64,000 nucleotides of DNA, from contig NZ_CP035033.1 of the NCBI RefSeq assembly GCF_004028275.1, positions 434,001 through 498,000 of the forward strand. Reading direction: 5' to 3'. This stretch comes from Hydrogenovibrio thermophilus (lineage in GTDB: Bacteria; Pseudomonadota; Gammaproteobacteria; Thiomicrospirales; Thiomicrospiraceae). Position numbers and translations under genes: made by a program. Under the pieces are notes generated by a model. The model was not told the origin of the DNA, made no database searches, and saw only the letters and a list, made by a program, of their open reading frames with translations. This document shows positions 1 through 64,000 of the stretch, piece after piece; the first letter of the stretch is position 1, and every line of letters starts with the position of its first letter.

Positions 1-1
1 T

Positions 2-2374
2 CGTGTGTGTCCAATTGAAACGCCTGAAGGGCCAAACATCGGTTTGATCAACACCTTGGCGATTTACGCGAAAACCAACAAGTATGGTTTCTTGGAAACG
101 CCATATCGCAAAGTGGTTGACGGTCAAGTCACCGATGAAGTGGAATACGTTTCAGCCATCGACGAAGCGCAATTTGTCATCGCGCAGGCCAGTGCCGCAA
201 CCGATGATAAAAACAACTTGATGGATGAGTTGGTTACGGCGAGACATAAGAACGAAACCATTTTGGCGTCATCAAAAGACGTGGATTACATGGACGTTTC
301 GCCGAAGCAAATCGTTTCGGTCGCGGCTTCACTGATTCCATTCCTAGAGCACGATGATGCGAACCGTGCTTTGATGGGCTCGAACATGCAACGTCAGGCC
401 GTGCCGACTTTGCGTGCGGATAAGCCATTAGTTGGAACCGGGATTGAAAAAACCGTTGCGATTGACTCCGGTGTGACTGTGATTGCAAACCGTGGCGGTG
501 AAGTGGTTTCTGCCGATGCGGCGCGTATTGTGGTGCGTGCGAATCAGGACGAAATTGCCGTGGGTGAAACCGGTGTGGATATCTATAATCTGATTAAATA
601 TCAGCGCTCCAACCAAAATACCTGTATCAATCAGAAGCCGATTGTGAAAGCGGGTGATACGGTTTCACGCGGTGATGTATTGGCGGATGGTCCTTCCACC
701 GATTTGGGTGAGTTGGCGATTGGTCAAAACATGCGTATCGCATTCATGCCTTGGAACGGGTATAACTTCGAGGATTCCATTCTGGTTTCCGAACGAGTGG
801 TTCAGGAAGATCGTTATACGTCCATTCACATCGAAGAGTTGACCTGTTTAGCGCGTGACACCAAGCTTGGGCCGGAAGAAGTGACGTCGGATATTCCGAA
901 TGTTGGTGAAGCCGCACTGTCTCGTCTGGATGAGTCCGGTATCGTGTATGTCGGTGCTGAAGTCAAACAAGGCGATATCCTGGTCGGTAAAGTGACGCCG
1001 AAAGGCGAGACGCAGTTGACGCCGGAAGAAAAGCTTCTGCGTGCGATTTTCGGTGAAAAAGCCTCTGATGTTAAAGATACCTCTTTGCGTGTTGGTAAAG
1101 GCGTTGAAGGGACGGTTATCGACGTTCAAGTCTTCACACGTGAAGGTGTCAAGAAAGATGCCCGTGCAATGGCGATCCAAGAGGACGAGTTGCAACATGT
1201 TCGTAAAGACATCGATGAGCAATATAAGATTCTTGAAGTCGACACTTTGAGCCGTATCGAGCAAATGTTGGTCGGTCAAAAGCTGGTTGACGGTAAAACG
1301 GTAACTGCTGAAATGTTGGCGGACTTGCCAAGCCAGAAATGGTTCGGTCTGAACTTGAAAGATGAAGAATTGGTCAACCATTTGGAAGCACTTGAAAAGC
1401 AACTGGTGCTGAAAAAAGAAGAATTGAACAATGCATTCGAAGAGAAAAAGAAAAAACTGACGCAAGGCGATGATTTGCAGCCGGGTGTTTCCAAAATGGT
1501 GAAAGTGTACGTTGCGGTTAAGCGTCGTATTCAGCCAGGGGATAAAATGGCCGGTCGTCACGGGAACAAGGGTGTTATCTCCCGAATCTGTCCTGTGGAA
1601 GATATGCCTTACGATGAAACCGGTCGTCCGGTGGACATCTGCTTGAACCCTCTGGGGGTTCCGTCACGTATGAACGTGGGTCAGATTCTGGAAACTCACC
1701 TCGGTTTGGCTGCGGCAGGCCTGGGCGAAAAGATCAATGCCATGTTGGAGCAGCAAGCCGACATTAAGGAATTGAAAGGTTTCTTGCATAAGGTCTATAA
1801 CGAAACACAAGGTCAAAGCGTGGACTTTGATAGTTTGAGCGATGCTGAAATTATTGAGTTGGCCGGTAACCTGCGTAAAGGTGTGCCAATGGCTTCGCCA
1901 GTCTTCGATGGTGCTTCGGAAGATCAAATTAAAGCATTGTTGCGCTTGGCCGATCTGCCGGAGTCCGGTCAGATGACGTTGTTTGACGGAATTTCCGGAC
2001 AGAAGTTCGATCGCCCGGTTACGGTTGGTTACATGTATTACTTGAAACTGAACCACTTGGTCGACGATAAGATGCATGCGCGTTCAACCGGGCCTTATAG
2101 CCTGGTAACTCAGCAACCATTGGGTGGTAAAGCGCAGTTCGGTGGGCAGCGTTTCGGTGAAATGGAAGTATGGGCACTGGAAGCCTACGGTGCCGCCTTT
2201 ACCTTGCAAGAAATGTTGACGGTGAAATCGGATGACTTGAACGGCCGTACCAAAATGTATAAGAACATTGTCGATGGTAACGAGTATATGGAACCTGGTA
2301 TTCCAGAGTCGTTTAGCGTATTGCGCAAAGAAATTCGCGCTTTGGGTATTGATATTGAGTTGGAGCAAGAATAA
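2..2374 (+). CDS. rpoB: RNA polymerase beta subunit, C-terminal part (5' end outside window)
   Basis: This is the catalytic beta subunit of RNA polymerase. The reading frame is open from the window edge and enters at the conserved [17 protein letters not shown] stretch, so roughly the last 790 of about 1,340 residues are present. Visible landmarks are [15 protein letters not shown] and the C-terminal clamp segment beginning [36 protein letters not shown] (shown only in part by its ends MHARSTG and EMEVWAL). The stop overlaps the rpoC start by one base (TAATG), so the two are translationally coupled. The rifampicin-binding region is outside the window. Confidence 0.98.
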
Positions 2375-5300
2375 TGAAAGATTTGTTAGGATTCCTGAAA
2401 AAACAAAATGTATCGAACGAGTTCGATACGATTAAAGTTACACTTGCTTCACCGGAAAAGATTCGTTCTTGGTCTTATGGCGAAGTCAAAAAGCCGGAAA
2501 CCATCAACTACCGTACATTCAAGCCGGAAAGAGACGGGCTTTTCTGTGCCAAGATTTTTGGCCCGATTCGTGATTACGAATGCTTGTGCGGTAAATATAA
2601 GCGTTTGAAGCATCGCGGTGTTATTTGTGAGAAGTGTGGTGTTGAAGTCACGCAATCCAAAGTGCGTCGTGAGCGTATGGGGCACATCGATTTGGCGACT
2701 TCCGTTGCTCATATCTGGTTCTTGAAGTCATTGCCATCCCGCATCGGTTTGATGTTGGACATGACATTGAAAGAAATTGAAGCGGTGTTGTATTTTGAAG
2801 CATTCATGGTTGTGGATCCTGGTTTGACGCCATTGGAACCATGGCAGCTTTTGAGCGAAGAAGAATACCTGGACGCTATGGATGAGTATGGCGATGAGTT
2901 TGAAGCGCAAATGGGTGCGGAAGCCATTAAGAAAATGCTTCAGTCCATCGATTTGGATGCCGAGGCGACTCGCCTGCGTGAAGAAATGGATGCTACCAGC
3001 TCTGAAACCAAACAGAAAAAGATTTCGAAGCGTTTGAAGTTGATCGATTCCTTCATTCAATCCGGCAATAAGCCTGAGTGGATGATTCTGGACGTGCTGC
3101 CTGTATTGCCGCCAGAGTTGAGACCGTTGGTACCTTTGGACGGTGGTCGTTTCGCGACTTCCGACTTGAATGACTTGTACCGTCGTGTGATTAACCGTAA
3201 TAACCGTTTGAAGCGTCTGTTGGATTTGATGGCGCCGGACATTATCGTTCGTAACGAAAAACGTATGCTTCAAGAATCGGTTGATTCTATGTTGGATAAC
3301 GGTCGTCGCGGTCGTGCGGTAACCGGTACGAATAAGCGCCAGTTGAAGTCTTTGGCCGACATGATCAAAGGGAAACAAGGGCGTTTCCGTCAAAACCTGC
3401 TTGGTAAGCGTGTTGACTATTCCGGTCGTTCGGTCATCGTTGTTGGGCCGTCTTTGCGTCTGCATCAGTGTGGTCTACCGAAGAAAATGGCGTTGGAACT
3501 GTTCAAGCCATTTATTTTCAGTAAATTGCAAAAACGTGGTCTGGCAACGACTATCAAAGCGGCTAAGAAAATGGTGGAACAAGGTTTGCCGGAAGTTTGG
3601 GATGTTCTGGACGAAGTCATTCGCGAACACCCGGTTCTGCTGAACCGTGCTCCAACGCTGCATAGATTGGGGATTCAGGCTTTCGAACCGGTTTTGATTG
3701 AAGGTAAAGCGATTAACTTGCACCCATTGGTGTGTTCCGCCTTTAACGCCGACTTCGATGGTGACCAAATGGCCGTGCACGTACCATTGTCTTTGGAAGC
3801 TCAGTTGGAAGCGCGTACATTGATGATGTCAACGAATAACTTGCTGTCACCTGCCAACGGTGACCCGATTATTGTGCCATCACAGGACGTTGTATTGGGC
3901 TTGTATTACATTACCCGTGAAAGCGTGAATGCGATTGGCGAAGGGAAAGCTTTCTCCAACTGGATGGAAGTTCAAAGAGCGCTTGAAGCGGATGCCGTTC
4001 ACGTGCATACCAAAATCAAACTGAAGGTGGAAGAAACTGTCATTGATGATGCCGGTGTCGAGTCAGTGAAAAAAGGCTTGATTGACACTACGGCGGGCCG
4101 TGCGTTGCTGCTCAGCATTCTACCGAAGGGATTAAGTTTTGACTTGTTGAACTTAAACCTGACGAAAAAGAATATCTCGAAAGCACTGAATACTTGCTAC
4201 CGTTTGTTGGGACCGAAGGAAACCGTTATCTTCGCTGACCAATTGATGTATGCCGGTTTCAAATGGTCAACTTTGGCGGGTCTGTCGTTCTGTTCGGATG
4301 ATATGTTGATTCCGGATGATAAGGCTTCGATTATCGAACGCGCTGACGATCAGGTCGCGGAAATTCAAAAGCAGTTCGCACAAGGTTTGGTCACCGAAGG
4401 TGAACGTTACAACAAGGTTGTTGATATTTGGTCGCATACGAATGAGTTGGTCACCAAGTCGATGATGGATGAGTTGCAGTTCGAAACGGTAAAAGATGCG
4501 GAAGGTAAGGATGTTCAGCAAACTTCCTTTAACTCCGTCTATATGATGGCGGACTCCGGGGCGCGTGGTTCCGTTGCTCAGATGCGTCAGTTGGGAGGTA
4601 TGCGTGGCTTGATGGCGAAGCCGGATGGTTCGATCATCGAAACACCGATTACGGCCAACTTCCGCGAAGGCCTGAACGTTCTGCAATACTTTATTTCGAC
4701 ACACGGTGCACGTAAAGGTTTGGCCGATACCGCTCTGAAAACCGCGAACTCGGGTTATTTGACACGACGCTTGGTGGATGTTGCCCAGGATGTGGTAGTG
4801 ACCGAAGCGGACTGTGGAACCGAGGCGGGTATCATCATGACGCCGCATGTTGAAGGTGGTGAAGTCGTTGAGGAATTGAAAGAACGTATTCTTGGGCGCG
4901 TGGTCGCCGAAGACGTGGTTGGCATGGACGGCAATGTGATTGTCGAGAATGGTACTTTGTTGGATGAACGCCTAGTCAAGTTGATTGACGAGTCAGGTGT
5001 GGATTCTGTAAAAGTCCGTTCCCCAATTACCTGTGAAACCAAATTTGGTATTTGTCAAAAATGTTATGGACGTGATTTGGCCAGAGGGCATATGGTGAAC
5101 CTGGGTGAAGCGGTTGGTGTTATGGCTGCACAGTCCATCGGTGAACCGGGCACTCAGTTGACCATGCGTACTTTCCATATCGGTGGTACCGCATCGGCGT
5201 CTACGGCTCAGAGCCAGGTTGAGGTCAAGCACGAAGGTAAGGTGAAGTTTGATAACCTGAAAACCGTGCAAAACTCAGAGAAACAAGTGGTGGTCACGTC

Positions 5301-6588
5301 ACGTTCCGGCGAAATCTCCATTTTGGATTCCATGGGGCGTGAAAAAGAGCGCTATAAAATTCCATATGGTTCTGTACTGAACGTGGAAGATGGTGCAGAT
5401 GCGTCTTCTGGAAAAGTATTGGCGACTTGGGATGCGCATACGCATCCGGTCATCACGGAAGCAGAAGGTGTGATTCAATTTGGGAACTTTGAAGGCGCCG
5501 TTGAAGAGCATACCGACGAGTTGACCGGTTTGACCACGCACGTTGTTAAGAGTGCTAAGGAAAGATCTTCAGCCAGCAAAGAAGTCAGACCGTATATTCA
5601 GTTGGTTGATGATGCCGGTGAGGTTGTGCCTTTCCCGGGAACGCAAACCCCAGCTATCTATTATTTGCCAGAAAACTCGATTGTGGTAGTGAATCAAGCG
5701 GATAAAGTGGGTGCCGGTGATATTTTGGCCAGAATTCCACAGGAATCCTCCAAGACAAAAGACATCACGGGTGGTCTGCCTCGCGTTGCCGATTTGTTCG
5801 AAGCGCGTGTGCCGAAAGAGCCAGCCATTATGGCGGAGGTTTCCGGTGTAGTTGGTTTCGGTAAGGAAACTAAAGGTAAGCAACGCTTGGTCATTACGCA
5901 AGACAGTGGCGAGCAGCATGAAACGTTGATTCCGAAATGGCGTTCAGTCGATGTATTTGAAGGTGAGCGTGTTGAAAAAGGTGATGTCATTGTTGACGGT
6001 AATCCAAATCCTCACGACATTCTTCGATTACTTGGTGTTGAACAGTTGACGAAGTATATCGTTGATGAAGTGCAGGACGTTTATCGTCTGCAAGGTGTTC
6101 GCATCAATGACAAGCATATCGAAACGGTTGTTCGTCAAATGCTGCGCAAAGTTGAGATCAGAACATCGGGTGATACCGGTTTGATCAAAGGTGAGCAGGC
6201 TGAGTTTGCAAGAGTGCTCGAGTTGAATGAATCGGCGATGACTGAAGGAAATGTAGAAGCCAGTTTCCAACGTGTATTGTTGGGTATTACGAAGGCTTCT
6301 TTGGCGACGGAATCTTTTATTTCGGCCGCTTCTTTCCAAGAGACGACGCGCGTTCTGACCGAGGCCGCTGTCAGCGGTAAGGAAGATAAGCTGGTCGGCT
6401 TGAAAGAAAACGTTATTGTTGGTCGATTGATCCCTGCGGGTACGGGCTTTGCCTATCACCAGGCTCGAAGAGCGGCTAATGAAAAAACGCAACAAGAGTT
6501 GACGGCTTTCATGGATGCCCAGGATGATGAAGCGGTGCAACCAGAGATGGTTGACGAAGAATCGTCTGTAACAGAAGTGTCGGAATAA
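2374..6588 (+). CDS. rpoC: RNA polymerase beta' subunit
   Basis: This is the largest RNA polymerase subunit and supplies the active-site magnesium ligands. The signature [12 protein letters not shown] lies at residues 458-469, with the three catalytic Asp at 460, 462 and 464, the same numbering as in E. coli. The N-terminal zinc site is seen as CLCGKY then CEKCG near residues 70-88, and the second as [16 protein letters not shown] near residue 890. The length of 1,404 aa is normal (E. coli 1,407). It is coupled to rpoB and followed by a 153-bp gap that carries the promoter of the rpsL group. Confidence 0.99.
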
Positions 6589-6624
6589 GTTTGAAATTCA
6601 TTGAATAAATTCATGAACTTATAC

Positions 6625-6653
6625 TTGACAATGTAACGTGGGGTCTCTAAAAT
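6625..6653 (+). promoter_or_regulatory. Probable sigma-70 promoter of the str operon (rpsL)
   Basis: TTGACA at 6625-6630 and TAAAAT at 6648-6653 are separated by 17 bases, close to the sigma-70 consensus. It lies in the only sizeable gap between rpoC and rpsL. Transcription would start near 6660, giving a leader of about 80 nt. A short TTAAGA/TCTTAA inverted repeat (6703-6725) sits just before the rpsL ribosome-binding site. Confidence 0.75.
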
Positions 6654-6741
6654 CCCACAACCTTATTCGTGGCGTTTTTATGCTGCGATAATTTTTGATA
6701 ATTTAAGATGTTTTAAAAGTCTTAATATGGAGTGAGAAGTA

Positions 6742-7116
6742 ATGGCTACTATTAACCAGTTGGTGCGTAAGCCGCGTAAGGATAAAGCGAAAAAATCAAA
6801 CGTCCCTGCGTTGGAGGCCTGTCCTCAGCGTCGTGGTGTCTGTACGCGTGTTTATACAACAACCCCTAAAAAGCCTAACTCTGCCCTACGTAAAGTTGCA
6901 CGTGTGCGCTTGACTAACGGATATGAAGTTTCTAGTTATATCGGTGGTGAAGGTCACAATCTGCAAGAACACTCCGTGATTCTAATTCGCGGTGGTCGTG
7001 TAAAAGACTTACCTGGTGTGCGTTATCATACCGTTCGTGGTTCCCTGGACTGCGCGGGCGTTGATGGTCGTAAACAAGGTCGTTCTAAGTACGGTGCGAA
7101 GCGTCCTAAGGGGTAA
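6742..7116 (+). CDS. rpsL: 30S ribosomal protein S12
   Basis: S12 sits at the decoding centre of the small subunit and affects accuracy. The protein is 124 aa, as in E. coli, and begins [13 protein letters not shown]. The loop [18 protein letters not shown] keeps Lys at 43 and 44 (counting Met), the streptomycin-sensitive state, and PGVRYH is also intact. The start is preceded by TATGGAGTGAG. It is the first gene of the str group, 57 bp before rpsG. Confidence 0.98.
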
Positions 7117-7173
7117 GCCCTTAAACATACGTTTTGCAATTGTTTAGTGTAAATTTATACCGGAAGAGTAAGA

Positions 7174-7647
7174 ATGGCAAGAAGAAGAGAAATACCTAAA
7201 AGACAAGTATTACCAGATCCAAAGTTTGGTGATACCACTTTGACCAAGTTTGTAAACATGATTATGGTGAGCGGTAAAAAAGCCGTTGCTGAAAAGATTG
7301 TTTATGACGCACTGGATGTTGTGGTCGATCGAAAAAAAGGCGGAGAGCATGCCGGGCTTTTAAGAGAAGCATTGGAGAATGTTGGGCCAATGGTTGAAGT
7401 AAAGTCACGCCGAGTAGGTGGTGCTACCTACCAAGTTCCAGTTGAAGTAAGACCGGAACGTAAGACGGCTTTGGCAATGAGATGGATTGTTGAAGCGGCC
7501 AGAAAGCGCAGTGAGAAAGGCATGATGTTGCGCCTGGCGGGTGAGTTATCGGACGCTTTGGAAAATCGCGGCTCAGCGATTAAGAAGAAAGAGGATACCC
7601 ATCGAATGGCGGAAGCAAACAAAGCTTTCTCGCATTTCCGCTGGTAA
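7174..7647 (+). CDS. rpsG: 30S ribosomal protein S7
   Basis: S7 nucleates assembly of the 30S head by binding the 3' domain of 16S rRNA. The 157-aa protein begins [11 protein letters not shown] and contains the conserved [23 protein letters not shown] and [17 protein letters not shown] segments. A GC-rich hairpin lies between its stop and fusA. In E. coli S7 represses its own operon; the sequence alone does not show whether that holds here. Confidence 0.98.
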
Positions 7648-7656
7648 TCTAAATTG

Positions 7657-7677
7657 GGCCCGTAAGTGGGCCTTTAT
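7657..7677 (+). terminator. Hairpin between rpsG and fusA, weak terminator or RNA-processing structure
   Basis: GGCCC (7657-7661) can pair with GGGCC (7668-7672) around a six-base loop, followed by TTTATTATTT. The stem is short and the T tract is interrupted, so partial termination or a stabilising processing site inside the str transcript is more likely than full termination. Confidence 0.35.
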
Positions 7678-7707
7678 TATTTATATTCAAACAAAAGGTT
7701 TATTAAA

Positions 7708-9810
7708 GTGGCACGTAAAACCCCCTTAGACAGATACCGTAACATTGGTATCATGGCGCATATTGATGCTGGTAAAACAACAACGACAGAACGTATTTTG
7801 TTTTACACAGGTGTTTCTCATAAGATTGGTGAAGTCCATGACGGTGGTGCGGCCATGGACTGGATGGAACAAGAGCAGGAAAGAGGGATTACAATCACTT
7901 CCGCTGCCACGACCACTTTCTGGAGTGGTATGGCTCAACAGTACCCTGAACACCGTGTTAATATTATCGATACTCCGGGGCACGTTGACTTCACAATCGA
8001 AGTCGAACGTTCCTTGCGTGTATTGGATGGTGCGGTAACCTGTTTCTGTTCAGTTGGTGGGGTTGAACCTCAGTCTGAAACAGTTTGGCGTCAAGCGGAT
8101 AAGTATGGCGTGCCACGTATGGGCTTTGTCAATAAAATGGACCGTTCCGGAGCAAACTTTTTCAACGTTGTTGAGCAAGTTAAGACTCGCTTGGGAGCAA
8201 TGCCGGTTCCGATGCAATTGCCTATCGGTGCAGAAGACGAGTTTAAGGGCGTTATTGATCTGGTCAAAATGAAAGCGATTTACTGGAAAGAAGAAAACAT
8301 GGGGATGGAATTTACCTATGAAGACATTCCAGCAGAGTTGCAGGATCAAGCAGAAGAATACCGTGAAGCCATGATTGAAGCTGCGGCAGAGTCTTCTGAA
8401 GAATTGATGGATAAATACCTGGAAGAAGGTGAGCTGTCTGAAGAAGAAATTAAGGCCGGTATTCGTCAGCGTTGTATTGATGTCGAAATCGTTCCAATGT
8501 TCTGTGGGACGGCCTTTAAAAACAAAGGGGTTCAAGCCCTTTTGGATGCGGTTATCGATTATATGCCTGCACCATCTGATGTGCCTGCGATTGAAGGTGA
8601 GTTGGAAAATGGCGAAAAAGCGACTCGTAAGTCTTCCGATGATGAGCCGTTCGCAGCTCTTGCCTTTAAAATTATGACAGACCCTTATGTAGGGACTTTG
8701 ACGTTCTTCCGTGTTTATTCTGGTGTTTTGGCAGCTGGTAGTCCGGTTTTCAACACTGTTAAGACCAAGCGCGAACGTGTGGGTCGTATCTTGCAAATGC
8801 ATGCGAACTCTCGTGAAGAAATCAAAGAAGTGCGTGCTGGCGATATCGCTTGTGCCGTTGGTTTGAAAGATACAACGACTGGTGACACTTTGTGTGATCC
8901 GGATAATAAGATTATCCTTGAGCGTATGGAGTTTCCAGAGCCTGTTATTTCGATCGCTGTTGAGCCGAAAACCAAAGCAGACCAAGAGAAAATGGGTATT
9001 GCTTTGCAGAAGTTGGCGGCAGAAGATCCATCTTTCCGCGTGCATACAGACGAGGAAACTGGTCAGACAATTATGGCTGGTATGGGTGAGTTGCACTTGG
9101 ATATCCTGGTCGATCGTATGAAACGAGAGTTTAATGTAGAAGCGAATGTTGGTGCGCCGCAGGTTTCTTATCGTGAGACGATTAAATCATCGGTTGAAGC
9201 TGAAGGTAAATTTGTGCGTCAGTCTGGTGGTCGTGGTCAATACGGTCATGTCGTATTGAGAATCGAGCCTCAGGAAGCCGGCGAAGGTTTCGAATTCGTC
9301 AACGAAATCGTTGGTGGTGTGGTTCCAAGAGAATACATTCCTGCGGTTGAAAAAGGTTGTCAGGAACAGCTTGAGAACGGTGTTATTGCAGGTTACCCAA
9401 TGGTTGATGTTAAGGTTAGCCTGTTTGACGGTTCTTACCATGATGTTGACTCGAATGAAACTGCCTTCCGTGTTGCGGCCAGTATGGGGATTAAAAACGG
9501 GGTGGTTAAAGCCAATCCTGTGATTCTTGAGCCAATGATGGCGGTTGAAGTGACCACTCCTGAAGAGTATATGGGCGATGTTATGGGTGATTTGAACCGC
9601 CGCCGTGGCTTGGTTCAAAGCATGGAAGATATTCCAACTGGTAAAAAGTTGAAGGCGGAAGTGCCTTTGGCGGAAATGTTTGGTTATGCGACTCAGTTGC
9701 GTTCTTTGACGCAAGGGCGTGCTTCTTATAGCATGGTGTTTGATAAGTACTCTGATGCGCCTGCCAATATTCAGGAAGAGATCATTGCTAAGGCCAAAAA
9801 AGGCGAATAA
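7708..9810 (+). CDS. fusA: Elongation factor G
   Basis: EF-G is the GTPase that drives translocation on the ribosome. I place the start at the GTG at 7708 (700 aa). It gives the expected N-terminus (V)[19 protein letters not shown] and has AAAAGG about nine bases upstream. An upstream in-frame GTG at 7666 would overlap the hairpin after rpsG. GTPase motifs are AHIDAGKTT (P-loop), DTPGHVDF (G3) and NKMDRSGA (G4). Domain IV shows [10 protein letters not shown]. tuf follows 32 bp later. Confidence 0.97.
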
Positions 9811-9842
9811 TTTAACGTATTTAATTTAATAGGACTTTAAAA

Positions 9843-11033
9843 ATGGCAAAGGAAAAGTTTGAACGTAGTAAGCCGCACGTAAACGTTGGTACGATTGGTC
9901 ACGTTGACCATGGTAAGACAACTCTTACAGCGGCTCTAACAATCGTACAAGGTAAGAAGTTTGGTGGGGAGTCAAAAGACTATTCCGCTATCGATAACGC
10001 ACCGGAAGAAAGAGAGCGTGGTATCACGATCTCTACGGCTCACGTAGAGTACGAATCAGAAACGCGTCACTACGCGCACGTAGACTGCCCAGGGCACGCC
10101 GACTATGTTAAAAACATGATTACCGGTGCCGCTCAAATGGACGGCGCGATCCTGGTTTGTTCTGCCGCAGATGGCCCAATGCCACAAACACGTGAGCACA
10201 TCCTTCTATCTCGTCAGGTAGGTGTACCGTACATCGTAGTATTCCTAAACAAAGCCGACATGGTTGACGACGAAGAACTTCTAGAGTTGGTTGAAATGGA
10301 AGTGCGTGAACTTCTAGACACCTACGATTTTCCAGGTGATGACACGCCAGTTATCATGGGGTCTGCCCTTAAAGCCATCGAAGGTGACCAATCTGAAATC
10401 GGTGAACCAGCGATCGGTCGTTTGGTTGAGGCGTTGGATACTTACATCCCAACACCAGAGCGTGACACTGACAAGCCATTCTTGATGCCAGTAGAAGACA
10501 TCTTCTCCATCCAAGGTCGTGGTACGGTTGCCACCGGTCGTGTTGAAACAGGTGTTGTAAAAGTTGGTGAAGAAATCGAAATCGTCGGTATTCGCCCAAC
10601 GACTACTACAACGGTTACTGGTGTTGAAATGTTCCGTAAGCTTCTGGATCAGGGTGAAGCCGGTGACAACGTAGGTATCCTATTGCGTGGTACTAAGCGT
10701 GAAGACATTGAGCGTGGTCAAGTATTGGCGCACAAAGGTACGGTTACACCGCATACCAAGTTCGAAGCCGAAGTTTATGTACTATCCAAAGACGAAGGTG
10801 GTCGTCACACACCATTCTTCCAAGGTTACCGTCCACAGTTCTACTTCCGTACAACGGACGTAACAGGTGCGTGTGAATTGCCAGCCGGAACTGAAATGGT
10901 TATGCCTGGTGATAACGTACAAATGACTGTAGAGTTGATTGCGCCAATCGCAATGAACGAAGGTCTGCGCTTCGCGATTCGTGAAGGTGGACGTACAGTT
11001 GGTGCGGGTGTTGTAGCTAAAATTATTGAATAA
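9843..11033 (+). CDS. tuf: Elongation factor Tu
   Basis: EF-Tu delivers aminoacyl-tRNA to the ribosome as the GTP complex. The 396-aa protein begins [20 protein letters not shown]. It has the P-loop [17 protein letters not shown] and NKAD motifs, and the C-terminal barrel ends [10 protein letters not shown]. Codon use looks strongly selected (many C-ending codons compared with its neighbours), as expected for the most abundant protein. Only one tuf copy is in the window. Confidence 0.98.
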
Positions 11034-11064
11034 TAAAATTTAATTCAGGCAGTTGAATAATTGC

Positions 11065-11093
11065 TTGATATTAAATTGGATTATTGTTACAAT
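11065..11093 (+). promoter_or_regulatory. Probable promoter of the S10 operon
   Basis: TTGATA (11065-11070) and TACAAT (11088-11093) with a 17-base spacer lie in the tuf-rpsJ gap. The start of transcription would be near 11100, immediately before a strong hairpin. Confidence 0.7.
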
Positions 11094-11107
11094 CCGCATC
11101 CTTAGTG

Positions 11108-11147
11108 AGCAGTGGCCTGTTTATTACACCACTGCTTTTCTTTTTTT
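11108..11147 (+). terminator. Intrinsic terminator or attenuator in the S10 leader
   Basis: AGCAGTGG (11108-11115) pairs perfectly with CCACTGCT (11129-11136), followed by TTTCTTTTTTT. The hairpin lies downstream of the S10 promoter-like sequence and upstream of rpsJ. It could therefore end tuf transcripts, attenuate the S10 operon, or both. Confidence 0.75.
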
Positions 11148-11168
11148 GTAATATGAGAAAAAGATGTT

Positions 11169-11480
11169 ATGGCGACTCAAAATATTCGAATTCGCTTGAA
11201 GGCATTTGACCATCGTTTGATTGATCAGTCTGCCCGTGAAATCACGGAAACTGCAAAAAGAACCGGTGCTCAAGTTAAGGGTCCAATTCCTATGCCTACT
11301 CGAAAAGAGCGTTTTACAGTACTGATTTCTCCGCATGTTAATAAAGATGCCAGGGATCAATATGAAATTCGTACGCACAAGCGTTTGCTAGACATTGTCG
11401 ATCCAACGGATAAAACCGTTGACGCATTGATGAAGTTGGATTTGGCAGCAGGTGTGGACGTTCAGCTGGAGCTAAGATAA
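11169..11480 (+). CDS. rpsJ: 30S ribosomal protein S10
   Basis: S10 is a 30S head protein that also acts as NusE in transcription antitermination. The 103-aa product contains [16 protein letters not shown] and [15 protein letters not shown]. It opens the S10 operon in the order rpsJ-rplC-rplD-rplW-rplB-rpsS-rplV-rpsC-rplP-rpmC-rpsQ, as in other gammaproteobacteria. Confidence 0.98.
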
Positions 11481-11549
11481 GGCTTTATCTTGGTTGGCAT
11501 TAGCCATCAATCGTAATGGTTAATGAGTAAATAATAATGAGGTAACGAT

Positions 11550-12188
11550 ATGGGTATTGGTGTTGTAGGTACCAAAATTGGTATGACTCGTATTTTTAAC
11601 GAGGATGGTGTATCGACTCCAGTGACGGTTGTTGAGGTAACTCCAAACCGTGTTACACAGATCAAAAATGACTTGTCTGACGGTTATGATGCTGTTCAGG
11701 TAACATTTGGTTCTAAGCACGCAGGTCGTGTGAATAAGCCAACGGCAGGGCATTTTGCAAAAGCCGGTGTTGAAGCTGGTGTTGGTCTGTGGGAGTTTAG
11801 ATTGGAAGATGTTTCAGAAGCGGAAGGTCTTGAGCCTGGTTCTGAAATCACAGTAGAGAAATTTTCAGAAGTCTCTTTGGTGGACGTTACCGGCACAACA
11901 AAAGGTAAAGGTTTCCAAGGTGGTGTAAAGCGTCATAACTTTAGAATGCAAGACGCGACTCACGGTAACTCTATTTCTCACCGCGCTCCTGGTTCGATTG
12001 GTCAAAACCAGACTCCTGGACGAGTCTTTAAAGGTAAGAAAATGGCTGGTCACATGGGTAATGTCAAGCAAACTACTCAGAATTTAGAGTTGGTGAAGGT
12101 TGATGTTGAAAATTCATTGCTAATGATTAAAGGTGCTTTGCCAGGTGCAAAAGGCAGCACAGTAATTGTTCGCAAGGCAATTAAGTAA
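11550..12188 (+). CDS. rplC: 50S ribosomal protein L3
   Basis: L3 is an early-assembly protein near the peptidyl transferase centre. The 212-aa protein begins [16 protein letters not shown] behind a clear GAGG ribosome-binding site. The conserved [14 protein letters not shown] and [21 protein letters not shown] segments form the central extension. The Gln in GQNQTPG is the residue N-methylated by PrmB in E. coli. Confidence 0.98.
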
Positions 12189-12198
12189 GGTGGGCACG

Positions 12199-12819
12199 AT
12201 GGATTTGAAATTAATAGAGTTAGCCAGTGGAAAAGAAGCAGGGGCCGTCAAGGTTTCTGATGACGTTTTCGGTGTTGAATTTAATGAATCTCTTGTTCAC
12301 CAGGTTGTAAATGCTTATATGGCTGGTGCCCGTTCAGGCACAAAAGGTCAGAAGAACCGTTCAGCCGTAAGTGGTGGTGGTGCGAAGCCGTGGGCTCAAA
12401 AAGGCTCCGGTCGCGCTCGTGCCGGTACAACTCGCAGCCCAGTGTGGGTTGGTGGCGGTCGTGCCTTCCCGGGACACAATCGCGATTTTTCACAAAAAGT
12501 GAACAAGAAAATGTATCGCGGTGCCATGAAATCAATTTTTTCTGAGTTGGTTCGCACAGATCGATTGGTTGTTGTGGATGACTTTAAAGTTGAAGCACCA
12601 AAGACAAAAGAATTTGTTGCTAAGTTGGCCACGCTTGATTTGAAAGATGCTTTGGTTATCACGGAAGGTTTTGATGAGTACCTATATCTTTCTGCACGTA
12701 ATTTGTATCATGCAGATGTTTGTGATGTGGCTTCCATTGACCCGGTCAGCTTGGTTGGATTTAAGTCAATTGTCGTAACGCAAGGTGCCGTTAAGCAGCT
12801 TGAGGAGAAGTTAGGATGA
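12199..12819 (+). CDS. rplD: 50S ribosomal protein L4
   Basis: L4 lines the exit tunnel and is the autogenous repressor of the S10 operon in E. coli, partly through transcription attenuation in the leader. I chose the ATG at 12199 (206 aa, beginning [15 protein letters not shown]). A longer frame opening at 12166 overlaps rplC and lacks family similarity. The tunnel loop shows [20 protein letters not shown]4 control is relevant because the rpsJ leader carries a terminator-like hairpin. Confidence 0.97.
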
Positions 12820-13112
12820 GTAAAGAACGTTTGCTGAAAGTATTAGTGGCTCCTCATGTTTCAGAAAAATCTGCGTTGATGGCGGATTCTTCTGAGCAAT
12901 ATGTGTTTAAAGTCATGCCAGGTGCGACAAAGCCTGAAGTTAAACAAGCCGTAGAAGAATTGTTTGATGTTAAGGTTCAGTCGGTCAATGTGATCAATAT
13001 TAAAGGCAAGACAAAAGTCTTTAGAGGCCGGGTAGGGAAACGTAATGGTTTGCGTAAAGCGATCGTTCGTTTGGTGCCGGGTCAAGAAATTGACTTTGTT
13101 GGCGCAGAATAA
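12816..13112 (+). CDS. rplW: 50S ribosomal protein L23
   Basis: L23 lies at the tunnel exit, where trigger factor and SRP dock. It is 98 aa, with [19 protein letters not shown] at the N-terminus and the [20 protein letters not shown] tail. Its ATG overlaps the rplD stop by four bases (ATGA), indicating coupled translation. Confidence 0.97.
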
Positions 13113-13123
13113 GAGAGGTTGTC

Positions 13124-13951
13124 ATGGCAATTATTAAGAAATCAAAACCTACTTCGCCTGGCCGTCGTTTTGTTGTAAGTGTTGTTGAGCCGGATTTGCA
13201 TAAAGGCAAGCCGCATGCAGCCCTGCTTGAAAAGAAATCGAAATCAGGTGGTAGAAACTCGAATGGACGAATTACTGTAAGACACCAAGGTGGTGGTCAC
13301 AAGCAGCATTATCGTCAAGTAGACTTTAAGCGTAACAAAGATGGTGTTGCAGCTGTTGTTGAGCGTTTGGAATATGATCCAAACCGTACAGCGCACATTG
13401 CTTTGTTGAAGTACGCGGATGGTGAGAGACGTTATATTCTAGCGCCTAGACATGTTAAAGCGGGTGATGCAATTGAATCTGGTGAGCATGTTTCAATTAA
13501 AGCGGGTAATGCGCTGCCATTGAGAAATATTCCGGTCGGTACCATTGTGCATGCCCTAGAAATGAGACCTGGTAAAGGTGCTCAAATTGCACGTAGTGCG
13601 GGTGCCTATGCACAGATCGCAGGTCGAGATGGTGCTTATGTTTTGGTTAAACTTCGTTCCGGTGAGATGCGTAAGATTCTGGCAGACTGCCGCGCAACAA
13701 TCGGCGAGGTTGGAAACCAAGAGCACTCCCTGAGAAAGCTTGGTAAAGCGGGTGCAAAACGTTGGAAAGGTGTTAGACCGACGGTTCGTGGTGTGGCCAT
13801 GAACCCAGTAGATCACCCTCATGGTGGTGGTGAAGGTCGTACTTCTGGTGGTCGTAACCCTGTTACGCCATGGGGTGTTCCGACGAAAGGTAAGAAAACT
13901 CGTAGTAATAAGCGTACAGATAAAATGATCGTACGCCGTAGAAACAAATAA
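13124..13951 (+). CDS. rplB: 50S ribosomal protein L2
   Basis: L2 is needed for subunit association and peptidyl transfer. The 275-aa protein shows the C-terminal signature [14 protein letters not shown], which includes the conserved His implicated in activity, and ends with a basic [17 protein letters not shown] tail. It is eleven bases from rplW. Confidence 0.98.
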
Positions 13952-13962
13952 GGAAGGACCCT

Positions 13963-14235
13963 ATGCCACGTTCAGTTAAAAAAGGACCTTTTGTAGATCA
14001 TCACTTGTTGAAGAAAGTGATCGAGGCACAAGAATCTGGTAATAAACGTCCAATAAAAACATGGTCAAGAAGATCAATGATTCTTCCTGATATGATTGGT
14101 TTGACGATTGCAGTTCATAACGGTAAAGAGCATATCCCGGTTTATGTTTCAGAAAACATGGTCGGTCATAAGCTTGGTGAATTTTCGATGACGCGTACTT
14201 ATCGCGGTCATGCAGCAGACAAGAAATCTAGATAA
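13963..14235 (+). CDS. rpsS: 30S ribosomal protein S19
   Basis: S19 is in the 30S head and forms a complex with S13. It is 90 aa, beginning [15 protein letters not shown], with the family motif [23 protein letters not shown] split around residues 50-75. The AAGGAAGG ribosome-binding site is close to ideal. Confidence 0.98.
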
Positions 14236-14246
14236 GGAGAAATATT

Positions 14247-14579
14247 ATGCAAGTAAGTGCTACTCATAGATTTGCCCGCATTTCTCCTCAGAAAGCGCGT
14301 CTGGTTGCAGATCTGATTCGCGGTAAAGATGTTGAAACCGCTGTAAATATTTTGGCTTTCAGCGACAAAAAAGCTTCTCAATTGATTGGGAAGGTTTTGA
14401 ACTCGGCGATTGCAAATGCTGAAAACAATGAAGGTGCGGATATTGACGAGTTGAAGGTGACGGAAGCTTATGTCAATGAAGGTCCTATCATGAAGCGTAT
14501 GCGCGCACGAGCAAAAGGTCGTGGAAATCGAATCTTAAAACGCATCAGTCATATCACTGTGACTGTTGGCGATAAGTAA
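14247..14579 (+). CDS. rplV: 50S ribosomal protein L22
   Basis: L22 reaches into the exit tunnel. It is 110 aa, with [17 protein letters not shown] near the N-terminus and the tunnel hairpin [18 protein letters not shown]. The latter is the region where macrolide-resistance changes occur in other species; no deletion or duplication is visible in it. Confidence 0.97.
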
Positions 14580-14590
14580 GGAGAGTCAGA

Positions 14591-15277
14591 ATGGGACAAA
14601 AAGTTCATCCGGTTGGAATCCGTCTAGGGATTACAAGAGATTGGAACGCACGCTGGTACGCAGATAGCAAAAACTACTCTGATTTCCTTATCAGTGATGT
14701 AGAAATTCGTAAAGAATTGCATGAAAAATTGAAGCACGCTTCAGTTAGCCAAATCAACATCGAGCGTGTGGCTAACGGTGTGCGTGTTACGGTACATACG
14801 GCCAGACCTGGTGTTGTTATCGGTAAGAAAGGTGAAGATATTGAGAAGCTTAAGCAAGCATTGATTGCGAAAACAGGCTTACCGGTCAATATCAATATCG
14901 AAGAAATCAAGAAGCCGGAATTGGATGCAAAATTGGTTGCGGAGAGTATTGCTCAGCAACTTGAAAAACGTATTCAGTTCCGTCGCGCGATGAAGCGTGC
15001 GGTCAGCAATGCAATGCGTTTGGGTGCCGAAGGTATCAAGGTAAACGTTTCCGGACGTTTGAATGGCGCTGAAATTGCACGTGCCGAATGGTACCGCGAA
15101 GGTCGTGTGCCATTGCATACATTGCGTGCGGACATCGACTATGCCACTTTCGAAGCGGACACCACTTACGGAAAAATTGGGGTAAAAGTTTGGATCTTTA
15201 AAGGTGAAAAACTGGAAAAAATCTCAATGGTAAATGATGACAAGAAGCAGTCGAAAGGCAAGAAAGGCCGTAAATAA
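14591..15277 (+). CDS. rpsC: 30S ribosomal protein S3
   Basis: S3 lines the mRNA entry channel and has helicase activity with S4 and S5. The 228-aa product begins [19 protein letters not shown]. It contains the KH-domain loop [13 protein letters not shown] and ends in a Lys-rich tail ([11 protein letters not shown]). A GGAGAG ribosome-binding site precedes the ATG. Confidence 0.98.
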
Positions 15278-15291
15278 GAGGAATAGTTGTT

Positions 15292-15705
15292 ATGTTAATG
15301 CCAAAACGTACAAAATTCAGAAAAGTACATAAAGGACGTAACCGCGGTCTTGCAAATGTCGGTAACAAAATCAGCTTTGGTGAGTTTGGTCTGAAAGCGA
15401 TGGAACGTGGACGTATGACTTCGCGTCAAATCGAGGCTGCTCGTCGAGTGATGACGCGTAAAGTAAAGCGTGGTGCAAAGATTTGGATTCGTGTTTTCCC
15501 GGATAAGCCAATTACCAATAAGCCACTTGAAGTGCGTATGGGTAAAGGTAAGGGTAGTGTTGAATACTGGGTTGCTCAGGTTCAGCCAGGACGTGTCCTT
15601 TATGAAATGCAAGGTGTGGATGAAGCTGTTGCGCGCGAAGCCTTCGAATTGGCTGCGGCAAAGCTACCATTTAAAACACAATTTGTTACAAGAACGGTGA
15701 TGTGA
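15292..15705 (+). CDS. rplP: 50S ribosomal protein L16
   Basis: L16 organises the A-site region of the large subunit. The 137-aa protein starts [19 protein letters not shown], matching the family start, so the first ATG is used rather than the one two codons later. [22 protein letters not shown] is the conserved core, and the Arg hydroxylated by RoxA in E. coli lies in this core. Confidence 0.97.
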
Positions 15706-15707
15706 TT

Positions 15708-15896
15708 ATGACTGCAGAATTGAAAGAAAAGTCTGTAGAAGAACTGAGAAAAGATTTGTTGGATCTTCTGCAAGAACAGTTTAACTTGAGAATGCAACAT
15801 GCAACAGGCCAGTTGTCAAATACTGCTCAACTACGTACTGTGCGTCGTTCCGTTGCTCGAGTTAAAACCATCATTCGTCAAAAAGTGAGTAAATAA
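15708..15896 (+). CDS. rpmC: 50S ribosomal protein L29
   Basis: L29 is a small helical protein near the tunnel exit, beside L23. I use the ATG at 15708 (62 aa, beginning [15 protein letters not shown]). A GTG at 15702 overlapping the rplP stop would add two residues. [14 protein letters not shown] is the family motif. Confidence 0.95.
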
Positions 15897-15898
15897 GA

Positions 15899-16162
15899 AT
15901 GGCTGGTATGGAAAAGAAAGCACGTACAATGCAAGGTGTAGTGGTCAGCAATGGCATGGATAAGTCAATCGTTGTGTTGACGGATCGTTATATCAAGCAC
16001 CCTAAGTATAAAAAATTCGTGAGAAAGTCCACAAAGGTTATGGCGCATGACGCAGATAATGCTTGTGGTGTTGGGGATCGAGTCACTATTTCTGAGTGCA
16101 CTCCAATTTCCAAAAGAAAGTCTTGGTCTTTGGTATCAGTAGACGAAAAAGCGAAGCTGTAA
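15899..16162 (+). CDS. rpsQ: 30S ribosomal protein S17
   Basis: S17 is an OB-fold primary binder of the 16S rRNA 5' domain. The product is 87 aa from the ATG at 15899. An alternative ATG at 15908 would give 84 aa, closer to E. coli S17, and no strong ribosome-binding site decides between them. [17 protein letters not shown] and [15 protein letters not shown] are diagnostic. It is the last gene of the S10 operon. Confidence 0.96.
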
Positions 16163-16169
16163 TTAACAG

Positions 16170-16197
16170 TAGACTTTTGAGTATTATTTGATATAAT
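16170..16197 (+). promoter_or_regulatory. Probable promoter of the spc operon
   Basis: TAGACT (16170-16175) and a perfect TATAAT (16192-16197) are separated by 16 bases, in the 134-bp gap between rpsQ and rplN. In E. coli the spc promoter occupies the same position. Confidence 0.65.
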
Positions 16198-16211
16198 TGC
16201 CCAAATTTTTT

Positions 16212-16263
16212 ACCGTCTTAACAACCAAGCCTGTGATGGGAACTAGTTGTTTTGGCGGTTTTT
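16212..16263 (+). terminator. Attenuator-like hairpin in the spc leader
   Basis: The arm 16212-16225 (ACCGTCTTAACAAC) pairs with 16246-16259 (GTTGTTTTGGCGGT) in 12 of 14 positions, including one G-U pair, and is followed at once by TTTTT. It lies just downstream of the TATAAT and upstream of the rplN ribosome-binding site. Confidence 0.5.
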
Positions 16264-16296
16264 GTGTTATTTAAATTTTATGGATGGAGTTCCATC

Positions 16297-16665
16297 ATGA
16301 TTCAAATGCAAACTGTGCTTGATGTTGCTGACAACAGTGGCGCGCGTAAAGTTCAATGTATCAAAGTGTTGGGCGGTTCCAAGCGTCGTTACGCAAGTGT
16401 TGGTGATGTTATTAAAGTAGCTGTGAAAGAAGCGGCTCCGCGTGGAAAGGTCAAAAAAGGTGACGTTTTTGATGCGGTTGTAGTGCGTACGGCGCAAGGT
16501 GTAAGACGTCCAGATGGTTCTAAGATCAAATTCGACGGGAATGCGGCAGTAATCCTGAACTCGAAACTTGAGCCGATTGGCACGCGTATTTTTGGCCCAG
16601 TAACACGTGAGCTTCGTAACGATAAATTTATGAAAATCGTTTCGTTGGCTCCAGAAGTTTTATAA
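16297..16665 (+). CDS. rplN: 50S ribosomal protein L14
   Basis: L14 is at the subunit interface. The ATG at 16297 gives 122 aa beginning [19 protein letters not shown], the family start, behind TGGATGGAG. An upstream extension of the frame to 16252 runs through the leader and is not protein-like. It is the first gene of the spc operon. Confidence 0.97.
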
Positions 16666-16675
16666 GGAACGGATA

Positions 16676-16990
16676 ATGAATCGTCTAAAAAAAGGTGATG
16701 AGGTTATCGTTATTGCTGGTAAAGATAAGGGTAAACGTGGCTCTGTTTCCCTTGTTATGCAAAATGGTAAGCTAATAGTAGATGGAATTAATTTGGCAAA
16801 GAAGCACGTTAAGCCTAACCCTATGACGGGAGAGCAAGGTGGTATCGTTTCAAAAGAAATGCCAATTGATGCTTCTAATGTTGCTTTATACAATCCTGAA
16901 ACAAAGAAAGCAGACCGAGTCGGTGTTCGAGAAGAAGACGGTGTTAAAAAACGTTTCTTCAAGTCTAACGGCAATTTGGTAGACGCTTAA
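16676..16990 (+). CDS. rplX: 50S ribosomal protein L24
   Basis: L24 initiates 50S assembly at the 5' end of 23S rRNA. It is 104 aa and contains the KOW motif ([18 protein letters not shown]) near residues 7-25. A GGAACGG ribosome-binding site lies ten bases after rplN. Confidence 0.97.
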
Positions 16991-17002
16991 GTAGGTTGAG
17001 AT

Positions 17003-17542
17003 ATGGCAAGATTACAAAAAATTTATAACGACCAAGTTGTCCCTGCCCTGGTGGAGAAATTTGGTTATAAGTCTGTAATGCAGGCTCCTAAGTTGTCGAA
17101 GATTACGATTAATATGGGTGTTGGTGAAGCGATTGCTGACAAAAAAGTATTGGATAATGCTGTGTCAGACATGGAAGCTATTACCGGCCAAAAAGCAGTT
17201 CGTACATTGGCTCGTCGTTCAGTTGCAAGCTTTAAAGTGCGTGACGGTTATCCGTTGGGCTGTAAAGTAACGTTGCGTGGCGCCAGAATGTATGAGTTTT
17301 TGGATCGACTGATTAATGTTGCTTTACCTCGAGTCAGAGACTTTCAAGGTGTGAAAGCGAACGCTTTTGACGGTCGTGGTAACTACAATCTAGGTATCAA
17401 AGAGCAGATCATTTTCCCAGAGATTGAGTTTGAGAAGGTTGATAAGATCCGAGGTATGGATATCAGCTTTACGACGACTGCGTCGACGAATGATGAAGCG
17501 AAAGCTCTTTTAGAAGCCTTTAATTTCCCATTTAAGAAGTAA
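17003..17542 (+). CDS. rplE: 50S ribosomal protein L5
   Basis: L5 binds 5S rRNA and contacts the P-site tRNA. It is 179 aa, with [16 protein letters not shown] near residue 28, [28 protein letters not shown] (only its start and end quoted here: LPRVRDFQG and NYNLGIKEQ) and the end [11 protein letters not shown]. Confidence 0.97.
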
Positions 17543-17556
17543 GGTAGAGGTTTCCC

Positions 17557-17862
17557 ATGGCAAAGCAATCAATGATTGAAAGAGAAAAGAAAAGAGCAAA
17601 GACAGTTGCTAAGTATGCAGCCAAAAGAGCGGAGTTGAAAAAAGCTTCGGTTGATATGTCTTTGAGCTTTGAAGAACGTATGGATGCAATGGAAAAACTG
17701 GCGAAGCTACCACGAAATGCATCGCCTGTAAGACAGCAAAATCGTTGTCGTTTGACAGGGCGCCCGCACGGTGTTTATAGAAAGTTTGGATTGTCACGTA
17801 ACATGCTAAGAGAATTAGCCATGCAAGGTGATGTACCTGGTTTAAGAAAAGCAAGTTGGTAA
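17557..17862 (+). CDS. rpsN: 30S ribosomal protein S14 (zinc-independent form)
   Basis: S14 is a 30S head protein. At 101 aa, with [19 protein letters not shown] in place of the CxxC...CxxC ribbon, this is the long zinc-free type. It sits between rplE and rpsH as in E. coli. Confidence 0.97.
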
Positions 17863-17874
17863 GGATAAATATTT

Positions 17875-18270
17875 ATGAGTATGTCTGATCCAATAGCTGA
17901 TATGCTAACTCGTATTCGCAATGGCCAAATTGCTGGTCATGCAAATGTTGTTATGCCTTCTTCCAAAGTTAAGGTTGCAGTTGCAAAAGTTTTGGCTGGT
18001 GAAGGGTATGTTAGCGCATACAGCGTAAGTGATAAGAACGGTAAGTCAGAATTGTCGGTCGATTTGAAGTATTTCGAAGGTAAGCCGGTTATTGAAATGT
18101 TGAAGCGTGTAAGCCGACCAGGTTTGCGTGTTTATAAAAACAAAAATGAGTTGCCGAAAGTAATTGGTGGTTTAGGGGTGGCCGTTGTGTCGACTTCTAA
18201 AGGAATTATGTCTGATCGTGATGCCCGCACAGCTGGTATCGGCGGTGAGATTATTTGTTACGTAGCGTAA
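17875..18270 (+). CDS. rpsH: 30S ribosomal protein S8
   Basis: S8 binds helix 21 of 16S rRNA and in E. coli represses the spc operon by binding at rplE. It is 131 aa, beginning [17 protein letters not shown], with [10 protein letters not shown] and [13 protein letters not shown] in the C-terminal rRNA-binding half. Confidence 0.97.
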
Positions 18271-18282
18271 GGGGAGATCACA

Positions 18283-18816
18283 ATGTCTAGAATTGCAAAG
18301 TCTCCTATCACAGTACCATCAGGTGTGGAAGTCTCTGTTCAGGGTTCCGATGTGTCGGTCAAGGGTTCGAAAGGTGCACTTTCAAACACGTTCAACCCAA
18401 TGGTGGCAATCTCACTGGAAGATGGTGTGGTGACCGTTGCTCCTAAGAGCAACAGTAAAAATGCATGGGCTCAAGCTGGAACGGTAAGATCCATTATCAA
18501 TAACATGGTTGTCGGTGTTTCTGAAGGTTTTGAGAAAAAATTGCAACTGGTTGGTGTTGGTTACCGTGCTCAAGCTCAAGGAAAAGTTTTGAACCTGACG
18601 CTTGGTTTTTCTCATCCGGTCAATCATGAGTTGCCAGAAGGCATTACTGTTGAGACGCCAAGCCAAACGGAAATCGTAGTGAAAGGTGCAGATAAGCAAG
18701 TTGTTGGACAAGTTGCTGCTGAAATCCGTGGTTATCGTCCGCCAGAGCCTTATAAAGGCAAAGGTGTTAAGTACGCGGATGAATATATCTTGCGCAAAGA
18801 AGCTAAGAAAAAATAA
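18283..18816 (+). CDS. rplF: 50S ribosomal protein L6
   Basis: L6 lies near the factor-binding stalk. It is 177 aa, starting [17 protein letters not shown] and ending in the family signature [13 protein letters not shown]...[15 protein letters not shown] precedes the ATG. Confidence 0.97.
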
Positions 18817-18831
18817 AGGTTGGGATTATAC

Positions 18832-19185
18832 ATGGATAAGAAAGCTACCCGACTACGTAGAGCGAAAAAAACGCGAGCAAAATTGGCTTCACAGGATAAA
18901 GCACGTCTTTGTGTGCACAGAACTCCTAAGCACATTTATGCTCAGATTATCTCATCAGATGGTTCATCTGTTGTTGCTTCAAGCTCTACAGTCCAAGCAG
19001 AAATTAAAAAGCAAGTTGCCTTTGGTGGAAACAAAGAAGCAGCGAAGCTTGTTGGTAAGTCAATAGCGGAAAAAGCTAAGGCTGCGGGCATTGAGTCTGT
19101 TGCATTTGACCGTTCTGGTTTTAAATATCATGGTCGTGTTCAAGTTCTAGCAGATTCTGCTCGAGAAAACGGTCTTCAGTTTTAA
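18832..19185 (+). CDS. rplR: 50S ribosomal protein L18
   Basis: L18 binds 5S rRNA with L5. The ATG at 18832 gives 117 aa ([18 protein letters not shown]), the family length; an upstream GTG at 18820 would add four residues. The conserved end [20 protein letters not shown] is present. Confidence 0.97.
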
Positions 19186-19199
19186 AAGAAGGGATAACA

Positions 19200-19709
19200 A
19201 TGTCTTCAAAAGAATTACAAGAAGGTCAAGACGGACTTATTGAAAAATTGGTTTCAGTTCGCCGAGTTGCAAAAGTTGTGAAAGGTGGACGTGTCTTCGG
19301 TTTTTCAGCACTAACCGTTGTTGGTGATGGTGAGGGTCGTGTTGGCTACGGAAGTGGTAAGGCAAACGAAGTTCCAGTTGCGATTAAGAAGGCAATGGAA
19401 AAAGCGCGCCGTAACATGAAAGATGTCCACCTGAATGGCGGTACATTGCAATATCCGATCAATTTCAAGCAAGGTGCAGCCAACATCGTATTGCTACCGG
19501 CTTCTGACGGTACTGGAATCATCGCCGGTGGTGCGATGCGTGCCGTACTGGAAGCTGCGGGCGTTAAAGATGTCTTGGCAAAGTGTGTTGGAACAACACG
19601 TCCAGTAAACGTGGTTCGTTCAACTGTTAACGCTTTGACTGGAATGAGTAGCCCGGAATCAATTGCGGCCAAGCGCGGTAAGTCCGTCGAAGAAATTTTA
19701 GGTGAATAA
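19200..19709 (+). CDS. rpsE: 30S ribosomal protein S5
   Basis: S5 controls decoding fidelity and helps unwind mRNA. It is 169 aa, with the double-stranded RNA-binding segment [16 protein letters not shown] followed by [17 protein letters not shown]. The spectinomycin-associated loop (VVKGGR) looks normal. Confidence 0.98.
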
Positions 19710-19710
19710 A

Positions 19711-19899
19711 ATGTCAGATAAGAAATTAGTCAATGTTACTTTGGTTAAAAGCACAATCGGACGACTGCCTGCTCATAAAGCGTGTGTTGCAGGACTTGGG
19801 TTACGAAAAATGCACCAAACTGTAGCGGTTGTTGATACTCCTGAAAACAGAGGGATGATCAATAAAGTTTCCTATTTGCTTAAAGTAGAGGAAGCATAA
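19711..19899 (+). CDS. rpmD: 50S ribosomal protein L30
   Basis: L30 is a small non-essential 50S protein. I use the ATG at 19711 (62 aa, beginning [17 protein letters not shown]), which has AGGTGA upstream within the end of rpsE. Opening at the GTG at 19702 would overlap that site. L30 is absent in some bacteria but present here. Confidence 0.95.
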
Positions 19900-19900
19900 T

Positions 19901-20335
19901 ATGCATTTAAATACTTTAAAGCCAGCTGAAGGCGCAAAGAAACTTGCTAAACGTAAAGGTCGCGGTCAAGGTTCCGGCAACGGTAAAATGGCTGGACGCG
20001 GGCATAAAGGTCAAAAATCACGTTCCGGCGGTATGCCAAAAATCGGTTTTGAAGGTGGTCAAATGCCTTTGCAACGTCGCTTGCCAAAGGTTGGTTTTAC
20101 CTCTCGCAAGGCTGCGTTTACAGCTGAAATCCGTTTGGATACACTGTCTTCAATGGATTCAGATGTCATTGATCTGCAAGCATTGAAAGCCGCGGATTTG
20201 GTTTCAGATAAAATCAAAACCGTTAAAGTGATTAATAGTGGTGAATTGACAAAAGCTGTCAAACTGTCTGGTTTGAAGGTTACAGCTGGCGCCAAGGCTG
20301 CTATTGAAGCTGCTGGTGGATCCGTAGAAGCTTGA
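19901..20335 (+). CDS. rplO: 50S ribosomal protein L15
   Basis: L15 is a late-assembly 50S protein. The 144-aa product has the Gly-rich N-terminal extension [20 protein letters not shown] and [15 protein letters not shown]. It starts two bases after rpmD and almost touches secY. Confidence 0.97.
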
Positions 20336-20337
20336 TT

Positions 20338-21651
20338 ATGAAAAGTCAGTCAATTGAAAATTCAGGTACAAGTGGTCTAAGTCAAAAAATCTTTTTTGTC
20401 TTAGGAGCCCTAATCGTTTATCGACTAGGGACTCATATTCCGGTCCCTTTGATTGATCCAGTTGCGCTGGCTGCGATGTTTGAGCAGCAGAAGGGCACAA
20501 TCCTGGACATGTTCAACATGTTCTCAGGTGGCGCTTTGGAGCGACTGTCCATTCTGGCTCTCGGAATCATGCCTTATATTTCGGCTTCGATCATTATGCA
20601 ATTGCTGACGGTTGTTTCTCCGACGCTTGAGCAGTTGAAGAAAGACGGTGAGGCTGGTCGGCGCAAAATTACTCAATACACTCGCTATGGGACGGTGGTT
20701 TTGGCTACCTTCCAAGCATTGGGTGTTGCCATCGCCTTGGAGTCCCAAAATATCAATGGGATGTCCGTCGTGGTAGAACCAGGTTTCTTGTTTAAGGTCA
20801 TTGCAGTCACAACGCTGGTCAGCGGCACCATTTTCTTGATGTGGTTGGGTGAGCAAATTACTGAACGAGGTATCGGGAACGGTATTTCCTTGATCATTTT
20901 TGCAGGTATCGTTGCAGGATTGCCATCGGCACTTGGTGGAACGTTTGAACAAGTCAATACCGGTGCCATGCATGCGATTACCGCATTTGTCCTTTTGGGG
21001 CTGGTGTTTTTGGTCATTGCATTCGTTGTCTTCGTCGAGAGAGGCCAAAGACGCATTCCGATTCATTATGCGCAGCGCATGAGAGGTCGAAAGCTGTATG
21101 GCGGTCAAGAAGGGCATTTGCCATTGAAATTAAACATGGCGGGTGTGATTCCACCGATTTTTGCATCAAGCATTATTCTATTTCCTGCAACCCTAGGCGG
21201 TTGGTTTGGAACAGCTGAAAATATGGGGTGGTTGAAAGATATTGCAACGACAATGTCGCCTGGCCAGCCTTTGTATATTTTATTTTATGCAATGGCCATT
21301 ATTTTCTTCTGTTTCTTCTATACAGCCATCGTTTTTAATCCAAACGAAACGGCGGATAACCTGAGAAAATCAGGGGCTTATATCCCAGGAATCAGACCAG
21401 GTCAACAAACGGCTCGTCGCATTGACACGATTATGAGTCGACTAACTTTGGCAGGTGCGATTTACATCACGCTTGTATGTTTGTTGCCTGAATTTTTAAT
21501 TTTGTATTGGAATGTTCCTTTTTATTTTGGTGGAACATCATTGCTGATTATCGTTATCGTGGTTATGGATTTTATGACAAACATCCAGGCCCATATGCAA
21601 TCAGGTCAATACGAAAGTATGATGAGAAAAGCTAACTTAAAAGGGCGGTAA
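20338..21651 (+). CDS. secY: Protein translocase subunit SecY
   Basis: SecY is the channel subunit of the inner-membrane SecYEG translocon. The ATG at 20338 gives 437 aa. A TTG at 20332 overlaps the rplO stop and is less likely. About ten hydrophobic segments are visible. Family marks are [19 protein letters not shown]-like [28 protein letters not shown] and the cytoplasmic loop [15 protein letters not shown]. rpmJ does not follow it, which is unusual. Confidence 0.98.
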
Positions 21652-21704
21652 TTTTAATTGACTAAAAATTAAGATTGCTACTAGTAATTAATCCTAGAAA
21701 TGAG

Positions 21705-21710
21705 TATAAT
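21705..21710 (+). promoter_or_regulatory. Probable -10 element of the alpha operon promoter
   Basis: A perfect TATAAT stands 40 bases before rpsM in the secY-rpsM gap. The -35 region at the right distance (TAGTAA, 21682-21687) is a poor match, so this rests on the -10 and on the position, which matches the alpha operon promoter in E. coli. Confidence 0.45.
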
Positions 21711-21749
21711 CGCTCGTTTTTCGGTAGATGGATAGTTAAGGAGCGCAAA

Positions 21750-22106
21750 ATGGCTCGTATTGCCGGCGTAAACATTCCAGTTAACAAACATATCGTTATT
21801 GGATTGAGATCGATCTACGGTGTTGGACAGACAACAGCGCAAAATATTTGTGCGAGCACAAAAATTGATCCAACAACGAAAGTTCGTGAACTAACTGAAG
21901 AACAGTTAGAAGCACTTCGTTCCGAAGTGACTAAGTACAAAATCGAAGGTGATCTTCGTCGTGATGTGACCATGAACATCAAACGTTTGATGGATATGGG
22001 TTGCTACAGAGGAATTCGTCACCGTAGAAGTCTTCCGTTGCGAGGACAACGTACCAAAAATAATGCTCGCACTCGTAAAGGGCCTAAAAAGCCTATTAAG
22101 CGTTAA
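21750..22106 (+). CDS. rpsM: 30S ribosomal protein S13
   Basis: S13 contacts the P-site tRNA and 50S bridges. The ATG at 21750 (118 aa, [14 protein letters not shown]) has AAGGAG upstream; the open frame back to 21675 runs through the promoter. The end [18 protein letters not shown] is typical. A CGCTC at 21711 could pair with GAGCG at 21741, which overlaps the ribosome-binding site. Confidence 0.97.
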
Positions 22107-22127
22107 GCATAAATTTAGAGATTAGAT

Positions 22128-22517
22128 ATGGCAAAAGCAAATTCACGTGTTAAGAAGAAAGCAAAACAAGTCGTAACGGACGCCGTTGCGCATGTTCACG
22201 CTACTTTTAATAACACCATCGTGACGATTACGGATCGCCAAGGTAATGCACTTTGCTGGGCCACTTCCGGTGGAAGTGGTTTCCGCGGTTCTCGTAAGAG
22301 TACACCTTTCGCAGCCCAGGTCGCCGCAGAGCGCGCTGGCCAAATGGCTACGGAATATGGTGTTAAAAATATGGATGTTATGGTTAAAGGTCCTGGACCC
22401 GGCCGTGATTCAGCTGTTAGAGGATTGAACAGTGTTGGTTTTAAAATTACATCGATCTCCGATGTGACACCAATCCCGCATAACGGTTGCCGTCCGCCTA
22501 AAAAACGTCGCGTTTAA
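22128..22517 (+). CDS. rpsK: 30S ribosomal protein S11
   Basis: S11 is at the platform next to the E site. It is 129 aa, with [34 protein letters not shown] and the C-terminal end [18 protein letters not shown], all diagnostic of the family. Confidence 0.98.
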
Positions 22518-22533
22518 TATTCAGAGGTAGAAG

Positions 22534-23154
22534 ATGGCTAGATATATTGGTCCAAAATGTAAACTATCACGTCGTGAAGGAACTGATCTATTTTTGAAGA
22601 GCGGTGTTCGTAGCATCGAATCAAAATGTAAAATTGATCAGTTGCCAGGTCAGCATGGAGCCGGCCGCAAACGTGTGACTGAATATGGTTTACAGTTAAG
22701 AGAAAAACAAAAAGTACGTCGTATTTACGGAGTTCTAGAGAAGAAATTCCGTTTGTACTATAAAGAAGCCGACCGTCGTAAAGGGTCAACCGGTGTAAAC
22801 CTTCTGCAATTGCTTGAAAGCAGATTGGATAACGTCGTTTACCGTATGGGGTTTGCCTCGACTCGTGCAGAAGCAAGACAATTGGTTTCGCATAAAGCGA
22901 TTCATGTTAACGGTCAATCAGTAAACATCCCTTCTTATGAAGTGTCTGCTGGTGACGTTGTGAGCATTAGAGAGAAGTCTCGTAGCCAATCTCGTATTGC
23001 AACTGCACTTGAGTTGAGTAATCAAGCTGGCAATGTAAGCTGGGTAGAAGTTGATCCTTCTAAATTTGAAGGTGTATTCAAATCTGTACCGGATCGTTCA
23101 GACTTATCTGCGGATATTTCAGAAAACCTAATTGTCGAGCTTTACTCTAAGTAA
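22534..23154 (+). CDS. rpsD: 30S ribosomal protein S4
   Basis: S4 is the primary 16S 5'-domain binder and the autogenous repressor of the alpha operon in E. coli. The 206-aa product begins [19 protein letters not shown]. The S4 RNA-binding domain is at about residues 95-155 ([20 protein letters not shown]). It lies between rpsK and rpoA in the usual order. Confidence 0.98.
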
Positions 23155-23179
23155 CCCTTTGAAACGGAGATAACTTCTA

Positions 23180-24169
23180 ATGCAAGAGATGTTAGAGCAG
23201 CTACTAACTCCACGTTTAGTAGATATTAAAACGGTTGGCGGTTTTAATAGCCGTGTAACTCTTGAGCCTCTAGAGCGTGGTTTTGGGCATACTCTAGGGA
23301 ATGCTTTAAGAAGAATCTTATTATCTTCAATGCCGGGTGCGGCGATTGTTGAAGCTCAGATTGACGGTGTGTTGCACGAGTATTCGGCAATCGAAGGGGT
23401 TCGCGAAGATGTTTTGGAAATCTTGCTGAACTTGAAAGAGGTTGCCATTAAATTGAATGAAACCTCGGAAGCCGAATTGACCTTGTCGAAAAAAGGGCCA
23501 GCGGTCGTAACAGCAGGTGACATTCAGTTGAATCATGATACTGAAATCATGAACCCAGACTTGATCATCGCTCACTTGAGCGAAGGCGCCGAACTTTCCA
23601 TGAAACTGAAAGTGGAAAAAGGCATCGGGTACCGTGCAGCGGTTCAAACGGATGAATCCGAATCAGCGAATATCGGTGTTCTGAAATTGGATGCCAGTTT
23701 CAGCCCTGTTAAAACCGTTAGCTATGAAGTTCAAAACGCTCGTGTTGAGCAAAGAACGGACTTGGATAAGCTGATTTTGAATGTCGTGACTGATGGAACT
23801 TTGGATCCGGAAGATGCGATCAAACAAGCGGCAACGGTGTTGCATTATCAACTGATTGCGTTTGTGGATTTGAAGCACAAAGAGATTGTGGTTCAGGAAG
23901 AAGAAGAGAACGAATTCGATCCAATCTTCTTGCAGCCGGTAGACGATTTGGAGTTAACGGTTCGTTCTGCAAACTGCTTGAAAGCCGAACAAATCTACTA
24001 TATTGGTGATTTGGTTCAGCGCGCCGAGTCCAGCTTGTTGAAGACACCGAACTTAGGTAAAAAATCGTTACAAGAAATCAAAGACGTTCTTGCGCAAAGA
24101 GGTCTTGGTTTGGGTACAAAACTTGAAAACTGGCCGCCATCAAGCCTGGTGAGTAAAGAGTCAGCATAA
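23180..24169 (+). CDS. rpoA: RNA polymerase alpha subunit
   Basis: Alpha nucleates polymerase assembly and its C-terminal domain contacts UP elements and activators. It is 329 aa, exactly the E. coli length. The N-terminal dimerisation signature is [21 protein letters not shown]. The C-terminal domain (about 250-325) contains [20 protein letters not shown] and [16 protein letters not shown], with the DNA-contact Arg of RSANCLK kept. Confidence 0.99.
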
Positions 24170-24186
24170 TTTAAAGGAAAGCTACC

Positions 24187-24576
24187 ATGCGTCATCGTAA
24201 AAGTGGTCGTAAATTAAATCGTAATAGCTCACATCGTAAAGCGATGTTCAGAAACATGTCAGCATCTTTGATCGAACATGAAGTGATCAAAACGACTGTG
24301 GCTAAAGCGAAAGAATTGCGTGGTGTTGCCGAACCGCTAATCACATTAGCGAAGCAAGACAGCGTTCACAACCGTCGTGTCGCTTTTTCACGTTTACGTG
24401 ATAAAGCTGCAGTCGGTAAACTTTTTTCGGAATTAGGTCCTCGTTATGAGTCTCGTCCGGGTGGGTACATTCGCATTTTGAAATGCGGATTCCGTCCGGG
24501 AGACAATGCGCCGATGGCCTATGTTGAGTTGGTTGACCGCCCTCAAGCGGAAGCAGCCGAGTCTTCTGAAGACTAA
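24187..24576 (+). CDS. rplQ: 50S ribosomal protein L17
   Basis: L17 is a 50S protein near the tunnel exit. It is 129 aa, beginning [20 protein letters not shown], with [24 protein letters not shown] split near residues 98-120. It closes the cluster and is followed eight bases later by an intrinsic terminator. Confidence 0.98.
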
Positions 24577-24583
24577 GTTCTAA

Positions 24584-24605
24584 GCCAGCGAAAGCTGGCT
24601 TTTTT
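24584..24605 (+). terminator. Intrinsic terminator of the alpha operon
   Basis: GCCAGC (24584-24589), loop GAAA, GCTGGC (24594-24599), then T x6 (24600-24605). The GNRA-type loop and the uninterrupted T run make it strong. The T run abuts the tatD ATG. Confidence 0.9.
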
Positions 24606-25397
24606 ATGTCCTGCTTTTTTGATACACATTGTCATTTAGCGGATGCTAATTTTTCGTCCGACTTCCTTAGCCAGTGTCTGGCATCTCAATCACGCCCATC
24701 ATCAGCTCAAAAACACTATTATCTCGCGGTTTCGACTTCACCTGAAGACTGGTTGAAAACCGTCGAACTAGGCCGTCAATATCCACACGTTTTTCCAGCC
24801 ATTGGATTGCATCCATGGTTTGTCCAGGACGGTTATCTTCAGCAACTGTCTGCCCTAGATGATTTTTTGTCCGTACACCGTGATGCGATTTTTGCCATCG
24901 GTGAAATCGGATTGGATAAAGGGGCCGGTCGGCCTTCCATGGTGTGGCAAGAAGTGGTTTTTGAGCATCAGATTCAACTGGCGGAGCGTTATGATTTACC
25001 GGTTTCAATTCATTGCACCAAAGCGTTTAATCCAATGTTGACGCATTTACGTGATTCAAACGTGGCGGGCGTCATGCATGGATTTACGGGCGGTGCAGTG
25101 ATGGCCAAGCAATTTGTTGAAGCCGGAATGCTGATAGGTGTCAATTCGGTGTTATTGAATGAAAATGCTCGTCGGTATCATGAGCTCGTTCAGACCATTG
25201 GGTTGGACGCGTTGGTCTTGGAGTCGGATGCCCCTTTTGGTCAGAATCTTCCGGTTTCAAACCCGCTGTCAGGTCTGGGCGATTTATCGGTTAAAATAGC
25301 CGCATTATTGCAGGTGAGTGAAGAAACGGTGTTGGAGCACAGCTGCGAGAATGCAAAACGATTATTTTTAAAGGGCAGAGATGGAAGCATTATTTGA
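24606..25397 (+). CDS. tatD: TatD-family metal-dependent deoxyribonuclease
   Basis: TatD-type proteins are TIM-barrel hydrolases with two metals and DNase activity. The 263-aa protein keeps the ligand set: FDTHCHLAD at the start, GEIGLDKG near residue 100, SIHCTKAF near 133, MHGFTGG near 160 and LESDAPFGQN near 210. The ATG directly follows the T run of the rplQ terminator and has no recognisable ribosome-binding site, but HCH would be lost from any later start. It overlaps tcdA by 17 bases. YcfH- or YjjV-type assignment is open. Confidence 0.88.
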   Translation: MSCFFDTHCHLADANFSSDFLSQCLASQSRPSSAQKHYYLAVSTSPEDWLKTVELGRQYPHVFPAIGLHPWFVQDGYLQQLSALDDFLSVHRDAIFAIGEIGLDKGAGRPSMVWQEVVFEHQIQLAERYDLPVSIHCTKAFNPMLTHLRDSNVAGVMHGFTGGAVMAKQFVEAGMLIGVNSVLLNENARRYHELVQTIGLDALVLESDAPFGQNLPVSNPLSGLGDLSVKIAALLQVSEETVLEHSCENAKRLFLKGRDGSII

Positions 25398-26094
25398 ACG
25401 AAGCCGTCTGGTGTTTGACGATGAGGGGATTGAACGCTTGAAAGGCAGTCATGTACTGGTGGCCGGTGTGGGCGGTGTTGGCGGGTTTGTTATTGAAGCC
25501 TTAGCGAGAGCAGGGGTTGGACGGCTGACGATTGTCGATCACGACCAGGTCTCACCGTCGAATTTGAACCGTCAGATCATCGCGCTGGAATCAACCTTAG
25601 GGAAAAATAAGGCACTGGTCATGCAGGCGCGTATTCAAGATATTAATCCGGAGTGTGAGGTGGTGACGATTCAGCGTTTTTTAAAGCCGGACGATATGGA
25701 CGAATTACTGCAGAGTGATTTTGATTATGTGGTCGATGCCATCGATAGCCTGAATTGTAAAGTGGCGTTGGTGGCAACGGCTTTCCAAAAAGGTTTCAAA
25801 GTAGTTTCGAGTATGGGGGCCGGGCGGCGGATTGACCCGTCAAAAATTCAGATTACCGATGTGTCGAAGACCCATACATGCGGTCTAGCGCGTAATATGC
25901 GGCAGCGCTTGAAAAAACAACGTATTCATAAAGGAATCACGGTGGTCTTTTCGACCGAACTTCCAAAAGATCCAGGTCCAATGGAAGAAATTGAAGGCGC
26001 ACGCGGGCGAGTGGTGAATGGGACAGCCAGTTACATGCCTGGCCTTTTCGGTTTAATGCTGGCCGGGGTGGTGATTAAGGATTTGGCCGGTTAA
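25381..26094 (+). CDS. tcdA: tRNA threonylcarbamoyladenosine dehydratase (TcdA/CsdL, ThiF-like E1 fold)
   Basis: TcdA uses ATP to cyclise t6A37 of tRNAs to ct6A. The 237-aa protein shows the Rossmann loop GVGGVGGFVIEALARAG near residue 28, DHDQVSPSNLNRQ (ATP/Mg contacts) and DAIDSLNCK. ISMGAG-like SSMGAGRRIDP and DVSKTHTCGLARNMRQRL are typical of this subgroup rather than MoeB or ThiF. No CxxC zinc pair is seen. It is shorter than E. coli TcdA (268 aa), lacking the hydrophobic C-terminal extension. AAAGGG precedes the ATG. Confidence 0.88.
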   Translation: MEALFERSRLVFDDEGIERLKGSHVLVAGVGGVGGFVIEALARAGVGRLTIVDHDQVSPSNLNRQIIALESTLGKNKALVMQARIQDINPECEVVTIQRFLKPDDMDELLQSDFDYVVDAIDSLNCKVALVATAFQKGFKVVSSMGAGRRIDPSKIQITDVSKTHTCGLARNMRQRLKKQRIHKGITVVFSTELPKDPGPMEEIEGARGRVVNGTASYMPGLFGLMLAGVVIKDLAG

Positions 26095-26885
26095 TTCAGC
26101 AGCGGATACAGCCCGGCTTTATTGACGAGGTGTCCTGCCTTACGTATCAGGCCATTGCGCTGATAAAATTGCAGTTCGCGGCGAACAATCGGTTGGATGT
26201 CGTTTTGATTCATGCCGGCTTTGACGTCGGGTGAATATAGTAGCTTCAACATGATGTAATCCAAGCCGGTCAGTAGGTCGATGCGACTTTTATCGTTGGC
26301 GATGCTGGGATTGACCCAGTCCGAATCATTCGGCAGTCCCATGACTTGTGTAATTTCCTCCACGATGCAGGCCGGTAGCAGGCCTCGGCTCATGGCATGG
26401 TCTACCGGAATGATGATGGCGGCGTGAACGATTTCGTGTTGTTTGTTCAGGTGGTAAGTTCCCATACAATGACTTTCCCGGGACAAGTTTTTCACATCCG
26501 AAGGGGCGAAGGTATCAATGGCCATTTGGTAGTAACGGTCCTTGGTGAAAATGATTTTGAAGTTTGCCGGGTGGACAGTATTGCTGTTTTGGATCGGATG
26601 TTTTGTGATGTTTTTCAGTTGTGCGAGATGGGCGTCGGTCAGGCGAGTGACCAAATCGTTTTTCGGAAGAAAGTAATACTGGTATTGATAGTAGATGGGC
26701 TGTTGCCATTTGATGACTCGGCCATCCGTTTGACGGTATTCATTTTTCAGCGCGATTTCCGAAAAGGCTTTTTCAATGTAAGCGGGGGACTGCCAGTCGT
26801 TTGTCAGGCTATTGGCCCAAGTGGCGGCCGTGATAGACGTTAGCGTGATCACGAGCCAGATGGATCGAAGCGGTGTACTCAACAT
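26091..26885 (-). CDS. Exported DUF2927-like protein of unknown function
   Basis: The product is 264 aa from the ATG at 26885, which has AGGGAGGG eight bases upstream; a TTG seven codons earlier is unlikely. A signal peptide is evident (residues 1-24, ending TWANS). The C-terminal half carries ACIVEEITQVMGLPNDSDW, which resembles the EExTQxLGLxND signature of the DUF2927 family, sometimes described as metallopeptidase-like. I cannot assign a reaction. It is convergent with tcdA, the two stops overlapping by four bases. Confidence 0.7.
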   Translation of the reverse strand: MLSTPLRSIWLVITLTSITAATWANSLTNDWQSPAYIEKAFSEIALKNEYRQTDGRVIKWQQPIYYQYQYYFLPKNDLVTRLTDAHLAQLKNITKHPIQNSNTVHPANFKIIFTKDRYYQMAIDTFAPSDVKNLSRESHCMGTYHLNKQHEIVHAAIIIPVDHAMSRGLLPACIVEEITQVMGLPNDSDWVNPSIANDKSRIDLLTGLDYIMLKLLYSPDVKAGMNQNDIQPIVRRELQFYQRNGLIRKAGHLVNKAGLYPLLN

Positions 26886-26911
26886 GATGTTGCCCTCCCT
26901 GGACAAAGTTA

Positions 26912-26935
26912 AAAACCACCAGGCCTGGTGGTTTT
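26912..26935. terminator. Perfect 24-bp palindrome acting as terminator after uvrA
   Basis: The sequence reads the same on both strands: AAAACCACCAGG followed by its complement CCTGGTGGTTTT. It combines a GC-rich stem with flanking A and T tracts, so it can end transcription from the uvrA side. The uvrA stop codon (26934-26936) lies inside it. The core is the repeated CCAGGCCTGG. Confidence 0.7.
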
Positions 26936-29765
26936 AGCCGCTTCTACGCCGGCCGGCGTCAAGAATTTTTTTCAAATAATGGCCGGTGTAGGAGTGTTTG
27001 TTTTTCGCCACGTCTTCCGGTGTCCCGGTGGCGATGATCTCACCGCCTCCAGACCCGCCTTCGGGTCCGAGGTCCACAATCCAATCCGCTGTTTTGATCA
27101 CGTCCAGATTGTGTTCGATAATGACGATGGTATTGCCTTGGTCGCGCAGATTTTGAATGACTTTCAATAATAGCTCAATGTCGTGGAAATGCAAGCCGGT
27201 TGTCGGTTCATCCAAAATGTAAAGGGTGTTGCCGGTATCGCGTTTTGACAGTTCTTTTGCCAGTTTGACGCGCTGGGCTTCACCGCCGGAGAGAGTGGTC
27301 GCGCTCTGTCCGAGTTTGATGTAACCGAGCCCGACTTCCATCAGCATTTGTAATTTACGGGCAATCACCGGAATGGCATCGAAAAACGCCCGGGCATCTT
27401 CCACCGTCATTTCCAGAATTTCATGAATGTTTTTGCCTTTGTAATCCACTTGCAGGGTTTCACGGTTATAGCGCGCGCCGTGACAGACGTCGCACGCCAC
27501 GTACACATCCGGCAGAAAGTGCATTTCCACTTTCAAAACGCCGTCACCCTGGCAGGCTTCACAGCGACCGCCCTTGACGTTGAAGCTGAAACGACCGGGC
27601 GTGTAGCCACGGGTTCTCGATTCCGGCGTGGCGGCTAACAATTCACGGATCGGTGTAAACAATCCGGTGTAAGTCGCCGGGTTGGAGCGAGGCGTCCGCC
27701 CAATCGGGCTTTGGTCGATGTTGACGACCTTGTCAAAATGTTCCAGTCCGGAAACCTTGTCATAAGCGGCCGGTTCCAATGCCACTTTATTCAGTTGGTT
27801 GGCCGTGATCTTATAGAGAGTCTCGTTAATCAGTGTCGACTTGCCGGAACCGGATACACCGGTGATGCAGGTCAGCAAACCGGCCGGGATTTCCAAATCC
27901 ACGTTTTTCAGGTTGTTGCCTGAGGCACCTTGGATTTTCAAGGTTTTGTTCTTGGTGCGCGGCAGGCGTTGCTCCGGAATGTGAATGGCGCGTTCGCCGG
28001 TCAGGTATTGACCGGTCAGCGACGCTTTGGTGGCCATGATTTCATCCGGTGAGCCTTGCGCCATGATGCGCCCGCCGTGGACGCCGGCGCCCGGACCGAT
28101 GTCCAATACGTAATCGGCGGCGCGGATGGCATCTTCGTCGTGTTCGACCACGATGACGGTATTGCCCAAGTCACGAAGGTGGTTCAGGGTATTCAACAGA
28201 CGGTCGTTGTCGCGCTGGTGCAGCCCGATGGAGGGCTCGTCCAGCACGTACATGACGCCAACCAGTCCGGCGCCGATCTGACTGGCCAGGCGGATACGTT
28301 GCGCTTCGCCGCCGGATAAGGTGTCGGCACTTCGGTTCAGGGTCAGGTAGTTGAGGCCGACGTTGACCAAAAAGGACAAGCGGTCATGCACTTCTTTGAT
28401 GATTTTTTCGGCAATCTGCCCTTTGGTGCCGTCCAGCTTCAGGTCTGTGAAAAAGGTGTGGAGTTCGCCAATCGGCTGTTCGGTCAATTCCGGCAGGGTT
28501 TTTTCGGCGACGAATACATTCCGCGCCGCCTCGTTAAGCCGGGTGCCGTGGCAACTGCTGCACAAATGCGACACACGGAATTTTTCCAGTTCGTCACGCA
28601 CCGCTTTGCTGTCGGTCTCGGCATAGCGACGCTCCATGTTCGGAATGACACCTTCAAAGCGACGGGTGTCGGAATAGCGGCCATGCGGCAACGGCAGTTT
28701 TTCTTTGCCGGAGCCGTAAAGCACGATGTCTTGGTGTTTTTTATCCAGTTCGGTCCAAGGCGTTTCCATATCGAATGCATAGTGGTCGGCCACTGCTTTG
28801 AGAATGTCATAGTAGTATTTATGGCGGCGGTCCCAGCCCCGGATAGCGCCACCCGCCAAGCTTAAATCCGGGTGCATAATGACGCGTGCCGGATCGAAGG
28901 TTTGCTTAACGCCGAGACCGTCACAGGTCGGGCAGGCGCCGTGTGGATTGTTGAATGAGAAGATGCGTGGTTCCAATTCCGGCACCGAGTAGCCGCAGTG
29001 CGGGCAGGAAAAGCGTTCTGAAAACAGCAATTGGAAATCATCGTCTTCATCCATCGGCAGTACTTGGGCAATACCATCGGCCAGGTGCAGCGCGGTTTCA
29101 AAAGATTCGGCCAGACGTTGCTTGATGTCCGAGCGGATTTTGAAGCGATCGACGACGACTTCGATGTCGTGTTTGAATTTTTTATCCAGCTCGATGCCGC
29201 CGTCCAATTCCAGTAGTTTACCGTCAATGCGGGCGCGCACATAGCCCTGCGCTTGCAGCTCGTCCAGCAGGTTTTGGTGGGAACCTTTCTTGCCGCGCAC
29301 TACCGGCGCGACCAGTAAACACTTCGTGCCTTCCGGCAGTTCCAACGTGTGGTCGACCATCTGGCTGACGGTTTGCGCCACCAAGTCACAATGGTGTGTC
29401 GGGCAACGCGGCGTGCCGGCCCGTGCATACAACAAACGCAGATAGTCATAGATTTCGGTGACGGTGCCGACGGTGGAGCGGGGGTTGTGGGAGGTGGATT
29501 TTTGCTCGATGGAAATCGCTGGCGACAGCCCTTCGATGTGGTCGATGTCGGGTTTTTCCATGACCGACAAAAATTGACGGGCATAGGCGGACAGCGATTC
29601 CACATAACGACGTTGCCCTTCGGCGTAAATGGTGTCGAAGGCTAGAGAGGATTTTCCGGAACCGGACAGGCCGGTGATGACAATCAGCTTGTCGCGGGGA
29701 AGCGCAATGTCGATGTTTTTCAAATTGTGCGTGCGTGCGCCACGAACGATAATCTCTTCTAGCAT
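26934..29765 (-). CDS. uvrA: UvrABC excinuclease subunit A
   Basis: UvrA is the damage-sensing ATPase of nucleotide excision repair. The 943-aa protein (E. coli 940) has two ABC modules: [14 protein letters not shown] near residue 31 with [16 protein letters not shown] near 490, and [13 protein letters not shown] near 640 with [15 protein letters not shown] near 830. Zinc ligands are visible as CPHCGYS/CPTCDG and [14 protein letters not shown]. The start [15 protein letters not shown] is the family one. No CTGT-N8-ACAG LexA box was found upstream. It is divergent from nothing, with the SIMPL gene upstream on the same strand. Confidence 0.98.
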
Positions 29766-29803
29766 GTAAAATCCGCCTGCGGTTGAATCAAAGCAAAAGG
29801 ATT

Positions 29804-29809
29804 ATTATA
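29804..29809 (-). promoter_or_regulatory. Possible -10 element upstream of uvrA
   Basis: TATAAT on the minus strand, 39 bases before the uvrA ATG. There is no recognisable -35 at 16-18 bases, so this is tentative. Confidence 0.3.
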
Positions 29810-29856
29810 GCAAATTTCACATGGCCGCACCCCTTTGCGGGGTTGGAAAAAACCTT

Positions 29857-30567
29857 TTAAAACGTATCGTTACGAATCGTGACCACGCCGGAAATGGTCA
29901 GTCGAAGATCGGTTTGTCCGGCTTCCATGACCGGAGCCGATTCCGCTTTCATGGCGGAAAGGGCTAGGGTACGGGGTTGGCGATAAATAGTGGGTGGCAT
30001 CGGGTTGTCGATGTGGGTTTCGGTGATGTTGAACGCTTCTTTGCCAAAGGCGCGAGCGATTTGTTTGGCTTTGTCCCGATAAGCCTGAATGCCTTGTTTC
30101 AGCAGGCGTTCCATGACGCGTTTCTGTTGCTGGCGGGAAACCGAGAACTGCATGCCGTTGTAGCTGAGCAGGCTTTGCAGCTCCGTCAGGATTTTCGCCA
30201 GGCCTGGCGAATTCTGGGTTTCGATGCTCAGCGTTTGTTGGCCGCGCCAGGTTTGGATGTTTTGGTCTTTGTCATAGACCGGGTGAATTCGGTAACCGCC
30301 GGTCTGTACGCGTAAGCCCTGTGCGCGGTCAATCAGTTGTTTGGCGTGTTGCATTTGTTGGTTGACCTCACGAGCGACGGTCTCCGGGTCGCTGTCTTGA
30401 GCGCGGGCGATGAACTGCACGGTGACTTGATCGTTGCTGACGGTTTCCGAAACGGTTTCGGCAAAGCTGATGCGGTTGAAGCGGTTGGCATCTTCATCGG
30501 CCCAGGCCTGGCCGAAAGCGAACAGGGAAAGGGTCACGGCAAGCAGGATCGAAAGTATTGAGTTCAT
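29857..30567 (-). CDS. SIMPL-domain (DUF541) periplasmic protein
   Basis: The ATG at 30567 gives 236 aa with a signal peptide (residues 1-20, cleaving after AWA). The rest fits the SIMPL/DUF541 family: ISFAETVSETVSNDQVTVQF at the start of the domain and RVQTGGYRIHPVYDKDQN in the middle. E. coli YggE, another member, is linked to oxidative stress. No catalytic residues are known for the family, so its role stays unassigned. The longer open frame to 30678 runs into the divergent promoter region. Confidence 0.8.
   Translation of the reverse strand: MNSILSILLAVTLSLFAFGQAWADEDANRFNRISFAETVSETVSNDQVTVQFIARAQDSDPETVAREVNQQMQHAKQLIDRAQGLRVQTGGYRIHPVYDKDQNIQTWRGQQTLSIETQNSPGLAKILTELQSLLSYNGMQFSVSRQQQKRVMERLLKQGIQAYRDKAKQIARAFGKEAFNITETHIDNPMPPTIYRQPRTLALSAMKAESAPVMEAGQTDLRLTISGVVTIRNDTF
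30194..30211. repeat. CCAGGCCTGG palindrome inside the SIMPL gene (18 bp)
   Basis: TTCGCCAGG followed by its reverse complement, a perfect 18-bp palindrome within coding sequence, one of nine copies of the core. Confidence 0.8.
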
Positions 30568-30602
30568 CTTGAGGCTCCTTTTTCCGCCAAGCGGAACAAT
30601 GC

Positions 30603-30608
30603 TATAAT
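30603..30608 (+). promoter_or_regulatory. Possible -10 element for the MFS gene
   Basis: TATAAT (GCTATAATGCG context) 72 bases before the MFS ATG, in the divergent gap. The -35 position (TTTTCC) is weak. Confidence 0.35.
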
Positions 30609-30680
30609 GCGTGCTATTTTTGAAAAACCATGGAACGGCCGGGCTGGCCGCCAACAACGATAAATGACAGGATACCATAA

Positions 30681-32069
30681 ATGTCTGAAATGAGCCGTCG
30701 CATGAGCCCGACGGAAAGGCGCGCCGCTTTTTCCGTTGCCGGAATCTTCTCCACCCGAATGCTGGGTCTGTTTATGATTTTCCCGGTGTTCGCCTTGTTC
30801 GCGCACGAAGAGTTCGAAGGGGTGACCGCAACCCAAATCGGGATTGCGATGGGGATTTACGGTTTAACGCAGGCTTTTTTGCAGATTCCGTACGGCATGT
30901 TGTCGGACCGGTTCGGCCGGAAGCCGCTGATCATTCTGGGCATGTTGGTGTTTATGGTCGGTTCGATCGTGTGTGCGTTGGCCGATTCCATCGAAATGAT
31001 GATTGTCGGGCGGGCGTTGCAAGGCATGGGCGCTGTGGCCGCGGTTCTGATGGCGACGGTGGCGGATTTGGTGTCGGAACAATTCCGGTTGCGCGCCATG
31101 TCGATTGTCGGCATGACCATCGGCCTGTCGTTTACGGTTTCGTTGGTGGCGGGGCCAATGTTGGGCGAGCTGTTTGGTGTGCGGGGCATTTTTTGGGCCA
31201 TAGCAGGCCTGGCTGTTTTGGGGGTTCTGTTGGTCATTTTTATGGTGCCGAAAATTTCCAATCAGACGTTTCAGCGTGAGGCCGAAGCCGACCCGAGTCA
31301 ATTCAAGGATGTGATTAAAAACCCACAGTTGCTGCGTTTGGACATCGGGGTGTTTGTTCTGCATGCCATCTTGACGGCGATGTTTATCGCCGTGCCGTTC
31401 TTGATTCGCGATACTGCCGGCTTGGATTCGTTGCACCACTGGGAGTTGTATTTGCCGGTGATGCTGCTGTCATTTGCCTTGATGGTGCCGTTCATTATCC
31501 AGGCGGAGTCGAAAGGCCGGATGAAGCCGATTTTCGTCGGTGCGGTGCTGACGGTGAGCTTGATGCAATTGGCGTTGTTGTATGGCGCGGAAGGTTTCTG
31601 GTCGATGTTCGTGATTCTGCTGGTGTTTTTCACGGCGTTTAACTTACTGGAAGCGAGTCTTCCGTCTTTGGTGGTGAAATTGTCGCCGGCGGATAAGAAA
31701 GGCACGGCCAGTGGTGTCTATTCCAGCAGCCAGTTTTTAGGCGCGGCCTGCGGCGGTGCCTTGGGTGGCTGGTTCTACCAATTGTATGGTATGGATGGCC
31801 TGTTTTTGTTTACCGCCGGAATGGGATTGGTTTGGTTTGCCGTCGCCGCGACGATGGTGAAGCCGTTGCCGTTGAGCATCGCGTCGGTTCCGTTTACCGG
31901 TGTGTTGAGTGAGGCGGATCGCGACGCTTATACCGCCAAGCTGTTGTCTTACGATGGTGTGCATGAGGTGGTGTTCATGCCGGACGACCAGCGGGTCTAC
32001 TTTAAGGTGGACCGCACTCGAATTGATGAAGCGGGCCTGATTGACTACCTTGAAAAAGGCCTTGCGTAA
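30681..32069 (+). CDS. MFS transporter with C-terminal YAM-like domain (YajR type)
   Basis: A 462-aa inner-membrane protein with about 12 hydrophobic segments. The MFS motif A is LSDRFGRKPLIILG near residue 75, and GRALQGMGAVAAV follows. After the last membrane segment (about residue 385) comes a soluble domain of some 70 residues (VPFTGVLSEADRDAY...YLEKGLA) that resembles the ferredoxin-like YAM domain of E. coli YajR. The substrate is unknown. The uvrA-MFS-ssb order is shared with Pseudomonas. Confidence 0.82.
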   Translation: MSEMSRRMSPTERRAAFSVAGIFSTRMLGLFMIFPVFALFAHEEFEGVTATQIGIAMGIYGLTQAFLQIPYGMLSDRFGRKPLIILGMLVFMVGSIVCALADSIEMMIVGRALQGMGAVAAVLMATVADLVSEQFRLRAMSIVGMTIGLSFTVSLVAGPMLGELFGVRGIFWAIAGLAVLGVLLVIFMVPKISNQTFQREAEADPSQFKDVIKNPQLLRLDIGVFVLHAILTAMFIAVPFLIRDTAGLDSLHHWELYLPVMLLSFALMVPFIIQAESKGRMKPIFVGAVLTVSLMQLALLYGAEGFWSMFVILLVFFTAFNLLEASLPSLVVKLSPADKKGTASGVYSSSQFLGAACGGALGGWFYQLYGMDGLFLFTAGMGLVWFAVAATMVKPLPLSIASVPFTGVLSEADRDAYTAKLLSYDGVHEVVFMPDDQRVYFKVDRTRIDEAGLIDYLEKGLA

Positions 32070-32141
32070 GTTATATCTTTTTTACGTCAAACAGGGTATG
32101 ATTTCCCGATTAAAGGATGAAAGAATTTTTTGGAGTAAAGT

Positions 32142-32741
32142 ATGGCGCGTGGAGTAAATAAAGTCATTTTGGTTGGTACCCTGGGGCGTGACCCTGAGGT
32201 GAAATACGCTGCAAACGGTAATGCGATTGCCAACCTGAATGTCGCCACTTCCGAGCAATGGACGGATAAGGCGTCCGGTCAAAAACAGGAAAAAACCGAA
32301 TGGCACCGTGTGGTGATTTTCGGTAAATTGGCGGAAATTGCCGGGCAATATCTGACCAAAGGCTCACAAGTGTATTTGGAAGGCAAATTGCAAACGCGTA
32401 AATGGCAGGACCAAAATACCGGGCAAGATCGTTACTCCACGGAAGTTGTCATCGACTTTAACGGGCAAATGCAGATGTTGGGCGGCGGGAGCCGTCAGTC
32501 GGATGCCCCTTACGATAACGGCTTCGGTGCACAAGGCGCGCCACAGATGACACAACCGAATGCCATGGGCGGTAACCCAATGGGTGGTGCACCGCAACAG
32601 CAAGCCGCACAGCCGAACTACGGGCAACAGACGCCTCAACAGGGTTTTGGTGGTGGTCAGCAGCCAAATAACCCGGCTCCGGCGCAACAGGTTCCGGCTT
32701 ATACTGCCAATGACTTCGACGATGATGATGTGCCATTTTGA
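32142..32741 (+). CDS. ssb: Single-stranded DNA-binding protein
   Basis: SSB coats single-stranded DNA during replication and repair. The OB fold occupies residues 1-110 ([49 protein letters not shown], with only family-typical parts quoted). A Gly/Gln/Pro/Asn-rich linker follows. The C-terminal tip DFDDDDVPF, which binds partner proteins, is intact. Length is 199 aa. An intrinsic terminator lies 53 bases after the stop. The recombinase segment begins just beyond it. Confidence 0.97.
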
Positions 32742-32793
32742 CCTTTACAATAAAGTAAAGTGTAGACAAAAAAAGATGGAGTATGTCGTAAAG

Positions 32794-32814
32794 CCCCTAA
32801 AAAGGGGTTTTTTT
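32794..32814 (+). terminator. Intrinsic terminator of ssb
   Basis: CCCCT (32794-32798), loop AAAA, AGGGG (32803-32807), then T x7. Confidence 0.85.
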
Positions 32815-32842
32815 ATATCTGAAGGTTTTTAAGTTGTCGAAA

Positions 32843-32856
32843 AATGTTGATAAAAA
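32843..32856 (+). repeat. Left copy of a 14-bp direct repeat, candidate attachment core
   Basis: AATGTTGATAAAAA here is repeated exactly at 39754-39767. It lies between the ssb terminator and the first recombinase gene, where the end of an integrated element is expected. Inference only. Confidence 0.5.
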
Positions 32857-32859
32857 GCA

Positions 32860-32888
32860 TTGCAGAGTTATTTGTAATTTGATACAAC
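32860..32888 (+). promoter_or_regulatory. Possible promoter of the recombinase operon
   Basis: TTGCAG (32860-32865), 17 bases, TACAAC (32883-32888), just inside the left repeat. Both hexamers are only partial matches to consensus. Confidence 0.3.
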
Positions 32889-32920
32889 TGAGAAAGTTTA
32901 TGAAAAGTTAGGCTGTTGCG

Positions 32921-34261
32921 ATGAAAGTCGAAAACGTTATCTTTGAATCAGGGGAACGGTTTCCAATGCTCATTGATGAGGATGGCGTGCCTGATTTCTG
33001 GACAACGCTTTACACAAGCCAGCGGCTTCGTCTTTCTCATACTCAGAGCTCTATCATTGCTTTTCTCCGAAGCATGATCCATTTCCAGAAATGGCAGCAA
33101 ATCCAGCAGCGAGATGTGATTGCTGAATTCAGGCAGCAGCGACTTGTGAGTTTGAATGACATCGAAAGCCTGAAAGAATTTTGCAGTCTGTCTGATGAAT
33201 ATGTCAGCAAAGCGCTTCACGCTAAGCCAAAGCGTAAAGTGGTGAAGATGAACGATTTCAGGCTCCCTTCTTCGCCACTAAGCATAGTAGGCAATGATCT
33301 TCAGAAACGACGCTTACATGACATTGCTGTGTTTTTGAATTTTGTGGGGCGAGAAATTTTAAAGCGTAAGAACAACGCTGCCACCTTGCTTGAGTTTAAT
33401 GAAAGCATGCTCAAGTCCTTCAAATCCTTCTACCCCAGAAGCCGCAACAAGTCATACAGAGCAAGACTTGAGCAGGCAAGCAAAGAATCCTTCGAAGCGT
33501 TTATCAAGGTTTTTGATCCTGAGTCAAAGGACAATCCTTTTAAAGGGTATGACAATAAGCTGAGAAACTACCTGCTCGTACAGTTGCTCTACTGGACAGG
33601 AGCCCGTTCAGGCGAAATCATTTCTTTGACAGTCGATGACGTCGATTATGACATTGAGCACCCATCAGTCACCATCAACAGGCGTCATGATGATCCGTAT
33701 GATTCCAGAAAGCTTCAGCCTGTCACCAAAACAAAAAGCCGAAAAGTTCAGATTCCACCTGCGCTGGTGGATGACCTTGATTACTACATCAACAAGGTCA
33801 GAAGCCGCTATCGCCAATCAAAAAAACACCCCTACATCTTTGTCAGCCATAAGGGTAAAACCAGTGGCCAGCCGATTTCAGATGTGACCTTCAATAACCG
33901 AGTGATCGGCACCGTCAAATCAATCAATCCAGAGCTGTTTAAGCTGGTCAGGCGTCATGGTTTTCGTCATTACTTTAATGAAAGATTGTCTGACCAGATT
34001 GATGCTCACAATAAACGCATCGATGGTGAGATTGCCGAGGCAGAGGCGCAAGGGCTGACCGAGCAGGTCAAACAGCTCAAGTCGAGGAAAATTTCGCATC
34101 AGCAGGAAGTGGATATGCGAGCGGACCTGATGGGACATGTCAGTAAAGACTCTGCTCGCCCTTATCTTGAAAGGCATGTGAAGAGAAAAGCCAACCAGGT
34201 TCATAAAGAAATGATGGAACAAATGAGTCGTACCGTTAGAGAGCAAGGAGAGCGCCCGTGA
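32921..34261 (+). CDS. Tyrosine recombinase 1 of 3 (446 aa)
   Basis: A phage-integrase-type site-specific recombinase, which breaks and joins DNA through a Tyr-linked intermediate. The C-terminal catalytic domain shows the complete pentad pattern: Arg229 in TGARSGE, His346 and Arg349 in RRHGFRHYF, His406 in DLMGHVSKD and the likely nucleophile Tyr415 in ARPYLERH. An insertion rich in charged residues (about 365-400) separates HxxR from the last His. The N-terminal 190 residues fit a core-binding domain. TTAGG precedes the ATG. It is coupled to the next gene by a GTGA overlap. Long for the family. Confidence 0.88.
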   Translation: MKVENVIFESGERFPMLIDEDGVPDFWTTLYTSQRLRLSHTQSSIIAFLRSMIHFQKWQQIQQRDVIAEFRQQRLVSLNDIESLKEFCSLSDEYVSKALHAKPKRKVVKMNDFRLPSSPLSIVGNDLQKRRLHDIAVFLNFVGREILKRKNNAATLLEFNESMLKSFKSFYPRSRNKSYRARLEQASKESFEAFIKVFDPESKDNPFKGYDNKLRNYLLVQLLYWTGARSGEIISLTVDDVDYDIEHPSVTINRRHDDPYDSRKLQPVTKTKSRKVQIPPALVDDLDYYINKVRSRYRQSKKHPYIFVSHKGKTSGQPISDVTFNNRVIGTVKSINPELFKLVRRHGFRHYFNERLSDQIDAHNKRIDGEIAEAEAQGLTEQVKQLKSRKISHQQEVDMRADLMGHVSKDSARPYLERHVKRKANQVHKEMMEQMSRTVREQGERP

Positions 34262-35832
34262 AGCCATTAGCCAGTCAACCAGGCCAGCCAGGAAAGGTCG
34301 ATATTCGAATATCCAAGATGGGGTATGAGTTTGATGTATACAACGATTTTTGGGAATTAGATAACTCAAAAAAAATTAATTGGCGATTGGTGAAAAAGCT
34401 GAACTTGGATAAAGATCTTGAAGAAGGCTTTAGAAGGGAGTTAGCCGTTTTTGCCTCTGAGCATTCAGCTTATTACACAGTCAACACTTTCGATTGGTTT
34501 AAAAGGATTTTTGTTGTTACTGAAGATAGCAAGTTAAAGGTATCAACGATTCAAAACTATCTTTCTGAGGTTGGTGCAGATGAATACAAGCTTGGGTCAG
34601 TAAAAGCTTTTGTTTTGGACTGCTACGACAAGGGCTATCCAGGCATATCGAGCGATGTCGCAAAATTTCTCGAATCACTTCACCTAAAAGGGAATGAAAA
34701 GGGTAAAGCGGTATCGAAGGGCTGTCCACATAGTGGTGCTTATACCATGCAAGAACAGCAGAGCATTCTTGAGTGGGCGGTCAACGCATTCACTGATGAT
34801 GAACTTAGTCTGGAGGAGTATGCTTGGTTGATCCTAAGTATGTATACCGGAGCACGTCCTGTGCAATTAAGAGCGCTTGCTAGAGAAGATTTGTTATTTG
34901 ATAAAGCGATCAGTGGAGAAAATCAATATCAACTTCGCATTCCCGTTGCAAAGCAGCGTTCTACGAAGTTCCGAGAAGAGTTTAAACAGATTGAGATCGA
35001 TGAAGATTTAGCGCTTTTGCTTTTTAATCAATTTGAAAAAACAAAAGCCGAGATCAAGAAGCAAGTGAATAAAGACCTACCCAAAGAGCTGGAGAAAAAC
35101 ATTCCAGTTTTCCCAAGCCAACAGGCAATTAAAAGCATTCGCTCTTATGAAGAAGCTAAAGCCACGCTTTTAGGTCAAAACAGACCGGATGTGTTATTTA
35201 TGACTTCATCAGGTGCTCGGAATCTGATGAATGCGGTTTCCAAAAAATGCATGGCTAGAACCGAACGACTAGAAGGTGAGTTCATTAAGCTGACCTCTCG
35301 AAGGTTCCGCTATACGCTCGGCACAAATGCTTTCAGGAGAGGGCTAGGTGCTTACCATATTGCAGAAATTCTGGGCCACAAGGACATTCAAAACGTGAAG
35401 GTTTACACCGAGAACACGCATGAGGTGGTCGACCTAATTGACGAGGCAATGGCACCAGTGTTGGCTCCCTTGGCCCAGGCATTTGCTGGAACATTAATTG
35501 AAAGTGAAAGAGATGCCATTCGAGCTAACGATCCAAGAAGCCGAATAAAAGCCGGAGATGGTTCTGGCGTGGGTAACTGCGGAGAGTTTGGTTTTTGCGC
35601 CTCAGGAGGCCGTCAGTGCTATTTATGTACAAAATTTCAACCCTGGGTACATGGCCAACATGAAAAAGTATTGCAATCGGTTTTGGATGAGCGGGAAACA
35701 CTGCGAAAACGAGGGGCAAGCGAATTTGTGGTCCAGTCTACTGACCGGCTTGTTATGGCGGTGACACAAGTGGTTCAACTTTGCCAGGAAGCCAAGGAAG
35801 AAGAGTCCGTCTTGGAGGTGAGTGATGAGTAA
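34258..35832 (+). CDS. Tyrosine recombinase 2 of 3 (524 aa), His-to-Arg variant
   Basis: Starts at the GTG at 34258, which has AAGGAG seven bases upstream and overlaps the previous stop by four bases. Catalytic-domain marks are Arg200 (TGARPVQ), Arg351 (SRRFRYTLGTNAF), His374 (ILGHKD) and Tyr383 (VKVYTEN). The usual His of HxxR is Arg348. After the domain comes a cysteine cluster, CGEFGFCASGGRQCYLC (spacing C-x5-C-x6-C-x2-C), likely a zinc-binding tail. Similar Cys-rich tails are known in multi-recombinase transposons such as Tn554. Target and direction of action are unknown. Confidence 0.85.
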   Translation: MKPLASQPGQPGKVDIRISKMGYEFDVYNDFWELDNSKKINWRLVKKLNLDKDLEEGFRRELAVFASEHSAYYTVNTFDWFKRIFVVTEDSKLKVSTIQNYLSEVGADEYKLGSVKAFVLDCYDKGYPGISSDVAKFLESLHLKGNEKGKAVSKGCPHSGAYTMQEQQSILEWAVNAFTDDELSLEEYAWLILSMYTGARPVQLRALAREDLLFDKAISGENQYQLRIPVAKQRSTKFREEFKQIEIDEDLALLLFNQFEKTKAEIKKQVNKDLPKELEKNIPVFPSQQAIKSIRSYEEAKATLLGQNRPDVLFMTSSGARNLMNAVSKKCMARTERLEGEFIKLTSRRFRYTLGTNAFRRGLGAYHIAEILGHKDIQNVKVYTENTHEVVDLIDEAMAPVLAPLAQAFAGTLIESERDAIRANDPRSRIKAGDGSGVGNCGEFGFCASGGRQCYLCTKFQPWVHGQHEKVLQSVLDERETLRKRGASEFVVQSTDRLVMAVTQVVQLCQEAKEEESVLEVSDE

Positions 35833-37885
35833 TGTTGTTTCCATTTGGCAGCCAAGTCATGAAAGAGAGGGTCGTAAAAACTTGCTAGAGTTTGTCCGGT
35901 TCGCAAAAAATGAACTGACGCTCTATTCAGACCAGGAAGATGATTTTGGAAAAGGTTGGGATGCTGTAAAGTGGCGTACAAGGCATGCCAGGCCTGTGGC
36001 AATGGTTTTTGGGTTTGGCTCCAGTTACTACACTGTTGATGAGCCATTCGAGCAGCCATTTATGGACTTTGCCAAGGCGTTTGTGAGGCAAGAGCAGTCA
36101 ATCGATGAAAAGGTAAGCGTTTCAAGCTGGATCTATGTCTTAAGGTTGGTATACAGGTCTTTACAGGCTCAATACCCAGGGAAAAATACAGATATCTTAG
36201 ATTTCAATGCAGACACACAAGTGTCAGTTGAACATGCAATCAGAACAGCCTCAGTGGCGGACAAGAAGAAATACCACTACGGCGGTAAGTTTGCTAAATT
36301 TAACCAGTGGTTGTTTGACAAAAAAATCATTTTAACTCTTCCAGAATGGCAAAACCCTTTCAAAAGAGGGGTAGATAAAATAGAGCAACTGGATGAGAGC
36401 TCTAAGAAGTGGAGAGACGAACGTTGCCCCTCTCAGCATGTAATGTTCACTTTGGCAGACTGTTTTGCGAAAGCAGAGACAGTCAAAGATCGCTATTACA
36501 CGAGCATAATGGTGCTGTTATGTTTTGCCCCTGGCAGGGCCAGTGAAATTGCCAGTCTGACTGTCAACTCCCTTCAAGAGGAAGAAGGCCGATTTTATGT
36601 CTCCTGGTTTAGTGAAAAAGGGTTTGGTGATACCAAAAAGTGGGTTCCAACGGCAATGGTTGATGTTGTCAAAGAAGCGTTCAATCGGTTGATTGAGATA
36701 GGCGAACCTGCCAGAAAAGCCGCAAAACATGCTTATGATTATCCAGATAAATTCATGATTCACTCAGAATGTACAACTCCTAAGGACTATCCTCAAAATA
36801 AACCGCTCGGAGCCATTGATTTTGCGAATGCATCAGGCATCCAAAGTCCTTCACCTAGAAATAAGAACGTAACGACAAAGGTATTTCGGCAACAGTGGGT
36901 TAAACAGCTTTTAGAAAAAGGCGAACCGACTTACCACGATCTGAATAAGCTGGTTCATAAAAAATATAAAAAAAAGGACTGGCCAGACAACCCAATGTCT
37001 GGCAGACCCGTTTGGGAAAATCTATGCTTGATTCGTGAGTATGAAGCCCATGCGTCTGCCCCCACTAAGCTATATAGCTGGGTCATGCCATCGGTTAATG
37101 AAATCAATTCTCAAATAAAGAAACGAACGGAAGCAGTATCAACCCTCTGGGAACGCTTTGGCGTGAAGGATGAGGACGGTTCAGAAATTAGTTTGACCTC
37201 ACACCAGTTGAGGGTGTGGTTGAACACGCACGCCCATGATGGCGGCATGAGTGATTACCTGTTGGCACAATGGTCAGGTCGAGCTGATATTGAACAAAAC
37301 AAAGCCTATGACGCTCGAACTGAGGGAGAAAAAGCAAGATTAAAAAATGAAATCATGAATGCAGATCAAAGCAATGGGCCATCGGCTCTGACGATACATC
37401 GTTCAAAAAGCCCGGTACCTTTGTCGAAGTTCGGCATTAATCGCACAGGGGTTGCGGACTTTACCGGACTGGGCTTTTGTGTTCATAATTTTGCTCAAAG
37501 CCCATGTACCAAGGCAGGAGAGTGCGTGACCTGTAAAGACCACGTTTGCATGAAAGGGCTGCCTGATACTCTGGAAAATTTGGAGGAGCTGGAAAAGCTT
37601 GTCGCTGAGCAATTGGATGTAGCCAAAGCTGCCGCAGATGACCATACTTTTGGGGCTGATAGGTGGGTCACTCATCTTGGGTGGAAGTTGGCGCACCTTA
37701 GAACTATCATTGCAGGAATGAAGGATGAAAGTGTCAAAGATGGAACCTTGATACGAATCCCGGTTGAACATGATCCGAGTCCTACAAGGCGAGCGCTTGA
37801 GGCAAAAGGCGAGACCACTGAGCTGCAAGAGGAAGACGAAAAAGCTTCTTTGGACCTTAAAAAGCAAATGCTGGGAATTTTCTGA
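35825..37885 (+). CDS. Tyrosine recombinase 3 of 3 (686 aa), His-to-Trp variant
   Basis: The ATG at 35825 has GGAGG six bases upstream, inside the end of the previous gene. Arg238 (PGRASEIASL), His460 and Arg463 (SHQLRVWLNT), Trp483 (AQWSGR) and Tyr495 (NKAYDAR) fit a tyrosine recombinase whose second His is replaced by Trp. A Cys-rich tail, CVHNFAQSPCTKAGECVTCK followed by a further Cys, resembles a zinc ribbon. Size and tail recall TnpB of Tn554 (630 aa), though I see no close identity. The long N-terminal part (1-200) is unassigned. Confidence 0.8.
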   Translation: MSNVVSIWQPSHEREGRKNLLEFVRFAKNELTLYSDQEDDFGKGWDAVKWRTRHARPVAMVFGFGSSYYTVDEPFEQPFMDFAKAFVRQEQSIDEKVSVSSWIYVLRLVYRSLQAQYPGKNTDILDFNADTQVSVEHAIRTASVADKKKYHYGGKFAKFNQWLFDKKIILTLPEWQNPFKRGVDKIEQLDESSKKWRDERCPSQHVMFTLADCFAKAETVKDRYYTSIMVLLCFAPGRASEIASLTVNSLQEEEGRFYVSWFSEKGFGDTKKWVPTAMVDVVKEAFNRLIEIGEPARKAAKHAYDYPDKFMIHSECTTPKDYPQNKPLGAIDFANASGIQSPSPRNKNVTTKVFRQQWVKQLLEKGEPTYHDLNKLVHKKYKKKDWPDNPMSGRPVWENLCLIREYEAHASAPTKLYSWVMPSVNEINSQIKKRTEAVSTLWERFGVKDEDGSEISLTSHQLRVWLNTHAHDGGMSDYLLAQWSGRADIEQNKAYDARTEGEKARLKNEIMNADQSNGPSALTIHRSKSPVPLSKFGINRTGVADFTGLGFCVHNFAQSPCTKAGECVTCKDHVCMKGLPDTLENLEELEKLVAEQLDVAKAAADDHTFGADRWVTHLGWKLAHLRTIIAGMKDESVKDGTLIRIPVEHDPSPTRRALEAKGETTELQEEDEKASLDLKKQMLGIF

Positions 37886-38316
37886 TGCCGAAAATAATCA
37901 TCGGAGATGAAGAAAAAAGGCAGATTCTGTCCATCATAGACGCCTGGTCAGGAAGATTAACCTGGGACGCTTTGTGCGAGCGAATTACACGGGAAATGAA
38001 ACTCGATGCACCACTGTCCAGGCACACCTTGTTTCGATATGATGAAATCAAGCTGGCGTTCAAAGAAAAAAAGAAATCCCTCAAGGGGCAACCACTCTCA
38101 GAGCCCGAGATCGAAGAAAGAGACCTTGCCAAAGCATATGAGCGAATCAAGTCTCTTGAGAGCCAGAACAGACGTTTAATTAAGCAGGTGGAGGCATTTC
38201 AAGAGCAGTTCGTGAGGTGGCAGAATAACCTCTATCGCATGGGGGTTGATATGGATAAGCTTTCAAGTGAGCTTGATAGACCCTTGGTTGATAATAATCG
38301 GAGTGGGCAGAAATGA
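37885..38316 (+). CDS. Small coiled-coil accessory protein of the recombinase operon
   Basis: A 143-aa protein with an N-terminal basic helical part (WSGRLTWDALCERITREM) and a long heptad-like stretch at about residues 85-130 (AKAYERIKSLESQNRRLIKQ onward). Its ATG overlaps the preceding stop by one base (TGATG). Position and character match TnpC of Tn554, a small accessory factor that influences insertion orientation, or DUF6262-type partners of recombinases. The role is inferred from context only. Confidence 0.6.
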   Translation: MPKIIIGDEEKRQILSIIDAWSGRLTWDALCERITREMKLDAPLSRHTLFRYDEIKLAFKEKKKSLKGQPLSEPEIEERDLAKAYERIKSLESQNRRLIKQVEAFQEQFVRWQNNLYRMGVDMDKLSSELDRPLVDNNRSGQK

Positions 38317-38476
38317 ATTTTCTCTGAAAAGGTTAAACCGCTGATATAGACGCTTGCCGCAAGAACTTCCTACGAACTCCTGAAATTAAATGCGGAAAAA
38401 TATGCACATTTAAGTCAAATTTTCTAACTTTTTTGTGCCAAACTATTTAGCAAAAAGAGAGTTTTCGTGTCACAAA

Positions 38477-38510
38477 TAAAATCCTGGATTCAAGTATTAA
38501 CTGCAACACC
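38477..38510 (+). repeat. IS30 terminal inverted repeat, transposase 3' side
   Basis: Begins TAAAATCCTGGATTCAAG and ends CTGCAACACC. The transposase stop codon (38490-38492) lies inside it. Confidence 0.85.
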
Positions 38511-39467
38511 CAGCTTTAATTTCTCAGCTTTCAGCATTTCCAGCGGAGACTGAAACCCGTGTCGCTTTCTGGGCCGATGGTTGAGCTTGTCTTCAACCCT
38601 TTGTATTTCTTCGTCTGTCACATCTTCAAAGGCCGTACCTTTGGGGAAGTACTGGCGAATCAGACCGTTGGTATTCTCATTCGTGCCACGCTCCCAGCTA
38701 TGATACGGGCGTGCAAAAAAGAATGAACAATCCATGGCCTGGCTGACCTTGTGGTGATGCGAGAATTCTTTACCGTTATCTGAAGTGGTGCTCTTGACCA
38801 CCATGCCCGAGAACGCATCAATCATCGCACTGGCAGTCAGCTCTGCCGTAGAGCGCATGACTTTCCGAATGCGGCTCAATCCGGTTTTTCGCTCAACCAA
38901 CGTAACGAGCGTAGCCAGGCGTTTTCCCTGCACTGAGTCGGCCTCCCAGTCGCCCAGACGTTGGCGAGTATCAACAACGTCAGGCCGCTGCTCAATGCCG
39001 ACCCGACCGATGATCCGGCCACGCCGATCCTGACTGCCATAGCGCCGCCGGGTTTTACGAACCTTGTGGCGAAGGTGCTTGTAAAGTTCGCCACCCTGAG
39101 CCTTGTCACGCAGCAGATACTGGTAAATCCATTCATGGCTGACTGTGACCGAATGCATTCTTGCCAGGTACCCCGATATCTGCTCAGGCGACCACTGATA
39201 CTGCGTCAGATAATAATGCACCTGCTCAATGAGCCAGGCGTCTGTTATTCGTTGTTTATCAGCGTTCTTGCGCCGATCGTCTGCCTTATCCTGTGCCATC
39301 GGTGCCCAGTATTTACAGGGCGATTGCCGATTGCGTCTGAGCTCTCGGCTAATGGTTGAGGCGGCTCTGTTTAAGGCTTTGGCAATCTGCCTTAAGCTCA
39401 ATCCCAGTTCAAAATGAAACTGAATATGGTATCGTTCTTCAATGGTCAACTGTCTGAACCGTGTCAT
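38490..39467 (-). CDS. IS30-family transposase
   Basis: A DDE transposase of 325 aa from the ATG at 39467, which has AGGTG six bases upstream. A GTG at 39524 would give 344 aa. The N-terminal part has the IS30 helix-turn-helix (LTIEERYHIQF, SLRQIAKALNRAASTISREL). Catalytic residues are Asp177 (GDWEADSV), Asp230 (TSDNGKEF) and Glu264 (GTNENTNGLIRQYFPKG), a DD(33)E spacing as in the family. No frameshift or stop is seen, so it is probably active. Confidence 0.95.
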   Translation of the reverse strand: MTRFRQLTIEERYHIQFHFELGLSLRQIAKALNRAASTISRELRRNRQSPCKYWAPMAQDKADDRRKNADKQRITDAWLIEQVHYYLTQYQWSPEQISGYLARMHSVTVSHEWIYQYLLRDKAQGGELYKHLRHKVRKTRRRYGSQDRRGRIIGRVGIEQRPDVVDTRQRLGDWEADSVQGKRLATLVTLVERKTGLSRIRKVMRSTAELTASAMIDAFSGMVVKSTTSDNGKEFSHHHKVSQAMDCSFFFARPYHSWERGTNENTNGLIRQYFPKGTAFEDVTDEEIQRVEDKLNHRPRKRHGFQSPLEMLKAEKLKLGVAVNT

Positions 39468-39538
39468 CTTTGGCACCTGAATGTTTTGTGTGGGAACAAC
39501 CATTCTAGGGCAGTTGGCCTCCACATCATTATTTTTCA

Positions 39539-39572
39539 GGTGTTGCGGTTATTATCTGAATTCAGGATTTTA
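39539..39572 (-). repeat. IS30 terminal inverted repeat, transposase 5' side
   Basis: On the minus strand it begins TAAAATCCTGAATTCAG and ends CCGCAACACC, matching the other end at 29 of 34 positions. Confidence 0.85.
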
Positions 39573-39753
39573 AATCCTTTTTGAATTTATTTTATTGGAT
39601 GTTTAAAATCTTTTTAAAAAAGATATGAAATTTGAATTATTTTTATTTAAACATTATTGTTTTTTGTATGATGTTAACTATCAATAGAATAGTTTGCGTG
39701 GGATTTGGGGTGTCCTGAGCTAGAGAAGAGGGTTGCTTTCTGGGTGAGTTGCG

Positions 39754-39767
39754 AATGTTGATAAAAA
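39754..39767 (+). repeat. Right copy of the 14-bp direct repeat, candidate attachment core
   Basis: Exact copy of 32843-32856 (AATGTTGATAAAAA). It is also the left arm of an inverted repeat with 39790-39805. Confidence 0.5.
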
Positions 39768-39805
39768 CCTCAGGTTTGCCGAAAAAGCTGGTTTTTGTGA
39801 ACATT
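39754..39805. repeat. Inverted repeat at the right candidate end
   Basis: AATGTTGATAAAAACC (39754-39769) and GGTTTTTGTGAACATT (39790-39805) are complementary at 14 of 16 positions around a 20-base centre. Paired arms of this kind are what a tyrosine recombinase core site would have, but the spacing is wide. Confidence 0.5.
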
Positions 39806-39931
39806 CTCAGAGATTTTGTTGATCAAGGCTTATGTTAACCGGTTGAAGAGAAAGATAATTTCACGAAAGAGCGGTCAGGTTTTGTAAAAATAACCATTTT
39901 AAAGGTTGATGCTTGTCTAACCGGTTGTTAT

Positions 39932-39957
39932 AAAAGGGCCTTTTTAGGCCCTTTTTT
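39932..39957 (+). terminator. Strong intrinsic terminator before the unknown gene
   Basis: AAAAGGGCC (39932-39940), loop TTTTTA, GGCCCTTTT (39947-39955) with the T run continuing to 39957. No plus-strand gene lies just upstream, so it may insulate the element from its neighbour. Confidence 0.8.
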
Positions 39958-40033
39958 GTTTCTGCAGGAATGATGGTGTTTTTTGTTTAATGCTTTGGTG
40001 GATTGGCCGATACCTTCTATAGAGGTGTCTAGG

Positions 40034-40657
40034 ATGAATAAAATGGAAATTAGCCCAGCGTTAAGATATTTCTTTAAGAAGTTGGAGCGTAAGTCGGAAG
40101 AGTTGCGCCAGGTTCACCTTCTGGAGAAAGACTTGAAAAAAACCGTGCCGTTCGACGAGGTGGAGCGGTTTGCGCGCTCGATTATGACTCAGAATATTTT
40201 CATTTACACCGTCGGTGTGAATGGCAAGCGGGAATCGACCATTTTGACGAAGGCGATGTTCAGTATCAATAAAGTGGTGCGTATCTATTACAGTACCAGC
40301 TTTGATGAGAGTCAGCAGGGGTTCTTGCGGTTGAGCCCGGATGTCGATCAGCAGTTGATTCTGGTGGAGCGTTTGCATGGCTTCCGGCCAAAGCCGGAAT
40401 TGCTGTACGCCAGTAAAGACGAGTGTCACGTGATTCGATTTTTCGTTAACTGGCTGTTACGCCGAATCGATTGGGATAAAACCAAAATCGATAATCTGGA
40501 CCTGTATAAACGGTTTGTGGATATTGAACGCAAGGAACTGGAAGAAGCGATAGCCGCGGAAGAAGCCGAGCGCGAGCACCACGAATTGCAGCGGACCCTA
40601 GACAAACATTTTGGCAGCAACAATAAGCATAAAATGCCGTCGCGTTTGCGTCAGTAA
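40034..40657 (+). CDS. Unidentified conserved-looking protein (207 aa)
   Basis: I do not recognise the family. The ATG at 40034 has AGAGGTG seven bases upstream; an open frame back to 39983 runs through the gap. The protein is soluble, rich in charged residues, with no signal peptide or membrane segment. It has a helical, strongly charged C-terminal part (RKELEEAIAAEEAEREHHEL, residues about 167-186) that could be a coiled coil. The middle contains INKVVRIYYSTSFDESQQGF. It is convergent with ispB, one base apart, and its codon use matches the surrounding chromosome rather than the recombinase element. Confidence 0.75.
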   Translation: MNKMEISPALRYFFKKLERKSEELRQVHLLEKDLKKTVPFDEVERFARSIMTQNIFIYTVGVNGKRESTILTKAMFSINKVVRIYYSTSFDESQQGFLRLSPDVDQQLILVERLHGFRPKPELLYASKDECHVIRFFVNWLLRRIDWDKTKIDNLDLYKRFVDIERKELEEAIAAEEAEREHHELQRTLDKHFGSNNKHKMPSRLRQ

Positions 40658-40658
40658 T

Positions 40659-41624
40659 TCAGTGGTTGCGGTTAACGGCTAAGTCGGCCAGTGACAATAA
40701 AGCGGTTTTTAGTGGTGAATCCGCCAAGTCATTCAAAGCCGCTTTGGCTTTGTCCGCTTCGGATTGCGCTACGCTTTGAGTAAATGCTAAAGCGCCGGAA
40801 TTTTGAATAATGTCGGTGACTTCCTGAAGCAACGCAATGCCGTCGGTTTCGATGGCGCGGCGAACCAGCGCTTTTTCATCCTCGGAGCCGTTTTCCAGAA
40901 TGTAAATCAACGGTAAGGTTGGCTTGCCTTCGGCTAAATCGTCCCCCAGGTTCTTCCCCAACTCATCGGCATCCGCCATGTAATCCAGTGCATCATCGAT
41001 TAATTGGAAAGCGGCTCCCAAGTGGCGCCCATAAGCGGCAAAGCCTTCTTCCAGATTCGGTTTGTTTGCCAGAACCGGCCCGAGCAGGGTGGCGGCTTCA
41101 AAGAGTTTGGCCGTTTTGCGGTGGATGACTTCCATATAGCGTTCAGTGGTGGTGTCGGCGTCGTGGCAGTTCAGCAATTGCAATACCTCGCCTTCGGCGA
41201 TGACGTTGGTGGTTTCCGACATGATTTCCATGACACGCATCAGACCGGGTTCCACCATCATTTCGAACGAGCGTGAATAAAGAAAATCCCCCACCAATAC
41301 GCTGGCGGCATTGCCCCAGACTTCATTGGCGGTCTTGTTGCCGCGACGGGTTTCGGATTCGTCCACCACGTCGTCGTGCAGTAGCGTGGAAGTGTGAATG
41401 AATTCGATGACGGCGGCCAAGGTCAAGTGATCTTGTCCGTCGTAGTCGCAGGCGCGGGCGGACAATAATACCAATAACGGCCTTAAACGCTTTCCGCCAC
41501 TGTTGACGATGTAATGGCCAATTTGGTTGATAAGCACGACATCGGAAGCCAGGCGAGACAGAATCAATTGGTCGGTGGCCTGGATGTCGGACTGGATAAG
41601 TTGTCGGATTTCAGAAAGCGTCAT
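40659..41624 (-). CDS. ispB: Polyprenyl diphosphate synthase (octaprenyl type)
   Basis: IspB extends farnesyl diphosphate to the long side chain of ubiquinone. The 321-aa protein has both Asp-rich motifs: DDVVD at 84-88 and DDALD at 210-214, plus GGKRLRPLLVLLSAR near 43. It is divergent from rplU-rpmA-obg, the same arrangement as in E. coli. Chain length cannot be read reliably from the sequence. Confidence 0.95.
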   Translation of the reverse strand: MTLSEIRQLIQSDIQATDQLILSRLASDVVLINQIGHYIVNSGGKRLRPLLVLLSARACDYDGQDHLTLAAVIEFIHTSTLLHDDVVDESETRRGNKTANEVWGNAASVLVGDFLYSRSFEMMVEPGLMRVMEIMSETTNVIAEGEVLQLLNCHDADTTTERYMEVIHRKTAKLFEAATLLGPVLANKPNLEEGFAAYGRHLGAAFQLIDDALDYMADADELGKNLGDDLAEGKPTLPLIYILENGSEDEKALVRRAIETDGIALLQEVTDIIQNSGALAFTQSVAQSEADKAKAALNDLADSPLKTALLSLADLAVNRNH

Positions 41625-41787
41625 GTATTTTGTTGTATGTGTTACTTGTTAGTCTCAGAGAGGCAAAGTTTAGTATGAAACGGACGGGAAGCAAAGTTAT
41701 AAATCGGTTTTTTCGGTAATCCGTAGGCCAGCCGGGATATTTAAAAAGTGTTTGAAATTATTTTATAAATTATTTCCGATATGGGGT

Positions 41788-41816
41788 TTGACCTCTAATA
41801 TAAAAGGTTATATAAT
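41788..41816 (+). promoter_or_regulatory. Promoter of rplU-rpmA with leader hairpin
   Basis: TTGACC (41788-41793), 17 bases, TATAAT (41811-41816). Just after the expected start is a stem-loop, GCCGT (41826-41830) with ACGGC (41836-41840). The 262-bp gap between ispB and rplU otherwise shows nothing. Confidence 0.75.
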
Positions 41817-41886
41817 CCCGCCTTTGCCGTTACTGACGGCGTGAATAACAGAATAAATGAATATTTGAAACCGGGAGTTTCCAAGA

Positions 41887-42201
41887 ATGTATGCGGTAAT
41901 TAAAACCGGTGGTAAGCAATATCGTGTTCGTGAAGGTCAGGTTCTACGTGTTGAATCCCTAAATGCAAACGAAGGGGATAAAGTAGAATTCGATCAGGTC
42001 ATGATGGTTGGTGAAGGTGCAGACGTTAAAGTAGGTGCGCCTCTTGTTGAAGGTGCCAAAGTTGCGGCAACCGTTACAGCAAACGGTCGTGGTAAGAAAG
42101 TGACAATCATCAAGTTCCGTCGTCGTAAGAACAGATCACGTTCTAAGCAAGGCCATCGTCAAAATTATACGGAAGTTGAAATCACAGGAATTTCAGCGTA
42201 A
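41887..42201 (+). CDS. rplU: 50S ribosomal protein L21
   Basis: L21 is a beta-barrel 50S protein. It is 104 aa, [20 protein letters not shown] at the start and the RNA-binding [20 protein letters not shown] near residue 77. A GGGAG ribosome-binding site is present. rpmA follows after 91 bases. Confidence 0.97.
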
Positions 42202-42292
42202 TTTCGGACTGATTCAGTCAGTTTTGAATTAGATTAATACAATCTGAGTTGTTTCTGAGTAGGGAGCAGACAGATTAACAGGAGATGTCACC

Positions 42293-42550
42293 ATGGCTCA
42301 TAAAAAGGCTGCAGGTAGTACTAAAAACGGTCGCGACTCTAATGCTCAGCGACTAGGCGTTAAGCGTTTTGGTGGTGAGCAAGTTCTAGCGGGAAGCATT
42401 ATCGTTCGTCAACGTGGTACTAAGTTCCACGCCGGTGATAATGTTGGTCGCGGTAAGGATGACACTTTGTTTGCAAAAGCGACGGGTGAAGTTGCTTTCG
42501 TTACCAAAGGTAAGCCTCAACGTACTTACGTAACAATTAAAGCCGACTGA
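42293..42550 (+). CDS. rpmA: 50S ribosomal protein L27
   Basis: L27 reaches the peptidyl transferase centre with its N-terminal tail. The 85-aa protein begins [20 protein letters not shown]. It has no cleavable Firmicutes-type N-terminal extension. [19 protein letters not shown] is the family core. Confidence 0.98.
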
Positions 42551-42576
42551 TTCCAGTCTGCCAAAATTGTTGACAG

Positions 42577-42603
42577 AAAGCCCCGCGAGTCGGGGCTTTT
42601 TTA
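42577..42603 (+). terminator. Intrinsic terminator after rpmA
   Basis: AAAGCCCCG (42577-42585), loop CGAGT, CGGGGCTTT (42591-42599), T run to 42603. It separates rplU-rpmA from obg-proB. Confidence 0.9.
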
Positions 42604-42638
42604 TTTCTAGGTTAAGGTGATTGGCTGGGCTAAAATAA

Positions 42639-43739
<1,101 letters not shown>

Positions 43740-43742
43740 AAA

Positions 43743-44873
43743 ATGGTCACACGTTCAAACATTCACACAAAATCGCGCCGCTGGGTGGTGAAAATCGGCA
43801 GCGCTTTGCTGACCAACGACGGTAAAGGCCTGAATCAGGCCGCGTTGGCGAATTGGGTGTCGCAGATGGTGCAGCTGAAAGAGCAGGGTATCGAGCTGGT
43901 GATTGTGTCTTCCGGTGCGGTTGCGGAAGGGATGCAGCGTTTGGGTTGGACCAAGCGGCCGTCCGAAATCAATGAGTTGCAGGCCGCCGCCGCAGTCGGG
44001 CAGATGGGGTTGGTGCAGGCTTATGAATCCGAGTTTGCGAAAAATGGTATCCGCACCGCGCAGATTCTGATGACGCACGATGACCTGTCGAATCGTGCCC
44101 GTTACCTCAATGCCTCCAATACCATTCAAACTCTGTTGGAGCACCATGTGGTGCCGATTATCAACGAAAACGATACTGTCGTGACCGATGAGATTCGTTT
44201 TGGCGATAACGATACCTTGGCCGCTCTGACCGCGAACCTGGTGTCGGCAGATGTGTTGGTGATTCTGACCGACCAAAACGGATTGTATAACGATAATCCG
44301 CGCACCAATCCGCACGCTACGCTGATTTCGGAAGCGGAAGTCAGCCGTAAAGATATCGAAGCCATGGCCAGTCCGGAAGGCGGAAGTCTTGGCAAAGGCG
44401 GGATGTACACCAAAGTGATGGCGGCGAAACGCGCGGCGCGTTCGGGAACGGCGACGTTTATTGCGTCCGGTCGGGAAGAGAATATTTTGCCGCGGTTGCA
44501 GGCCGGAGAGAATCTTGGCACCTTGTTGATTCCGGATTTAGAGCCTTTAACCGCGCGTAAGCGCTGGTTGGCCGGGCATCTTCAGGCCAAAGGGCAGTTG
44601 GTGTTGGACGACGGCGCGGTAAAAGCGTTGCAATCTTCCGGCCGAAGCTTGTTGCCGATCGGTGTCAAAGCGATCGACGGCGAATTTCAGCGCGGTGAGA
44701 TGGTGATTTGCGTCAATGAAAAAAACCAGGAAGTGGCGCGGGGGTTGGTCAATTATCCTTATCATGAGGCCGAGAAAATCATCGGTCATCCCTCTTCGGA
44801 CATTGCCGGTTTGCTTGGCTATTCGGAAGGCGAGTTTTTGATTCATTGCGATAATCTGGTTTTGGTGGATTAA
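43743..44873 (+). CDS. proB: Glutamate 5-kinase
   Basis: ProB catalyses the first step of proline synthesis, ATP-dependent phosphorylation of glutamate. The 376-aa protein has the amino-acid-kinase domain ([49 protein letters not shown]) at 1-265 and a C-terminal PUA domain (about 285-370), as in E. coli. It begins three bases after obg and has only a weak ribosome-binding site (GAAGAG), suggesting coupling. Confidence 0.95.
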
Positions 44874-44910
44874 GCCGCCATTCACATTCGGTCGAAATAT
44901 CTCTTCTCAT

Positions 44911-44936
44911 AAAAACGCCCAGGCCTGGGCGTTTTT
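44911..44936. terminator. Perfect 26-bp palindromic terminator after proB
   Basis: AAAAACGCCCAGG followed by its exact complement CCTGGGCGTTTTT, then GGTTTTTT. The core is the repeated CCAGGCCTGG, here extended by A and T tracts into a rho-independent terminator. Confidence 0.8.
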
Positions 44937-44997
44937 GGTTTTTTACGGAAATTTTCCGCTCCATTCCTTGAAAAAAAAATAACTGCCCCCATAAGGC

Positions 44998-45025
44998 TTG
45001 ACAGTGACAAACCGATTTATAAAAT
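44998..45025 (+). promoter_or_regulatory. Sigma-70-type promoter of groES-groEL
   Basis: TTGACA (44998-45003), 16 bases, TAAAAT (45020-45025), placed so that the CIRCE operator covers the start of transcription. No sigma-32-type CCCCAT element was noticed at the right spacing. Confidence 0.65.
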
Positions 45026-45027
45026 AA

Positions 45028-45054
45028 TTAGCACTCTATGTGGTAGAGTGCTAA
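45028..45054 (+). promoter_or_regulatory. CIRCE operator (HrcA-binding site)
   Basis: TTAGCACTC, nine bases (TATGTGGTA), GAGTGCTAA: a perfect match to the CIRCE consensus on both arms. It implies repression of groESL by HrcA, which should be encoded elsewhere in the genome. Confidence 0.95.
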
Positions 45055-45110
45055 TTATTGAAAACTTAGTAATCTAGTACCCTCATTTATCAAATGTTTA
45101 GGAGAATCCT

Positions 45111-45401
45111 ATGAAAATTAAACCGTTGCATGACCGTGTGGTCGTTCGTCAAGTTGAAGAGCAAAAAGAAACGGCCGGTGGCATTCTGCTACCTGGTTCC
45201 GCTCAAGAAAAAGAAAACATGGGCGAAGTGGTCGCTGTTGGGCCTGGTAAGGCCGCCGATAATGGTTCCATTATCGCGATGACGGTCAAGGTTGGCGACA
45301 AAGTGATGTTCGGTCAATATTCCGGTCAGGAAGTGAAAGACGAAGACGGGCAAGCTTTGAAAGTGATGCGTGAAGACGACATCATCGCAATCGTTGAGTA
45401 A
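45111..45401 (+). CDS. groES: Co-chaperonin GroES
   Basis: GroES is the heptameric lid of the GroEL chamber. It is 96 aa, [29 protein letters not shown] at the start (quoted ends [10 protein letters not shown] and GGILLPG), with the mobile loop [16 protein letters not shown] and the tail EDDIIAIVE. The ATG follows TTTAGGAGAATCCT. Confidence 0.98.
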
Positions 45402-45439
45402 TTTAAGCATTATTGAAACGTTTTAATAGAAGGATTTGA

Positions 45440-47083
<1,644 letters not shown>

Positions 47084-47245
47084 TTTTTCGCCTAGGGCGT
47101 TCAAATTTCAGCGATAACCGCGTTGGGTTTGAACTTCCAGTGCTCATGGACTTAAATGTCCACGGTGCGCTGGTTTCAAATCCGCCTTGTTCTCATCTAA
47201 AATTTGTACCGCCTAGGCTGAAAAATCATTTCAGCTCATTCTCAA

Positions 47246-47270
47246 AGGTCAGCTTATGCTGGCCTTTTTT
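47246..47270 (+). terminator. First intrinsic terminator after groEL
   Basis: AGGTCAGC (47246-47253), loop TTAT, GCTGGCCT (47258-47265), T run to 47270; one G-U pair. Confidence 0.85.
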
Positions 47271-47338
47271 ATTGGGGGCGCATCGATAAGTCGTTTAGGC
47301 GCGTCGAATCCCCCAAGTTTTCGCCAAAAAAATTTAAG

Positions 47339-47362
47339 AGCCCGCTTTGTGCGGGCTTTTTT
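47339..47362 (+). terminator. Second intrinsic terminator after groEL
   Basis: AGCCCGC (47339-47345), loop TTTGT, GCGGGCT (47351-47357), then a six-T run. It acts in tandem with the terminator 70 bases upstream. Confidence 0.85.
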
Positions 47363-47513
47363 GTGCCTGCCATTTGGCTCGGGTTTTTGAAGAATTGGCT
47401 AGGCCTAGGGTTTTGTTTGAAAGGGCGTTATGCTTTGAAAGCGAAAATGCTAAAATATTGATCTAATCACTTTGTAACAAAATAAACCGGCATCTGTGCC
47501 GAATGGTTGAAAC

Positions 47514-48563
47514 ATGGAAAACGCAACAGTCAAAATAGGAATCGTTGGTGGAACCGGGTATACCGGGGTGGAATTATTGCGCTTGCTGGCCAGTCACCCG
47601 AATGCGGAGGTGGTGGCGATCACCTCACGAAGCGAAGCGGGCATGCCGGTAGCGGAGTTGTTTCCGAATCTGCGCGGTCACTATGATTTGGCGTTTTCCG
47701 AGCCGTCGCCGGAAGTTTTGAAAGGTTGTGACGTCGTGTTCTTCGCGACCCCGCACGGCGTGGCAATGAGTATGGCCAAGGAGTTGATGGCGGCCGGTGT
47801 GAAAATCATCGATTTGGCGGCGGACTTCCGGATTGAAGACATGCAGGCCTGGTCAAAATGGTATGGCATGGAACATGCCTGCCCGGATGTGATGCCGCAA
47901 GTGGCCTACGGTTTGCCGGAGCTGTTCCGGACCGATATTCAGCAAGCCAAGGTAATTGCCAACCCGGGTTGCTACCCGACCAGTATTTTGCTGGGTGCCG
48001 TTCCGTTTTTGAAAGCAGGTTTGGTCAAGCTGGACGGAATCGTCGCCGATGGTAAGTCCGGCGTCAGTGGTGCCGGGCGGGGAGCGAACGTCGCCATGCT
48101 GGGGGCGGAAATGAGCGAAAGCTTCAAAGCCTATGGTGTGGCCGGGCACCGTCACTTGCCGGAAATGTTGGAAAAATTACATCAGCAAGCCGGCGCCCCG
48201 GTGGATTTGACCTTTGTACCGCATTTGGTGCCGATGGTGCGCGGGATGGAGTCCAGTATTTACATGACCTTAGCGCAAGACGTGTCTCAAGCCGAGCTGC
48301 AATCGGTGTTGGAAGCGGCTTACGCCGATGAGCCTTTTGTGGATGTGATGCCGGCGGGGAGTTTGCCGGAAACACGGATGGTGAAAGGCTCAAATATGTG
48401 CCGTTTGGCGGTGTATCGTCCGGAAGGCGGAAATAAAGTGGTGGTGTCTTCCGTGATCGACAATCTGGTGAAAGGTGCGGCCGGGCAAGCGGTTCAGAAT
48501 ATGAATGTGCTGTGTCATTTGCCGGAAATCACCGGATTGCAACAGGTAGCATTGATGCCTTGA
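47514..48563 (+). CDS. argC: N-acetyl-gamma-glutamyl-phosphate reductase
   Basis: ArgC reduces N-acetylglutamyl phosphate with NADPH in arginine synthesis. The 349-aa protein begins with the nucleotide loop [19 protein letters not shown]. The catalytic Cys lies in [13 protein letters not shown] near residue 157, followed by [12 protein letters not shown] and [11 protein letters not shown]. The gene stands alone, away from other arg genes. Confidence 0.95.
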
Positions 48564-48592
48564 ATCCGGCTCTTCGCGGCGGCGATGATTTA

Positions 48593-48621
48593 CTGACGAT
48601 GCCGCGGGCTTTTGTTACAAT
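48593..48621 (+). promoter_or_regulatory. Probable promoter of erpA
   Basis: CTGACG (48593-48598), 17 bases, TACAAT (48616-48621), about 30 bases before the erpA start, which has a perfect AGGAGG. Confidence 0.5.
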
Positions 48622-48650
48622 TAAACTTTGCGATAAAGTAGGAGGCGATC

Positions 48651-48992
48651 ATGTCTGAAATGCCTACCCCGGTTAACTTCACCGAAGCGGCTGCGTCAAA
48701 AGTCAGTGGCCTGATTGAGGATGAAGGCAACCCGGATTTGAAATTACGAGTTTACATCACCGGCGGCGGTTGCTCCGGTTTCCAGTACGGTTTTACGTTT
48801 GACGAATCTCAAGCGGAAGACGACACGGTGGTTGAGAAAGAGGGTGTCAAATTAATGATTGACCCGATGAGTTTTCAGTACCTTGTCGGCGCGAAAATCG
48901 ATTACCTTGAAGATCTTCAAGGCGCACGATTTGTCATCGAGAACCCGAATGCCACCACAACCTGTGGCTGCGGTTCATCGTTCAGTGTTTAA
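48651..48992 (+). CDS. erpA: Iron-sulfur cluster insertion protein, A-type carrier
   Basis: A-type carriers pass Fe-S clusters to apo-enzymes such as those of isoprenoid synthesis. The 113-aa protein has the three conserved Cys: Cys41 in [11 protein letters not shown] and Cys105/Cys107 in TTCGCGSSF. The length and the [14 protein letters not shown] start fit ErpA better than IscA. Confidence 0.92.
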
Positions 48993-49081
48993 AATTCGAT
49001 AAACACTTTATTTAACGGCACGATTATTCTCCGGTCATCCCGGCTTGTGGTTGTGTCCGAAATCATTTTCTAGGGTAAATT

Positions 49082-50266
49082 ATGGAATACATTCCTGGTC
49101 TGGCAGGCGTGCCTGCAACAGAGTCTGAAATTTCTTATATCGACGGTCAAAAGGGCATTCTGACCTACCGTGGTTACAACATCATGGAACTGGCGGAATA
49201 CTCTTCCTTCGAGGAAACCACGCTTTTGTTGCTGTTTGGCAATCTGCCGACGGCCGGTGAATTGGCGGATTTCGAAAACCAGCTCCGTAATGCCCGCCGC
49301 GTGAAATACAATCTGCGCGAGATTATGAAAAACCTGCCGGCTACGACGCATCCGATGCACATGCTGCAAGTCGCGGTGGCCAGTTTGGCCAGTTTTTACC
49401 CCAGTACCGAGTACATGAAGGGCGGGACGGAAAACCAGGCTTATATCAATGAAGTGACGGTGAACATCATTTCCCACATGGGCACCCTGGTCGCGATGTG
49501 GGAGCACATGCGCAACGGTTACGATCCAATTGAGCCGCGTAAGGATTTGACCTACGCGGAAAACTTCCTGTACATGGTGACGGGCGAAGAGCCGGATAAG
49601 GATTGGGCGCGGTTGCTGGATGCTTGTTTGATTTTGCACGCCGAGCACACCATCAATGCGTCGACCTTTACCACCATGGTAACCGGTTCGACCTTGGCGA
49701 ATCCGTGCTCGGTTATTTCCTCGGCGATTGCGTCTTTGTCCGGTCCGTTGCACGGTGGTGCCAATCAGAAAGTCATCGAAATGCTGGATGAAATCGGTTC
49801 GCCGGAAAACGCGCGTCCTTACATTGAAAACCGTCTGGCGGAAAAGAAAGTGATTTGGGGCATGGGGCACCGTGAATACAAAACCAAGGACCCGCGGGCT
49901 ACGATTCTGCAAAAATTGTCTTCCGAATTGTTGCAGAAGAAGAACGATGCCGGTTCCCTGAGCCAGGCGTTTGCCACGGCGATGGAGGTGGAAAAGGTCT
50001 GTGAAGAGTTATTAAGCCATAAAGGTGTTTACCCGAACGTCGATTTTTATTCCGGCATTCTGTACAAGGAAATGGGCTTTGACGCCGGTTTGTTCACACC
50101 GATTTTTGCAGTGGCGCGTTCTGCTGGCTGGATGGCGCACTGGCGTGAGCAGCTGCAGAACAACAAAATCTTCCGTCCGACACAGATTTACACCGGTGCC
50201 GGCAATTCCTGCTACTTGCCGATGGAAAAACGCGGCGAATCCCATGCGCGGGAAGCCGCTGAGTAA
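49082..50266 (+). CDS. gltA: Citrate synthase, short form
   Basis: Condenses acetyl-CoA with oxaloacetate. The 394-aa protein has the catalytic His pair in PLHGGANQK (near 222) and GMGHREYK (near 263) and the Asp in NVDFYSGILYKEMG (near 320). It lacks the 30-40-residue N-terminal extension of the hexameric NADH-sensitive gammaproteobacterial GltA (about 427 aa) and looks like the smaller dimeric form. A 2-methylcitrate synthase role cannot be excluded, but no prp genes are near. Confidence 0.88.
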   Translation: MEYIPGLAGVPATESEISYIDGQKGILTYRGYNIMELAEYSSFEETTLLLLFGNLPTAGELADFENQLRNARRVKYNLREIMKNLPATTHPMHMLQVAVASLASFYPSTEYMKGGTENQAYINEVTVNIISHMGTLVAMWEHMRNGYDPIEPRKDLTYAENFLYMVTGEEPDKDWARLLDACLILHAEHTINASTFTTMVTGSTLANPCSVISSAIASLSGPLHGGANQKVIEMLDEIGSPENARPYIENRLAEKKVIWGMGHREYKTKDPRATILQKLSSELLQKKNDAGSLSQAFATAMEVEKVCEELLSHKGVYPNVDFYSGILYKEMGFDAGLFTPIFAVARSAGWMAHWREQLQNNKIFRPTQIYTGAGNSCYLPMEKRGESHAREAAE

Positions 50267-50292
50267 TCCGAAACGTGTTTCCGTTTACGTTT

Positions 50293-50321
50293 AAAAAAGC
50301 CGCTCATTGAGCGGCTTTTTT
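50293..50321. terminator. Bidirectional terminator after citrate synthase
   Basis: AAAAAAGCCGCTC (50293-50305), loop ATT, GAGCGGCTTTTTT (50309-50321). A and T tracts on both sides allow it to serve the convergent anmK as well. Confidence 0.9.
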
Positions 50322-50331
50322 ATTGGTCAAA

Positions 50332-50349
50332 ATCACCAGGCCTGGTGAT
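50332..50349. repeat. CCAGGCCTGG palindrome between gltA and anmK (18 bp)
   Basis: ATCACCAGG followed by its reverse complement; intergenic, just beyond the terminator and without its own T run. Confidence 0.8.
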
Positions 50350-50375
50350 ATTTATACTTAACAACGCATGTGATG

Positions 50376-51494
50376 TTAAGCGTGCCAGATACCGCCCAAT
50401 ATCGAATCGCGTTTGGCGCCGGTAATGCTGGCCAGCGGAATGGGCCGGTTCAATAAGCGCTGTTGAGCGAGCCAGGCGCACATCATCGCTTCCATAGCAT
50501 GGGGGTGAATGCCATAATCGGCGGTGGTTTTAACCGGATATCTCAGGCTGTGTTGCAAGCGGTTCAGTAAGGTTTGGTTTTCGGCACCGCCGCCGCAAAT
50601 CAGCACTTCTGTCGGGGGCTCGGGCAAGGTTTTCAGCCCTTGAATCAGTGTCTCGACGGTGAGTTGGTTGAGTGTCGATAACAGGGCTTTCGGGGTTGGT
50701 TGTTCGGAACTGAAAGAGGTCAATTGCCGATTCAACCAGGCCTGGTTGAAATAGTCCTTTCCGGTGGTTTTGGGAGCCGGCTGGGCAAAGTAGTCGTCCG
50801 TCAAAAGCTGCGCCAGTAATCGGTTGTCCGGTTCGGTTTGTGCCGCCAATTGCCCATTGGCATCGTAGTCGCATCCAAAATGCTGGCGGCAGATGTCATC
50901 CATTAAGCCATTACCTGGCCCGGTGTCGAAACCAAGGGTGTCACTTGGCGACAGGTAGCTGATATTGGCGATGCCGCCGATATTGATGACCGCCAGACGT
51001 TCAGTGTGCGCAAACAGTGTGCGGTGGAACGCTGGGGCCAGTGGCGCACCTTGGCCGCCGTTGGCGAGGTCGTCGATGCGAAAATCGGCCACGGTGGTCA
51101 CAGCGGTTTGTTTGGCAATAAAGGCCGGGTGGCCGATTTGCAAGCTCATCGGAATGTCCGGCGCATGGAAAACAGTTTGGCCGTGGCTGCCGATGGCGGT
51201 CACGGTTTTCGATGCTGTGCCGGTTTGTTCCAGTAGCGCTTGGGTGGCTTGGGTGAACTGCATGGCCACATCGTGTTCCAGTTGGCACAGGCTTTTTAAA
51301 CTGGCTTGCGGTTGTTCGTTGAGTTGATTTAAGGCTTGTTGTAAGGCTTGCGGGTAAGGATAGGTCAGAAAGCCTTTTAGGGCGATGTTGCCGTCTGAGA
51401 ATTCGACCAAGGCCGCATCGATGCCATCGAGACTGGTGCCGGACATCAGTCCGATGTAGAGACCATCCACCGGACGGTCACTGGCGTTATTCAA
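50376..51494 (-). CDS. anmK: Anhydro-N-acetylmuramic acid kinase
   Basis: AnmK converts anhMurNAc from recycled peptidoglycan to MurNAc-6-phosphate. The 372-aa protein starts with the phosphate-binding GLYIGLMSGTSLDGID near residue 12. It contains IGSHGQTVFHAP, VADFRIDDLANGGQGAPLAP (partial) and NIGGIANISYL. It overlaps the upstream M23 peptidase gene by eight bases, so the two cell-wall genes form one minus-strand operon. Confidence 0.95.
   Translation of the reverse strand: MNNASDRPVDGLYIGLMSGTSLDGIDAALVEFSDGNIALKGFLTYPYPQALQQALNQLNEQPQASLKSLCQLEHDVAMQFTQATQALLEQTGTASKTVTAIGSHGQTVFHAPDIPMSLQIGHPAFIAKQTAVTTVADFRIDDLANGGQGAPLAPAFHRTLFAHTERLAVINIGGIANISYLSPSDTLGFDTGPGNGLMDDICRQHFGCDYDANGQLAAQTEPDNRLLAQLLTDDYFAQPAPKTTGKDYFNQAWLNRQLTSFSSEQPTPKALLSTLNQLTVETLIQGLKTLPEPPTEVLICGGGAENQTLLNRLQHSLRYPVKTTADYGIHPHAMEAMMCAWLAQQRLLNRPIPLASITGAKRDSILGGIWHA
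50731..50750. repeat. CCAGGCCTGG palindrome inside anmK (20 bp)
   Basis: TTCAACCAGGCCTGGTTGAA is a perfect 20-bp palindrome in coding sequence. Confidence 0.85.
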
Positions 51495-52761
51495 AATTGG
51501 ACACCAACTGGGTGTGCGGGTTGAGGCGGTCCATCTGGGCCGTCATCAAACCGGCGTATTGATCGAAACGGGCGCGGTACTGTTTCGGTACTGGGCCGGC
51601 GTCCGGGAATTTGACTTTCAATGGATCCACGTGACGGCCGCTTTTGCGGAATTCATAGTGCAAATGCGGGCCCGAAGCCAAGCCGGTTTGACCGATGTAG
51701 CCGATGGTATCGCCCTGACGTACCCAGTCGCCTTTTTTGTATTTGCCGAATTTGGACATGTGGGCATAAACAGTGGTGTATTTTCCGGCATGCTTGACGA
51801 AAATCACGCGGCCATAACTGCGGCTCCAAGCCCGTTTGACGATTTGGCCGTCACCAGTGACGTGAATCGGAGTGCCGATCGGTCCGCCGTAATCCACACC
51901 GCGGTGAGCACGCCATTTTTTCAAAACAGGGTGGTAGCGCTTTGGTTTGTAGCGGGAGGTGATGCGTACATAGTCCACCGGATTACGTAAAAAAGCTTTA
52001 CGTAAATTGCGACGGTTTTCATCGTAATAGCCCACTTTTTCATCGTTGGCGTCTCGTAATAAAAAGGCGGTATGGCGTTCGTTACCGGCGGTGGTGATTT
52101 CGGCGGCGAGAATGTCGCCGTCACCGATGTATTGACCGTTGATGAAATGTTTTTCGTAGATGACTTTGAACGGGTCGCCTGGGCGTAGCTGGCGAATGAA
52201 GTCGATTTCCCACGAAAAGATATCCGCCAGGTTCATAATGGTTTTGGCGCTGAGTCCGGCTTCGGTGCCGCTCAGGTAAAACGAATGTTGGATGGTGCCG
52301 GCGGCGGTTTCCACTTTGGTTTCCACCGGATGTTCGATTTTTTGAATCAAAAAATCATCGTTGTCTTGGCGGATTAACTGGTAGTGGGTGGCATCGTGTT
52401 TCGGGTAGAGGATTTTCTGCAACTGGTTCTGCTGGTCGGTCCAGATATCCAAGGCATCGCCGACGCGCAATTGCGTCAACCATTCACCGTGTTGAGTGGT
52501 AGCGATTTTAAAACTGGTGCCGGCCGGAATGCCGAGGGCGTCGAGTGCTTGCGACAGGCTGCCGTTTTTCTGAATGGTGATATGGTGTTTATGCCAGCCG
52601 TTATCGGGCGTTTTGTCGGTGAGGTGAGCGGTATCCGTGAGCGGCGGAAGAGGGAGTCGCTGCTTCTCCGCCGGTTGGGAGGCGGTGGCGAACTGCACGA
52701 CAAACAAGAAAATCAGTGTCAGTAACAGTATAAAATGTAAGCTTGCTTTTAACTGGTTCAC
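51487..52761 (-). CDS. M23-family murein endopeptidase (MepM-like), exported
   Basis: A 424-aa periplasmic peptidase, likely DD-endopeptidase cutting peptidoglycan cross-links. Residues 1-28 form a signal peptide or anchor. An OapA/LysM-like region (about 60-120) and a Csd3-like middle domain follow. The LytM catalytic domain has zinc ligands His286 and Asp290 (HRGVDYGG) and His366/His368 (GPHLHYEF), with His334 in YAHMSKF; all are intact. Pairing with anmK also occurs in Pseudomonas. Confidence 0.92.
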   Translation of the reverse strand: MNQLKASLHFILLLTLIFLFVVQFATASQPAEKQRLPLPPLTDTAHLTDKTPDNGWHKHHITIQKNGSLSQALDALGIPAGTSFKIATTQHGEWLTQLRVGDALDIWTDQQNQLQKILYPKHDATHYQLIRQDNDDFLIQKIEHPVETKVETAAGTIQHSFYLSGTEAGLSAKTIMNLADIFSWEIDFIRQLRPGDPFKVIYEKHFINGQYIGDGDILAAEITTAGNERHTAFLLRDANDEKVGYYDENRRNLRKAFLRNPVDYVRITSRYKPKRYHPVLKKWRAHRGVDYGGPIGTPIHVTGDGQIVKRAWSRSYGRVIFVKHAGKYTTVYAHMSKFGKYKKGDWVRQGDTIGYIGQTGLASGPHLHYEFRKSGRHVDPLKVKFPDAGPVPKQYRARFDQYAGLMTAQMDRLNPHTQLVSNFE

Positions 52762-52922
52762 TAGTCTTTCTAAGTGTTTGTAAATCGGTTGAAAAACCGA
52801 TTCAATACCTGCTCTAAAAATGCGTTAAGCCTGATTATACCTGAACAAAAACCGGAAATACCAGTCTTAATCGTGAAGATATTCTACCTGTTTGCGGTTT
52901 TTGACGAGGTTTCAAGCCGAAA

Positions 52923-53150
52923 TCAGCCGACTTCGACTTCAATGTCGCAGCCGTAATCCGTTGGGTTTGCGCCAATGAACGGGTGCTTGTTGACCTTACA
53001 CCAGCTACGTATGTCCTTTTCGGCGCCCGGGTCGGTGCATTCGATAATCAGGCGTTCGCCGGATGATGACTGGCGAACGCTTTGCTGCAATTTAATCACC
53101 GGCATTGGGCATTTGAGGCCTTTTGCGTCAATCCGCTGTGCTTCGGGCAT
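52923..53150 (-). CDS. tusA: TusA-family sulfur carrier protein
   Basis: TusA-like proteins carry persulfide sulfur for tRNA thiolation, or in sulfur oxidisers for cytoplasmic sulfur transfer. The ATG at 53150 gives 75 aa; a TTG four codons upstream is possible. The active site is DAKGLKCPMPVIKL, with Cys14 as carrier. No dsr, sox or tus genes are adjacent, so the pathway is undecided. Confidence 0.88.
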   Translation of the reverse strand: MPEAQRIDAKGLKCPMPVIKLQQSVRQSSSGERLIIECTDPGAEKDIRSWCKVNKHPFIGANPTDYGCDIEVEVG

Positions 53151-53307
53151 TTTTTTGTCCAATAAGTTGTTATAATTAGCGGTATTTTACGTCAGAAAGG
53201 CCGGGGTTTTGCGTAAATTGTGATGCGGTGGCTAGGTGCCATCAAAACACGGACGTGGCCTCGGTGATTCAAACCCATTCACAGTATCAAACAGACAGGG
53301 AAACAAA

Positions 53308-54225
53308 GTGTCTAACAACGCGGCAACGGATATTTCAACTTTTCAAGGGTTGATCCAAACCCTTCAAGCCTTCTGGGCAGAGCAAGGTTGCGTCATTATG
53401 CAACCGTACGACAACGAAATGGGAGCGGGAACCTTCCATCCATCCACCTTTCTAAAAGCCGTCGGCCCGGAGCCATGGCGTGCGGCCTATGTTCAGCCAT
53501 GCCGCCGTCCAACCGACGGTCGCTACGGTGAAAACCCGAACCGTTTGCAGCATTATTATCAGTTCCAAGTCATGCTGAAGCCGTCGCCGGATAACATTCA
53601 GGAATTGTATCTGGAATCGTTGAAAACCCTTGGCATCGACCCGTTGGAACATGATATTCGTTTTGTGGAAGACAACTGGGAGTCGCCCACCTTGGGCGCC
53701 TGGGGCTTGGGCTGGGAAGTTTGGATGAACGGGATGGAAGTGACCCAGTTCACCTATTTCCAACAAGTCGGCGGCTTGGAATGCCGTCCGGTGACCGGTG
53801 AAATCACTTACGGTCTGGAGCGCATCGCCATGTACCTGCAAGGCGTCAACAGCGTGTACGACCTGACTTGGGTGAATGGGCCGGAAGGCAAAGTCACTTA
53901 TGGGGATGTGTTCCATCAAAACGAAGTGGAAATGTCGACCTATAACTTCGAAAAAGCCGATACCGAAATTTTGTTCCGTACCTTTGACGAATGCGAGACC
54001 GTGTTCGGAAAACTGGTGGCGGACAAGCTGCCGTTGCCGGCTTACGAGCAGGTATTGAAAGCATCGCATGCCTTTAACCTATTGGATGCGCGTCATGCCA
54101 TCAGTGTGACGGAGCGTGCCCGCTTTATCGGGCGAGTGCGTAACATGGCGAAGCAAATCGCCGAAGCCTATTATGAAGGACGAGAAGCCCTCGGCTTCCC
54201 TCTGGTGAAAGAGGGAGGACGATAA
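53308..54225 (+). CDS. glyQ: Glycyl-tRNA synthetase alpha subunit
   Basis: The catalytic subunit of the bacterial alpha2beta2 glycyl-tRNA synthetase. I start at the GTG at 53308 (305 aa), which has ACAGGG upstream and gives (V)[15 protein letters not shown]. An ATG at 53236 would add 24 unrelated residues. [37 protein letters not shown] and [19 protein letters not shown] are class II motifs of the family. glyS follows after one base. Confidence 0.95.
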
Positions 54226-54226
54226 G

Positions 54227-56305
54227 ATGACCATGGATATGAATACAACGGATTTTTTAGTTGAAATCGGAACCGAAGAACTGCCGCCGAAGGCCTTGAA
54301 AACCCTTTCGAAAGCGTTTGTGGACGGTGTCAAAGCTGGTTTGGATGAAGCGGAACTGCGTTATGAATCCGCGCTCGGCTACGCGGCACCACGCCGTTTG
54401 GCGGTGAGGGTGCAAGGTTTGCAGGCCCGTCAGGAAGATAAGACCGTCGAACGCAAAGGGCCGGCCAAGAAAGCGGCCTTTGATGCGGACGGAAATCCGA
54501 CCAAAGCGCTGCAAGGCTTTGCGCGCGGCTGCGGTGCCGATGTTGCCGACTTATCGGAAATGGAAACCGATAAGGGTGTCTGGATGGTTTACTATCTGGA
54601 GCAAAAAGGCCAAGCGGCCGCCGATTTATTGCCGGAGATTGTGAACCAAGCTTTGGCGAAATTGCCGATTCCGAAGCGCATGCGCTGGGGCAGTTCCGAT
54701 GTGGAATTCGTTCGTCCGGTGCACTGGGTGATGATGTTGCTGGATGGCGCGGTGGTGCCGGCCACGGTGTTGGGGCACGAAACCTCGAACGTGACGCACG
54801 GTCATCGTTTTCATGCGCCGCAAGCGATTGAAATCGCCAGGCCTGGTGATTATTTGACTGTGCTGCGTGAACAAGGCTATGTCGAGGCCGATTTCGACGC
54901 GCGCCAGGAGCGCATTCGTCAACAAGTCATCGCTGCGGCCGAGTCGGTCAATGGCGTAGCGGAAATTGATGAAAGCCTGTTGGAAGAAGTCGCGGCCCTG
55001 AATGAATGGCCGACCGCGGTGGTGGGCGACTTTGACGAAAGTTTCCTGAATGTACCGTCGGAAGCCTTGATCTCGGCGATGAAAGGGCACCAGAAATATT
55101 TCCATATTCTCGATGCAAACGGTCGTTTGATGGCGAAATTCATTACCTTGTCGAACATCGAAAGTTCCAATCCGGAGTCGGTGAAAAAAGGGAATGAGCG
55201 GGTGATTCGTCCGCGTTTGTCGGACGCCAAATTCTTCTGGGATCAAGACCGCAAGCAGCCGTTGGACGACTTCCTGCCGCGTTTGAAAACCGTGGTGTTC
55301 CAGCAAAAACTGGGCACCTTGTACGACAAGGTCGAGCGTTTGGAAACGCTGGCGGTGAAAATCGGCAAGCCGTTGGGTGAGGCGTCTCAGATTCTGGAAC
55401 GCGCGGCGCGTTTGTCGAAATGCGACTTGATGAGCGAAATGGTGGGCGAATTCCCGGACTTGCAAGGGGTGATGGGGCGTTATTACGCTCAGGCGCAAAA
55501 CGAAAACGCTTTGGTTTCGGAAGCGATTGATGGCCAGTATCAGCCGCGCTTTGCCGGGGATGCTTTGCCGGCATCGACGGTGTCTCAAGCCTTGGCGATT
55601 GCTGATAAGCTGGATACGATTACCGGTATTTACGGCATCGGTCAGGTGCCGACCGGGGATAAGGACCCGTTCGCTTTGCGTCGTTCCGCTTTAGGCTTGA
55701 TGCGCATCATTATCGAAAAAGAGCTCGATTTGGATTTGCGTTTGTTGATTCAATTCAGCTTGGATTTGCATTCCGAAATTACCGCTTCCGAGACATTGGT
55801 GGATGAAATTTACGATTTCATCGTCAGCCGTTTGAAAGCCTATTACGCGGCCAAAGGTGTGTCCGCTGAACAATTTGAAGCGGTCCGTGTTTGTGCGCCG
55901 GCCCATCCGTTGGATTTCGGCAAGCGTATTGATGCGGTCTGTCAGTTCAGCGATATGGAAGGTGCGGAGAGTTTGAGTGCGGCCAACAAACGTATCGCCA
56001 ACATTCTCAAAAAATACGACGGCGATTTGCCGGAGGAAGTCGATACCACGCTGTTTGAAGAAGCGGCTGAAAAGGCGTTGTTCGAGGCGTTGGATGCGTT
56101 GCGTGAAACCGTCAGCAGTCAGATTGCCGGGCGCGATTATGCGGCGGCCATGGCCTTGCTAGCGACCATTCGTCAACCGGTGGACGCTTTCTTCGATCAG
56201 GTCATGGTGATGGCCGATTCAGAGGCCGTTAAACAAAACCGTTTGGCGCTGTTGAATCAAATTTATCAACTGTTTTTGCAGGTGGCGGATATCTCGCGTC
56301 TGTAA
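54227..56305 (+). CDS. glyS: Glycyl-tRNA synthetase beta subunit
   Basis: The tRNA-recognition subunit paired with GlyQ. It is 692 aa (E. coli 689), starting at the first ATG, which has GGAGG eight bases upstream. FLVEIGTEELPPKAL near residue 10, KRMRWGSSDVEFVRPVHW near 147, SALISAMKGHQKYF-like ALISAMKGHQKYFH near 282 and LSDAKFFWDQDRKQPL near 326 are typical. The C-terminal anticodon-binding region is complete. Confidence 0.97.
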   Translation: MTMDMNTTDFLVEIGTEELPPKALKTLSKAFVDGVKAGLDEAELRYESALGYAAPRRLAVRVQGLQARQEDKTVERKGPAKKAAFDADGNPTKALQGFARGCGADVADLSEMETDKGVWMVYYLEQKGQAAADLLPEIVNQALAKLPIPKRMRWGSSDVEFVRPVHWVMMLLDGAVVPATVLGHETSNVTHGHRFHAPQAIEIARPGDYLTVLREQGYVEADFDARQERIRQQVIAAAESVNGVAEIDESLLEEVAALNEWPTAVVGDFDESFLNVPSEALISAMKGHQKYFHILDANGRLMAKFITLSNIESSNPESVKKGNERVIRPRLSDAKFFWDQDRKQPLDDFLPRLKTVVFQQKLGTLYDKVERLETLAVKIGKPLGEASQILERAARLSKCDLMSEMVGEFPDLQGVMGRYYAQAQNENALVSEAIDGQYQPRFAGDALPASTVSQALAIADKLDTITGIYGIGQVPTGDKDPFALRRSALGLMRIIIEKELDLDLRLLIQFSLDLHSEITASETLVDEIYDFIVSRLKAYYAAKGVSAEQFEAVRVCAPAHPLDFGKRIDAVCQFSDMEGAESLSAANKRIANILKKYDGDLPEEVDTTLFEEAAEKALFEALDALRETVSSQIAGRDYAAAMALLATIRQPVDAFFDQVMVMADSEAVKQNRLALLNQIYQLFLQVADISRL
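54832..54851. repeat. CCAGGCCTGG palindrome inside glyS (one mismatch in arms)
   Basis: AATCG-CCAGGCCTGG-TGATT: the core is perfect and the flanking arms pair except for one G/T position. It encodes part of EIARPGDY. Confidence 0.7.
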
Positions 56306-56321
56306 GTTTGGTGTGTATTGA

Positions 56322-56364
56322 AAAACGGGCTCGCGGTCTTTGGCTGTCGGGTCCGTTTTGTTTT
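56322..56364 (+). terminator. Probable intrinsic terminator after glyS
   Basis: AAAACGGGCTCG (56322-56333) pairs with CGGGTCCGTTTT (56348-56359) through 12 positions including two G-U pairs, followed by GTTTT. The loop is 14 bases. Confidence 0.5.
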
Positions 56365-56393
56365 AAGGCGTCTGAAAAGACGAATGAAAATAA

Positions 56394-56403
56394 CCAGGCC
56401 TGG
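56394..56403. repeat. CCAGGCCTGG palindrome between glyS and gmhB
   Basis: ACCAGGCCTGGT in the gap, about 40 bases before the gmhB ATG. Confidence 0.75.
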
Positions 56404-56439
56404 TCATTGTTATGATTGGGTGTTTGTTAGGAAAATCGC

Positions 56440-56973
56440 ATGAAATTGATTGTATTGGATCGCGATGGCGTGGTGAACGAGGATTCGGATGCCTACATCA
56501 AACATCCGGATGAATGGCATCCGGTGCCAGGCAGCTTGGAAGCCATTGCAAAACTGAAGCAAGCGGGCTGGACGGTGGCGGTGGCCACCAATCAGTCCGG
56601 GGTTCGGCGCGGTTATTATTCACGCGAGACGCTTCACGCCATGCATATGAAATTTGTGGCGTTGCTGGCGGAGCAGGGCGCGGAAGTGGACTGGATCAGC
56701 TATTCGCCTTATGTCGCGGAAGACGACTCGCCGTGCCGTAAACCGGGAACGGGCATGTTGCAGGCCATTGAAAACCGTTTTGGCGTGTCCTTGGCGGGGC
56801 AACCGATGGTAGGCGATACCTTGGCAGATATTGCCGTGGCGAAGGCCAAAGGCATGACGCCCTATCTGGTGAAAACCGGAAAAGGCCCACGAACCTTGGC
56901 GACACAAGACCCTTTGTTGTCGGGTGTTCCGGTTTACGACAATTTATTGACGGTGGTGGAGGTTTTGCTATGA
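56440..56973 (+). CDS. gmhB: D-glycero-beta-D-manno-heptose-1,7-bisphosphate 7-phosphatase, zinc-ligand-poor variant
   Basis: GmhB is a HAD phosphatase of the LPS heptose pathway. The 177-aa protein has the nucleophile pair Asp7/Asp9 (LDRDGV), TNQSG near 50, the Lys of CRKPGTG at 101 and GDTLADIAVAKAKG near 127. In E. coli a zinc is held by C-P-H and C-x-C. Here these read S89-P-Y91 and S97-P-C99, so only one ligand remains. Gene order glyS-gmhB-plsC supports the name, but substrate preference is less certain. Confidence 0.85.
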   Translation: MKLIVLDRDGVVNEDSDAYIKHPDEWHPVPGSLEAIAKLKQAGWTVAVATNQSGVRRGYYSRETLHAMHMKFVALLAEQGAEVDWISYSPYVAEDDSPCRKPGTGMLQAIENRFGVSLAGQPMVGDTLADIAVAKAKGMTPYLVKTGKGPRTLATQDPLLSGVPVYDNLLTVVEVLL

Positions 56974-57740
56974 GCGCGCTGAAAAAGGGATTCTACGGAT
57001 TTCGTTCGATTTTGTTCGCAATCGGGCAAGTGGTGTCGGTCATCCTGTTTTCAGTAGTGGGCCAGCTGTTGCGGCCCTTCTCGAACCGCGCCCGTTACCA
57101 GTTTATCCACTACTGGGCTCGATTCTGTATTTGGTGGTTGAAGGTGACTTGTGGTGTCGCCTATCGACTGCACGGTCGCGAGCATCTGGACTTCTCAAAA
57201 ACTGGTTTGGTTCTTGCTAGACATGAGTCGACATGGGAAACCTTGGCTTTTCAGGAAATTTTCCCACGACAAACATTCGTATTGAAAAAAGAACTGTTAC
57301 GGATTCCGTTCTTTGGGTGGGGACTGGCTTTGCTGGACCCGATTTCGATTGACCGGAATGCCGGAAGACAGGCGATCAAACAAGTGGTGAGCGATGGTGT
57401 GGCGCGCCTCCACAATGATGTTTGGGTGGTGATTTTTCCGGAAGGGACCCGTATGACATCCGGCCAGCCCGGCAAGATCAAGCCGGGCGGCGCTTTATTG
57501 GCGCAGAAGGCCGATGCGCCAGTGTATTTGGTGGCGCATAATGCGGGGCGCTTTTGGCCCAAAAACAGCTTTGTCAAATATCCCGGTATTGTGGATATTC
57601 ATATCAGCCCGCCGTTGGAGACTGCAGATCTGACGGTGGCCGAAATCAACCAGAAAATAGAGGAATGGTTTTTAGCGCACTCTGACATTCAGCACGACAA
57701 CTCAACCGATAAGAAGAGTGATAAGAGTGAGGTGCGCTGA
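56970..57740 (+). CDS. plsC: 1-acyl-sn-glycerol-3-phosphate acyltransferase (PlsC family)
   Basis: Inner-membrane acyltransferase that makes phosphatidic acid. The 256-aa protein has an N-terminal hydrophobic segment (about 10-35). The catalytic block is HESTWE at 85-90, the HX4E variant of HX4D common in proteobacterial relatives with the HxSTWET sequence. FPEGTR is at 156-161. The ATG overlaps the gmhB stop by four bases. PA0005-PA0006 of Pseudomonas have the same pair. Confidence 0.92.
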   Translation: MSALKKGFYGFRSILFAIGQVVSVILFSVVGQLLRPFSNRARYQFIHYWARFCIWWLKVTCGVAYRLHGREHLDFSKTGLVLARHESTWETLAFQEIFPRQTFVLKKELLRIPFFGWGLALLDPISIDRNAGRQAIKQVVSDGVARLHNDVWVVIFPEGTRMTSGQPGKIKPGGALLAQKADAPVYLVAHNAGRFWPKNSFVKYPGIVDIHISPPLETADLTVAEINQKIEEWFLAHSDIQHDNSTDKKSDKSEVR

Positions 57741-57753
57741 AACGAAACGATAA

Positions 57754-58581
57754 ATGAGTAAACTGGCAACCTTTATTGGCGTCTTTTTCGGAAGTCTGAT
57801 CGTACTTCTGAGCATGGTCGATTTTGAAAAAGGCCAGTTGCTGTCTGCTTTCTTCAATTTCCAAGGGTTGTTGGTCGTTCTGGGCGGCACCTTTGCTGCT
57901 ACGCTCATAAACTATCCCCTCTCTCAAATGGGCTGCTTCTTCCGAGGTATCGGCAAGGTGTTCGCATCCGAACCGGAGTCGGAAAACGAAGCCATCGAAC
58001 AAATCGTTTACCTCAGTCACATTGCGCAAAGCAAAGGCGTGTTGGCGCTGGAAAAGGAAATTGAATTGATCTCGGATTCGTTTCTGCGTTTTGCGCTGTC
58101 GGAAATGATGGTCTATCGGGATAAAGAACACCTCGCCACCAGTTTGGAAAACCATTTGAACGCCATGCGACTGCGACACCTCAATTGTCAGGATGTGTTC
58201 AACAATATGGCGTCTTACGCGCCCGCCTTCGGGATGATGGGAACGGTGATGGGGCTGATTATGATGATGACCTCGCAAGTGGGCGGCGATGCCGGCACCT
58301 ATACGCCCGGGCAGTCGGACGACATGTTGAATAACTTGTTGCAAGGCATGGGCTTGGCGCTGGTGACAACCTTCTACGGTGTCTTGTTCGCCAATTTTGT
58401 GTTTATTCCGATTGCCGGTAAGCTGAAGGTGTTGTCAGACGCGGAAGCACTGAAAAACGAAATTCTGATGTACGGTGTGTTGGGGTTGAAAAACGAACAG
58501 CCACCGCTGCTGTTACGTGAAAGTCTGACCGCGTTCGTGAATGAGAAAAACAAAGAGCGGTTGGAATTGACGCTCAGGTAA
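57754..58581 (+). CDS. MotA/PomA-like proton-channel protein
   Basis: A 275-aa membrane protein of the MotA/TolQ/ExbB superfamily, closest in layout to PomA. Segments are near residues 5-25, 35-53, 155-175 and 198-220. The third and fourth carry APAFGMMGTVMGLI (Pro157, equivalent to MotA Pro173) and TFYGVLFANFVFIPIAGKL (Pro219, equivalent to Pro222). A cytoplasmic helical region lies between. No flagellar genes are near. With the two following genes it forms a stator-like operon. Sodium or proton use is not decidable. Confidence 0.82.
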   Translation: MSKLATFIGVFFGSLIVLLSMVDFEKGQLLSAFFNFQGLLVVLGGTFAATLINYPLSQMGCFFRGIGKVFASEPESENEAIEQIVYLSHIAQSKGVLALEKEIELISDSFLRFALSEMMVYRDKEHLATSLENHLNAMRLRHLNCQDVFNNMASYAPAFGMMGTVMGLIMMMTSQVGGDAGTYTPGQSDDMLNNLLQGMGLALVTTFYGVLFANFVFIPIAGKLKVLSDAEALKNEILMYGVLGLKNEQPPLLLRESLTAFVNEKNKERLELTLR

Positions 58582-58593
58582 CGGAGGCGGGTC

Positions 58594-59319
58594 ATGAAAT
58601 CGGAAGCCATCGTTCAAGCGGAGGAAGTGCGCGCGACTCAGCGTATGAAACGCAACCAGGCCTGGCAGATTGTGTTCATCGCTCTGTTTACCTCTCTGCT
58701 GGCGTTTTTTGTGTTGATTATTACCATGGTGGAATTGGAAGGTTCCAAGCCCAAACGTGATTATCAACGCCTGGTCAATAATCTCTATCAGGATTCCGTG
58801 CATTTGAAAAAACAATTGGGTCTGGAATGGCTGCACGTTGAAAACACCCTATCGAAAGGGGTTCGCTTTACCCTGGACGAATCGGATTTGGCCAAGCAAG
58901 ACCTGTTCGCGCCCGCACGGGCCAGAGTGAATCCGCGTTACCTCCCTTACATTAATCGTTTTGTGTTGTTTTTGGATGAGTTGGATTTACCCACCTATGG
59001 GCAACGTCATCAAAAACTGGTCAATAGTATTTTACGACCGGATGAAAAATTCCAAGTCACTATTCGAGTAGAGGGGCATACCGATGCCAGCCCCTTGGCG
59101 AAAACTGCTTTGTATCGCAGTAACTTTGAGCTGAGCACGTTTCGGGCCTATGCCATTATGAGTTTGTTGAAGCTGTATACCGGCCTGCCCGACCATTTTT
59201 TCGCCATCGCCGGTTACGGCAGTTTTCGGCCAGTGACGAACAACCCGTTGGAGCCGGCAAACCGGCGGGTGGAAATCTATCTGGTGCCGCAATTGGTTCC
59301 GGTTGAGGAGGGACCATGA
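58594..59319 (+). CDS. MotB-like OmpA-domain protein lacking the channel Asp
   Basis: A 241-aa protein with one membrane segment (about 24-46) and a C-terminal OmpA/MotB peptidoglycan-binding domain (VEGHTDASPL, STFRAYAIMSLL, GYGSFRP, ANRRVEI). Aligned on Trp24 and TSLLAFFV, the segment matches MotB (W-x5-D-x2-T), but the ion-binding Asp is Ala30. It therefore cannot be a normal MotB on its own. It is 12 bases after the MotA-like gene and overlaps the next gene by four bases. Confidence 0.82.
   Translation: MKSEAIVQAEEVRATQRMKRNQAWQIVFIALFTSLLAFFVLIITMVELEGSKPKRDYQRLVNNLYQDSVHLKKQLGLEWLHVENTLSKGVRFTLDESDLAKQDLFAPARARVNPRYLPYINRFVLFLDELDLPTYGQRHQKLVNSILRPDEKFQVTIRVEGHTDASPLAKTALYRSNFELSTFRAYAIMSLLKLYTGLPDHFFAIAGYGSFRPVTNNPLEPANRRVEIYLVPQLVPVEEGP
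58656..58665. repeat. CCAGGCCTGG palindrome inside the first MotB-like gene
   Basis: Core only, AACCAGGCCTGGCA context; it encodes NQAW immediately before the membrane segment. Confidence 0.7.
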
Positions 59320-59999
59320 GTGCGCAGGCGTTGAAAGCTCGCAGCTCCTGGCTGTTTTCGTTCGGGGATGTGATTACCTTGTTAATCACCTTCTTCATTA
59401 TGATGATTGTCCTGAATAAAGGCGAAATCACGCGGGTGCAAAAATGGACCGAGATGCAGTTGGATTTGGCTTATGCCGACTTGAAGGAACAGATGGCCGG
59501 TGCACAAGGCATTACCCTAGCGCGTAAAACCAACGGCATCTTGATCAATATCGATCAGAACGGCGCTTATGTGAAAGGTGGTTTTGAGCCTTCCGAGTCT
59601 TTGAAAGATGAACTGACCCGTTTAGGCCAGGCGTTGGGCGGTTTGCCGCTTTTTAAACTCAGTCTCGCGGATATGCCGAAAAAGGTGGTGGAGTACGCCG
59701 AGGCGGATCACATGAAATGGCGGGCCGAAATTTCAGTGGAAGGGCATTCCGATAACGATAAGATCGATCCAAATTCGGCCTTGCGCAATAATTGGTTTTT
59801 GAGCACCATGCGGGCGCAGAATGTGATGCGTTTGCTGTACGAAAACAGTGATTTGTCACCGAGGTTGTTCGGCATCGCCGGTTATGGAGAGTTTCGCCCG
59901 ATTGCTTCCAATGACACGCCGGCAGGCAAGGCCATGAATCGTCGAGTACAGATTTTGGTGGCCGCCAATTTTGAAAAGGATGATTGGACGGACGAATGA
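59316..59999 (+). CDS. MotB-like protein with intact channel Asp
   Basis: A 227-aa protein with a short cytoplasmic tail, one membrane segment (about 12-32: WLFSFGDVITLLITFF) and an OmpA/MotB domain (VEGHSDNDKI, LSTMRAQNVMRLL, GYGEFRP, NRRVQIL). Asp18 lies six residues after Trp12, exactly as the ion-binding Asp of MotB. It overlaps the Asp-less paralogue by four bases (ATGA). Together the three genes could make a stator with two different B subunits. Confidence 0.84.
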   Translation: MSAQALKARSSWLFSFGDVITLLITFFIMMIVLNKGEITRVQKWTEMQLDLAYADLKEQMAGAQGITLARKTNGILINIDQNGAYVKGGFEPSESLKDELTRLGQALGGLPLFKLSLADMPKKVVEYAEADHMKWRAEISVEGHSDNDKIDPNSALRNNWFLSTMRAQNVMRLLYENSDLSPRLFGIAGYGEFRPIASNDTPAGKAMNRRVQILVAANFEKDDWTDE

Positions 60000-60012
60000 G
60001 GCCGGCGAAGGC

Positions 60013-60708
60013 TTATGCCTTTGGTGGCAGTTGCCAATCAATCGGGGCTTGCCGGTGTTGCGTTAAATAGTGGTTGGCACGGGAAAAAGGCCGACTGCCG
60101 AAAAAGCCGCGATACGCCGACAAAGGTGACGGATGCGGGCTTTTTAAAATCAAATGGCGTTGTGGGTCGATGAAGCGTCCTTTCTTTTGCGCGTAAGCGC
60201 CCCACAAGATAAACACCAAATGTTCGCGTTGCGTCGCCAGAGCATGAATGATGGCATCGGTAAACTGCTCCCAGCCGCGATTTTGGTGAGCATTGGGTTG
60301 GCCGGCTTCCACGGTGAGGACGGCATTCAGCAATAAGACGCCCTGGTCGGCCCAGGGTTGTAAATAGCCGCAATGCTGGTTGTCGACATTGAGGTCGTCT
60401 TGCAACTCTTTATTAATGTTCAGCAGCGATTTTGGCAAGGGCTGGACGTCTGGCAAGACCGAAAAACTTAAACCGTGGGCGTGGCCGATGGTCGGGTAAG
60501 GGTCTTGTCCGAGAATCACGACTTTGACTTTGTCAAACGGCGTGCTGTTCAAGGCGTTGAACCACTGACTGCCTTTTGGAAGAATGCGTTTTCCTTGGGC
60601 TTTTTCGGCGGTCAAAAACGCCTTTAACTCTTGCATATAGGGTTGGTCGAATTCCTGACCGACCACGGCCAGCCAAGATGGGTCGAGTTGGATGTTCTGC
60701 TGCGGCAT
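60013..60708 (-). CDS. ung: Uracil-DNA glycosylase, family 1
   Basis: Removes uracil from DNA. The 231-aa protein has the water-activating Asp69 in VVILGQDPYP, the FSV loop (GLSFSV) and the minor-groove loop HPSPLSAYRGFFGSRPFS (about 193-210). All family-1 motifs are intact. It is convergent with the motor-like operon, 13 bases from its stop. Confidence 0.96.
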   Translation of the reverse strand: MPQQNIQLDPSWLAVVGQEFDQPYMQELKAFLTAEKAQGKRILPKGSQWFNALNSTPFDKVKVVILGQDPYPTIGHAHGLSFSVLPDVQPLPKSLLNINKELQDDLNVDNQHCGYLQPWADQGVLLLNAVLTVEAGQPNAHQNRGWEQFTDAIIHALATQREHLVFILWGAYAQKKGRFIDPQRHLILKSPHPSPLSAYRGFFGSRPFSRANHYLTQHRQAPIDWQLPPKA

Positions 60709-60768
60709 TGAGCTTCTCTGGTTTAAAACGGGTTAAGCGAATGAGTTGAACAGCCTGAATCGCACCGG

Positions 60769-61419
60769 CTAAGGTGATAAGCGGGCAATGTGCCAGGCCT
60801 GGTCGTTTTCGTCGGAGTGCGCGAAACGAAAACGGTCATGCAAACGGCTTGGGCGGCCTTGCCAGAATTCGAAATAGGTCGGTGTCAGACGATAGCCGCC
60901 CCAGTGCTCGGGGCAGGGAATTTCGCCTAAATGTTCTTCGGCCGCGATTTCCATGTTCTGTTCCAACGTTTTGCGGCCCGGCACTTCGGTACTCTGCTGC
61001 GAAATCAGCGCGGCCAGTTGACTGTCTCGCGGGCGGGATTTGAAATAGGCTTCCGACGCCTCACGGGGAATTTTTTCCATGCAGCCTTCAATGCGTACCT
61101 GGCGATCGAGTTCCGGCCAGAAAAACAACAGCGCGCCTTTCGGATTGTCGGCGATTTGCTGGCCTTTGTCGCTTTCATAATGAGTGTAAAAAACCAAACC
61201 GTCTTTCCCAAAGGCTTTCAATAGTACGATGCGGCTATGCGGCTGGCCGGTTTTATCCACTGTAGACAGGCTCATGGCGGTGGGGTCTTGCGCCATGCGT
61301 TCGTAGGCGAAATCCATCCACTCGGAAAACTGTTGGAAAGGGTCGAGATGCAAATCGGCGTGGTTGAGTGTGGCAAACTCATATTGACGGCGTTCGTCGT
61401 GATAGTCTCGATTGGGCAT
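60769..61419 (-). CDS. pdxH: Pyridoxamine 5'-phosphate oxidase
   Basis: An FMN enzyme making pyridoxal 5'-phosphate. The ATG at 61419 gives 216 aa (MPNRDYHDERRQYEF), near E. coli's 218; the open frame extends to 61500 without similarity. Motifs: PHSRIVLLKAF, YTHYESDKGQQI, FFWPELDRQVRIEG and the C-terminal WQGRPSRLHDRFRF, which holds the substrate-binding Arg-His. The palindrome CCAGGCCTGG lies near its end. Confidence 0.95.
   Translation of the reverse strand: MPNRDYHDERRQYEFATLNHADLHLDPFQQFSEWMDFAYERMAQDPTAMSLSTVDKTGQPHSRIVLLKAFGKDGLVFYTHYESDKGQQIADNPKGALLFFWPELDRQVRIEGCMEKIPREASEAYFKSRPRDSQLAALISQQSTEVPGRKTLEQNMEIAAEEHLGEIPCPEHWGGYRLTPTYFEFWQGRPSRLHDRFRFAHSDENDQAWHIARLSP
60793..60802. repeat. 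CCAGGCCTGG palindrome inside pdxH
   Basis: Core with GCCAGGCCTGGTC context, encoding DQAW near the C-terminus of PdxH. Confidence 0.7.
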
Positions 61420-61504
61420 TGGTTCGGTTCTCGTTTGAATCCATAGAATATTAGGGTTAATATAACTCAACTGAAAAATACTTACCACATGACTTACCAC
61501 TTAG

Positions 61505-63401
<1,897 letters not shown>

Positions 63402-63403
<2 letters not shown>

Positions 63404-63433
63404 TTTCCCTGTATTCGACAGGTAAATTATTTT
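63402..63433 (+). terminator. Possible terminator after parE
   Basis: AATTTCCCTGT (63402-63412) and ACAGGTAAATT (63418-63428) pair at 10 of 11 positions around a five-base loop, followed by ATTTTT. The stem is AT-rich at its base. Confidence 0.45.
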
Positions 63434-63494
63434 TACATTCGAAAAGCTTTTTAATATCATGGGGCTTACACAATAATAAGGTGGTAAGCATTCT

Positions 63495-64000
63495 GTGAAA
63501 ACGCCTATCCAGTCATCTCTCGTTCATCGTCTGTTCGCAGAGTTGGAAACACTCTTTTCGTCGAATGGCATCATTCTGATTTTGGTGATTTTGCTCACCA
63601 TCACGATGAATGCGGTCAGCTTTGTCAGCATTAAGTGGCTGCAAACCGAATGGGCGGATGAGTACAGCCTGTACGAAGCCAAAGATAAGCTGTATTTCGA
63701 CCTTTATCGTGAGTCGGGTTACGGCGGATTTATCCATCACTTCAAAAACACCGTTCTCAGAAACGATGAGGTTCCCCTCAAGCACCTTTCCAATAATTAT
63801 CAAGCGATTACCCAAAACCTGACGGCACTGCAAAACATGGCGACGTCGCCGGAAGAAAAACGCTTGATTCGCCAAATCGAAGAAACGTTTCAGGAGTATT
63901 GGGAAAAGCTGCCGATTCTGGAACAAGCGGTGCGCGAAAACTGGTCGGCGAAGAAAACCGATCGTCTGGTGAAGGTCAGTGACCGAGCTGCATTACAGGC
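63495..64000 (+). CDS. N-terminal part of a membrane sensor protein (runs off the window)
   Basis: The frame opens at a GTG at 63495 with AAGGTGG ten bases upstream and stays open to the window end (168 codons). A membrane segment (about residues 24-46, GIILILVILLTITMNAVSF) is followed by a probably periplasmic helical domain. The stretch YGGFIHHFKNTVLR resembles a sequence I associate with sensor domains of diguanylate cyclases, nucleotide cyclases and histidine kinases. The output domain is outside the window. Confidence 0.65.
   Translation, partial: MKTPIQSSLVHRLFAELETLFSSNGIILILVILLTITMNAVSFVSIKWLQTEWADEYSLYEAKDKLYFDLYRESGYGGFIHHFKNTVLRNDEVPLKHLSNNYQAITQNLTALQNMATSPEEKRLIRQIEETFQEYWEKLPILEQAVRENWSAKKTDRLVKVSDRAALQ

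Follow-up and report, generated by a model that had tools for sequence, protein, structure and literature searches.

The window analysed here, a 64,000-nucleotide stretch of the Hydrogenovibrio thermophilus chromosome (the host genome consists of one contig of 2.61 Mb), carries four plus-strand open reading frames at 32921-38316, each of which overlaps the next. The ORF listing of the window bears out the preliminary description of this DNA, both for the order and sizes of the genes (446, 524, 686 and 143 codons) and for their junctions: a GTGA overlap at 34258-34261, a GGAGG inside the second gene just 5′ of the start of the third, and a TGATG at 37883-37887. For reasons developed below, we refer to these genes as ginA (32921-34261), ginB (34258-35832), ginC (35825-37885) and ginD (37885-38316). 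The ginC frame begins at 35822, giving 687 amino acids (aa) if translation starts at its GTG and 686 aa if it starts at the ATG of 35825. All three larger proteins match PF00589, the tyrosine recombinase family, above its cut-off of 27.1 bits, with 54.7 bits for GinA, 35.4 bits for GinB and 28.6 bits for the large recombinase-like GinC. In addition, GinB is a full-length match to the NCBIfam model NF041502, "site-specific integrase" (564.9 bits, cut-off 350). The small, putative helper protein GinD gave no family in NCBIfam, Pfam (sub-threshold matches only) or other family searches; it was recognized by BLASTP matches to the fourth gene of other gin loci.

The operon lies 3′ of ssb (32142-32741, plus strand; 199 aa, PF00436), the sole ssb match in the genome. 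The final codons of this gene contain a 7-nt core, CCATTTT (32733-32739; attL), which recurs as a direct repeat at 39894-39900 (attR), within AACCATTTTAA (39892-39902). The two cores agree at 7/7 positions, and CCATTTTGA and CCATTTTAA at 8/9. The right border is also visible by comparison with the closest sister genome, G009, whose homology to the window ends at the end of ssb and resumes at 39896, at AACCATTTTAA. From core to core, the element thus delimited measures 7,161 bp, or 6,065 bp without an IS30 of 1,096 bp, leaving the operon and ∼660 bp of AT-rich DNA. Its left end (32742-32920, 31% GC) contains a terminator-like hairpin 3′ of ssb (32790-32811; 1 found in a looser scan versus a shuffle mean of 0.1, fold z -2.32). 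Such a terminator of their own is seen in ssb-borne elements at 6/11 gin loci by a strict scan, and in the window element by the looser one.

Downstream of ginD, the element consists of 160 bp (34% GC), the IS30 and a final 321 bp (39573-39893, 31% GC) that run up to attR. The IS30 occupies 38477-39572 on the minus strand, has 34-nt inverted ends and encodes a transposase (38490-39524; NF033563, 290.9 bits). Because other copies sit in the chromosome, namely two at 97% identity plus one 79% fragment, a subsequent hop explains this one most simply, and IS30 most likely entered the element as a late passenger. The preliminary description had held that the operon carries no cargo. This is nearly correct, but the interval considered there stopped at 38316, while the element reaches to ∼39900 and includes the IS30. 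Just outside the element, the gene at 39983-40657 (likely start at 40034) encodes a conserved protein of ∼205 aa that adjoins ssb in 49/58 family genomes; it reached the cut-off of no NCBIfam or Pfam model and matched no PHROG.

The SSB protein ends in DDDDVPF-stop, and the core is the DNA of its Pro-Phe-stop tail. Since insertion restores CCATTTT at the junction, SSB stays intact. An attR pattern, WACCRTTYTRA, which was built after viewing the window junction and three others, has 1 plus-strand occurrence in the 64 kb, as compared to 12 for the looser CCRTTYTRR. A pattern search for attR found no match in the stretches searched of the P. aeruginosa plasmid pTROUS1, L038, L041 and L043, and no match assignable to a border in those of pPAD8, G401, L039 and L048.

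An independent view of the crossover was provided by a related element on E. coli IncN plasmids, which has the same core, CCATTTT. A 601-base query spanning its right end matched 150 records, of which 25 were listed at even steps. Among the matches listed, alignment to the three nearest island-free records begins at base 123, where CCGTTCTGA starts, and to more diverged records at base 129, 133 or 137; in five rows that have the island with another flank, it covers bases 1 to 129-132. These match borders place the crossover within ∼7-10 bases, and ssb is annotated under the match in 14 of the 25 listed rows. In the one empty plasmid that was opened, ssb runs directly into the right flank, and its SSB protein bears the same accession as that of the occupied plasmid; insertion therefore leaves SSB unchanged. 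A hint of inverted-repeat symmetry about the joined core (125/20,000 shuffles in the window) is notable in the window element only, the corresponding numbers being 3,102 for the IncN element and 2,042 and 10,023 for two islets, G003 and G008, described below.

The same four genes were found in the same order at 14 other loci, a count that takes in two sets truncated where a record or contig stops and leaves out one broken copy. Co-occurrence of this kind had been proposed as a check on the operon, and in the other gin loci opened all four genes indeed stand together. Counting the window, ssb lies directly upstream in 11 of the 14 loci with readable upstream DNA, a proportion that may be biased toward this target by a search seeded from an ssb-type element. 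Among 72,556 plasmid records, tblastn with GinC matched 83 (48 at ≥80% cover) and with GinB 99 (45 at ≥80% cover). Seven of these records were opened: five contain complete ssb-ginA-B-C-D sets (Xanthomonas, two P. aeruginosa, Citrobacter and E. coli), the set of a Pasteurella plasmid is cut by the record start, and a Shewanella plasmid has a broken copy that keeps the order and lacks ssb. Protein identity between the locus and the plasmid copies is 26-50%.

On the genome side, a scan of the genome collection with a single GinC returned two loci with this four-gene order, in the Alphaproteobacteria Sulfitobacter and Shimia. Genomes G283, G001 and G401 have the four genes in order with ssb upstream, G241 has them without ssb, and in G024 the set is cut at both contig ends. 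The GinC frame of G283 is open for 676 aa, and its first standard start codon gives 575 aa only. With the host counted, a 14-sequence GinB profile gave strong matches (E < 1e-190) in 4/58 genomes of the host family and strong matches in 3/369 genomes of the class sample; seven additional weak partial matches in the 58 family genomes were treated as other recombinases. Two loci with weak partial GinC matches, L050 in G310 (E 7.0e-5) and L051 in G376 (E 8.1e-4), were likewise excluded from the counts. At L050, genes 1, 2 and 3 are each weakly matched, in order (E 7e-9, 0.004 and 1e-10), and the third protein has 794 aa; by these similarities, it is possibly a distant multi-recombinase kind. A GinC profile also detected a full operon in order, without ssb, on a viral-collection contig (IMG/VR; L102, 3985-8762), and the GinB profile found no match in that collection. 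According to ORF reading, this contig has further genes for a relaxase-like protein and a separate tyrosine integrase, so it is perhaps a gin element nested in a mobilizable island.

Alignments of 13 GinA, 14 GinB and 13 GinC sequences allowed us to follow the active sites. The preliminary description had assigned tyrosine-recombinase residues to three of the proteins; they are present, but the set differs among the three. Each family has an invariant tyrosine, an invariant lysine and a pair of invariant arginines. In GinA, these are R229, K270, R349 and Y415, with H346 of the H346xxR349 motif kept and His or Trp at position 406 (H406 in the window). GinB has invariant R200, K232, R351 and Y383 and keeps H374, with no His at position 348 in 14/14 sequences (R348 in the window). 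GinC has R238, K265 and K272, R463 and Y495, all invariant, and keeps H460 of H460xxR463; at position 486, where a second His or Trp would be expected, 13/13 sequences have Arg. The residues of the viral-collection contig agree, as do those of the partial G283 GinC over the part compared.

The alignment of these 13 GinC sequences appears to contradict two published accounts: one denies GinC the RHRY motif, and most GinC proteins the catalytic tyrosine (PMC10214605); the other states that the first arginine is missing (PMC5385486). Judged by the aligned residues, a catalytic-type tyrosine and the first arginine are both present and invariant. Profile comparison aligned GinC with GinB (probability 81.1, E 1.2e-5), Y495 standing opposite Y383, and failed to match GinC to GinA (probability 0.4); the match of GinB to GinA was weak (19.6). 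Against PDB sequences, the GinA profile found 10 distinct sequences, mainly integrases and Xer recombinases, and the GinC profile had no match at E 0.1. AlphaFold2 models from four-sequence alignments were too poor for interpretation (mean pLDDT of 51.2 for GinC and 50.9 for GinB). We also observed a C-terminal cluster of invariant cysteines in GinB (C441, C447, C454, C457) and in GinC (C552, C561, C567, C570). The two clusters are partly aligned in the profile comparison, and each looks like a metal site.

Taken together, the locus is a real, intact-looking and nearly cargo-free GInt at the ssb site. GInts were described in 2017 by Bardaji et al. as a ginABCD operon followed by cargo of 2.5 to ≥70 kb and by a 3′ end, 0.2-0.4 kb long and rich in AT (PMC5385486), the 3′ end being poorly conserved and the direct repeats short and imperfect, 10-17 nt long (PMC5385486). 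As in other GInts (the Tn6571 group), for instance those at ssb in Pseudomonas and on E. coli IncN-type plasmids, the window locus has three tyrosine recombinase genes of rising size plus a small fourth gene for the helper, in the same order and on the same strand, and a site-specific insertion with short direct repeats at the end of ssb. Its 3′ end is likewise AT-rich, and the 321 bp between IS30 and attR fall within the published size. Its repeat is shorter than the published one if the core alone is counted. The ssb target fits as well, as a homologue of the same gene is the site of 6/11 GInts analysed across diverse species (PMC5385486), with attL overlapping the end of ssb and leaving the product unaltered (PMC5385486). 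The name is assigned through gene order, gene sizes, ssb target, att geometry and the E. coli and Pseudomonas relatives; the type elements are those in P. stutzeri DSM 4166 and P. syringae 1448A.

What sets the locus apart from published GInts is the near absence of cargo. Genes are present 3′ of ginD in 8 other gin loci, those whose downstream genes were read; here, we find 160 bp and an IS30 of a resident type. Given that the smallest cargo published for a GInt is 2.5 kb (PMC5385486), we regard the window element as essentially cargo-free. Because the gin operon has been called the characteristic feature of GInts (PMC5385486), we hold cargo to be variable and not defining. We are highly confident that the locus is a GInt, that is, a site-specific genomic island with a ginABCD operon whose attB is the DNA of the conserved SSB tail. 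The preliminary description had seen a larger combination without a name; the set is in fact a well-described family, named GInt since 2017 (PMC5385486), an outcome which that description had listed as counting against its reading. Its comparison to Tn554 did point the right way, since Tn6488 and Tn6571, which carry ginABCD, have been filed in a Tn554 family (PMC8865565). A study of E. coli defence islands classes GInt as a Tn6571-family transposon (PMC10121019). Likewise, the proposed site-specific integration module of three recombinases acting together is supported by relatives, in which both excision and integration need all four gin genes (PMC5385486).

It is very improbable that the locus represents a different multi-recombinase system, such as a strand-biased circularizing element (SE), a gamma-mobile-trio, a RIT or a strict Tn554. 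SEs are likewise site-specific, and of the four genes in their core, three encode proteins with a recombinase fold and one a small helper with a coiled coil (PMC10214605). Compared by description, however, they have the functional gene order intA, tfp, intB, srap, and the product of their second gene, Tfp, is catalytically degenerate (PMC10214605), whereas the second gene of the locus keeps R200, R351, H374 and Y383 in 14/14 sequences; SE and GInt proteins are moreover described as forming separate clusters (PMC10214605). RITs share the three adjacent, overlapping tyrosine recombinase genes, yet they span ∼3.5 kb in total, lack a fourth gene and are described without clear att sites (PMC3414803), as opposed to four genes in 5.4 kb here. 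Tn554 resembles the locus in combining several tyrosine recombinases with a small protein, TnpC, to which GinD is reported to bear low identity (PMC5385486); it has two recombinases, TnpA and TnpB (PMC10214605, PMC3414803), against three at the locus. As to the gamma-mobile-trio, it too is a mobile element with a tyrosine recombinase, and the first gene of the locus gave a weak match to GmtY; the score of 38 bits is far below the NCBIfam cut-off of 340 bits, and no other Gmt-named model matched at E up to 0.1. The gamma-mobile-trio is a three-gene set that carries defence cargo.

A GInt that has died, its cargo deleted and its excision lost, is a more serious alternative, though still an unlikely one. 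The lack of cargo and the IS30 inside the element would fit, and even active relatives seldom excise (PMC5385486). Against this, the four gin frames are open and the catalytic residues kept, the element has its two cores and a 3′ end that is AT-rich and matches the published size, and the IS30 sits outside the gin genes. With its frames open and both ends in place, the relic reading of the preliminary description finds no support, and we infer that the window copy may still be able to move.

Occupancy of the ssb site differs among species of the genus. In 10 of 11 same-genus genomes, host counted, ssb and the next conserved gene (39983-40657 in the window) lie on one contig; in G007, they are on different contigs. 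Measured between match coordinates, the two are separated by 126-199 bp in G002, G004, G006 and G010, by 749 bp in G005, 957 bp in G009, 3,014 bp in G008, 4,759 bp in G003, 7,244 bp in the host and 41,072 bp in G001. The site in G009 is occupied by a nitroreductase-like gene, with ATTTTAA in place of a full right core.

The longest interval, in the sister species G001 (L074-L076; C11:20000-63500), contains a second ginABCD at the same ssb site, together with ∼35 kb of cargo. The cargo includes Mokosh-like defence genes (MkoA, 1,834.8 bits; MkoB, 320.9 bits) and genes for a trimethylamine monooxygenase (841.4 bits, cut-off 675) and for sarcosine-oxidase-like, type III glutamine-synthetase-like, PurU and FolD proteins, a set that we take to serve the catabolism of methylated amines. 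No right core of the searched form was found near its right border. With GinB identity to the window protein just 32%, the two islands probably arrived separately.

Two intervals of intermediate length are gin-free islets flanked by cores. The one in G003 (L077:1004-5632) has CCGTTTT at both ends, ∼4.6 kb apart, and encodes an AraC-type regulator and an autotransporter; the one in G008 (L052:2440-5333) has CCGTTCT and CCGTTTT, ∼2.9 kb apart, and contains DsrE and MerR proteins and IS3-like ORFs. In tblastn searches, the window Gin proteins found nothing in either islet (best E 2.5). They may be GInts minus gin, passengers mobilized in trans or insertions of unrelated origin whose core arose by chance; for either islet alone, chance is possible since the loose motif occurs 12 times per 64 kb. 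We also considered whether the DNA 3′ of ssb in gin-free relatives might be a GInt remnant, which was weakened by a control: AC at positions 8-9 past the core is found in 9/11 gin loci but also in 14/19 gin-free ssb loci. With the likeness of the left ends thus weakened, the argument for the islets comes down to their cores. A bolder scenario, in which the minimal GInt acts as a helper that moves the non-autonomous G003 and G008 islets in trans and all three recombinases, including GinC, are catalytic with differently altered active sites that complement each other, is one to which we give little credence.

For the GInt of the window, relatives offer a model of movement, having been described to make staggered cuts of 6-7 nt and to form a low-frequency circle that integrates site-specifically (PMC5385486). 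By analogy, the Gin proteins would make such cuts, staggered by 6-7 nt, at attL and attR, freeing a circle that could re-enter at attB, the DNA encoding the SSB tail D-D-D-D-V-P-F-stop. The recombinases would presumably read this conserved SSB-tail sequence, and GinD may act as a TnpC-like helper, a role suggested by the authors of the GInt study (PMC5385486).

GInts carry defence and metabolic gene clusters between bacteria, and a natural copy that is nearly free of cargo shows what a GInt itself consists of. The window GInt would be a compact system in which to ask what makes three recombinases plus a helper necessary. The base-exact core also offers a simple reason for the choice of ssb by unrelated GInts: they target the DNA of the conserved SSB tail, hardly open to change by the host, and restore it intact.
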